Below are positions 1 to 35,277 of a stretch of DNA of 35,277 nt, piece after piece. The stretch spans positions 1 to 35,277 of the forward strand of contig CANQRW010000035.1 of NCBI GenBank assembly GCA_947626365.1. The letters are read 5' to 3'. The notes below the pieces were generated by a model. It ran no database searches. It had not been told where the DNA came from and worked only from the letters and a program-made list of their open reading frames with translations. The first letter of the stretch is position 1; every line of letters starts with the position of its first letter. Position numbers and translations under genes: made by a program. Source of the stretch: an uncultured Lachnospiraceae bacterium (GTDB taxonomy: Bacteria; Bacillota; Clostridia; Lachnospirales; Lachnospiraceae).

Positions 1-102
1 AACCTGATGACGGATATCCTGACGATAGGGGCCCAGCAGGGGCAGTCCTGCATCAATGCGGAGATCGTGATGGCGGCGGCGAATAATCAGGCACTCACTT
101 AA
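1..102 (+). CDS. C-terminal 33 residues of an unidentified protein (possibly an ExeA-like transposition ATPase)
   Basis: The first reading frame is open from the window edge to a TAA at 100-102. It encodes a tail with short helical character (ILTIGAQQGQSCINAEIVM). The pattern resembles the last helices of ExeA/TniB-like AAA+ ATPases that accompany some DDE transposases, but 33 residues are too few for a firm call. A strong terminator hairpin follows, and then a TGTT...AACA-type end next to a truncated gene, which fits the last gene of an insertion element. Confidence 0.35.
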   Translation, partial: NLMTDILTIGAQQGQSCINAEIVMAAANNQALT

Positions 103-130
103 GGAAGATATGAGAAAGTGAATAAAATGG

Positions 131-173
131 CGGCAGGATCGTGAACTGGAGACGCAATCCTGCCGTTGTTTTA
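131..173 (+). terminator. Rho-independent terminator after the leftmost gene
   Basis: CGGCAGGAT (131-139) and ATCCTGCCG (157-165) form a perfect 9-bp stem. It is followed by TTGTTTTA. Confidence 0.6.
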
Positions 174-230
174 CTTGGAACGGATAAAACAATGTGCTGT
201 TGGTGGCGACCAGAATTTGACGCTTAACAG

Positions 231-1586
231 TTGACTGAATCAGTAAGAAAAAACGGAATCATGCAGAATTTAACAGTAATTCCGGGCCATCGGTGTTCTA
301 AGGATGAATTCATATCAATGGCTATGGGAGAAGGTTTAAGCAAGTCTGATGCTGCGGTTATGTATGACACGGATCCGAGCGCAGGAGATGTGGGTGATGG
401 CTATACAGTGATTATTGGTCATCGTCGCCTGGCGGCTGCGAAAATGGCCGGCCTTACTGAGGTGCCCTGCAAAGTCACTGAAGACTTAAGTGATCGTGAA
501 GTGATAAGTATCATGCTTGAAGAGAACATGCAGAGGAACGATCTTACGATTGCAGAGCAGGCGCAGGGCTTCCAGATGCTTATGGACCTAGGTGAAACGG
601 AGGATTCCATCGCGGAAAAGACCGGATTTTCCAAGACGACGGTTCGACGCCGGCTGTCTATCGCAAAGCTCGATCAGGATATCCTGGAAAAGAAAATGTC
701 CAATACGGAATTTCAGATTTCTTTCAGCGATCTGTACGCGCTCGAAGAAGTAAAGGACATAAAGGAGCGCAACCGGATCCTGAACAAAGCAAATTCCTCT
801 GATAATCTTAAGTGGCTTATCACCCAATACGTCAATGATCTGAAACGGAAGGAAGCAAAGAAAAAATATACGGCCATGCTGAGCAAAGCGGGGGCAAAGG
901 AGGTGACAAACACCCCGACCGCCTCGAAATTTGAAAATGTTCTTACACTGTGGACTAGTAACGTAAATCATAATGAATTGAAAAAGCTGGATAAAATCCT
1001 GAAGAATCCGGCCGGGATCATCTACACGTCCAACAGCTACAACATCGAGGTTTATCGTCCGTATCCGGATGGAAAGCGGCCATTGACTGATTATGAGAAG
1101 GAGCAGAAGGAAAAAGAAGCCAGGGTAAAAACGATCAAGACGCTCTATAAGCAGATGATCGAGGAACAGAGGCTTTTCATCGTCGGGCTGATCCTGAACG
1201 GAAGGAAAACCGGAAAAGAGAGGCCGGATCCGGCGGAATCCATGAGGCAGCTATGGGAACTGATGCTCAAGACCGAAACTATTGCCAGCCGCAATTACCT
1301 GATAAATGTATGCTCCGGAAAGAATTACTATGAGCTTGAGAAAGAGGAAAGAGAGAAAATCCTTGCAGACGTCCAGAAACCGGAAATTGCATATCAGATG
1401 ATGGCGATTGTATGGGAAAAAGAAAAAAATACTGTTCCTATTAACTGGAATGGCTGCTACAGGGAGGATTACGGGAATCCGATATTGGAGTTTTACAATA
1501 TCCTGAAAGAGTATGGATTTTCATATTCGGACCTGAAATACATCAAAGTTATGGACGGGTCGCATGAAGCGTATATCAGCCAGTAA
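231..1586 (+). CDS. ParB/Spo0J-like DNA-binding protein, N-terminally truncated
   Basis: The N-terminal part matches the ParB nuclease-like/CTPase fold from its second element on: ESVRKNGIMQ (a normal ESIxExGxxQP box), then the box IIGHRRLAAAKMAGL near residues 61-75 and EENMQRNDLT near 97-106. A helix-turn-helix follows near residues 108-145 (DSIAEKTGFSKTTVRRRL). The C-terminal 250 residues are charged and unrecognised. The usual first ~30 residues of the fold are missing. The frame is closed by a stop at 225-227, and only a TTG at 231 without a Shine-Dalgarno is available, so the gene has probably lost its 5' end and may be inactive. ParB-like proteins in phages can act in plasmid-type maintenance or as regulators of DNA replication. 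The late regulator follows 60 bases downstream. Confidence 0.75.
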   Translation: MTESVRKNGIMQNLTVIPGHRCSKDEFISMAMGEGLSKSDAAVMYDTDPSAGDVGDGYTVIIGHRRLAAAKMAGLTEVPCKVTEDLSDREVISIMLEENMQRNDLTIAEQAQGFQMLMDLGETEDSIAEKTGFSKTTVRRRLSIAKLDQDILEKKMSNTEFQISFSDLYALEEVKDIKERNRILNKANSSDNLKWLITQYVNDLKRKEAKKKYTAMLSKAGAKEVTNTPTASKFENVLTLWTSNVNHNELKKLDKILKNPAGIIYTSNSYNIEVYRPYPDGKRPLTDYEKEQKEKEARVKTIKTLYKQMIEEQRLFIVGLILNGRKTGKERPDPAESMRQLWELMLKTETIASRNYLINVCSGKNYYELEKEEREKILADVQKPEIAYQMMAIVWEKEKNTVPINWNGCYREDYGNPILEFYNILKEYGFSYSDLKYIKVMDGSHEAYISQ

Positions 1587-1647
1587 GTGATGTGTTATAT
1601 CCGATGACTGCAATAGTTGAGAAAAATCAACAAGGAGGTGTCAGACT

Positions 1648-2091
1648 ATGGATCCGGATATTTTAAAATCATATGTGGATTTGAAAGCTGAAGCGGCAGA
1701 CCTGGAGAAAAGGATTGAATCCCTGAACCGGAAGCTGTCTGCGATGGTCGATGAAGGATATCAGGAATCGGATATCGTGAAGGGCACCAGAAAGGATGGG
1801 ACTTATGGCTCCATTAAGGTAACCGGTTTTCCATTGCCTAAATATGATCAGCTGCGGAGATCATTGACCACAAAAGAAAAAGAACTCCAGGAAGTAAAAG
1901 AGAAGCAGCTTCAAATGGTCCATAAAGTGGAAGACTATATTGACGGTCTTAATAATGTCCGGATGCGCCGGATCCTGCGGTATCGGTACATAGATGGTCT
2001 CTCCTGGCATGATGTCGCGAAACGGATGGGCAGGAAGTATACAGCAGACGGTTGCCGCATGTTGGTCAATCGGTTCTTAAGAAAATTGTAA
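1648..2091 (+). CDS. Phage late transcription regulator, sigma-70 region-4-like (ArpU/RinA-type, DUF1492-like)
   Basis: The 147-residue protein has an N-terminal coiled coil (about residues 8-40 and 70-95) and a C-terminal sigma-region-4-like helix-turn-helix. The latter contains RRILRYRYIDGLSWHDVAKRM (about 107-127), the pattern used by DUF1492 and ArpU/RinA phage regulators. It has a good Shine-Dalgarno (AAGGAGGTG) before the ATG. Proteins of this type sit directly upstream of the terminase genes in Firmicute phages and switch on the packaging/structural operon. Here three 9-bp direct repeats and twin TATAAT boxes lie immediately behind its stop codon, which is the expected place for its target promoter. 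Confidence 0.75.
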   Translation: MDPDILKSYVDLKAEAADLEKRIESLNRKLSAMVDEGYQESDIVKGTRKDGTYGSIKVTGFPLPKYDQLRRSLTTKEKELQEVKEKQLQMVHKVEDYIDGLNNVRMRRILRYRYIDGLSWHDVAKRMGRKYTADGCRMLVNRFLRKL

Positions 2092-2099
2092 GAAAGTTT

Positions 2100-2146
2100 G
2101 TTCGGAATGTTCGTTTTGTTCGCTCAAAGCGTGCTATAATTATAAT
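2100..2146 (+). promoter_or_regulatory. Putative late promoter with three 9-bp direct repeats
   Basis: GTTCG occurs at 2100-2104, 2109-2113 and 2118-2122, exactly 9 bases apart, inside the units TTGTTCGGA, ATGTTCGTT and TTGTTCGCT. Two overlapping -10 candidates, TATAAT at 2135-2140 and TATAAT at 2141-2146, follow. The third repeat lies where the -35 box of the second would be, and no consensus -35 is present, so an activator-dependent promoter is likely. The probable activator is the protein encoded just upstream. Confidence 0.55.
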
Positions 2147-2163
2147 GGCATGAGTGCAAGGTT

Positions 2164-2195
2164 GCGGGGCTGTCTGATGGCGGCCCTGCCTTTTT
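2164..2195 (+). terminator. Leader hairpin with T tract between late promoter and terminase
   Basis: GCGGGGC (2164-2170) pairs with GCCCTGC (2183-2189) with one G-T pair and is followed by CTTTTT. It lies between the putative promoter and the first late gene, so it could be a leader terminator that needs antitermination. Confidence 0.5.
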
Positions 2196-2229
2196 ATTGT
2201 CAAAACCAACGATTGAGAGGTGGTGATGC

Positions 2230-2940
2230 TTGGCAAGGAGTCCGGATGAGCGTGTGGCCCTGGCACGGGAAATGTACCTGGGCGGCGCGAAACTGATTGA
2301 GATCGCGAACCAGCTGGACCTTCCGGAGGGGACGGTCCGCTGCTGGAAGAATCGATATAAATGGAATGCAACGCTGCAAAAAGATAAACGCAACGTTGCA
2401 AAACGTAAGAGAGGTGGTCAGCCCGGTAACAAGAACGCCGCCGGCGGGCCGCCTGGCAATAAGAAAGCTGAAAAGTATGGATTCTTTTCCAAGTATCTCC
2501 CTGAGGAAACCGGGGAGATTTTTCATGCCATCGAGAATGCTTCCCCCCTGGATCTTTTGTGGCATCAGATCCAGCTGGCCTATGCTGCCATCGTCAGGGC
2601 TCAGCGGATCGCCTATGTGAAGGATCAGGAAGACAAGACGATTGAGAAGGTGGAGGTGAAGGACGGGAATGTCATTGGTGAGCGCTGGGAGGTCCGGGAG
2701 GCCTGGGATAAACAGGCCAACTTCATGAAGGCTCAGGCGCGGGCTCAGGGAGAGCTCAGGAGCCTTATTAAGCAGTATGAGGAACTGCTTGATAAAGAAC
2801 TTGCCACTGAAGAGCAAAGGGCCCGTATCGCTCAAATAAAGGCCAACACGGCGCGTCTGGAGAATCTGGGAGACGCCGGCCAGGATGACGGAAGGGTGGT
2901 GATCGTTAATGACTTGCCCAAAGACGGTGAGGATATCTGA
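2230..2940 (+). CDS. Phage terminase small subunit (PBSX XtmA-like)
   Basis: The small subunit recognises phage DNA and recruits the large subunit for packaging. The N-terminus carries a helix-turn-helix typical of the family (LARSPDERVALAREMYL... IEIANQLDLPEGTVRCWK, residues 1-40). A basic Gly/Asn linker (GGQPGNKNAAGGPPGNKKA, about 67-85) and a helical oligomerisation/C-terminal domain follow. The start is a TTG because family members begin with LAR and a strong GAGAGGTGGTG ribosome site lies just upstream. Its last 32 bases overlap the large subunit gene, implying translational coupling. Confidence 0.88.
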   Translation: MARSPDERVALAREMYLGGAKLIEIANQLDLPEGTVRCWKNRYKWNATLQKDKRNVAKRKRGGQPGNKNAAGGPPGNKKAEKYGFFSKYLPEETGEIFHAIENASPLDLLWHQIQLAYAAIVRAQRIAYVKDQEDKTIEKVEVKDGNVIGERWEVREAWDKQANFMKAQARAQGELRSLIKQYEELLDKELATEEQRARIAQIKANTARLENLGDAGQDDGRVVIVNDLPKDGEDI

Positions 2941-4285
2941 CATCATCATTCCAAAGTATTATGGGATTTTCAATAGTCAAACGGTGAAGCATATTATCCT
3001 GACTTCCGGACGTGCCGGAACGAAATCCAGTTTCGCGGGAATCCGAGGGATTTACCAGCTGGTGTCTGATTCGGACGGCTCCGTGGTGGTCCTGCGGAAA
3101 CACCATAATAAGCTGCGGAAGACAGTTTACAAAGAGATGCTTCGCGGCATAAACAGACTGGGAATCAGCAAAAAGCAGTTTGCCATCACGAAATCACCGA
3201 TGGAGATCACGTATAAAAAGTATGGGACCACGATGTATTTCTCAGGCTCTGATGGCATTGACGATACCAAAGGCATCATTGATGAGGATAAGCCCATTAA
3301 GCTGGTTATTCTGGACGAGCTGACAGAGTTCTTTGATGACGGTGAGGGCGAGGATGAGATTCAGAATATCACAGCCACGTTCGCCCGCGGGAACTCCGGG
3401 GATTTCCAGATGATCTATCTGTACAATCCGCCGAAGAATCCCAATGCGCCCATTGTGAAATGGTGCCGGAAGATGGAAAAACGCCCGGACTGCGTCCACA
3501 TCCATACGGACTACAGGGATGTGCCGGCTGAGTGGCTGGGACCGGATCTGCTCCAGGAGGCGGAGATCCTCCGGAAACTGGATGAACGGCAGTGGCGCTG
3601 GCTCTGGGGTGGGTTCAGCATTGGTATTGATGAGGCCATTTATTACATGTTCGGCCTGAAGCACATCGAAGAACCGGAGGCGGCGGATAAAAAGTATTCC
3701 ATCATCGGTTTCGGCGGTGACTACGGACAGCAGAATGCCACGACCTTCCAGGCGTTTGGTCTGGACCTGACCGGTCGGAAACTCCGGGGACTGGGCGAAT
3801 ATTATCATAGCGGCCGAGACAGCGGGTATCAGAAGAGCCCGTCGGAATATGCCCGTGATTTTGTGAAATTTGCGAAAGATACCGCGAAGCGGTACGGGAC
3901 CTCCGGTGTTCATATGTTCCTGTATCTGGATCCGTCCGCGAAGGGCCTTCAGGAGGAGATCCGAAGAGCCTGCAGGGATGAAAGGGTCCCGGTCAGCATC
4001 CGGGACGCTGAGAATGATGTTGCGTTGGGAATCAGCCGGGTACAAAAGGTCCTGACGTATGGGATCATGCGTATCAGCCGCCGGCAGGTTTATGCGATAG
4101 ATGAGTTTGGTACCTATGAATACGACAAGAAGAGTATTGAAAAGGGAAAAGAAGTACCGGTTAAGACAGATGATCACTGCATGGATGCGATCCGGTATCT
4201 GGTAATGGGCGTGTGGCCCAGGATAAGAATGTGGCTGCCTGTTACGGATAGAGAAGACGATTATGTGGAGGGCGTGATAAATTGA
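2909..4285 (+). CDS. Phage terminase large subunit (PBSX XtmB-like)
   Basis: This is the DNA-packaging motor ATPase and nuclease. The N-terminal ATPase domain has a Walker A-like SGRAGTKSS (about residues 33-41) and Walker B LVILDE (about 131-136). A coupling-type segment is near LYNPP. The C-terminal RNase H-like nuclease domain shows acidic residues in FGGDYGQ, LYLDPSAKG and DDHCMDAIRYL. The length of 458 residues is normal, and the order small subunit, large subunit, portal is typical of Firmicute siphophages using headful or related packaging. Confidence 0.92.
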   Translation: MTCPKTVRISDIIIPKYYGIFNSQTVKHIILTSGRAGTKSSFAGIRGIYQLVSDSDGSVVVLRKHHNKLRKTVYKEMLRGINRLGISKKQFAITKSPMEITYKKYGTTMYFSGSDGIDDTKGIIDEDKPIKLVILDELTEFFDDGEGEDEIQNITATFARGNSGDFQMIYLYNPPKNPNAPIVKWCRKMEKRPDCVHIHTDYRDVPAEWLGPDLLQEAEILRKLDERQWRWLWGGFSIGIDEAIYYMFGLKHIEEPEAADKKYSIIGFGGDYGQQNATTFQAFGLDLTGRKLRGLGEYYHSGRDSGYQKSPSEYARDFVKFAKDTAKRYGTSGVHMFLYLDPSAKGLQEEIRRACRDERVPVSIRDAENDVALGISRVQKVLTYGIMRISRRQVYAIDEFGTYEYDKKSIEKGKEVPVKTDDHCMDAIRYLVMGVWPRIRMWLPVTDREDDYVEGVIN

Positions 4286-5724
4286 ACGTTTTTCAGTTTT
4301 TTAAAGAAAAGGGTATTGATACGGTCGATCAGGAGTTTTACCGCCAGATAGAGGTCTGGCGCAGCTGGTACGTATCCAATGTTCAGAAATTCCATCGATA
4401 CCGCGTGTATCGCGGCAATGGTGGAAGCGTAAAGTGCCGGCGGCTGTCTCTTGGAATGGCGAAGATGGTATGTGAGGATTTGGCGGACTTGCTGCTGAAC
4501 GAACGTACACAGATCACGATAGACCATAAAGCGACCCAGGAATTTGTGGAAAAAGTGTTGAAAGATAATTATTGGGAAGACCTGGGAAACGAGTACTAGG
4601 AATGGAAGGCGGCTCTTGGGACTGCAGCTTATGTGGTTTATGTCAAAGATAGTCAGGTAGATAATGACGGGCGGCTGACAGGCGGAACAGTAGGGATCAA
4701 TTACGTGGAAGCAGGAAACATCTTTCCTACTTCTTGGGAAAATAAGCGGGTGACGGAATGCATTTTCACGTTCGTAAAGACCTATAAGCGTAAAAGATAT
4801 ATTCTTTTTCAGTACCATAGACTGGCGCCCCTGCAGGACACAGACAAAAAGCAGTATGTGATCGAGAACATGGTCGTGGAAGATACGAATGGCAGCGGAC
4901 GTGAGTTGGAGCTGGAAGAATGGAACCAGATTCCGCATTTCGCAGGCTTGGCTCCACAGCTGGAAACCGGTTCTGATCAGCCAATGTTCGTGATCGACCG
5001 GTTAAATATCGTGAATAACGTGGACGCTGACAGTTCCAGTCCTATGGGTGTTGCATTATTTTCCAATGCGATCGATGTGCTTCGGAAGATCGATCTGGAG
5101 TATGACAGCTATGCTAATGAGTTTTCCCTGGGACGCAAACGTATCTTTGTGGCGCCGGAATTCTTGTCAAATGTTAACGGGGAGCCGGTTTTTGATCCGG
5201 AGGATACCGTTTTCTATGAGCTGCCGGAGGATTATTTCACAAAAAGCGGCAGTAAGGAGGCTATGCGCGAAGTCAATATGGAACTGCGCGTAGAGGAACA
5301 CAGCAAAGCCATTCAGGATGATATCAAGATGCTGGGGAAAAAGTGCGGTTTTGGCACAGACCGGTATGTCTTTGAGAATGGTCAGGCAAAGACCGCCACA
5401 GAAGTGATCAGTGAAAATTCTGACATGTACCGAAGTCTCCAAAAGCATGAACTGATTCTGGAGCGGGTATTGCTCCAGCTGATTCAGGCGATCATTCATA
5501 CTGGGATCCAGATCGGTATTCCAGGGCTTTCTGAAGAGGCGGAGATACTGATCCATTTTGACGACAGCATCATTCAGGATAAAGAGGCTGAGCGTAGCCA
5601 GGACCGCCAGGATGTGGCTATGGGAGCTATGCCCTTGGCAGAGTATAGGGCTAAATGGTATGGAGAGACACTGGAAGAAGCAGAGAAGAACCTTCCCGCG
5701 CAGGACGGGGGTATCATTGAATGA
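4282..5724 (+). pseudogene. Portal protein (SPP1 gp6-like), interrupted by an in-frame TAG codon
   Basis: The reading frame runs from a TTG at 4282, overlapping the terminase stop by four bases, to a TGA at 5722-5724. It gives 480 residues, which is normal for portal proteins. Codon 106 is TAG (4597-4599), and the same frame continues directly with EWKAALGTAAYVVYVKD, as expected of an uninterrupted portal. The protein shows the portal features: an N-terminal helical part, a central region with QVDNDGRLTGG, and a C-terminal acidic tail (LIHFDDSIIQDKEAE) typical of SPP1-type portals. The upstream piece alone would be 105 residues. The downstream piece has only a GTG at 4633 without a good ribosome site. 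Another gene here (13732-13893) ends normally at TAG, so general TAG recoding is unlikely. The choices are a nonsense mutation that disables the prophage, or suppression. Confidence 0.8.
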
Positions 5725-7655
5725 AGCCGGAATATCAGTCGGTCCTGGCAGCTGGAATCGAAAAGAAGTACCGGCATTTAGAGGATGAGATCATGAAAGA
5801 CGTGGTCCGGCGGATCCGGAAAACCGGTAAGATCACTTCCACCGCGGACTGGCAGCTACAGCGTTACATGATACTGGGACACAGTACGGAAGATGTGGAG
5901 AAGATCATCCGGGAGGCCGTCGGCGGTGATTATCCAGAGACCTTCGAGTTATATGATAAAGTCATTGAGGAGTTTTACACCAGGTCGAAAGAGATGTATG
6001 AACAGGTTAACGCGTCTTTCGTTCCATATGAGGAAAACCAGGAACTGCAGCAGCTGACCAATGCCCTGATCCAGCAGTCGAACGATGAGCTGTTCAATAT
6101 CACCCAGTCGCTTGGATTTAAAGTGGACATGGGAAATGGCAGGCTGGTCTTTGCGCCGTTGTCTGAGTATTATAACCAGTACCTGGATAACGCCATGGTG
6201 GAGATCACTTCCGGGGCATTCGATTACAATACAGTCCTGCGGCGTGTAGTCACTCAAATGACGGCCAGCGGCCTGCGGACGATAGAATATGCTTCCGGTC
6301 GGACAAACCGCTGTGATGTGGCTGCCAGGAGAGCGGTCATGACAGGTCTTTCCCAGCTGACGGGCCGTATATCGGATATGAATGCTCAGAAGCTTCATAC
6401 GGATTATTTTGAGATCGACTGGCACGCCGGCGCCCGGCCGACGCACCGGGAATGGCAGGGAAAGGTCTGGAGCCGGGAAGAACTGCGTACCGTTTGCGGC
6501 CTGGGTGAGGTTACCGGCCTGGAAGGCGTCAACTGCTATCACACCCGTTATCCGTTCATTCCGGGGATCTCTGTACGGAATTATTCGGATGCCTGGCTGG
6601 AGGAGCAGAACCGGAAAGAGGACATCCCTAAGACCTGGAAGGGCAAGGACTACACCCTGTATGAGGCTACTCAGAAGCAGCGTCACATGGAGACCGCCAT
6701 GAGGGCTCAGCGTGAACGGGTGCAGCTCCTGCAGCAGGGCGGCGCGGATCCGGATGATGTCATCATTGCCAAATGCAAATACCAGGCCCAGCTGGATGAG
6801 TACAAGAAGTTTTCTAAGAAGATGGGGCTGGTAGAACAGCGCGAGCGGATTTATTATGATATGCGGGGAAGGGTGGCTCCGTCGCAGAAGACGTATAAGC
6901 AGTGGCAAGCGGACCAGGCCAGAAAAAAGGCCGTAAGGATGCAAACAACGCAGAAAAAACTTGCGAAACAGTCTACTTCTGCTATAATGAAATCAACGGC
7001 AGATGCACAAGATTTTACACAGTTGAAAAATTATGTAAAGCAGGAATACGGTATGGACTGGGACATTAGCGTGGACGCATTGGATTTTGCTTCAGTCCGT
7101 GAAGGCGTGCGAGGAATTGAACTTGTCATACAAGAGTTTCCGCAGGCAAAAGGTTCTTTCAAGCTGATTGGAACGCAAAAAAATGGTTTGATGTGTGCTG
7201 GCTATGATGGAGACATTAATTTCAATCCTGGCCTTTTTGATACGCGGCAACATGTGCTTTCTGTATATCCGCAATATATGCACCCCCAAAATGATACATT
7301 GATGGGAAGAGGGAGCCATGAAGCAGGGCATATTCTTGAAAAGGCTTTAATTGATAAAGCAAATAACGGGCAGGCTTCGCAATTGGGTGCTTTGTCGTGG
7401 AAGGACTGTACCTATGCAAAAGCAGTTATAAGAGATGCTTGTATAGCTGCAAAAAAACTACCGGAATGCAAAGGAAAAACGAAGGGTGAGTTAAAGAGGG
7501 AAATCTCAAGATATGCCACAGATGATCGAAGTATAGGTGGCGGTGGCCCAAGTGAATGCCTTGCAGAAGCTGTTAGTGATTATGTACAGAATGGAACAAA
7601 TGCCGCACCACTCTCAAAAGAGATATGGAAAATCTTAAAAAAGGAGCTAGGATAA
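5721..7655 (+). CDS. Phage minor head protein (MuF / minor capsid 2 type) fused to a C-terminal zinc metallopeptidase domain
   Basis: Residues 1-420 are a phage minor capsid protein: long helices, then the MuF-like region with DWHAGARPTHREWQGKVW (about 234-251) and NCYHTRYPF. Residues ~425-644 are a separate domain with the zinc motif HEAGH at 533-537 and a downstream acidic helix SECLAEAVSDY (611-621; E612 or E616 as third ligand), a gluzincin-like arrangement. The DNA becomes visibly more A/T-rich from about 6940, where this domain starts. This is the layout of MuF polymorphic toxins: a head protein that may be carried in the virion with an exchangeable toxin at its C-terminus. The small gene two bases downstream is the natural immunity candidate. 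It overlaps the portal gene by four bases. Identification of the head domain is secure; the toxin role is inference. Confidence 0.85.
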   Translation: MKPEYQSVLAAGIEKKYRHLEDEIMKDVVRRIRKTGKITSTADWQLQRYMILGHSTEDVEKIIREAVGGDYPETFELYDKVIEEFYTRSKEMYEQVNASFVPYEENQELQQLTNALIQQSNDELFNITQSLGFKVDMGNGRLVFAPLSEYYNQYLDNAMVEITSGAFDYNTVLRRVVTQMTASGLRTIEYASGRTNRCDVAARRAVMTGLSQLTGRISDMNAQKLHTDYFEIDWHAGARPTHREWQGKVWSREELRTVCGLGEVTGLEGVNCYHTRYPFIPGISVRNYSDAWLEEQNRKEDIPKTWKGKDYTLYEATQKQRHMETAMRAQRERVQLLQQGGADPDDVIIAKCKYQAQLDEYKKFSKKMGLVEQRERIYYDMRGRVAPSQKTYKQWQADQARKKAVRMQTTQKKLAKQSTSAIMKSTADAQDFTQLKNYVKQEYGMDWDISVDALDFASVREGVRGIELVIQEFPQAKGSFKLIGTQKNGLMCAGYDGDINFNPGLFDTRQHVLSVYPQYMHPQNDTLMGRGSHEAGHILEKALIDKANNGQASQLGALSWKDCTYAKAVIRDACIAAKKLPECKGKTKGELKREISRYATDDRSIGGGGPSECLAEAVSDYVQNGTNAAPLSKEIWKILKKELG

Positions 7656-7656
7656 T

Positions 7657-7866
7657 ATGAGTATTAGCACAAATGAAATGGAATTGATTTCAAAATTTTC
7701 AGATTTTTTAGAACAATACCCCTGTGAAGATGAACCTGGTTATGACGGTGTTCATGATGGAGGAATTATAGGAATCCGTGAAGATGCACCGGAGTCCGCC
7801 AAAAAAGCATTTGCCGAGTATCAAAATCTCATGGAAAAGTACGAAAAAGAAGGAATTAAGATATAA
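7657..7866 (+). CDS. Small acidic protein, candidate immunity protein for the MuF metallopeptidase
   Basis: The 69-residue acidic protein begins one base after the stop of the MuF-fusion gene, with an AAGGAG ribosome site inside that gene. It has no recognised domain. An N-terminal helix (NEMELISKFSDFLEQYP), a loop with GYDGVHDGGI and a C-terminal helix (KKAFAEYQNLMEKYEKEG) can be seen. Its A/T-rich composition matches the toxin domain and not the surrounding phage genes, so the two look like one transferred cassette. Small acidic neighbours of polymorphic toxins are commonly their immunity proteins; here that is inferred only from position and composition. Confidence 0.55.
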   Translation: MSISTNEMELISKFSDFLEQYPCEDEPGYDGVHDGGIIGIREDAPESAKKAFAEYQNLMEKYEKEGIKI

Positions 7867-7918
7867 CCAGCCAACAACCGTTTTGATGTTCAAAAGGGCT
7901 ATGGAGGTATTAAAAAGC

Positions 7919-8101
7919 ATGGAAGATGATAGATACGTGTTCTGCCCTTTAGTAGATGAAAAAATTGAGGATATAGATTGTATAGAAAACAGGGATGTTG
8001 TAGATGGGATGATTGTGGAAGAAAGCCTTCCCGCAAAGTATAAGCAAAAGGAGCTGTGGAAGGATATCTGCAAAAAATGCAAATGGCATGATTACTATTG
8101 A
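7919..8101 (+). CDS. Small four-cysteine phage protein of unknown function
   Basis: The 60-residue frame starts at an ATG preceded by GGAGGT (7903-7908, ten-base spacing). Longer in-frame starts (7886, 7898) lack a ribosome site. The protein begins MEDDRYVFCPLVDEKIEDID and ends CKKCKWHDYY. Four cysteines (one near residue 9, one near 20, a CxxC near the end) suggest a small zinc-binding fold. It belongs compositionally with the toxin-immunity cassette. It could be a second immunity or accessory gene, or an unrelated phage gene. It ends exactly at a terminator hairpin. Confidence 0.55.
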   Translation: MEDDRYVFCPLVDEKIEDIDCIENRDVVDGMIVEESLPAKYKQKELWKDICKKCKWHDYY

Positions 8102-8126
8102 CCGTCAGCCGGCGCTGGCGGTTTTA
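8101..8126 (+). terminator. Terminator-like hairpin before prp
   Basis: ACCGTCAGC (8101-8109) pairs with GCTGGCGGT (8114-8122) with one G-T pair and a four-base loop, followed by TTTTATTAT. It overlaps the preceding stop codon. Confidence 0.5.
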
Positions 8127-8150
8127 TTATGCCCATGAGGAGGTGACGCA

Positions 8151-8435
8151 TTGATCCAGGTAAAGGTACGAGATAGCGGGATTACAGTGACAGGCCATGC
8201 GAATACGGCGCCCTACGGCTCTGATATCGTCTGTGCGGCGGTTTCTGCCATTACCCAGACACTTATTGAGGGTCTGAGGTATATCGCCAATATGGACGTT
8301 TCTGAGGCCGTGTCTTCAGGAAATATTTGTATCAAGTGGCAGAAGCTGAATGACACTGGCAAAGCGCTGATTGATACATGGTTTTTAGGGATCTGCGGGG
8401 TAGCAAACGCATATCCGGTGATCGAGTTTCAGTAA
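8151..8435 (+). CDS. prp: Phage-encoded Prp-type cysteine protease (ribosomal-processing protease family, YsxB-like)
   Basis: The 94-residue protein matches the size and core motif of Prp, the Firmicute protease that removes the N-terminal peptide of ribosomal protein L27 after its LNLQFF sequence. The catalytic pair is seen as H16 in TGHANTAPYG and C28 in SDIVCAAVSA, the family's GHAxxxxxGxDIVCAxVS signature. The TTG start has an AGGAGGTG ribosome site. Host Prp is normally encoded between the L21 and L27 genes. This copy instead stands directly before scaffold and capsid, where other phages carry a prohead protease. Four structural proteins of this phage start with an L27-like FDLQxF peptide, so the enzyme most likely processes the virion proteins. 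A cleavage role is inferred from the family and the site motifs. Confidence 0.85.
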   Translation: MIQVKVRDSGITVTGHANTAPYGSDIVCAAVSAITQTLIEGLRYIANMDVSEAVSSGNICIKWQKLNDTGKALIDTWFLGICGVANAYPVIEFQ

Positions 8436-8438
8436 CAG

Positions 8439-8460
8439 GCATCCGAAAGGGTGCTTTTTT
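8439..8460 (+). terminator. Short hairpin with T tract after prp
   Basis: GCATCC (8439-8444), loop GAAA, GGGTGC (8449-8454), then six T. It is probably a partial terminator that sets the level of prp relative to scaffold and capsid. Confidence 0.6.
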
Positions 8461-8513
8461 CATGCCCGACGGGGCGTTAAACACGGGAATATCACAGAAA
8501 GTGAGGAAATGGA

Positions 8514-9119
8514 ATGAAGAAGAGATATTTTGATCTTCAGATCTTTGATGACGGCGGGACCAGCGGAACGGGTGGAACCGGGACGCCTGGTGGTGCCGGG
8601 GCTGGCAACGGCGGCCAGGGAGGAAACGCCGGGAGTAAAGGTGGAGCTACTTACAGCTATGAGCAGGCGGAACAGATCGCGGAGGCCAGGGCGGAGCATG
8701 CTTCCAGGGTGGCTTTGGCAAAGTATTTTGAGCAGCAGGGCATGTCCCAGGATGAGATCACGGCGGCAATTCAGGATTACAAAGCCAAGAAGGCGGCCAG
8801 CCAGCCCAATGTGGCAGCAATCACCAAGGAACGGGACGATGCCCGTAAGGAACTGGAAACTATGAAGAACTCGAATTGTCTCAGAGATAAAGGAGTGAAA
8901 AGCGACGATCTGGATTATGTCCTGTTCAAGGTTGGTCAGAAGGTAGATGACAAGACCGATTTCAAGAAGGCAGCAGACGCTTTCCTGAAGGAGAACCCCA
9001 GGTATATCCAGGGCAGCGGCATCAAGGTGTCTTCCGGTGCGTCTGACGGGGGTTCCGGGAAGACGCAGAATGTAAATGATACGATCAATCAGTCCATCCG
9101 CAGCGCGTTTGGACGATAA
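8514..9119 (+). CDS. Phage capsid scaffolding protein
   Basis: The 201-residue protein begins MKKRYFDLQIFDDGG, has a Gly/Thr-rich disordered stretch (about 15-47), a long charged helical region (50-120) and a basic-capped C-terminus (INQSIRSAFGR). This is typical of Firmicute phage scaffolds, which direct assembly of the capsid shell and are then removed. The FDLQIF peptide ends at residue 11 and matches the Prp site pattern. In Staphylococcus phage 80alpha, scaffold and capsid carry such peptides and are cut by host Prp. GAGG before the ATG is the ribosome site, and the major capsid gene follows 17 bases later. Confidence 0.82.
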   Translation: MKKRYFDLQIFDDGGTSGTGGTGTPGGAGAGNGGQGGNAGSKGGATYSYEQAEQIAEARAEHASRVALAKYFEQQGMSQDEITAAIQDYKAKKAASQPNVAAITKERDDARKELETMKNSNCLRDKGVKSDDLDYVLFKVGQKVDDKTDFKKAADAFLKENPRYIQGSGIKVSSGASDGGSGKTQNVNDTINQSIRSAFGR

Positions 9120-9136
9120 GAAAGGGGTTTTGTTTT

Positions 9137-10120
9137 ATGAGAAAAAGATATTTTGACTTGCAGGTTTTTGACACGCCGGCAGGGATTGAGCGCAAGGACG
9201 CCGAGTCCCTGATTCCGGTACAGGAGAGCCGTGATATTATTCAGGGAGTCGTGGAACAGTCCGCGGTCCTCCAGAGAGGCCGCCGGCTGGCAAACATGAC
9301 CCGGTCCCAGTACCGGATGCCGGTCCTGGACCTGCTTCCGGTGGCGTATTTTGTTAATGGCGAGGGCAAGGATGCCAAAAAGAAGACTACGAAGATGGCG
9401 TGGGATAAAAAGATCATCACGGCCGAGGAGATCGCGGTCATTGTGCCGATCTCTGAAGCTGTGTTGGATGATGCCGACTATGACATCTGGGGCGAGGCGA
9501 GGCCGCGTCTGATCGAAGCATTCGGCCAGAAGATTGATGCGGCCGTGCTGTTCGGCGAGGATAAGCCTTCCTCCTGGCGGGATGATATCGTGCAGACGGC
9601 CACGACAGCCAATGCTACGGTAGAGCTGGGCGACGATCTGTATGATTCGATCATGGGTGAAGACGGCGTGATCGCCAAAGTCGAGAACTGCGGTTATTTC
9701 GTAAACGGCCATATGGCTGATATCACCATGCGGGCGAAGCTGCGCGGTCTAAAAGATACGACCGGCCAGCCGATCTTTAAGTCCGACATGCAGTCTGGAA
9801 CGAACTATACGCTTGACGGGTCGCCGATGAACTTTCCGCGGAACGGCGCTTTTGACAGGAAGAAGGCACTGATGATCTCTGGTGATTTCAGTCAGTTGGT
9901 GTACAGCATCCGGCAGGATATCACGTTTAAGATCTTCGACCAGGGTGTGATCCAGGATCCGTCTACCGGCGAGATCGTCTACAACCTGATGCAGAACGAT
10001 ATGGTGGCCCTGCGTGCGGTTATGCGTCTGGGCTGGGAGATTCCGAATCCGATCAATGCGCTGGAGAAAGACAAGGCAAAGCGCTGTCCGTTCGCCATCC
10101 TGAAACCGGCGGGGGAATAA
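9137..10120 (+). CDS. Major capsid protein (HK97 fold)
   Basis: The 327-residue protein has the features of an HK97-fold capsid protein: an N-arm, then QESRDIIQGVVEQSAVLQRGR, the E-loop region (VAYFVNGEGKDAKKKTTKMAWDKK written in part: NGEGKDAKKKT), the spine helix AEEIAVIVPISEAVLDDADYDI, and a C-terminal FDQGVIQDPSTGE...NDMVALRAVMRLGWEI segment. The first eleven residues end in FDLQVF, the same processing-like peptide as in the scaffold. A strong AAAGGGG ribosome site precedes the ATG. At the stop codon there is a run of five G and a 10-bp hairpin, and the -1 frame is open for another 134 codons, so a minor extended capsid protein is likely. Confidence 0.9.
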   Translation: MRKRYFDLQVFDTPAGIERKDAESLIPVQESRDIIQGVVEQSAVLQRGRRLANMTRSQYRMPVLDLLPVAYFVNGEGKDAKKKTTKMAWDKKIITAEEIAVIVPISEAVLDDADYDIWGEARPRLIEAFGQKIDAAVLFGEDKPSSWRDDIVQTATTANATVELGDDLYDSIMGEDGVIAKVENCGYFVNGHMADITMRAKLRGLKDTTGQPIFKSDMQSGTNYTLDGSPMNFPRNGAFDRKKALMISGDFSQLVYSIRQDITFKIFDQGVIQDPSTGEIVYNLMQNDMVALRAVMRLGWEIPNPINALEKDKAKRCPFAILKPAGE

Positions 10121-10162
10121 CGGGGGCTGACCGAGTCAAAGTAACCCCACAGGGTCAGCCCC
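10111..10162 (+). promoter_or_regulatory. Candidate programmed -1 frameshift signal at the end of the major capsid gene
   Basis: The capsid codons before its stop are GCG GGG GAA TAA; the run GGGGGAA (10111-10117) allows slippage by one base. Five bases later GGGGCTGACC (10123-10132) pairs perfectly with GGTCAGCCCC (10153-10162) around a 20-base loop. No T tract follows, so it is not a normal terminator. The -1 frame is open on both sides of the stop. Confidence 0.5.
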
Positions 10163-10176
10163 TCACAGGATACGGG

Positions 10177-10521
10177 GTGGGCGAGGATAAAACCACGACC
10201 GAGTTAATGGGTGAAGACGTGGCTATCGCCTGGACAGGCATCAACGGCAGCGTGACTGGTAATTTCCCCAATGTTTCCGACTTCGAGGGTTTCAGCAACA
10301 AGTCAGAGGAGCAGAAGGGTCACTACTTCTGTTTTGAACTTGATGAGCAGTATGAAGGGCAGAAGGTCACGGTCATCGGAGCACACCAGAAGACTGCTCA
10401 GGACCGGAAGTGGGTCATCCGGCTGGATGAGCTCTACGCCGGCAGTAAGAAGCTGACCGTCAAGGTCGGCGGCGAAACTATCTTCACCCTGGACTTCACC
10501 GGCGCTACGCTGGCGGGGTAA
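10177..10521 (+). CDS. Capsid-associated beta-rich domain, probably the -1 frameshift extension of the major capsid protein
   Basis: Read alone from the GTG at 10177 this is 114 residues. The same frame is open upstream through the capsid stop, adding GADRVKVTPQGQPLTGYG. The sequence is rich in short alternating strands (DVAIAWTGINGSVTG, KVTVIGAHQ, KLTVKVGGETIFTLDFTG) and looks like an Ig-like or decoration domain. The GTG has only an AGGA (10167-10170) as ribosome site. Extended capsid proteins made by frameshifting and carrying surface domains are known from Listeria phage PSA and Lactobacillus phage A2. The alternative is a separate decoration protein started at the GTG. A shifted product would have about 460 residues. 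Confidence 0.65.
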   Translation: MGEDKTTTELMGEDVAIAWTGINGSVTGNFPNVSDFEGFSNKSEEQKGHYFCFELDEQYEGQKVTVIGAHQKTAQDRKWVIRLDELYAGSKKLTVKVGGETIFTLDFTGATLAG

Positions 10522-10539
10522 ACGAGGGAGGCAGGTCCA

Positions 10540-10950
10540 ATGTACGTTAACTATGATTTCTACAAAGAGGCCTTCGGGACTATCCCGGAGGCCGAATTTG
10601 CGAAGGCTGAAGGCCAGGCAGAGGCGAATATCGGCTACTTCACCTATGTCAACGGTGACATCTTCGCAAAGATAGATCCGCGGGTCCAGCTGGCGGTGTG
10701 CGCCGCTGCGGACGTAATCTACCAGAACAGCCAGAACAGTCAACGCTCCAGCGCTGCGGGCGCATCTGGCGGCTCTGCGGCTCTGAAAAGCGAGAGCAAC
10801 GACGGCTACTCCGTCACCTACGTCACCGAGGCACAGGACGGCCAGACGGCCGAGGAGGCTCTCCGGAAGAAGGTCCTCGAAGCTGTCCGGATCTATCTGC
10901 TGCCAACCGGTTGGTTATCCAGAAGGGCGGGTGTGCGGTGTGACTACTAA
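10540..10950 (+). CDS. Head-tail connector protein (gp6-like DNA packaging protein)
   Basis: The 136-residue protein begins MYVNYDFYKEAFG and has the all-helical pattern of the phage connector (gp6/gp15) family: an initial YxFYxxxFG segment, a helix through EAEFAKAEGQAEANIGYFTY and a C-terminal helix after a serine-rich insert. In HK97-like phages this ring sits under the portal. GAGGGAGG precedes the ATG. The position directly after the capsid genes fits. Confidence 0.7.
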   Translation: MYVNYDFYKEAFGTIPEAEFAKAEGQAEANIGYFTYVNGDIFAKIDPRVQLAVCAAADVIYQNSQNSQRSSAAGASGGSAALKSESNDGYSVTYVTEAQDGQTAEEALRKKVLEAVRIYLLPTGWLSRRAGVRCDY

Positions 10951-11338
10951 TGCGGATATCACAATCTACAATGCAGTTTACGATCCGGAGACGAGGCTGA
11001 ACAGCTATTGCAGGACGGTGATCCGGGGCGTCTGGTTCTATGTGGATAATAAGACTGAGGTTACTACGGACGGCCTCCGGTCCGCGGATGTTTTCAAGGT
11101 GCGTATTCCGACACATGCGGATTTTGGCGGGACTGAGTATGTTCCTCCCTGGGAGTACACAGGCGCGGCCGGCACCTGGACGCTGAAGGCGGATGATTAT
11201 GTGGTGCGTGGGATCCTCGAAAACGAGATCGAGAAGCCAGCTGATCTGAAAAAAGAAGGCCGGCAGGTATTCCGGATCACGTCCTGGTCCGATAACCGGT
11301 TTGGGGGTCTTCCGCACTGGCGGATCGGAGGTGTGTAA
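10940..11338 (+). CDS. Phage head-tail joining protein (DUF6751-like)
   Basis: The protein starts VTTNADITIYNAVYDPETRL and is beta-rich with a conserved-looking IPTHADFGG and DYVVRGILE. Proteins of this kind stand between the gp6-like connector and the minor capsid/tail completion genes in Lachnospiraceae phages. The GTG at 10940 is chosen over a GTG at 10931 because AGAAGGGCGG (10921-10930) then has proper spacing. It overlaps the preceding gene by 11 bases, implying coupling. The exact virion role (stopper or adaptor) is not known from the sequence. Confidence 0.6.
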   Translation: MTTNADITIYNAVYDPETRLNSYCRTVIRGVWFYVDNKTEVTTDGLRSADVFKVRIPTHADFGGTEYVPPWEYTGAAGTWTLKADDYVVRGILENEIEKPADLKKEGRQVFRITSWSDNRFGGLPHWRIGGV

Positions 11339-11339
11339 G

Positions 11340-11750
11340 ATGGCACAGAAAAGGATTTTTGAAATAAGAACTCCGCGGGGAACGGTATATCAGACGCGCA
11401 CTGCCAACGGGAAAGTGATTGCACATTTGGAATGGGAACCGGGATTCGGCCCGTCTGTGTCGCAGGGCTTTCAGCGTGCTCAGGAAGTTGTGGATTCGGA
11501 ATGCCTGCGGTATATGGATCATCTGACACCCAGGCAGAGCGGATACATGATCAAGTCGGCTACCCTTGGAACTGTTATTGGCAGCGGGGAGATTGAATAC
11601 CTGGCGCCGTATGCCCGCCGGCAGTATTATGAAAATTCTGGGAAAACAGATCCAACCGGAAACCGCGGCAAGCTCTGGTTTGAGCGGATGAAGGCCGCTC
11701 ATCTGGAGGATATTCGAAAGGGGGCAGCCAATTTTGTCGCAAATCGTTAA
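11340..11750 (+). CDS. Phage minor capsid / tail completion protein (HK97 gp10-like)
   Basis: The 136-residue protein starts MAQKRIFEIRTPRGTVYQ. It has a helix around SQGFQRAQEVVDSECLRYM and then the segment LTPRQSGYMIKSATLGTVIGSGEIEYLAPYARRQYYEN, matching the gp10/minor capsid family in which SG..Y/R-type contacts precede an APYArxqyy box. GGAGGTGT just before the ATG is the ribosome site. It forms part of the neck, between connector and tail terminator, and overlaps the following gene by 17 bases. Confidence 0.7.
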   Translation: MAQKRIFEIRTPRGTVYQTRTANGKVIAHLEWEPGFGPSVSQGFQRAQEVVDSECLRYMDHLTPRQSGYMIKSATLGTVIGSGEIEYLAPYARRQYYENSGKTDPTGNRGKLWFERMKAAHLEDIRKGAANFVANR

Positions 11751-12159
11751 CACAGACTCTGTTATGGGTTCCCTCCGGGAATATTTCCTGAAGTGCCCAT
11801 ACCTGAAGGACGGATTATTTAATGTGGATTTCCTTCCGTCAGACCGATCCTACAGCATTGCGGCGCTTCCCGCGAATCCGGTCTATAAGCGGTATGTGGA
11901 CGGAGGGAAGATCTATCAGCTGATGTACAGCTTCACCTCCAAGGAAGCCTATGACGGGGATGTAAGGACCATGATCAACAACTCCTTCTTCTATGAGCGC
12001 CTGGCGAACTGGGTGGAGCAACAGGCGGATGGCGGCAATCTTCCGGTGATTCCGGGGCACAATGTTATATCGAACGACCTGACAACGAGCGGCTATCTGT
12101 TTGATGCTGACGGTGATCTTGCCCAGTATCAGATTCAGATGCGGCTTTTGTATATGTGA
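11734..12159 (+). CDS. Minor capsid/tail terminator protein
   Basis: The 141-residue protein, from a TTG at 11734, is an alpha/beta protein of the tail terminator type: YFLKCPYLKDGLFNVDFLP at the start, a central strand with YQLMYSFTSKEAYDGD, and a C-terminal strand QYQIQMRLLYM. Its position immediately before the tail tube gene is where tail terminators are encoded. AAAGG is present upstream (11718-11722), and the start overlaps the previous gene. Confidence 0.65.
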   Translation: MSQIVNTDSVMGSLREYFLKCPYLKDGLFNVDFLPSDRSYSIAALPANPVYKRYVDGGKIYQLMYSFTSKEAYDGDVRTMINNSFFYERLANWVEQQADGGNLPVIPGHNVISNDLTTSGYLFDADGDLAQYQIQMRLLYM

Positions 12160-12172
12160 AAGGAGAATGAAG

Positions 12173-12718
12173 ATGAAAGATTTTGATCTGCAGCTGTTTG
12201 CTGTGGAAGATGTAGATGCGATCAGCAAGGCGAACCTGGTAGGCCGGAGCAGACGGGTGGCCTTTATGGATATCGGCTCCGGAGAGGAGAAGTACGTCCG
12301 GATGCAGGGATTTACCAGCATGAATGAGCAGAAGTCTCCCACGGAGTACAGCCGCCGGTATGTGGATGAGGACACGCAGAGAAGCGATGTGACCGGTTAT
12401 GCTACCGCTATGGCGTTTTCCTTCGACCGGTATTCGCCGTTTTCCGTCCACCAGAAGCTGGCGGCGATCATTGACGGTGAGAAGCTGGGATCTGACACCC
12501 ATGTGACTATCGTTACGGTGGATCTGTTCAGTGACGCGGAAGCTGGTAAGGTAGCCCGGAAGCGTACATACTCAGTCATTCCGGATACCATCGGCGATGG
12601 TACGGATGCCCTGATCTATTCCGGGACCTTCCGGGCGGTCGGAGAATTTGAGGAAGGAACTGCCTCATCGGAAGATGGCTGGCAGACCATCACTTATAAG
12701 GGACCTGAAGCGGTCTGA
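12173..12718 (+). CDS. Major tail tube protein
   Basis: The 181-residue protein starts MKDFDLQLFAVED and is beta-rich, with VRMQGFTSMNEQKSPTEYSRRYVDE and YSVIPDTIGDGTDALIYSGTF typical of Firmicute siphophage tail tubes. The ATG at 12173 is seven bases behind AAAGGAG. The ATG at 12167 is too close. FDLQLF is the same L27-like peptide found in scaffold and capsid, with cleavage expected after F9. Two tail chaperone genes follow. Confidence 0.8.
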   Translation: MKDFDLQLFAVEDVDAISKANLVGRSRRVAFMDIGSGEEKYVRMQGFTSMNEQKSPTEYSRRYVDEDTQRSDVTGYATAMAFSFDRYSPFSVHQKLAAIIDGEKLGSDTHVTIVTVDLFSDAEAGKVARKRTYSVIPDTIGDGTDALIYSGTFRAVGEFEEGTASSEDGWQTITYKGPEAV

Positions 12719-12743
12719 ACGTTAATGTAAAGGAGTGAGCCAT

Positions 12744-13151
12744 ATGAGCCAGAAATGGACCTATAACGGCGTGGAACTGGAGGTAGATCTCCAGGACGCT
12801 GATTTTGCGGAACGATATGAAAAGGCCTTTCAGAAAATGGGTGAGGCTGAAAAAGATCTGCAAAAGATTGGGAGCAACAGTGAGATGATCCGGGGATACT
12901 GCCGGATGTTCAACAACCTTTTTGATGATATCTACGGTTCTGGGACAAGTGAAAAATTGTTCGGCGGCAGAATGAATTCCGGACATTGCGATGAGGCCTA
13001 TACGTTATTCCTGGATGCGGCCAGGGCATGTAACGCAGAGGCACAGCAGCGCAGGAATGCATTTGCCAGCCGGTATGCTCCGCAGCCTCAGGTAGTTCCC
13101 TATCAGAATCGCCAGCAGAGGCGGCATAATGACCGCAAGAATCGGAATTGA
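12744..13151 (+). CDS. Tail assembly chaperone (gpG-like)
   Basis: The 135-residue protein starts MSQKWTYNGVELEVDLQDAD, is helical after the first 25 residues and ends in a basic, Gln/Arg-rich tail (NRQQRRHNDRKNRN). It occupies the slot between tail tube and tape measure, where chaperones that bind the tape measure protein are encoded. AAAGGAG at 12729-12735 supports the ATG at 12744. Confidence 0.65.
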   Translation: MSQKWTYNGVELEVDLQDADFAERYEKAFQKMGEAEKDLQKIGSNSEMIRGYCRMFNNLFDDIYGSGTSEKLFGGRMNSGHCDEAYTLFLDAARACNAEAQQRRNAFASRYAPQPQVVPYQNRQQRRHNDRKNRN

Positions 13152-13153
13152 CT

Positions 13154-13735
13154 ATGTCTGCCATAAACCTTCTTTATGATCCTTATCCGTGTTCAGTGTC
13201 AATCCTGGGCACGGATAAGCGGATCATAACAGATTTCAGGGATTGGCTGCGATTTTATGATATGCTGCGGGATGAAGACGGAACGGATCAGGAGAAAATG
13301 GATATTTTGCTGAAATATTATCTGGATCCGCTATCGTTGTTGGAAATCATGCATGCGAAGGAACCGCTGATCGGATTTTTCAATATGACAGCAGCGAAGG
13401 ATGAGAAGCGCAGAACGGAAGAGGACATTTCAGCAAGAAGAAAGCTCCTTTGGGACTACCGATACGATGCCGCCTGCATCATTGCGGATTTCTATCATGA
13501 TTATCGGATAGACCTGACAGCCCGGAGACTCCGAATGCATTGGTGGAAGTTCCGGATCCTGTTGGAAGGCTTGTCATCTGAGACTGAATTTAAGCAGCGT
13601 GTAATGTATCGAAATACAGATACAGGACAGATAAAGGACGCAAGGGAGCGGAGCCGGATACAGAAGATCCAGCGTGCCATCGCTATTCCTCAGCCAGAGG
13701 TTACGGATTTTGAGGTGGGTGATATGTTCTGGTGA
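13154..13735 (+). CDS. Tail assembly chaperone, bacteriophage Gp15 family
   Basis: The 193-residue protein fits the Gp15 family: MSAINLLYDPYPCSVSILG at the start, then ITDFRDWLRFYDMLRDE, a charged helix and the conserved DYRIDLTARRLRMHWWKFRILLEGLSSET box. Gp15 proteins follow the first tail chaperone in many Firmicute siphophages. The start overlaps the end of the previous gene, and no slippery heptamer was seen there, so the two appear to be coupled genes and not a frameshift pair. Confidence 0.75.
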   Translation: MSAINLLYDPYPCSVSILGTDKRIITDFRDWLRFYDMLRDEDGTDQEKMDILLKYYLDPLSLLEIMHAKEPLIGFFNMTAAKDEKRRTEEDISARRKLLWDYRYDAACIIADFYHDYRIDLTARRLRMHWWKFRILLEGLSSETEFKQRVMYRNTDTGQIKDARERSRIQKIQRAIAIPQPEVTDFEVGDMFW

Positions 13736-13893
13736 TCAAAAAGATTGAAAAACCGCCTTTACGCCGTATGTGGTATAAATGCCCATACTGTGGCAAGAAG
13801 GCCCTGTTGTATGACAATACGGCCGCTTGCAGTGGCGTTTTTTACAAGTGTAAAAATAAAAAATGTGAAAGAGAGTTTGAAGTGAGGATATAG
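13732..13893 (+). CDS. Small zinc-ribbon protein (Com-like)
   Basis: The 53-residue protein from the GTG at 13732, overlapping the Gp15 gene by four bases, has two zinc knuckles: YKCPYCGKKALLYDNTAAC and FYKCKNKKCEREF. Small zinc ribbons of this type are often found just before the tape measure gene in Clostridia phages. Their role is unknown. It ends with TAG (13891-13893), which shows that TAG is used as a normal stop in this operon. Confidence 0.7.
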   Translation: MIKKIEKPPLRRMWYKCPYCGKKALLYDNTAACSGVFYKCKNKKCEREFEVRI

Positions 13894-13946
13894 GTGTTGC
13901 ATCTGTGAGCCATCTGAGCCGTGCATCCCGGAAACGGAGGGTAAGC

Positions 13947-16900
13947 ATGGCTTATTTTGATTTGCAGGTGTTTGCGGCGGATGGTCATCTGTTTTTTGAT
14001 ACCGTATTAGATGTATTGGGTTTTTCTAACGGCATTAACAAACTGGGAAGTATCGCGAAAACCGGTCTGAAGACACTGGCGGCAGGCGTAGGAGCTGTTA
14101 CCGGAGCGATGGGCGCCGGGATCGTTGCCGGCATGAAGTATAACGCTGATATGCAGAACTACATGGCGAATTTCGAGACCATGCTGGGTTCTGCGGAAGC
14201 GGCTACGGATCATGTGAATCAGCTAAAGGAATTTGCCGCCAAGACGCCCTTTGAGATGTCGGATCTGGCGAATGCCTCCAAGACGCTGCTGGCATTTGGA
14301 ACGGATGCGGATAGTGTCATGCCGATCATGCAGCAGCTGGGCGATATCTCCCTGGGCAACAAAGACAAATTCAACAGCCTTGCGCTGGTATATGGGCAGG
14401 TTTCTTCCCAGGGCAAGTTGATGGGTCAGGATCTGCTCCAGATGATCAATGCCGGATTCAACCCTCTGCAGGAGATCTCCAAACACACCGGAGAGAGCAT
14501 GGCGGATCTGAAGGACAAGATGTCCAAGGGCCAGATCGGCGTTGAGGAATTGAACCAGGCGCTCCAGTGGGCGACGGAAGAGGGCGGGCAGTTCTCCGGC
14601 GGTATGGAGAAGGCATCTGAGACAATGGATGGCCTTATCTCTACCCTGAAGGATAATGCCATGTCGCTGCTGGGCGAGGTTGTGCAGCCAATCTCAGATG
14701 AGATGACTAACACCCTGCTGCCCGCGGCGATCGATGCGATGGACCAGCTGTCTGCCGCATTCCAGGAAGATGGCATGGAGGGCCTGATCGACGCAGGCGC
14801 GGACATCCTGGCGAATCTTGTTACGGGATTTGTAGAGGCACTGCCTTCTGTCATTGAGACAGCACTTACATTCATCACTACGTTTGTCGATGCGCTGAAT
14901 GAAAACATGCCTCAGCTGATCGAGGCGGCAGGTCTGCTGATCACAGCGATCGGAGAAGGACTCCTTCAGCTGGCGCCATCATTGTTATCCCTGGGAGAAT
15001 CGATCGTCAGCAATATCATTCTGGGAATAACCGGGAATTCAGGCGAGACTACGACGGCCGGTGAAGCAATCTTAAATGGCTTGATCGAATTCCTGTCAAC
15101 AGGTCTGCCTCAGATGCTCCAGACCGGTGCAGAGCTGACCAGTCAGCTGGTATCAGGGATCCTGGGAAAAGTTCCGGATGCGATAAGCTCCGCCGGCACG
15201 ATCATAAGCCAGCTGATCACGGCTCTTATGGCGGGTTTGCCAAAGATGCTGGAATCCGGAGTACAGCTGATCCTTTCGCTGGTCTCTGGAATTACAGGCA
15301 ACCTTCCTTCTATAGCTGCTGCGGCCGTTGATGTGATCGGTCAGCTGATAGTGACCATCGCTGAAAATCTCCCGCAAATGCTCCAATCCGGACTTGAATT
15401 GACAGGGCAGTTGGCGGCCGGGTTAATACAGGCGATCCCGGATATTATCTCCGCAGCAGTTGAGATCACTACGAACATCTGGGATAAGATAAAGGAAATT
15501 GACTGGCTTGGACTGGGAGCAGATATCATTAGCGGTATCGCGAAGGGATTACTTAACGGGCTTGGCACGATCGCGGAAGCAGCGAAGTCAGTAGCGAAAG
15601 GCGCTTTGGATGCCGCGAAGAATTTTTTGGGAATCCATTCACCCTCCAGAGTTTTCCAGGACGAGGTGGGCAAGCAGATTGCTGTTGGTTTGGGAGATGG
15701 CATCCGTAATAATAAGGATTATGCCCAGAAGAGCGCAGAAGAGATATCTCAGGCCGTCCTGGACGCGGCAAAAAAGAAGCTGGACAATTATAAAGTTTAT
15801 AACAAGCTGACCCTGGCGGATGAGGTGGCATATTGGAACGAAGTCCGAAAACAGACAAATGAAGGCACGCAGGCCAGGATCGATGCCGATAAAGAATATC
15901 TGACAGCAAAAGAGGATCTGAACGATCAGCTTCTGACAGCAGAAGAGGATTATTCTCAGAAAGTCGCGGCTGCCTATCAAAACCTGAATGATAAGATCCA
16001 GGATCTGAATCAGGAATACAGAGACGCTGTTGACAGCCGGACTGACGAAATCAGGAATGCGTTTGGACTGTTTGATGAGGCCGATATGAGTACGGATCTG
16101 ACATCAGGCCAGCTTATCCACAATTTACAATCTCAGGTAGATGCGCTTCATTCCTGGCAGAACAATCTGAATATCCTTGAAGGGCGCGGAATCGGATCAC
16201 AATTGATGGAGGAACTGCAGGATCTAGGTCCTCAGGCAGCCGCGGAGATCCAGATTTTGACAGATATGACAGATGATGAGCTGGAGCAGTATGTCAGTCT
16301 TTTCAAGCAGAAAAATCAAATAGCAAGGGCCCAGGCGGTAGAAGAACTGGAGCCAATGAAACAGGATATAGTCAGGCAGATTGACGATCTCAGGGATGAG
16401 ACATCCAGGGAACTTGCAGAATACCAGCAGGAATATTTGGACGCGATGCAGGAACTTGGCGCGGCCATTAACAAGCCGGCAGAGGATATCAAGCTGGCTA
16501 TGGCACAGAACGCGGTCCAGATGGTCGCAGGTTTAGCCTCTTCCATAGAAGAGGAGACGGAAAAGCCGGAAAATACGGAGAAGTTTAAGGCCATTGCTGA
16601 TAATATCCTTAAGGCAACGGATGATCTTCCTTCTGAAATGCTGCTTGTTGGGCAGACTGCCATTGACAGTATGATTCAAGGAATTAAGGAAAGGTCCAGC
16701 GCTTTGTATCAGGCTATGACTGAGGTGGTATCGACAGCGGTTACGCAGGCGGTTTCTGCAGCTATTTCTGAGGAAACGATACAAGCCGTGATTGATGGAA
16801 CAGATTCCGATGTGGCGTCTGTTTCATTACCGGCGCATGTGTATGGCAATGAAGGTTTTGGACCGGGATATAGCATGGATTATGCGCGCATTGGTCAGGA

Positions 16901-17027
16901 AATGGCCTCAGCGCTGGATGGAGTGAATGTAACCATGGATAAACAGAAAGTCGGAAGCATCGTGTCAGAACCGGTCAATGATACCCTTGGCAGTCAGGCG
17001 AGGAGAGAGGGGCGCGATATCATATGA
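13947..17027 (+). CDS. Tail tape measure protein
   Basis: The protein of 1026 residues sets tail length and helps DNA injection. It starts MAYFDLQVFAADG with ACGGAGGG upstream. A hydrophobic segment follows (TLAAGVGAVTGAMGAGIVAGM, about residues 42-62), then the tape measure domain (MANFETMLGSAEAATDHV...FGTDADSVMPIMQQLGD), and a long central part of imperfect repeats with alternating LLTGLPQMLQ/SLVSGI-like units (about 270-540). After them come the box LGIHSPSRVFQDEVG (about 561-575) and a coiled-coil C-terminal half. The first nine residues carry the same FDLQVF peptide as the capsid and tail tube, which is unusual for a tape measure. Confidence 0.92.
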   Translation: MAYFDLQVFAADGHLFFDTVLDVLGFSNGINKLGSIAKTGLKTLAAGVGAVTGAMGAGIVAGMKYNADMQNYMANFETMLGSAEAATDHVNQLKEFAAKTPFEMSDLANASKTLLAFGTDADSVMPIMQQLGDISLGNKDKFNSLALVYGQVSSQGKLMGQDLLQMINAGFNPLQEISKHTGESMADLKDKMSKGQIGVEELNQALQWATEEGGQFSGGMEKASETMDGLISTLKDNAMSLLGEVVQPISDEMTNTLLPAAIDAMDQLSAAFQEDGMEGLIDAGADILANLVTGFVEALPSVIETALTFITTFVDALNENMPQLIEAAGLLITAIGEGLLQLAPSLLSLGESIVSNIILGITGNSGETTTAGEAILNGLIEFLSTGLPQMLQTGAELTSQLVSGILGKVPDAISSAGTIISQLITALMAGLPKMLESGVQLILSLVSGITGNLPSIAAAAVDVIGQLIVTIAENLPQMLQSGLELTGQLAAGLIQAIPDIISAAVEITTNIWDKIKEIDWLGLGADIISGIAKGLLNGLGTIAEAAKSVAKGALDAAKNFLGIHSPSRVFQDEVGKQIAVGLGDGIRNNKDYAQKSAEEISQAVLDAAKKKLDNYKVYNKLTLADEVAYWNEVRKQTNEGTQARIDADKEYLTAKEDLNDQLLTAEEDYSQKVAAAYQNLNDKIQDLNQEYRDAVDSRTDEIRNAFGLFDEADMSTDLTSGQLIHNLQSQVDALHSWQNNLNILEGRGIGSQLMEELQDLGPQAAAEIQILTDMTDDELEQYVSLFKQKNQIARAQAVEELEPMKQDIVRQIDDLRDETSRELAEYQQEYLDAMQELGAAINKPAEDIKLAMAQNAVQMVAGLASSIEEETEKPENTEKFKAIADNILKATDDLPSEMLLVGQTAIDSMIQGIKERSSALYQAMTEVVSTAVTQAVSAAISEETIQAVIDGTDSDVASVSLPAHVYGNEGFGPGYSMDYARIGQEMASALDGVNVTMDKQKVGSIVSEPVNDTLGSQARREGRDII

Positions 17028-17725
17028 CGTATATGGGTGTGACGTTTGATGAAGAGGTGCATACTTACGATGATTTTGGCCTGCGGATTACATCCGTTAA
17101 TATTGGGATGCCGGAAGTAAAAGATGAACATATCGAGATACCGGGAATGGACGGATACCTTGATATGACGGATTATTTCGGTACAAGATACAAAAATCGT
17201 AAGATCACGCTGCAGTGTGATTTTGAGGATGGCGGATATGATGTCTGGGCGGGGATCGTCAGCCAGATCAGTAATTATCTGCATGGCAAAAAGCGTAAGA
17301 TCGTGCTTGACTGGGATCCTGCTTACTATTATGTGGGTCGAGGTAAATGCAAGTATGACAAGAATAATCGTATCTATGGCAAACTAACACTGGAATTTGA
17401 TTGCGAGCCGTATAAGTACGAAATAATCACCTCAGATGATGATTGGTTATGGGATCCATTTGACTTTGAGACCGGTGTCATCCGTGAGTATCATGACCTG
17501 GCTATCAGCGGAACGTCAGATCTGATCATTATCGGATCACCTATGCCGGTAGTGCCACGTTTTGTTTCTTCAGCAGATATGACGTTGGAGTATGAAGGAG
17601 CGACTTACCAGATTAAAGCAGGAACCAACTATTTCCCAGAGCTGGAGATCACGGATGGAGAGCATACTATGAGATTTACTGGCAGCGGCACTATATCGAT
17701 CAGTTATAAGGCAGGAAGTTTATAA
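17024..17725 (+). CDS. Distal tail protein (Dit-like)
   Basis: The 233-residue protein forms the ring at the tail tip that carries the baseplate. The N-terminal part has IEIPGMDGYLDMTDYFGTRYKNRKITLQC, the typical Dit/Gp19.1 sequence with a PGxDGxxD turn and a YxNRxIxL strand. The C-terminal galectin-like part is beta-rich. It overlaps the tape measure by four bases (ATGA) and the tail-tip gene by one base. Confidence 0.82.
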   Translation: MTYMGVTFDEEVHTYDDFGLRITSVNIGMPEVKDEHIEIPGMDGYLDMTDYFGTRYKNRKITLQCDFEDGGYDVWAGIVSQISNYLHGKKRKIVLDWDPAYYYVGRGKCKYDKNNRIYGKLTLEFDCEPYKYEIITSDDDWLWDPFDFETGVIREYHDLAISGTSDLIIIGSPMPVVPRFVSSADMTLEYEGATYQIKAGTNYFPELEITDGEHTMRFTGSGTISISYKAGSL

Positions 17726-19704
17726 TGTATAAGATTATCAATGAGATTGACGGAAGAACATATCCGTTACATATTCAGACCAATCAAGACTGCAGGCTAA
17801 TAAATCCAAGATACACAGGTACTCTTAATAAAACGGGATCCCTTACTTTTCAGATCCCGGAAAGCCATATGTACTATGGAACGCTGGAGAAGCTGAGGTC
17901 TTCCGTTCAGCTGTATGAGGATGGAGAATTGATCTATGAAGGGCGAGTGATTTCAGATGAAGCTGATTTCTATAATGTGAAATCGGTAGTATGTGAAGGA
18001 AGTATGGCTTACCTGCAGGATAGCCTGATTCGGCCGTTTTCTTTAGAAGGCGGCATATCTGGATTCCTGCAGAAGGCTATTGAGCTGCATAACGGTCAGG
18101 TGGAAGCAAGAAAGCAGTTCACGCCGGGTCAAGTCACCGTAACTGGCGAAGGAAGCAACAAGCTCCGGGAGATCACGAACGTTATAGATACATGGTCTCT
18201 TCTGAAGGAGCAGCTGGTAGATATCTATGGCGGATATCTGTGGGTATCGTATCCTGATGGAAAAAAGGTGCTCAATTATACATGGGACTGCGGAGGGTAT
18301 AACCAGCAGAAGATCCGATTTGGAGAAAACCTGCTTGATCTGACCAGATATCAAGATGCAACATCTGTTGTAACCTGTCTAGTACCATACGGCGCTACAG
18401 TAGAGTACAAGGATGACCTGGGAGAAACACAAGAAAAGGTTATTGATATCACTTCAGTTAATGATGGGCAGGACTATTTGATGGCGGATCAGCCGCTTAT
18501 TGACCGCTATGGGAAAATATGGGCGGCTTATACGTGGCCGGACATTACAGAGCCGCGAACCCTGAAACTGACCGCAGAGCAGTTCCTCCGTGAAACAGCC
18601 GGTATTCCGGATACTTTAAAAGTATCGGCAGCTGATCTAAAGTATATTGGAGAAGATATCAGAGGCTTTCGATTGGGTCTGTACACAACGGCCGTCAGTA
18701 AGCCGCACAATATTCAGAAGGATTTTCTTTTGACCAAATTGGATATTTATCTGGATGATCCCGGCAAGGGGAGCATATCTCTTGGAGATGACCAGAAGAG
18801 CCTGACTGCAGAAACAAATAATCGTCAAGTGAAGATATCGAAAGCATTGGCTGAGGCGTCGAACAGTACGTTTAAGGAACTTGACCGTAAAATTGAGAAT
18901 GCCACAACGCTTATTACAGGAGGCTTTGGAGGGTATGTGATCCTGGATAATATCGACCCTCAAACAGGAAAGAAAATACATCCATGGCGAATCCTGATCA
19001 TGAATACGCCGGATAAAGCAACCGCGACCAATGTAATCCAGATCAACCAGAATGGTATAGGGTTTTCCACTACGGGGATCAATGGGCCCTATCGGAACGC
19101 CTGGACCATCGACGGCAACCTGGTGGCTGATTTTGTGACTACCGGCACCATGCTGGCCGACCGGATCCGGGGCGGCACGCTGGAGCTTGGCGGAACCGGG
19201 CTGGGCAAAAATGGCGTGATACTGATAAAGGATAAGAATGACAATGTCGTTGGGCAGATCGATATCAATGGAGTGAGATTTTCCGGAGGGACAATCACCG
19301 GAGGAACGATCAATGGGACCAATATCTACGGCGGAGACAATATCCCATTCAGCGCGACACGGGGGCAGGTGAGGATTGGCGATTTTTACGTTGACGACGA
19401 GTACGGGCGGCATATCTTCCAAAGCACTGATGAGGTTACTGGAATGTCAGCCGGCGTATCCGACAGAACAAAGGTCCTTTTATGGGCCGGATGGGGCCTG
19501 AGCACCATAAGAGAATCCTTCTTTTTAGTCCGAAGGAACGGCGACACGGAAGTCAACGGCCGTTTGTTGCTAAATGGCCGAAATATCCTTGATATCATTG
19601 CTTCATCCGGCGGGGGCGGCGGTGGATGTTCTGATTCTTGCGATGACGTTTGCGATAATGGATGTTACGGTGATTGTAACGTCGAAGAAATTATCATAGA
19701 TTGA
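17725..19704 (+). CDS. Tail-tip/tail-associated protein (Tal-like) with a C-terminal five-cysteine CX3 array
   Basis: Residues 1-390 resemble the N-terminal half of phage tail-tip/endopeptidase-tail proteins (MYKIINEIDGRTYPL..., IYEGRVISDE, YGATVEYKDD, LDIYLDDPGKGSISLGD), which bind Dit. Residues ~390-625 are a fibre-like, glycine-rich part (VRFSGGTITGGTINGTNIYGG). The last 34 residues are different: ASSGGGGGG, then cysteines at 635, 639, 643, 647 and 651, each four apart with acidic residues between (SDS, DDV, DNG, YGD), and a tail NVEEIIID. No other structural gene here has such a tail. The next gene starts 15 bases later and is a radical SAM/SPASM enzyme, so this end is probably its substrate. 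The alternative is a metal-binding or disulfide-linked tip. Confidence 0.8.
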   Translation: MYKIINEIDGRTYPLHIQTNQDCRLINPRYTGTLNKTGSLTFQIPESHMYYGTLEKLRSSVQLYEDGELIYEGRVISDEADFYNVKSVVCEGSMAYLQDSLIRPFSLEGGISGFLQKAIELHNGQVEARKQFTPGQVTVTGEGSNKLREITNVIDTWSLLKEQLVDIYGGYLWVSYPDGKKVLNYTWDCGGYNQQKIRFGENLLDLTRYQDATSVVTCLVPYGATVEYKDDLGETQEKVIDITSVNDGQDYLMADQPLIDRYGKIWAAYTWPDITEPRTLKLTAEQFLRETAGIPDTLKVSAADLKYIGEDIRGFRLGLYTTAVSKPHNIQKDFLLTKLDIYLDDPGKGSISLGDDQKSLTAETNNRQVKISKALAEASNSTFKELDRKIENATTLITGGFGGYVILDNIDPQTGKKIHPWRILIMNTPDKATATNVIQINQNGIGFSTTGINGPYRNAWTIDGNLVADFVTTGTMLADRIRGGTLELGGTGLGKNGVILIKDKNDNVVGQIDINGVRFSGGTITGGTINGTNIYGGDNIPFSATRGQVRIGDFYVDDEYGRHIFQSTDEVTGMSAGVSDRTKVLLWAGWGLSTIRESFFLVRRNGDTEVNGRLLLNGRNILDIIASSGGGGGGCSDSCDDVCDNGCYGDCNVEEIIID

Positions 19705-19718
19705 TGGAGGATGGGCCA

Positions 19719-21038
19719 ATGAAAATACTGCAAGCTTATAATGAAAAAATCCGTCAAGTGGCAAAATATCAATCGTATGATGTAGGAGAATCCTATCGAG
19801 AATCACCCTACCTCATAAAGGAAACTTTGAATGGTAAAACAGCTGTCTTTAACTGCTTTACCAGGGAGATCCTTTTGTTTACGGAGCAAGAATTCAAAAC
19901 ATCGTTCAATCCGAAGAGCAGGGCTTTTGTGGAAAGGTGGTATTTCCTGCCGGAGCATTGGGACGCCAGGACATGGCACGAATCATTTGCCCAGGAATAT
20001 CGATGGACAAATAAAAAGAGAGAGTTTGCCGGGATATCGAATTATGTGATACTGCCTACGCTGGGCTGTAACGCTGATTGCACATATTGTTTTCAGTGTG
20101 GCGAAAAGAAGAAAGTCATGACCGAAGAAACGGCGGATGCCGTAGCACAGTACATCTGGAAGACTTTTGCCGGCCAGGTAAAGCTGAAATGGTTTGGAGG
20201 CGAGCCGTTAATTAATGCGCCCATCATTACCCGCATATGCACAACGCTTCAGGGCTTGGGACTGAATTACGGATCCTTGATCGTGACAAATGGCCTCCTC
20301 GTCAATCAGATTGATATGGATACACTAAAAAATCTGTGGAGGGTCAATACCGTCCAGATCACCCTTGACGGGACGGAGCAATACTCCGATTCCGTCAAAC
20401 GATGGAAGAATCCGACCGGATATGAGTTTGACCGGGTACTGCACAATATCTCATATCTGATCGCCAATGATATACGGGTTAACATTCGCCTGAACGTATC
20501 AAAAGATAATGAGACGGAATTGCTGGAACTGATCGATATCCTGAAAGAGCGATTCGGAGGAACGGGAAGGATTTATTGCAGTCCTCACATCCTTTTTGAG
20601 GGTGTGGGAGAAGAACCAGAGGAATACACAGAAGAGGATTGTGCGGAACTGTACCGGATATGCAAGGCGGTCCAGGAAAAGCTTGTAGCTGCCGGATTAA
20701 GCAGGTATGATTCAGGGGCGGCAGTCCGACAATCCAATTGCATGGCGGATAACCTTTCATCTATCTGTATCTCTCCGGCCGGCAGCGTGACAGTGTGCGA
20801 GCATTATACGGATGACACAGAGCAGGTCATAGGTACGGTGTTTAACGACAAGATCGATCTGTCTATCGTGCATAACTGGCAGGCGCAGCTCCGGTGTGAT
20901 AAATGCAGTAATTGCGTTATCAGGCCACTTTGTACAAAAATAAAATTGTGTCCTGTGGGAAAATGTACGGAGGCTGAAAGAGACTATACAGAATGGCAGA
21001 TAAGGCAAACGTTGAGAGGAGGGATCCTAAATGGCTGA
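19719..21038 (+). CDS. Radical SAM/SPASM enzyme, probable maturase of the tail-tip protein
   Basis: The 439-residue protein contains the radical SAM cluster motif CNADCTYC (C117, C121, C124) and the SAM-binding GGEP in KWFGGEPLI. A C-terminal SPASM region for two auxiliary Fe-S clusters has C341, C350 and C360 (CISPAGSVTVC) and C393, C396, C399, C405, C411 and C416 (CDKCSNCVIRPLC, CPVGKC). The first ~110 residues (SYRESPYLIKETLNGKTAVFN, CFTREILLF) resemble the substrate-binding front part of peptide-modifying radical SAM enzymes such as sactipeptide and ranthipeptide maturases. GGAGG at 19706-19710 supports the ATG at 19719; the frame is open further up to 19701. It is inserted within the tail module between the tail-tip gene and the fibres and overlaps the next gene, so it is expressed with them. 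The family implies a protein substrate; the upstream Cys array is the best candidate. The chemistry (thioether or epimer) is not known. Confidence 0.88.
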   Translation: MKILQAYNEKIRQVAKYQSYDVGESYRESPYLIKETLNGKTAVFNCFTREILLFTEQEFKTSFNPKSRAFVERWYFLPEHWDARTWHESFAQEYRWTNKKREFAGISNYVILPTLGCNADCTYCFQCGEKKKVMTEETADAVAQYIWKTFAGQVKLKWFGGEPLINAPIITRICTTLQGLGLNYGSLIVTNGLLVNQIDMDTLKNLWRVNTVQITLDGTEQYSDSVKRWKNPTGYEFDRVLHNISYLIANDIRVNIRLNVSKDNETELLELIDILKERFGGTGRIYCSPHILFEGVGEEPEEYTEEDCAELYRICKAVQEKLVAAGLSRYDSGAAVRQSNCMADNLSSICISPAGSVTVCEHYTDDTEQVIGTVFNDKIDLSIVHNWQAQLRCDKCSNCVIRPLCTKIKLCPVGKCTEAERDYTEWQIRQTLRGGILNG

Positions 21039-21546
21039 TATCAGCAAAGAAATAAATGACTTTAGAAGTGCTAGATATGGTCGCCAGGTCCGCGGAAGCA
21101 TGATCTCCCTGGCGGAGAAGCTGAACCGCGAGATTGAAAATGATGTTGCGAACGCAGCGGACGCTGTCGCTGCTGCGGAGCGGTCGGCCACGGCAGCCAG
21201 CAGCGCTGCGACCAATGCGGCAGCCAGCGCAGCAGCAGCCCTGGAATCTCAGCAGGCGGCGGCTGACAGTGAAGGAAATGCTGCAGACAGTGCAGCGGAT
21301 GCGGAAGCATGGGCACATGGACGGGAGGATCATCCGCAAAATGCCACGGATAACTCCAAGTACTGGAGCGGCCGGTCGGAGACAGCAGCGACAGATGCGA
21401 AGAATCAGGCAGACCGGGCCATGGCTTATGCCGATTACGTGACACCGGATTTTCTGATGGACAATAACCGGGTGTATGTAAACGAGAAGGCAACTGTAAC
21501 CTTTGGAATCTTTGATAACAAGATGTATTTCAAATTACCAGCGTGA
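21031..21546 (+). CDS. Phage tail fibre / baseplate coiled-coil protein
   Basis: The 171-residue protein starts MADISKEINDFRSARYGRQVRGSMISLAEKL, a common N-terminal box in clostridial phage baseplate proteins. It continues as an alanine-rich coiled coil (about 40-90) with the fibre motif AEAWAHGREDH...NSKYWSGRSETAA (about 90-118) and ends in a short beta segment. Such proteins form trimeric stalks. AGAGGAGGG lies before the ATG, and the gene starts inside the radical SAM gene. Confidence 0.75.
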   Translation: MADISKEINDFRSARYGRQVRGSMISLAEKLNREIENDVANAADAVAAAERSATAASSAATNAAASAAAALESQQAAADSEGNAADSAADAEAWAHGREDHPQNATDNSKYWSGRSETAATDAKNQADRAMAYADYVTPDFLMDNNRVYVNEKATVTFGIFDNKMYFKLPA

Positions 21547-21559
21547 GGAGGAAATGACA

Positions 21560-22333
21560 ATGAACGAACATGAAGGCTATCTCGAATTGGGGCTTGTAGG
21601 ATTTACGGATAAAGGAGAATACAGCCCTGATGAGACCTATGTCAAGAATGACCTGGTCCATCTCAACAACGCGATCTGGAAATGTCTGCAGGATAATACC
21701 TCCGGCATCGAGCCGGCAAAAAATGAGAACTGGAGCGTATTTGTGGCGTCCGAGAACGATCTTTCCGGGATCACGGCTGTCGATGAGCATGGAGTCCTGG
21801 GAGACGAGAGCGCCCAGGTGCCGGCAGAGGATCTGGTCAACGCCCTGGCGGCTCCGGAATTTGACGATTCCGGGACGGTAGATGGAATCTCCGGATTCCA
21901 GGATTTCCTAGATAAGGTGAAGTCAAAGATGAAACTCCTGGATTTCTTTAAGAATTTTGCGGCCGGAATGAAGTTTGTCCTGCATGCGGGGCAGCTGGTG
22001 AATAACTGTACATCAGAGTCTGCGGACCTTCCGCTGGCAGCAGCACAAGGCAAGGTGTTGATGGATCTGTACACTCAATTAAATAGTAATCTGCAAAATA
22101 AAGCAAATCTGTTGATGAATATTGACACCACACAAAACACTGATTATTTTGCTAATGTTCAAAAAGGGTACACAAAAGCCCCTGTTGGAGTTTCTCTAGC
22201 TACCATTTTTCAAAATGGCGTAATCTTTTTTAAATTGGATAATACATATGGAGCAGCTATATGGTTCGGATATAACATGAGAAATATTGGGTACGGCGTT
22301 TTAGAAAATGGTACTTGGGCCCAAAAAAGTTAA
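21560..22333 (+). CDS. Tail fibre with carbohydrate-binding-like N-terminus and a switchable C-terminus
   Basis: The 257-residue protein has an N-terminal module like a small carbohydrate-binding domain (GEYSPDETYVKNDLVHLNNAIWKCLQ, then GIEPAKNENWSVF; about 12-58). A linker and the fibre segment ESADLPLAAAQGKVLMDLYTQLNS (to about residue 175) follow. The last 82 residues (from NLQNKANLL on) form a separate tip domain with IWFGYNMRNIGYG that should contact the receptor. The DNA at the border (22074-22089) is repeated in inverted orientation at 22669-22684, and behind the stop lies an alternative tip reading leftward. The present tip is more A/T-rich than the rest of the gene. GAGGAGG precedes the ATGs at 21554 and 21560; the second has the better spacing. 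Confidence 0.8.
   Translation: MNEHEGYLELGLVGFTDKGEYSPDETYVKNDLVHLNNAIWKCLQDNTSGIEPAKNENWSVFVASENDLSGITAVDEHGVLGDESAQVPAEDLVNALAAPEFDDSGTVDGISGFQDFLDKVKSKMKLLDFFKNFAAGMKFVLHAGQLVNNCTSESADLPLAAAQGKVLMDLYTQLNSNLQNKANLLMNIDTTQNTDYFANVQKGYTKAPVGVSLATIFQNGVIFFKLDNTYGAAIWFGYNMRNIGYGVLENGTWAQKS
22074..22089 (+). repeat. Left inverted repeat of the fibre switch
   Basis: This 16-base copy lies within the codons for TQLNS of the fibre gene. Its partner is at 22669-22684. Confidence 0.6.
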
Positions 22334-22400
22334 ATGTAAAAAAATATAAATGAAAGGATTCCTATATACACAATGATGTGGATTATTTCCTAGTAAGAAG

Positions 22401-22668
22401 TTAAGCCCCCTCGTCGATATTACTCCATTTGCACCACTGTCCTGTACCCAGAGTTCTTTTCTTTGCACTGCCAATTCCACTGATAGGAATCGCCAATTGG
22501 GCTCCTGTATCTGAGTATCTCATTGTCACAAATGCCCACCAGCCATCGTCTGGAGCATTTGTGACTTGGGGGCCAATAGCAAAACCAGTGGTAAAATCGT
22601 TTGCGTCTGCCATATAAGAAAGGGGTAAATCACCAGATTTTAATGTCGAGGAGTTTAGCGTCGTAATC
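22401..22668 (-). pseudogene. Silent alternative C-terminal domain of the tail fibre
   Basis: Reading leftward from the right inverted repeat there is an open frame of about 89 residues: KITTLNSSTLKSGDLPLSYM, then ADANDFTTGFAIGPQVTN, GWWAFVTMRYSDTGAQLAIP and a C-terminus KWSNIDEGA before TAA. This is a typical phage fibre tip of the type with a WWxFxTxRYS box and a GxWxxW end. It has no start signal of its own and is preceded by a stop inside the repeat, so it is expressed only if joined to the fibre gene. Its size matches the tip now in use (82 residues). Confidence 0.7.
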
Positions 22669-22684
22669 TTACTATATTATTGAG
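22669..22684 (-). repeat. Right inverted repeat of the fibre switch
   Basis: This is the partner of 22074-22089, differing at two positions. It contains an in-frame TAA, which the left copy lacks. Confidence 0.6.
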
Positions 22685-22698
22685 AAAATCGAAAATTC

Positions 22699-22719
22699 AG
22701 ACCGGAAACGGTCTTTTTT
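22699..22719 (+). terminator. Terminator downstream of the fibre switch
   Basis: AGACCG, loop GAAA, CGGTCT, then TTTTTT. It lies outside the invertible segment and so would serve the fibre gene in both orientations. Confidence 0.7.
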
Positions 22720-22751
22720 AATATAAAAAATTATATGAAAGGATGATTATT

Positions 22752-23492
22752 ATGGGAAAAGAAAAAATCAAGATTAATCAAGACGAACGGAAATATGAAA
22801 TTGAAAGTATTATGCCAGTGTCCCAGCATGTTATCCGGATCATGTTTTCTGATTCTGTGCCGGAAACCTTCGGGGATATCATAGTCTACACGGTCGGTGG
22901 AGTGCGGTGTTCGGAGCTGCCCGGATACAGCACAGTATATCGAGATGATGGCAAAAAAGTGTATTTATCCGATGATGGGAGCGTCTATGTGCCGCCAGAA
23001 GAGGTTCCGGAGGATCCAGGAGACATGCAGCCATATGTTCCAACACTGGAGGAGTTGCAGGGATATAAGCGATATGAGGTCTCCGGGGCCTGCGAGAAAG
23101 TAATCTATGAGGGCGTGTCAGTCACACTGACGGACGGCAGCACCGAGCATTTCGCACTGACAGAGCATGACCAGATCAATCTGTTTGGCAAGCAAGCCCA
23201 GCTTGCAGCAGGGACAGAACAGCTGGAGTATCATGCAGATGGTCAGCCCTGTCGGTACTTTTCTGCAGAAGACATGCGTGCCATCATTGAAGCGGCCATG
23301 TTTCATGTGTCCTATCATACGACCTACTGCAATTCTCTTAATATGTGGATTACAGACTGCCAGGACGCAGAGGAGCTGCAGGCGGTATTTTATGGCGCTG
23401 ATATCCCGGAGGAGTACCAGTCAGAAGTTCTGAAAGCATATCTTAAACAGATAGAAGATATGGCAGAGGTTAAAGATGAAGACGCTATTTAA
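22752..23492 (+). CDS. Phage tail protein of unknown function (DUF4376-like C-terminus)
   Basis: The 246-residue protein starts MGKEKIKINQDERKYEIESI, has a beta-rich N-terminal half and a proline-rich linker (VPPEEVPEDPGDMQPYVP, about 77-94). The second half contains KRYEVSGACEKVIYEGVSV, EHFALTEHDQINLFGKQAQL and MFHVSYHTTYCNSLNMWI. That half is conserved in Lachnospiraceae prophages next to fibre genes and resembles DUF4376-type tail fibre accessory domains. It may be a fibre chaperone or baseplate part. GAAAGGA before the ATG at 22752 is the ribosome site. Confidence 0.6.
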   Translation: MGKEKIKINQDERKYEIESIMPVSQHVIRIMFSDSVPETFGDIIVYTVGGVRCSELPGYSTVYRDDGKKVYLSDDGSVYVPPEEVPEDPGDMQPYVPTLEELQGYKRYEVSGACEKVIYEGVSVTLTDGSTEHFALTEHDQINLFGKQAQLAAGTEQLEYHADGQPCRYFSAEDMRAIIEAAMFHVSYHTTYCNSLNMWITDCQDAEELQAVFYGADIPEEYQSEVLKAYLKQIEDMAEVKDEDAI

Positions 23493-23889
23493 GTACATAT
23501 TCCTATTCAGCGCGGGAGGTCTGCTTTATAACCTGTTGGAACTGGCGTTTCGCGGCTGGACGCACTGGACCATGTTCTTCCTGGGCGGGGCGTGCTTCGT
23601 GGCTCTTGGGCTGATCAATGAGATCATTCCGTGGGAGATGCCGGTCTGGGAACAGGCACTGATCGGTACAGCCATCGTTACGGTGCTGGAGTTCCTGACA
23701 GGCTGCTTGGTAAACCTGTGGCTGGGCTGGGCAGTCTGGGATTACAGCGGTATGCCTGGAAACATCCTGGGACAGATATGCCCGCAGTTCATTGTTTTAT
23801 GGGTACCTGTTGCTCTGGCAGGGATCATTCTGGATGACTGGCTGAGATATTGGCTCTTCGGTGCTGATCGGCCACACTATACATTATAA
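23476..23889 (+). CDS. Membrane protein of the CmpB-like 'putative ABC transporter type IV' family
   Basis: The 137-residue protein has four hydrophobic segments (about 6-22, 32-50, 60-82 and 100-122), and the sequence LLYNLLELAFRGWTHWTMFFLGG with a later WDYSGMPGNILGQICPQF matches the family PF06541. Despite the family name, it is seen alone in phage lysis regions and is not clearly a transporter. Here it starts inside the previous gene and stands just before the holin, so a holin-related or membrane-stress role is possible. A short terminator hairpin separates it from the holin. Confidence 0.65.
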   Translation: MKTLFKYIFLFSAGGLLYNLLELAFRGWTHWTMFFLGGACFVALGLINEIIPWEMPVWEQALIGTAIVTVLEFLTGCLVNLWLGWAVWDYSGMPGNILGQICPQFIVLWVPVALAGIILDDWLRYWLFGADRPHYTL

Positions 23890-23893
23890 ATGG

Positions 23894-23912
23894 GGGCCTA
23901 TGAGGCCCTTTT
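23894..23912 (+). terminator. Short terminator hairpin before the holin gene
   Basis: GGGCCT (23894-23899), loop ATG, AGGCCC (23903-23908), then TTTT. Confidence 0.5.
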
Positions 23913-23932
23913 GACTTAAGGAGGAAAGAGAA

Positions 23933-24421
23933 ATGGATTTTATTGATAAGTACAATCTGACGGTGGCAGCGATCGCCACAATATTATCTGCTGTATTTGG
24001 ACAGTATTATTACTTATTTGTAGGCTTTTTGCTGTGCAATATCCTGGACTGGCTGACAGGCTGGTACCGGAGCTATAAACTTCATCAAGAATCAAGTTAC
24101 GTCGGCCTGAAGGGAATCATCAAAAAGGTCGGATACTGGGCAATCCTCCTGGTATCATTCCTGATCCCTAATCTTCTGGTGCAATTTTTGGATGATATGC
24201 TGCATATCGATACGGGATTTCTGCTCCTGTTCGGATGGTTTACCTTGGCCACGCTGTTGATCAATGAGCTGCGATCCATTTTGGAAAATCTGGTAGAAGC
24301 CGGATTTAACGTCCCTGTATTTTTGATCCAGGGATTGGCTGTTGCCGAAAAACTGGTGTCAGCACACATTGAATTCGAGGAAGATACTGATCAGAATGAT
24401 GAGGAGGATAGTAGAAAATGA
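23933..24421 (+). CDS. Phage holin (phage_holin_4 / toxin secretion-phage lysis family)
   Basis: The 162-residue membrane protein has an N-terminal hydrophobic segment (about 9-26), the family signature LCNILDWLTGWYRSYK (about 35-50), and two more membrane segments (about 69-85 and 94-112). A GxSSxxGLKGIIKKVGYW-like box lies between them. An acidic C-terminal tail (EFEEDTDQNDEEDSRK) follows. Holins of this family make the membrane lesion that lets the endolysin reach the wall. GGAGG precedes the ATG, and the gene overlaps the amidase by four bases. Confidence 0.88.
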   Translation: MDFIDKYNLTVAAIATILSAVFGQYYYLFVGFLLCNILDWLTGWYRSYKLHQESSYVGLKGIIKKVGYWAILLVSFLIPNLLVQFLDDMLHIDTGFLLLFGWFTLATLLINELRSILENLVEAGFNVPVFLIQGLAVAEKLVSAHIEFEEDTDQNDEEDSRK

Positions 24422-25293
24422 AGATCTGTTTAGATGCCGGCCATTACGGCAAATATAATCAGAGTCCATGCAACAAAGCGTATTACGAATCAGACATGGT
24501 ATGGAAGCTGCACCTGCTGTTAAAGGAGCACCTGGAGGAATATGGGATTGAGGTAGTCACCACGCGGACAAGTCAGGAAAAAGATATGGTTTTATATAAT
24601 CGTGGGGCGACTTCTGCCGGCTGCGAATTGTTTATCAGCCTGCACAGTAACGCGGTAGGAAGTGGCCGAAATGAATCCGTGGATTACCCTGCGGCATACT
24701 GCGCCATCAATCACAGCGCGGATACAATAGGGGAGAAATTGGCGAAGTGTGTTGAGATGGTCATGCAGACAAAGCAGGAAGGACGCATTGAGCATGTGAA
24801 AGGTAAGAATGGTGATTATTACGGAGTGATCCGCGGTGCCACAGCCGTAGGAACGCCGGGACTGATCCTGGAGCATTCTTTCCACACAAATTCACAGGCA
24901 ACAACTTGGCTGCTGGACGATGGAAATCTGGACCGACTGGCAAATGCAGAAGCAGGCGTGATTGCAGCACATTACGGGATCAAGAAACCGGATCCAGTGA
25001 TTGTACCCGGCTGGCATGAGGATGAAAAGGGCTGGTGGTATCAGTACGAGGACGGCAGCTATCCTTCCAGCGGATGGGCCTGGCTGCATGAAGTAACAGG
25101 GAATACCTGGGGCTGGTACTTGCTTGATTCCGAGGGTTATATGCTGACCGGACATCAGACAGCGCCGGACGGCCGGCAGTATTATCTGTGTGAGGAGCCT
25201 GGAATTGACGAAGGCAAATGTATGGTCACCGATGACCAGGGCGCCCTTCACGTTGCAGAGTGGGATAACAAGAGCGAGCGGTATATCATTTAA
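24418..25293 (+). CDS. Phage endolysin, N-acetylmuramoyl-L-alanine amidase (Amidase_3)
   Basis: Residues 1-190 are a zinc amidase that cuts the bond between muramic acid and the peptide stem: H9 in DAGHYG, E24, H76 in ISLHSN and catalytic E152 in LILEHSF. The C-terminal part (about 195-291) has wall-binding repeats of the choline-binding-like type (GWWYQYEDGSYPSSGWAWL, WGWYLLDSEGYMLTG). There is no signal peptide, as expected for a holin-dependent lysin. It is the last gene of the late operon and is followed by a strong terminator. Confidence 0.92.
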   Translation: MKICLDAGHYGKYNQSPCNKAYYESDMVWKLHLLLKEHLEEYGIEVVTTRTSQEKDMVLYNRGATSAGCELFISLHSNAVGSGRNESVDYPAAYCAINHSADTIGEKLAKCVEMVMQTKQEGRIEHVKGKNGDYYGVIRGATAVGTPGLILEHSFHTNSQATTWLLDDGNLDRLANAEAGVIAAHYGIKKPDPVIVPGWHEDEKGWWYQYEDGSYPSSGWAWLHEVTGNTWGWYLLDSEGYMLTGHQTAPDGRQYYLCEEPGIDEGKCMVTDDQGALHVAEWDNKSERYII

Positions 25294-25356
25294 TGGTCAT
25301 TTAATCTATAAAATATGCTTGACAATCCCTGATTGTTAGGTTATATTTATAACAAC

Positions 25357-25407
25357 AGAAGCGGCTTCCAAGGTTCAATTTGGGAGCCGCTTCTACTGTC
25401 TGTTTTT
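25357..25407 (+). terminator. Terminator of the prophage late operon
   Basis: AGAAGCGGCTTCC (25357-25369) pairs with GGGAGCCGCTTCT (25382-25394), 13 base pairs with one G-T. ACTGTCTGTTTTT follows. It lies within about 10 bases of the prophage right end. Confidence 0.75.
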
Positions 25408-25412
25408 GAAGT
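25395..25412. other. Probable prophage right attachment site (attR) within cotJC
   Basis: Phage sequence (amidase and terminator) ends here, and homology to CotJC begins at KYGGPDGE, about 28 codons into that family. The core of the attachment site should be a short sequence here that is repeated at the left end of the prophage, outside the window. The exact core cannot be read from one end only. Confidence 0.6.
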
Positions 25413-25969
25413 ACGGCGGGCCGGATGGGGAGATTGCCGCTTCCATGCGTTATCTGTCCCAGCGGTATGCCATGCCCTACGATATCGGCAAGGCGGTTCT
25501 GACCGATGTAGGTACAGAGGAACTGGCGCATATGGAGATCATTGCGGCCATCATCCATCAGCTGACTAAGGGCCTGACGGCGGAACAGATTGCCGCTTCC
25601 GGTCTGGGTCCCTATTATATCGATCACACTGCGGGGATCTGGCCGCAGGCGGCAGGCGGCGTGCCTTTCAATGCCTGCGAATTCCAGTCTAAGGGCGATC
25701 CGATCACGGATCTCTATGAAGATTTGGCGGCGGAACAAAAGGCCCGAACCACTTACGATAATATCCTTCGTGTGGTTACGGACCCTGAGGTTTGCGATCC
25801 CATTAAGTTTCTCCGGGAGAGAGAAATTGTTCATTTCCAGAGATTCGGTGAAGCCCTTCGGAATGTGCAGGAGAATCTGGACAGCCGCAACTTCTATGCC
25901 TTGAATCCGGCCTTTGATAATCCTGCCAAATCCGGCGGCAGCATATGTTCCGACTGCAGCGGCGCATAG
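25406..25969 (+). pseudogene. cotJC: Spore coat protein CotJC (manganese-catalase-like), 5' end removed by the prophage
   Basis: The frame reads KYGGPDGEIAASMRYLSQRY, ... TDVGTEELAHMEIIAAIIHQL, ... EDLAAEQKARTTYDNIL, ... FLREREIVHFQRFGEAL, the ferritin-like helices and metal-ligand Glu/His residues of CotJC/manganese catalase. Known CotJC proteins have about 28 more residues before YGGxDGE. Here that part is replaced by the phage end, and only TTG codons without a ribosome site are available before it. CotJC is made in the mother cell and lies in the spore coat with CotJA and CotJB. It should be restored if the prophage excises. The C-terminus has a short extra GGSICSDCSGA. Confidence 0.85.
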
Positions 25970-26036
25970 GCGGGGAGTATTTTGGTTTTAGCGGCGGCGC
26001 GTAGGCAGGAAATGTTTTGGCCTTTAGCGGCGGCGC
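25956..26036 (+). repeat. Tandem repeat (35-36 bp unit) at the end of cotJC
   Basis: Two units (25956-25990, 25991-26026) and a partial third start with GCRGCGGCGC and contain ATTTTGG / GTTTTGG. The first unit includes the cotJC stop codon. No terminator is seen between cotJC and the convergent transporter gene. Confidence 0.6.
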
Positions 26037-26051
26037 ATGGACAGAGGAGAA

Positions 26052-27200
26052 TTATGCCCGCTCGATTTTTCCCAGGATGACAGGGGCCAGGACGGCGGTT
26101 CCGATCATCAGGACGGCGATGAAGCCGTAGGCTGTGCCATAGCTGTACCGCCCGGCCAGCGCTCCCGTGAGGAGAGGGCCGGCGGTCATGCCGATGCCGT
26201 AGAGAGCCTGGAACAGGCCCATGGCGGTGGACTGGTTTTCCTGGGGAATCTTTCGTATGATCTGGGCGGTCAGCACGGAATTGACCATCAGGTTGCTGAC
26301 GCCGCCCAGAATCTGGGCGGCATACAGAGGAAGCATATTGCGGGCTGTTCCTACCAGAAGGCAGCAGGCGGCCATGGAAGCAAAACCGATGGCCACAGAC
26401 TGGACGGTGGACAGCCTTTTCAGAACTTTTCCGCCGATGAATCCGGCCAGGACAACCTGAACTACCGTGAACAGAGCGGTATTGATTCCGATTTCCAGGG
26501 CGGAGGCCCCGATGCTTTTGGCTACGGCAGATGTGAAAGAGTATACGGTTCCCTGCAGGAAGATCTGCATCATAACAGCAAAAAAGGATGCCGACAGTAC
26601 GGCAGGGTGAACAAATACGGCTGCCAGGTGGGAAACCTGAAGAGGTTCCCTTTTGATGGGGACAGGCTTTAAGAAGACAGCGCAGGCCACGGCGATAACA
26701 CCGGTCAGGAAACTGCAGACCAGCGGAATCTTGTAGCCCCACAGGGAAGCGGTGATCGTGCCCAGGATAAATGCCAGGAATCTGCCGGTATTGTTGTAGG
26801 CGTTGACGTTGGTAACGGCGGTGACGCTTTCATCAGCTTCGTAGTAGGCCGCATAGAGGATCGTAAAAGCCAGCCAGGAAGAGGCGGCGATTCCTGCCAG
26901 CATCCGGCACAGCAGTATGGAAGCAAAGCTGGTGGAAAAGATCAGCCCAAAGGAAGAGACAGTGGTGAATACGGTTCCCACCAGAATAGTTTTCTTGTAG
27001 CATCCGGTTACATCTGTGATAATTCCCATGGGAATCCGGACGAAAGTCTGAGTAAATCCGTAGATTCCCGTCATGATGCCGATCAGTTCGGCGGTAAATC
27101 CCAGAGTCTGAAGATACGGTGTAAAATAGGGCGAATGGCAGTATTCTGATGCCCAGAAAAATATAATCGTAACTGACAATAACAGCCGTGAGCGTTTCAT
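26052..27200 (-). CDS. Major facilitator superfamily transporter
   Basis: The 382-residue membrane protein has about twelve hydrophobic segments in two halves, the MFS loop signature between segments 2 and 3 (GFTQTFVRIPMGIITDVTG, about 48-66), and the related loop in the second half (FIGGKVLKRLS). The first half includes FFWASEYCHSPYFTPYL. The substrate cannot be told. GGAGG lies before the ATG, and a good sigma-A promoter lies further upstream. It converges with cotJC and is host, not phage. Confidence 0.85.
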   Translation of the reverse strand: MKRSRLLLSVTIIFFWASEYCHSPYFTPYLQTLGFTAELIGIMTGIYGFTQTFVRIPMGIITDVTGCYKKTILVGTVFTTVSSFGLIFSTSFASILLCRMLAGIAASSWLAFTILYAAYYEADESVTAVTNVNAYNNTGRFLAFILGTITASLWGYKIPLVCSFLTGVIAVACAVFLKPVPIKREPLQVSHLAAVFVHPAVLSASFFAVMMQIFLQGTVYSFTSAVAKSIGASALEIGINTALFTVVQVVLAGFIGGKVLKRLSTVQSVAIGFASMAACCLLVGTARNMLPLYAAQILGGVSNLMVNSVLTAQIIRKIPQENQSTAMGLFQALYGIGMTAGPLLTGALAGRYSYGTAYGFIAVLMIGTAVLAPVILGKIERA

Positions 27201-27267
27201 ATGCTGAATCCTCCGTTTTGGCAGACAGCCTGCCGAATAATAAACGCATGGATGTGCGCATACCTAT

Positions 27268-27296
27268 TACATAGTCGATTCGACGGAAATTGTCAA
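27268..27296 (-). promoter_or_regulatory. Sigma-A promoter of the MFS gene
   Basis: On the minus strand TTGACA (27291-27296) is followed after 17 bases by TATGTA (27268-27273). The MFS start codon lies 68 bases downstream. Confidence 0.65.
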
Positions 27297-27333
27297 TATA
27301 TTTTGTGCCGCTGTTGAGGAAATCGGAGTAATC

Positions 27334-27361
27334 ACACAATGTCCAACACTTACATAAGATA
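27334..27361 (+). promoter_or_regulatory. Sigma-K-like promoter of the Cys-rich gene
   Basis: CATAAGATA (27353-27361) fits the sigma-K -10 pattern CATAnnnTA. An ACAC (27334-27337) stands about 16 bases upstream, where the short AC-type -35 is expected. Sigma-K acts in the mother cell late in sporulation. Confidence 0.45.
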
Positions 27362-27395
27362 TAGTACAAACCTGAAAAATCAAGGAGATTTCAAT

Positions 27396-27812
27396 ATGAG
27401 CTGCTTTTTTGGATGTAATTGCTGTGGTTGCCATCACAGCTGTGGATGTAATAATGGAAATAACAGCGGAGTAGGCGGAGATTCCACTAATAATAACAAT
27501 GGCTGCGGCTGCCGCCCCTGCTGCAAGCCGTGCCGTCCCTGCTGCCGTCCCTGCAGACCCTGCTGCGGCGGAAATAACAGCGGAGTAGGCGGAGATTCCA
27601 CCAACAATAATAATTGCGTGTGCAGATGCTACTGCACCTGCGGGAACAATTCCTCCAATACGGGAACTGCCGGGGCAAACACCAATTCCTGCACCAATTC
27701 CTGCGGCTGCACAAACAATGATGCGGTCAATACCATCTCCAACGGCGGATATTACACCTATATTCAGCCGACAACTACCAGCACCGGTTCTTCCTGCGGC
27801 TGCCAGAACTGA
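27396..27812 (+). CDS. Cysteine-rich, repeat-containing protein, probable spore surface protein
   Basis: The 138-residue protein has about 35 cysteines. It starts MSCFFGCNCCGCHHSCGC, contains two copies of a GNNSGVGGDSTNNNN spacer (about 22-36 and 59-73), a basic CxPCC-type block between them (CRPCCKPCRPCCRPCRPCC), and ends GSSCGCQN. There is no signal peptide. Such Cys/Asn-rich proteins are typical of spore coats and exosporium crusts, where they are cross-linked. The sigma-K-like promoter and the nearby cotJC support this. AAGGAG before the ATG at 27396 fixes the start. No family can be named. Confidence 0.7.
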   Translation: MSCFFGCNCCGCHHSCGCNNGNNSGVGGDSTNNNNGCGCRPCCKPCRPCCRPCRPCCGGNNSGVGGDSTNNNNCVCRCYCTCGNNSSNTGTAGANTNSCTNSCGCTNNDAVNTISNGGYYTYIQPTTTSTGSSCGCQN

Positions 27813-27900
27813 GGCGGAGCTGCCGGCTTATATGGCTGCCGGAACTGAGACGGAACTGCCGGCCTATGCGGCTGCCAGAACTGAGACGGCTCTGCCGGCG
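27798..27900 (+). repeat. Tandem repeat (36-bp unit) at the end of the Cys-rich gene
   Basis: Units begin GGCTGCCAGAACTGAG at 27798, 27834 and 27870. The first contains the last codons and stop of the Cys-rich gene, so the repeat arose by duplicating the gene's 3' end. Confidence 0.65.
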
Positions 27901-27972
27901 TCTGCCGAGATGGCAGTTATCCGGATGAATGAGGCAGAACTGTCTGCCGCGGACTGCACGAGATAAATTTGC

Positions 27973-28016
27973 TGCCCTGCGGAGCTGATATATTCGGCCC
28001 CGCGGGGCATTTTTTA
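27973..28016 (+). terminator. Terminator after the Cys-rich gene
   Basis: TGCCCTGCGG (27973-27982) pairs with CCGCGGGGCA (28000-28009) with one G-T pair. A run of T follows. An inner palindrome GCCCCGCGGGGC is an alternative stem. Confidence 0.7.
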
Positions 28017-28099
28017 TGACGAACCGCCCGAACTTCCTGCGAATGATGAAAACGAATAATAAAAAACAAAAAACTAGACAAAAAAATTGCAGAAAACTA

Positions 28100-28176
28100 T
28101 TGCAAATCGGAACAGAACGTGGTATTGTATAGCTATAAGAAATTTGTATACAAATTTCGAGTTTGTATACAAACTC
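28100..28176 (+). promoter_or_regulatory. Promoter with two palindromic operators for gluconate 5-dehydrogenase
   Basis: TTGCAA (28100-28105) and TATTGT (28123-28128) are 17 bases apart. Behind them lie two perfect palindromes with the same TTTGTATACAAA core, 28139-28158 and 28159-28176, with centres 19 bases apart. This core is typical of GntR/FadR-family repressors of sugar acid genes. Their place over the start of transcription suggests repression relieved by a sugar acid. Confidence 0.65.
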
Positions 28177-28227
28177 CGGAAAAGCTGACAAGCCTCCGGA
28201 AATAAAATAAGAAAAGGAGAAGGAAAT

Positions 28228-29031
28228 ATGGACAGCAAGACAAATTTTTCCCTGAACGGCAAAGTAGCGCTGATTACCGGCGCATCTTACGGCATCGGCT
28301 TCGCGATTGCGAAGGCTATGGCAGGCGCAGGCGCGACCATCGTGTTTAACGACATCAAGCAGGAACTGGTGGACAAAGGCATGGCTGCTTACAAGGAAGC
28401 GGGCATTGAGGCTCACGGCTATGTGTGCGACGTGACCAATGAAGACGCCGTCAACGAGTTTGTAGCGAAGGTCGAGAAGGAAGTGGGCGTGATTGACGTT
28501 CTGGTGAACAACGCAGGCATTATCAAGAGAATCCCCATGATCGAAATGTCCGCTAAGGATTTCCGCCAGGTGATCGATATCGACCTGAACGGACCGTTTA
28601 TCGTATCCAAGGCTGTGATTCCCAGCATGATTAAGAAGGGCCATGGCAAGATTATCAACATCTGCTCCATGATGAGCGAGTTTGGCCGTGAGACCGTCTC
28701 CGCGTACGCGGCGGCTAAGGGCGGACTGAAGATGCTGACCAGGAACATTGCCTCTGAGTACGGCGAGTACAACATTCAGTGTAACGGCATTGGACCCGGA
28801 TACATTGCCACACCGCAGACCGCTCCTCTTCGTGAGAGACAGGCGGACGGTTCCAGACATCCCTTCGATCAGTTCATCGTTTCCAAGACTCCCGCAGGAC
28901 GCTGGGGTGAGGCGGAAGACCTGGGCGGCCCGGCCGTCTTCCTGGCTTCCGATGCCTCTGATTTCGTCAACGGCCAGATTCTGTACGTAGACGGCGGCAT
29001 CCAGGCTTACATTGGCAAGCAGCCCTCCTAA
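28228..29031 (+). CDS. Gluconate 5-dehydrogenase (short-chain dehydrogenase)
   Basis: The 267-residue enzyme interconverts gluconate and 5-ketogluconate with NAD(P). It shows the SDR nucleotide motif GASYGIG (18-24), NNAG (94-97) and the catalytic S147, Y160 and K164. The boxes IQCNGIGPGYIATPQTAPLRE and RHPFDQFIVSKTPAGRWGEAEDL closely match the streptococcal Ga5DH. AAGGAGAAGG precedes the ATG. It seems to be a single-gene unit with its own promoter, operators and terminator. KduD (2-keto-3-deoxygluconate 5-dehydrogenase) is the nearest alternative. Confidence 0.88.
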   Translation: MDSKTNFSLNGKVALITGASYGIGFAIAKAMAGAGATIVFNDIKQELVDKGMAAYKEAGIEAHGYVCDVTNEDAVNEFVAKVEKEVGVIDVLVNNAGIIKRIPMIEMSAKDFRQVIDIDLNGPFIVSKAVIPSMIKKGHGKIINICSMMSEFGRETVSAYAAAKGGLKMLTRNIASEYGEYNIQCNGIGPGYIATPQTAPLRERQADGSRHPFDQFIVSKTPAGRWGEAEDLGGPAVFLASDASDFVNGQILYVDGGIQAYIGKQPS

Positions 29032-29086
29032 GGATCCCGTTTAAGGCGGAGTCTGGCAGGACAAAAGCACGGATAATGGACAAGGA

Positions 29087-29121
29087 ATACAAAAAACGCG
29101 TCACTGGTGCGTTTTTTGTAT
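29087..29121. terminator. Bidirectional terminator after gluconate 5-dehydrogenase, part of a dispersed repeat
   Basis: ATACAAAAAACGC (29087-29099) and GCGTTTTTTGTAT (29109-29121) form a perfect 13-bp stem with a 9-base loop and T/A runs on both sides. A near copy lies inverted at 32628-32674. A second, imperfect hairpin (AAGCGGC at 29140-29146 with GCCGCTT at 29172-29178, then TTTG) follows. Confidence 0.8.
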
Positions 29122-29327
29122 ACTGACGTAATACAAATGAAGCGGCAGCATTGACCAGCAATGGTGATGCCGCCGCTTTTGTGATATCCGGTTCTGGTCA
29201 GGTATTAGGGAATCATATTTGGTCAAAGGAGACATAATTTTCTGAAAAAATAGAAAAACTATGAAAATAAACTATCTATAAAAAAAGACTTTTCAAATCC
29301 GGTTTCTTTTGCTATAATAATTGAGCA

Positions 29328-29401
29328 CGGAGTATGGCGTAGTTTGGTAGCGCGCTCGGCTGGGGGCCGAGAGGTCGCAGGTTCAAATCCTGTTACTCCG
29401 A
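29328..29401 (+). tRNA. tRNA-Pro (anticodon GGG)
   Basis: The acceptor arms CGGAGTA (29328-29334) and TACTCCG (29394-29400) pair fully. The anticodon arm is CTCGG-CTGGGGG-CCGAG, giving anticodon GGG for CCC/CCU proline codons, and the T arm contains GGTTCAAATCC. The CCA end is not encoded. TATAAT at 29313-29318 is a good -10 box. Confidence 0.92.
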
Positions 29402-29461
29402 TTTAAAGTCCGCTATACTAGGGTAGGCAGTTCTGGTACGGCGGATTTTGTTGTGCAGGTA

Positions 29462-29586
29462 ATTTGTGCTGCGGCTAGTGCAGAAGATTTGTGCTGCGGC
29501 TGGCACAGAAGATTTGTGCTGCGGCTGGCACAGAAGATTTGTGTTGCAGCCGGTGCAGAAGATTTGCGCTGCAGCCGGCACAATAA
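29462..29586 (+). repeat. Tandem repeat, five units of 25 bp, between tRNA-Pro and the HAD gene
   Basis: Units begin ATTTGTGCTGCGGCT at 29462, 29487, 29512, 29537 and 29562, the last two more diverged. There are no unique spacers, so it is not a CRISPR array. Part of each unit (CTGCGGC...GCACAG) can pair weakly with itself. Confidence 0.75.
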
Positions 29587-29622
29587 TTTGAAGCGGCAGG
29601 CGCGGCCTGCCGGGGAGAGAAT

Positions 29623-30438
29623 ATGAAACCTATTGTATGTTTTGATCTGGATGAGACCCTTCTTCATCATACATCCACTGCTTCCTATATACCCCAAAGC
29701 GCCGCGGAGGCGCTGGAGCGTATGCGCGGGACCTGTTATCTGGTGCTGGCTACGGGGCGGGATATGGATACCCATTACAGCCGTCAGTATAAAGATATGG
29801 TAAAACCGGACGCCATCATCCACAGCAACGGGATGAAGATTACTGTGGGGGATGAAATGCTTTTGGACGCCTATATGGAGCAGGAACTGGTAAGGCGGGT
29901 TCTGACCTTTGCGGAGGAGCACGGTCTGGCGGTGGGCGTCACCATCAGGGACGACGATTATTATACAAACTGGCAGCAGGTCTATGATCTGGAGGTGGAA
30001 CGCTGGGGCCAGTGCGGAAGGCATTTTGTCGATCCCTGGAAGCTTCTGGATATCCGGGTGAGAGCCCTTGCTTACGTGGGAAAACCGGAAGGCGTCCATC
30101 TGATGGAGCAGGCGTTTCCGGAGCTGCGCATGCCCATGTTCGGCGGCTTTTCCGGAGCGGATATTGTAGACCGGAAGAATTCCAAGGCCAACGGCTTGAG
30201 ACGTCTGTGTGAATATTTCGGGACCGATATTGCCCATACCTATGCGTTCGGCGACAGTATGAACGATTATGAGATCGTGCAGGAAGCAGGCGTCGGGATT
30301 GCCATGGGCAATGCCGTGGCGGAACTGAAAGCAGTGGCTGATTACGTGACGGCGGATATCTGTGACGATGGAGTGTATAAGGCGTGCAGGCATTTCGGGC
30401 TGATTCTGCCGGAAAAAGACGGACAATCCGATGAATGA
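29623..30438 (+). CDS. HAD-superfamily phosphatase, Cof-type (subfamily IIB)
   Basis: The 271-residue protein has the HAD motifs: DLDET with nucleophile D8 and D10, a Ser/Thr motif in LVLATGR, the lysine in NSKANGLRRL and GDSMND (210-215). The large cap domain between motifs II and III is of type C2B. Enzymes of this kind dephosphorylate sugar phosphates, flavin or phospholipid intermediates; the substrate cannot be told. GGGGAGAG is the ribosome site. Confidence 0.85.
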   Translation: MKPIVCFDLDETLLHHTSTASYIPQSAAEALERMRGTCYLVLATGRDMDTHYSRQYKDMVKPDAIIHSNGMKITVGDEMLLDAYMEQELVRRVLTFAEEHGLAVGVTIRDDDYYTNWQQVYDLEVERWGQCGRHFVDPWKLLDIRVRALAYVGKPEGVHLMEQAFPELRMPMFGGFSGADIVDRKNSKANGLRRLCEYFGTDIAHTYAFGDSMNDYEIVQEAGVGIAMGNAVAELKAVADYVTADICDDGVYKACRHFGLILPEKDGQSDE

Positions 30439-30468
30439 AAGCTGACAGGCGCGGCGCCGGAGACTGCG

Positions 30469-30629
30469 GATACGGCGTTGAGACCCGCCGGACGCGGCGC
30501 CGGAACCCGGCAGATGCGATATCGAGACCCGCCGGACGCGGCGCCGGAATCTGGCAGATGCGACATCGAAACCCGATGGACGCAGCGCTGGAATCTGGCA
30601 GATGCGACATCGAAACCCGATGGACGAAT
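30469..30629 (+). repeat. Tandem repeat, 44-bp unit, 3.7 copies, between HAD and aminopeptidase genes
   Basis: Units start at 30469, 30513, 30557 and 30601 (partial). The consensus contains ATCGARACCC, GGACGC and GGAATCTGGCAGAT. The interval 30439-30749 has no gene; apart from these repeats only an A/T-rich stretch with an AAGGGG ribosome site before 30750 is seen. Confidence 0.8.
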
Positions 30630-30749
30630 CCAATGATGTTGGGGGTCAAAAGGTATTTTGCCTCCTGTGATGCACGGATTGCTCCGCGCTTTGCGCTCCC
30701 GCAATCCTGGCATCATCCATATAAAATTGCAGCAAAAGGGGATTTTGAT

Positions 30750-32534
30750 ATGAATGAACGTTTAAAACAGCTGAGAAATCTTATGAAGGAGCGCCGCATA
30801 GACGCCTATCTGATTCCCACGTCAGACTTCCACGAGTCAGAATATGTGGGCGCCTATTTCAAATGCCGTCAGTATCTGACCGGCTTTACCGGCTCTGCCG
30901 GAACAGCTGTGGTGACAGCAGATGAGGCGAAGCTGTGGACCGACGGACGGTATTTTGTTCAGGCGGCCGCCCAGCTTGCTGGAAGCGGTTTTGATCTGAT
31001 GAAGATGGGCGAGGAAGGCGTGCCCAAAATCGAAGATTATCTGGAGCAGGTTCTGCCGGAGGGCGGAGTCCTGGGCTTCGATGGCCGGGTTATCGACAGC
31101 TGTATGGGCAGAGAACTCTCAGAAAAACTGTCGGATAAGAAGGTGACCATTTCCTGCGACGAGGATCTGGTGGGGCAGATCTGGAAGGACCGTCCAGGGC
31201 TTCCCACAGACCCGGTGTGGATCCTGGAGGAAAAATATGCGGGGAAATCCGCCGCGGACAAGATAAAGGACGTCCGTGAGGCGATGAAGAAGCAGAAAGC
31301 CACGGTTCATGTGCTGACGACTCTGGATGACATTGTGTGGCTTCTGAATATCCGGGGAAACGATGTGCCCAATAATCCGGTGGTATTGTCTTATCTGACG
31401 GTAACTCCGGATACGATTGTGCTGTTCATCGACGGCGGAAAGCTGGATGAGAAGGTAAGAGGCTATCTGTCCGGACTGGGTGCGGCCATCCGGCCTTACA
31501 ATGATATCTATGAATATGTAACAACATTTCGGAACGAGAGAATCCTTCTGGAGACGTCGCGGACCAATTATGCCATTGTAAATAATCTGGATTCCAGCAA
31601 TGTGATCCTTGATAAGATGAGTCCTACAGTTCTTGCCAAAGCCATGAAAAATCCGGCGGAAGTGGAGAACGAGCGCCGGGCCCATATTAAGGACGGCGTG
31701 GCTGTGACCAAATTTATCTGCTGGCTTAAGAAGAATATCGGAAAAATTCCTATGACAGAGATCAGCGTGTCCGACTATCTGGAGGAACTGCGCAGGCAGC
31801 AGGAGGGTAATCTGGGCCTTAGTTTTGATACCATTTCCGCCTATGGTCCCAATGCGGCCATGTGCCATTATAAGGCCACACCGGAATCCAATGCGGTTCT
31901 GGAGCCGAGGGGGCTTTATCTGGTGGATTCCGGCGGCCAGTATTATGAGGGAACTACGGACATTACCAGAACGGTGGCCCTGGGTCCTATAACCCGCGAA
32001 GAGCGGGAGCATTTTACGCTGGTAGCCATGAGCATGCTGCGCCTGGGCCATGTAAAATTCCTCTACGGCTGCGGCGGGCTGTCTCTGGATTATGTGGCCA
32101 GGGAGCCGATGTGGCAGCGCGGGTTAAATTATAACCATGGAACGGGACATGGCGTGGGATACCTTTTGAATGTCCATGAGCGTCCGGTAGGAATCCGCTA
32201 TAAAGTGGTGCCGGAGCGGCTGGACAGCGCTGCTTTTGAGGAGGGCATGATCTGTTCCGATGAGCCGGGAATCTATATCGAAGGCAGTCATGGAATCCGC
32301 ACGGAGAATCTGTTGGTGTGCAGAAAGGCAGAGAAGAACGAGTACGGGCAATTTATGAAGTTCGAGTATCTGACCTTTGTGCCCATTGATCTGGATGCCT
32401 TGGATGTGTCCATGATGGAGAAGCGTGACATAGAATATTTGAATGAATATCACAGGCAGGTATACGAAAAGATCGCTCCCTATCTGAATGAAGAAGAGCG
32501 CGAATGGCTGAAGGAGGCCACAAGAGAGGTGTAA
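30750..32534 (+). CDS. Aminopeptidase P family protein (Xaa-Pro aminopeptidase, M24)
   Basis: The 594-residue enzyme removes N-terminal residues before proline. Two creatinase-like N-terminal domains (SDFHESEYVGAYFKCRQYLTGFTGSAG near the start) precede the pita-bread catalytic domain with metal ligands D393 (VDSGGQY), D404 (GTTDITR), H467 (NHGTGHGVG; H463 also near), E505 (DEPGIYIEG) and E519 (RTENLL). A ~60-residue C-terminal domain typical of the long eukaryote-like APP form is present (FVPIDLDALD...MEKRDIEYLNEYH). The ATG at 30750 follows AAGGGG; the frame is open further upstream through the 44-bp repeats, but that part is not protein-like. Confidence 0.93.
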   Translation: MNERLKQLRNLMKERRIDAYLIPTSDFHESEYVGAYFKCRQYLTGFTGSAGTAVVTADEAKLWTDGRYFVQAAAQLAGSGFDLMKMGEEGVPKIEDYLEQVLPEGGVLGFDGRVIDSCMGRELSEKLSDKKVTISCDEDLVGQIWKDRPGLPTDPVWILEEKYAGKSAADKIKDVREAMKKQKATVHVLTTLDDIVWLLNIRGNDVPNNPVVLSYLTVTPDTIVLFIDGGKLDEKVRGYLSGLGAAIRPYNDIYEYVTTFRNERILLETSRTNYAIVNNLDSSNVILDKMSPTVLAKAMKNPAEVENERRAHIKDGVAVTKFICWLKKNIGKIPMTEISVSDYLEELRRQQEGNLGLSFDTISAYGPNAAMCHYKATPESNAVLEPRGLYLVDSGGQYYEGTTDITRTVALGPITREEREHFTLVAMSMLRLGHVKFLYGCGGLSLDYVAREPMWQRGLNYNHGTGHGVGYLLNVHERPVGIRYKVVPERLDSAAFEEGMICSDEPGIYIEGSHGIRTENLLVCRKAEKNEYGQFMKFEYLTFVPIDLDALDVSMMEKRDIEYLNEYHRQVYEKIAPYLNEEEREWLKEATREV

Positions 32535-32587
32535 GACAGACTAACAGGAGAAGCGAAAAAACAGTGAGAAAAACATAAGGCAGAACG

Positions 32588-32624
32588 AAAGAGCCGTGTC
32601 ACAGGATCGTGGGCATGGCTCTTT
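32588..32624 (+). terminator. Terminator after the aminopeptidase gene
   Basis: AAAGAGCCGTG and CATGGCTCTTT form an 11-bp stem with one G-T pair, ending at 32624. Confidence 0.7.
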
Positions 32625-32627
32625 GAA

Positions 32628-32674
32628 ATTATGTCAGTATGCAAAAAGAGCGCCAGTGACGCGTTTTTTGTATT
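32628..32674 (-). repeat. Inverted near copy of the 29087-29132 terminator repeat
   Basis: Read on the minus strand it shows ATACAAAAAACGCGTCACTGG and later TGCATACTGACATAAT, matching the copy at 29087-29132 with a few differences. It lies between two convergent genes and may end both. Confidence 0.65.
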
Positions 32675-32699
32675 ATGTCAGGGCTGTTACAGAGTCGGA

Positions 32700-33281
32700 T
32701 TACAGCGTTACCACCGTATAAGGATGATTTACGTAAGGCAGAAATTTCTCCAGGATATCAGCTGTCCGGATGCGCAGGCTTGAGGTGTTGACACAGGGAT
32801 GGCAGCCAATGTACTCATGACCATGAATCACATCCTCGTCGATCAGAAGGCGGACGTGATTTTCTTTGTCGTTCATCAGCCCCAGAATACTGACGGAACC
32901 GGGAGTGATATCAAGGAACTGCTCCATGTACTCCGGGGAGGCGAAGGACAGCCTGGCGCTGCCGATTTCTTTGGACAGAACCGCCGTGCGGAACTTCTTT
33001 TCGCCGGGCATCATCAGCAGATAGAAGCTGGTCTTCTGCGCATTGCAGAGGAACAGATTCTTGCAGATATCGATGCCAAGCCGTTTGTCGATGTCGTGGC
33101 AGGATTCGATGGTGTAGGTGGCGGTGTGATCCAGCCGTTTATAAGGAATCCCCAGCTGATCCAGAAGGTCGTAGGTGCGGATTTCCCTGGGCAGGCGCCC
33201 GGAAAGATCCGTCGGACGGCCGGTATACAGGATTGGGTCAATATAAAAATCGTCGTTCTGACTGGCGGTGTGATTATCCAT
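32700..33281 (-). CDS. YbaK/ProX-type aminoacyl-tRNA deacylase
   Basis: The 193-residue protein has the YbaK/EbsC fold: TYDLLDQLGIPYKRLDHTAT at the start, DICKNLFLCNAQKTSFYLLMMPGEKKF (seen in part) with the substrate-pocket lysine, SARLSFASPEYMEQFLDITPGSVSILGLMND, and the C-terminal EYIGCHPCVNTSSLRIRTADI. ProX proteins hydrolyse alanyl-tRNA(Pro) and so correct errors of prolyl-tRNA synthetase. A tRNA-Pro gene lies 3 kb away, but this is probably chance. The ATG at 33281 has AACGAGG upstream; a start at 33302 has no ribosome site. Confidence 0.85.
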   Translation of the reverse strand: MDNHTASQNDDFYIDPILYTGRPTDLSGRLPREIRTYDLLDQLGIPYKRLDHTATYTIESCHDIDKRLGIDICKNLFLCNAQKTSFYLLMMPGEKKFRTAVLSKEIGSARLSFASPEYMEQFLDITPGSVSILGLMNDKENHVRLLIDEDVIHGHEYIGCHPCVNTSSLRIRTADILEKFLPYVNHPYTVVTL

Positions 33282-33316
33282 AAAATCGTCCTCGTTTCTC
33301 ATATCTGATTTGACGT

Positions 33317-33419
33317 GCGTCTTTACAGTACGTTTTTGCGCCTTCGCAGTGTGTTTTTGCGTCTTTGCAGTGTGTTTTTGCGTCTTTGCAGTACGTTTTG
33401 CGCTTTCACAGTATGTTTT
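33317..33419 (+). repeat. Tandem repeat, five units of 20-21 bp, before the methyltransferase gene
   Basis: Units GCGTCTTTGCAGTGTGTTTTT-like (written in parts: GCGTCTTTGCAG, TGTGTTTTT) start at 33317, 33338, 33359, 33380 and 33400. They fill the gap between two diverging genes. A -10-like TATTAT (33435-33440) follows. Confidence 0.75.
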
Positions 33420-33457
33420 CTCCGCTGACAGGTCTATTATACAAAAACAGGTGGAAA

Positions 33458-34975
33458 ATGCAATCGGTTTATTTTATAATGGATGAAAACAGAATGGAAA
33501 TGGGTGAAAGACTACTGATGGAATCAAAACAGAAGCAAGCGAAAGATAGAGACAAAAAATATCAGAGAGTTCAGAATGCGAGGAATTCTCTGAGGACCGA
33601 GCAGCCGCAGAAAGAGCCGCAAAGGGAGCAGCCGCGGGAGGGGAAGTCTTGGAAGGGACAGCCCCGAGAAGGACGGTTCGGAAAAGAGCAGCCGCAGAAG
33701 AAGCAGTCTTGGAAGGAACAGTCCCGAAAAGAACGGCCAGGAAAGGAGCAGTCCCGAGAGGAACGGCTGCGAAAGGGCCGTTCCCGGGAGGAACAACCAG
33801 AGAAAGAGCAGCCGCGGAAAGAGCGGGAATCGTCTCTTTGCCCAGTGTTTGACCGCTGTGGCGGCTGCCAGCTTCTGGACATGCCCTATGAGGAGCAGCT
33901 GAAGAAAAAGCAGAAGGCTGTGGAAGGGTTTTTAAAAGGTCTGTGCCGCGTGGAGAAGATTACCGGCATGGAACAGCCGTTTCACTACCGAAATAAAGTA
34001 CACGCGGTCTTTGGTTATCGGAAAGGGAAACCTATTTCCGGCGTTTACCGGGAGGGGACCCATGAGATCGTGCCGGTGAAGACTTGTATGATTGAAGATG
34101 AAAAGGCGGATGAGATCATCGGGACTATCCGCAGCCTGCTGATGTCCTTTAAGATAAAGACATACGACGAGGATACCGGTTACGGCCTGCTCCGCCATGT
34201 GTTGGTCAAGCGGGGATTTTCCACCGGACAGATTATGGTGGTGCTGGTGACCACATCACCGGTATTTCCTTCCAGAAATAATTTTGTCAGGGCATTGCGG
34301 GAGCGTCATCCGGAGATCACCACCATCATTCAGAATCAAAATGACCGCGCCACCAGCATGGTGCTGGGCGATAAGGAGCGGGTGCTGTACGGAAAAGGCT
34401 ATATTGAGGACGAACTGTGCGGCTGCCGTTTCCGCATTTCCAGCAAATCCTTCTATCAGGTGAATCCGGTTCAGACGGAGAAATTGTACCGGAAAGCCAT
34501 GGAACTGGCGGGCCTGACCGGCAAAGAGACGGTAATTGATGCTTACTGCGGCATCGGAACCATCGGCATGACGGCTAGCAGCAGGGCGAAGAAGGTCATC
34601 GGCGTGGAACTGAATCCGGATGCGGTTCGGGACGCTGTCGCCAACGCGAAACGAAACCAGGTGACCAATATCCAGTTCTATCAGAACGATGCCGGCAGAT
34701 TTATGACCGGCATGGCGGAGCAGGGAGAGCACGCAGACGTGGTGTTCATGGATCCGCCCCGAAGCGGCAGCACGGAGGAGTTCATTCAGGCGGCCGCAGA
34801 ACTGGGACCGGAGAGAGTAGTATATGTCTCCTGCAACCCGGAGACCCTGGCCAGGGATCTGAAGGTGTTCCAGCGGTACGGATACCGGGCTGGAGAGGCG
34901 TGGCCATATGATTTATTCCCGCATACAGAGCACACAGAAGTAATATGTTTTTTGTCCAAACTCAATGCCAGGTAA
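33458..34975 (+). CDS. 23S rRNA (uracil-5-)-methyltransferase, RlmD/RumA family
   Basis: The enzyme methylates a uracil of rRNA using SAM. Fe-S cysteines are seen in CPVFDRCGGCQL (C128, C134, C137) and in KTCMIE (C210). The SAM motif is DAYCGIGTIG, followed by FMDPPRSGS and the catalytic C459 in SCNPETLARDL. The usual TRAM domain is missing. In its place is a ~110-residue Glu/Arg/Gln-rich tail made of short repeats (EQPQKEPQREQPREG..., KEQSRKERPGKEQ), probably RNA-binding and disordered. The start is uncertain: ATG 33458 (AGGTGG upstream) or 33518. The gene ends at a TAA that stands where homologues continue with a C-terminal extension (see next entry). Confidence 0.85.
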   Translation: MQSVYFIMDENRMEMGERLLMESKQKQAKDRDKKYQRVQNARNSLRTEQPQKEPQREQPREGKSWKGQPREGRFGKEQPQKKQSWKEQSRKERPGKEQSREERLRKGRSREEQPEKEQPRKERESSLCPVFDRCGGCQLLDMPYEEQLKKKQKAVEGFLKGLCRVEKITGMEQPFHYRNKVHAVFGYRKGKPISGVYREGTHEIVPVKTCMIEDEKADEIIGTIRSLLMSFKIKTYDEDTGYGLLRHVLVKRGFSTGQIMVVLVTTSPVFPSRNNFVRALRERHPEITTIIQNQNDRATSMVLGDKERVLYGKGYIEDELCGCRFRISSKSFYQVNPVQTEKLYRKAMELAGLTGKETVIDAYCGIGTIGMTASSRAKKVIGVELNPDAVRDAVANAKRNQVTNIQFYQNDAGRFMTGMAEQGEHADVVFMDPPRSGSTEEFIQAAAELGPERVVYVSCNPETLARDLKVFQRYGYRAGEAWPYDLFPHTEHTEVICFLSKLNAR

Positions 34976-34996
34976 CATATTGAGGTTGAACTTACC

Positions 34997-35164
34997 ATGG
35001 ACAAGATGGATTATTTGACTGCTGCCGAGAAGAAAGCCAGCTATGAAGAAATCAAGGAATATGTGATGGAGAAATCCGGAATGAAAGTCAGCCACTTGTA
35101 TATCGCGCAAGTGAAGCGGAAGTGCGAGCTTGATGATATTGTAGAAATCCTTCCGGAAAAGTAA
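34997..35164 (+). CDS. C-terminal extension of the RlmD-type methyltransferase, separated by a stop codon
   Basis: The frame directly after the TAA at 34973-34975 continues as HIEVELTMDKMDYLTAAEKK and ASYEEIKEYVMEKSGMKVSH, then LYIAQVKRKCELDD. In many Clostridia the methyltransferase runs on as LNAxxHIEVEL... or carries this ~55-residue domain as its end. A CAA-to-TAA change would explain the split. It can still be made alone from the ATG at 34997, but with no clear ribosome site. Behind it (35165-35277) nothing is recognised. Confidence 0.6.
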   Translation: MDKMDYLTAAEKKASYEEIKEYVMEKSGMKVSHLYIAQVKRKCELDDIVEILPEK

Positions 35165-35277
35165 CAGAAGAATGTTAAGTCATGGGAAAAGCACTCCTAT
35201 ATAGATAATATGAAGTGACCTCACATTTGCAGCAACGTGGATTTACCCGTATAATTCATGTTGAAGCAAACAACACG

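What the first reader, a model, noticed from the sequence alone, without database searches (positions are those of the whole stretch)
19627..21038. Radical SAM/SPASM enzyme paired with a five-cysteine CX3 array at the end of the phage tail-tip protein
Seen: the tail-tip protein ends with six glycines and Cys635, 639, 643, 647 and 651, exactly four apart and interspersed with acidic residues. A radical SAM enzyme with the CX3CX2C motif and a SPASM region starts 15 bases later in the same operon, inside the tail module. Known: radical SAM/SPASM maturases install thioether and related crosslinks on Cys-rich peptides; PapB of the ranthipeptide freyrasin joins Cys to an acidic residue four positions on in CX3D repeats. 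Inference: the phage post-translationally modifies its own virion tip, with the Gly6 stretch as linker and the structural protein as a giant precursor. The crosslinked knob could stabilise the tip, bind a receptor or attack the envelope. I know of no described RiPP-like modification of a phage tail.
Basis: partly seen in the sequence, partly recalled or inferred. Interest (0 to 1): 0.95.

Follow-up and report, generated by a model that had tools for sequence, protein, structure and literature searches.

The report
Phage tail-tip peptide with dedicated maturase
A prophage in a gut-type bacterium ends its tail-tip protein with a cysteine-rich stretch and places right behind it an enzyme related to those that cross-link cysteine-rich peptides; the same pairing recurs on several different phage tails, which suggests that some phages chemically modify their own tips.

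Summary
The tail-tip protein (17725-19704) ends in Gly6 and five cysteines exactly four residues apart (19627-19677), and an intact radical SAM/SPASM gene follows 14 bases later (19719-21038). The pairing recurs. Enzyme-based scans found it directly behind phage tail or tail-like proteins of at least four N-terminal types that BLAST does not connect. In 18 of 19 such loci that protein ends Cys-rich; L129 is the exception. In tail-first scans 0 of 140 usable rows without the enzyme had such an end (92 rows under a stricter homology test). The tail-linked enzymes form nearly one group inside a family whose cellular members often sit beside short Cys/Asp/Gly peptides and PqqD-like genes; none of 20 phage loci has a PqqD-like gene. 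Best explanation: a phage-borne, RiPP-like maturation system whose precursor is the C-terminus of a virion protein. Thioether cross-linking is the likeliest chemistry but untested. The strict CX3 period is not general: spacing elsewhere runs from 1 to 12 residues, so a PapB-type CX3D register is not supported. Nine open-access literature searches listed no description of it. No experiment or structure prediction was possible.

The parts
17725..19704 (+). tail-tip (Tal/spike-like) protein, 659 aa, proposed substrate
   Evidence: PF06605 65.1 bits, TIGR01665 40.9 bits; phrog_3558 tail protein E 7.8e-104
19300..19608 (+). C-terminal tip domain (GDFYVDDEYGRHIFQSTDEVTGMS...NGRNILDIIASS), found with and without Cys arrays in other phages
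   Evidence: alignments A2 and A7; homologs without array and without enzyme found: L144 contig as L279, L369
19609..19626 (+). six-glycine linker, residues 629-634
   Evidence: direct reading; not conserved in relatives
19627..19677 (+). five-cysteine array CSDSCDDVCDNGCYGDC, proposed modification site
19678..19701 (+). acidic/hydrophobic C-terminal end NVEEIIID
19706..19710 (+). GGAGG ribosome-binding-like site in the 14-base gap between the two genes
   Evidence: direct reading
19719..21038 (+). radical SAM/SPASM enzyme, 439 aa, proposed maturase
   Evidence: PF04055 above cut-off; best NCBIfam TIGR04463 137.5 bits but cut-off 525; profile of kin reaches PDB 5wgg, E 3.7e-21
20067..20090 (+). 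CX3CX2C radical SAM cluster motif (CNADCTYC)
   Evidence: cysteines invariant in 40 rows
20739..20966 (+). SPASM region, seven cysteines C341-C416 (CX13GX4C, CX2CX5CX5CX4C)
   Evidence: invariant in 40 rows
17024..17725 (+). distal tail protein (Dit)
   Evidence: phrog_33 E 3e-27; PF05709
13905..17027 (+). tail tape measure protein
   Evidence: phrog_1686 E 2.3e-76
21031..21546 (+). next gene downstream, overlapping the enzyme gene by 8 bases
   Evidence: phrog_21765 (unknown function) and weak tail-fibre hits

Best explanation
The tail-tip gene and the radical SAM/SPASM gene form a two-gene, phage-borne maturation system. The C-terminal Cys/Asp/Gly/Ser-rich extension of the tip protein is the substrate, and the tail protein itself takes the place of a leader peptide. 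While the prophage makes virions in its host, the enzyme modifies the cysteines, most likely by linking each sulfur to the side chain of a nearby residue (Asp, Glu or Thr) as thioethers. This leaves a compact, non-reducible knob on the tip that could resist proteases and contact the host surface. Shown here: the genes, their recurrence on different tails, the absence of arrays in rows without the enzyme, and kinship to maturases of Cys-rich peptides. Inferred: substrate identity, thioether chemistry, retention on the virion, and the role in stability or adsorption.
For: Enzyme-first: in 18 of 19 loci with the enzyme directly behind a phage tail or tail-like gene, that protein has at least 4 Cys in its last 60 residues; stop-to-start gap -4 to +47 bases. 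An automated recount over 115 distinct enzymes of at least 200 bits (standard code, so L158 cannot appear) recovers the other 18 of these loci, 17 of them Cys-rich; among the remaining upstream ORFs it listed, those with 5 or 6 Cys look like neighbouring radical SAM/SPASM enzymes by their C-termini. N-terminal types that BLAST does not connect at E 0.01: window with L124/L128 (weakly, E 8e-5), L039/L047/L152, L050, L150, L153 and L158 (families). Tail-first: 0 of 140 usable rows without the enzyme reach 4 Cys. L369, 37% identical to the window tail, ends without Cys and has no enzyme in 1389 downstream bases. On a 61-row tail tree three independent starred pairs all change enzyme and array together. 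Arrays are 19.8% Cys and 18.4% Asp against 0.9% and 6.3% in the rest of the same proteins; cores of 18 short peptides beside cellular kin are 10.2% and 13.5%. Tail-linked enzymes cluster in the tree (2 changes, shuffled mean 18.6). Cys at distance 1 or 2 are avoided (z -4.8, -3.1) and CXXC spacing is not enriched (z -1.7).
Against: L129 has the enzyme (cut by the contig end) beside a Ser/Asp/Gly-rich C-terminus with 1 Cys in the last 60 residues. In L155 the Cys-rich stretch lies in another frame with stops even if TAG is sense. None of the 11 enzymes scanned passes a curated NCBIfam maturase cut-off. The PqqD-like partner of many cellular kin is missing in 20 of 20 phage loci, and the N-terminal domain shows no profile similarity to PqqD (hhalign probability 0.1), so substrate recognition is unexplained. 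No Cys-to-acceptor spacing is conserved. The positives of the tail-first scans were already known from the enzyme scans and served in the queries; many negatives are near kin; 48 of the 140 negatives are not firmly tail homologs (for T2, bit scores for T4). The Fisher value (1.8e-12) therefore overstates the case, and the sign test on the tree is not significant (p 0.25). L153 and L158 have no informative tail family. No experiment.
Confidence: 0.72

Rival explanations
1. The enzyme acts on the array but makes something other than a side-chain thioether: for example an alpha-carbon (sactionine) link, oxidation of Cys or Ser to formylglycine as anaerobic sulfatase maturases do, epimerisation, or metal insertion. 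A formylglycine aldehyde could bind host amines.
For: SPASM enzymes catalyse several reactions (recalled); P0002 also hits the sulfatase maturase model TIGR03942 at 8.3e-13; L129 has Ser where others have Cys.
Against: The best hits are maturases of Cys-rich or similar peptides (TIGR04463, FlmE/OhkG, Clo7bot, CefB, geopeptide, PapB), and the best PDB match of the kin profile is 5wgg, which I recall as the thioether-forming CteB. The window array has no CXPXR sulfatase motif (motif recalled).
Confidence: 0.17
2. The Cys/acidic array is a metal-binding or disulfide-linked tip that works without enzymatic modification, and the radical SAM gene is an independent cargo gene.
For: Cys- and Asp-rich stretches can bind metals (recalled); the register to acidic residues is weak.
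Against: Array and enzyme co-occur on different tails, and no row without the enzyme carried an array; CXXC spacing is not enriched.
Confidence: 0.06
3. The array is a passenger RiPP: it is modified and then cut off the tail protein and released as a bacteriocin or signal.
For: Cellular kin have short separate peptides nearby in 22 of 90 cases and PqqD-like genes in 51 of 74 loci; an ABC transporter-like gene was read in the G008 and G025 clusters.
Against: No PqqD-like gene in 20 of 20 phage loci. I saw no protease or exporter gene next to the window pair but ran no search for one in the other phage loci. Arrays stay in frame at the ends of proteins of 273 to 1402 residues.
Confidence: 0.05

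Closest known systems
TIGR04463 (rSAM_vs_C_rich), Clo7bot TIGR04334, CefB NF038107 peptide maturases
   Same: radical SAM/SPASM enzymes named for Cys-rich or similar peptides; best profile hits of P0002 and of most kin scanned
   Different: scores far below the curated cut-offs (137.5 of 525; 105.2 of 600; 102.7 of 600); the partner here is a tail protein, not a short peptide
PapB / freyrasin ranthipeptide system
   Same: SPASM enzyme; Cys near acidic residues; PapB tolerates Cys-Xn-Asp with n = 0-6 (abstract and passages of PMC9413430), which fits variable spacing
   Different: 83.2 of 340 bits; the window array has no CX3D series (only C651-X3-E655 fits CX3E); no short leader peptide
CteB (PDB 5wgg; identity of the entry recalled)
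   Same: best solved-structure match of the kin profile, E 3.7e-21 over positions 107-403
   Different: P0002 alone finds nothing in the PDB at E 0.01; CteB acts on a short six-Cys peptide (recalled)
Siphophage Tal / Prophage_tail (PF06605) proteins
   Same: the proposed substrate in the window is one
   Different: homologs without the enzyme have at most 3 Cys in the last 60 residues
Radical SAM genes reported in other phages (PMC10773633, PMC5332604; passages read)
   Same: phage-encoded radical SAM genes
   Different: the passages discuss quorum sensing or Fe-S metabolism and name no tail partner

Membership tests
Radical SAM superfamily | CX3CX2C cluster motif and PF04055 above gathering score | tested here: met
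   C117/C121/C124; 56.2 bits against 29.5
SPASM subfamily | seven auxiliary-cluster cysteines (consensus CX9-15GX4C ... CX2CX5CX3C ... C recalled) | tested here: inconclusive
   seven Cys invariant in 40 rows; CX13GX4C and CX2CX5C fit, but the next spacing is X5 rather than X3
TIGR04463, Clo7bot, CefB or PapB equivalogs | score above NCBIfam cut-off | tested here: not met
   137.5/525, 105.2/600, 102.7/600, 83.2/340 bits; ten kin also below
RiPP system | short discrete precursor peptide beside the maturase | tested here: not met
   the candidate substrate is the end of a 659-aa tail protein
RiPP system | PqqD-like recognition protein, as in many cellular kin | tested here: not met
   0 of 20 phage loci (21 entries scanned, two of them one contig) against 51 of 74 cellular loci; no fused PqqD-like domain detected
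Ranthipeptide (non-alpha thioether) | Cys sulfur linked to a side-chain carbon, -2 Da per link | not testable with these tools
   needs mass spectrometry
Phage tail tip (Prophage_tail PF06605) | profile above cut-off and place after Dit in the tail module | tested here: met
   65.1 bits against 31.3; Dit and tape measure upstream
RiPP-like modification of the tail | enzyme and Cys-rich substrate occur together and not apart | tested here: met
   18 of 19 with the enzyme, 0 of 140 rows without; 3 of 3 starred independent pairs agree, too few for significance; L129 is the exception

The most novel reading that the evidence does not exclude
A widespread, unrecognised class of virion-borne RiPPs: phages carry mobile [Cys-rich C-terminal extension + SPASM maturase] cassettes that settle behind dissimilar tail proteins, including a large contig that reads TAG as Gln and contigs whose tail genes look unlike those of siphophages (morphotypes not tested). 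They turn tail tips into radical-made, non-reducible crosslinked knobs, a covalent stabilisation that works where disulfides cannot form.
Probability: 0.5. Interest if true: 0.95.

Novelty: new variant of a known kind. Interest (0 to 1): 0.87.

Why it matters
Covalent modification of a virion by a dedicated virus-encoded radical enzyme would be, as far as I know, without precedent in phages. It makes the chemistry at the tip directly testable: one enzyme, one C-terminal peptide, one mass shift. It could explain how phages of anaerobes stabilise exposed tips in reducing, protease-rich surroundings, and it would extend SPASM peptide maturases from small peptides to virion proteins.

Tried and rejected
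A single-sequence scan of viral contigs with P0002 found nothing; an alignment of three kin was needed. Chance as the source of the five-Cys period was rejected. A conserved CX3 or CX3D register was tested on 15 arrays against shuffles and is weak: the largest values among 77 uncorrected tests were Ser at +2 (z 3.3), Asp/Glu/Thr at +4 (3.2), Thr at +4 (3.0), acidic at +3 (2.8) and Asp at +1 (2.8). A fused PqqD-like domain was not found. The shared C-terminal CGPGDGL of L050, L124 and L129 looked like a recognition tag; part of it reads GGGGAT or GGAGAC before the enzyme's start and may be a ribosome-binding site, though third codon positions vary, so it stays open. Named phage records hold only distant kin (7, 4 and 3 records); of the four I opened (read) none showed the tail pairing; the others were not opened. 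An early draft called the window's and the L124/L128 tails unrelated; one search shows them weakly related, and the claim was cut to four types with a tail family.

Rows dropped: T1 counted 57 of 80 loci, T2 61 of 80 (5 without a following ORF), T3 17 of 29, T4 14 of 31 (4 without a tail ORF); the rest were truncated or had 900 bases or fewer downstream. Dropped T1 and T2 rows did not exceed 3 Cys, nor did the T3 and T4 rows without the enzyme. In T2 the 'tail' is the longest ORF starting near the anchor's end and was not checked in the first count; only 17 of its 58 negatives are homologous to the known tail proteins of this type, and 7 of the 13 T4 negatives match the tail profile at under 50 bits; without these the total is 92. 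Kept out of the 19-locus count: L154 and L065 (giant arrays, alternative codes) and L155 (array in another frame).
Full report
OBSERVATION. The window is one whole contig (35,277 bases) of a 3.5-Mb, 144-contig genome. Terminase and portal genes lie at its left, then tape measure, Dit and the tail-tip gene, and an amidase at 24418-25293; what reads like host genes follows. The tail-tip protein P0001 (659 aa) ends SSGGGGGGCSDSCDDVCDNGCYGDCNVEEIIID. The five-Cys codon pattern occurs once, at 19627-19677, and in none of 100 shuffles. The enzyme P0002 (439 aa) follows after 14 bases with a GGAGG site.

ENZYME. P0002 passes PF04055. Its best NCBIfam matches are TIGR04463 (137.5 bits), FlmE/OhkG, Clo7bot, CefB, geopeptide and PapB, all peptide maturases and all far below their cut-offs. 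Ten kin, six tail-linked and four cellular, also stay below every cut-off. A profile of ten tail-linked kin (P0002 among them) finds PDB 5wgg first (E 3.7e-21), which I recall as CteB; P0002 alone finds nothing at E 0.01. CX3CX2C and seven SPASM cysteines are invariant in 40 aligned rows.

RECURRENCE. Among 195 related genomes two of the same genus hold kin at 38-39% identity directly behind a tail protein (G021, G017). Those tail proteins have other N-termini but share the C-terminal tip domain (59-64% identity over A2) and end CTDDCDCDTGYEDPCDIC... and GGCSDDCPSDTVCSDSPCSEC.... Scans of genome contigs (79 loci kept of 236 relatives) and viral contigs gave L047, L050, L124-L129, L145, L146, L149-L153 and L158, a contig of 82,767 bases whose 1402-aa upstream frame holds 18 TAG and no other stop codon and ends ECGGQCQQDCDEQCGQWECGGCDYTPPSECDEWECSCDTECYGPGW just before the enzyme. 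In 18 of these 19 loci (with the window, L039 and L040) the upstream protein has at least 4 Cys in its last 60 residues; L129 has 1. Some are near copies (L145/L146, L149/L150). An automated recount over every locus held lists 115 distinct enzymes of at least 200 bits; 35 have an ORF of at least 200 aa ending close upstream. These include 18 of the 19 loci (L158 needs code 15), 17 of them Cys-rich. Of the other 17, eight have 5 or 6 Cys at the end and read like neighbouring radical SAM/SPASM enzymes, and nine have 0 to 3; in L154 the ORF picked is not the Cys-rich one. By BLAST the N-termini fall into unconnected sets: window with L124 and L128 (E 8e-5 and 3e-3), L039 with L047 and L152, L050, L150, L153, L158. 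The first four have tail-type or minor-head PHROG matches; L153 and L158 do not.

CONTROLS. Starting from tails rather than the enzyme: T1 (A4 scan) 4 with both, 53 with neither; T2 (A5 anchor scan) 2 both, 58 neither, 1 enzyme without array, L129; T3 (P0001 in 397 genomes) 1 both, the window itself, and 16 neither; T4 (A9 in viral contigs and 397 genomes) 1 both, 13 neither. Together 8 both, 140 neither, 1 enzyme alone, 0 array alone; Fisher 1.8e-12. Cautions: the positives were already known from the enzyme scans and were part of the queries; many rows are kin; T2 rows were not at first checked to be tails, and a homology test keeps 17 of its 58 negatives, while 6 of the 13 T4 negatives match the profile at over 100 bits, so the strict total is 92. 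The informative part is the empty fourth cell. On a tree of 61 T1-type tails, 4 of them added because they carry the enzyme, all 3 independent starred pairs change enzyme and array together (p 0.25, too few). The shared tip domain occurs in L142-L144 with Cys-free ends; L142 and L143 have little downstream sequence, but L279, the contig of L144, has 3177 bases and no enzyme. The closest tail found, L344 in G712 (61% identical over residues 1-593), ends without Cys but has only 301 downstream bases and was not counted; G712 as a whole gives two weak matches to the enzyme profile, 62 and 37 bits, on other contigs.

EVOLUTION. In a 113-row tree the 20 tail-linked enzymes (L129 left out, L154, L155 included) need 2 changes of label (shuffled mean 18.6); 19 of 20 lie in one group with SH-aLRT 81, not starred, nested among cellular enzymes. 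The twentieth, L154, pairs with L065, labelled cellular, which has a giant Cys-rich stretch upstream when TAG is read as Gln. Cellular kin resemble RiPP maturases: by one regular expression 23 of 90 had a short neighbouring peptide, 22 after removing a PqqD-like protein (M..YxxxELEIIxFDxEDVITxS, then Cys/Asp/Gly), and 51 of 74 loci have a PqqD-like gene against 0 of 20 phage loci (21 entries, L040 and L046 being one contig).

ARRAYS. Pooled arrays (17 of the 19 proteins; L129 and L146 left out, L126 represented by 5 residues only) are 19.8% Cys, 18.4% Asp, 15.9% Gly and 12.4% Ser, with 0.7% Lys plus Arg; the rest of the same proteins has 0.9% Cys. Spacing runs from 1 to 12, most often 5. Shuffles of 15 arrays show weak residue preferences and avoidance of Cys at distances 1 and 2. 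PapB accepts Cys-Xn-Asp with n from 0 to 6 (PMC9413430, abstract and passages), so variable spacing does not argue against thioether links.

MECHANISM. Most likely the enzyme acts on the tip protein before release, guided by the tail protein itself rather than a PqqD-bound leader. The chemistry is inferred from kinship, the function from position at the very end of the tip protein. Thioethers would survive reducing, protease-rich surroundings; the habitats of the viral contigs were not checked.

LITERATURE. Ten searches of open-access PubMed Central text were made; nine bear on novelty (radical SAM with phage/tail/RiPP; tail protein/prophage/SPASM; ranthipeptide/phage; thioether/tail fiber; crAss-like phage; virion/post-translational modification; gut phage/tail; SPASM/cysteine-rich/phage; prophage/Lachnospiraceae). 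Judged by titles and starts of abstracts, no listed paper describes such a tail modification; the lists showed 24 of 28 and 15 of 25 papers. I read passages of PMC10773633 and PMC5332604, which mention phage radical SAM genes without a tail link; the other listed papers were not opened. Subscription journals and preprint servers were not searched.

VERDICT. A real, recurrent and apparently undescribed pairing. I file the enzyme as a new branch near the SPASM peptide maturases and the system as a RiPP-like variant whose substrate is a virion protein; RiPP membership in the strict sense fails on the discrete precursor and PqqD features. Interest 0.87; confidence 0.72 in the substrate-and-crosslink explanation.

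Noticed in passing
window 27339-27812 (+): A 157-aa protein in the host-like flank, extremely Cys-rich (CGCRPCCKPCRPCCRPC), with no Pfam match at E 0.01.
   Followed up: no
L041, L042, L043 (G008 and G025, same genus as the window): Tandem copies of enzymes 31-33% identical to P0002; L041 and L043 also hold a PqqD-like protein (L041's passes PF05402) and what read like signal-peptidase and ABC transporter genes: RiPP-like clusters with duplicated maturases.
   Followed up: partly
L154 6430-7952; L065 upstream of 4369: Giant Cys arrays of CTCNAVSCAQC type (two L154 ORFs with 42 and 68 Cys) upstream of enzymes of the same branch; L065 reads as one long Cys-rich frame only if TAG is Gln.
   Followed up: partly
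L155 7289-7989: After the tail stop a Cys-rich stretch lies in another frame, with TAA stops even if TAG is sense, just before the enzyme; frameshift, assembly fault or decay not resolved.
   Followed up: partly
L129 2525-3820: The enzyme sits behind a C-terminus of Ser/Asp/Gly-rich repeats with one Cys in the last 60 residues, ending CGPGDGL, the same seven residues that end the L050 and L124 proteins.
   Followed up: partly
L124 and L125, ends of the enzyme genes: The enzymes themselves end in VCGVC and VVPCGVC, an extra Cys-containing tail.
   Followed up: no
L400 3120-3368: An ORF ending STACNCNCNCNCTRGIL lies two genes upstream of a distant radical SAM gene; possibly a more remote version of the pairing.
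   Followed up: partly
L160 2262-2468: A contig from the viral collection carries a short peptide ending ENVCDCTSYQVYQ upstream of a radical SAM/SPASM gene outside the tail-linked group, perhaps an ordinary RiPP pair.
   Followed up: no
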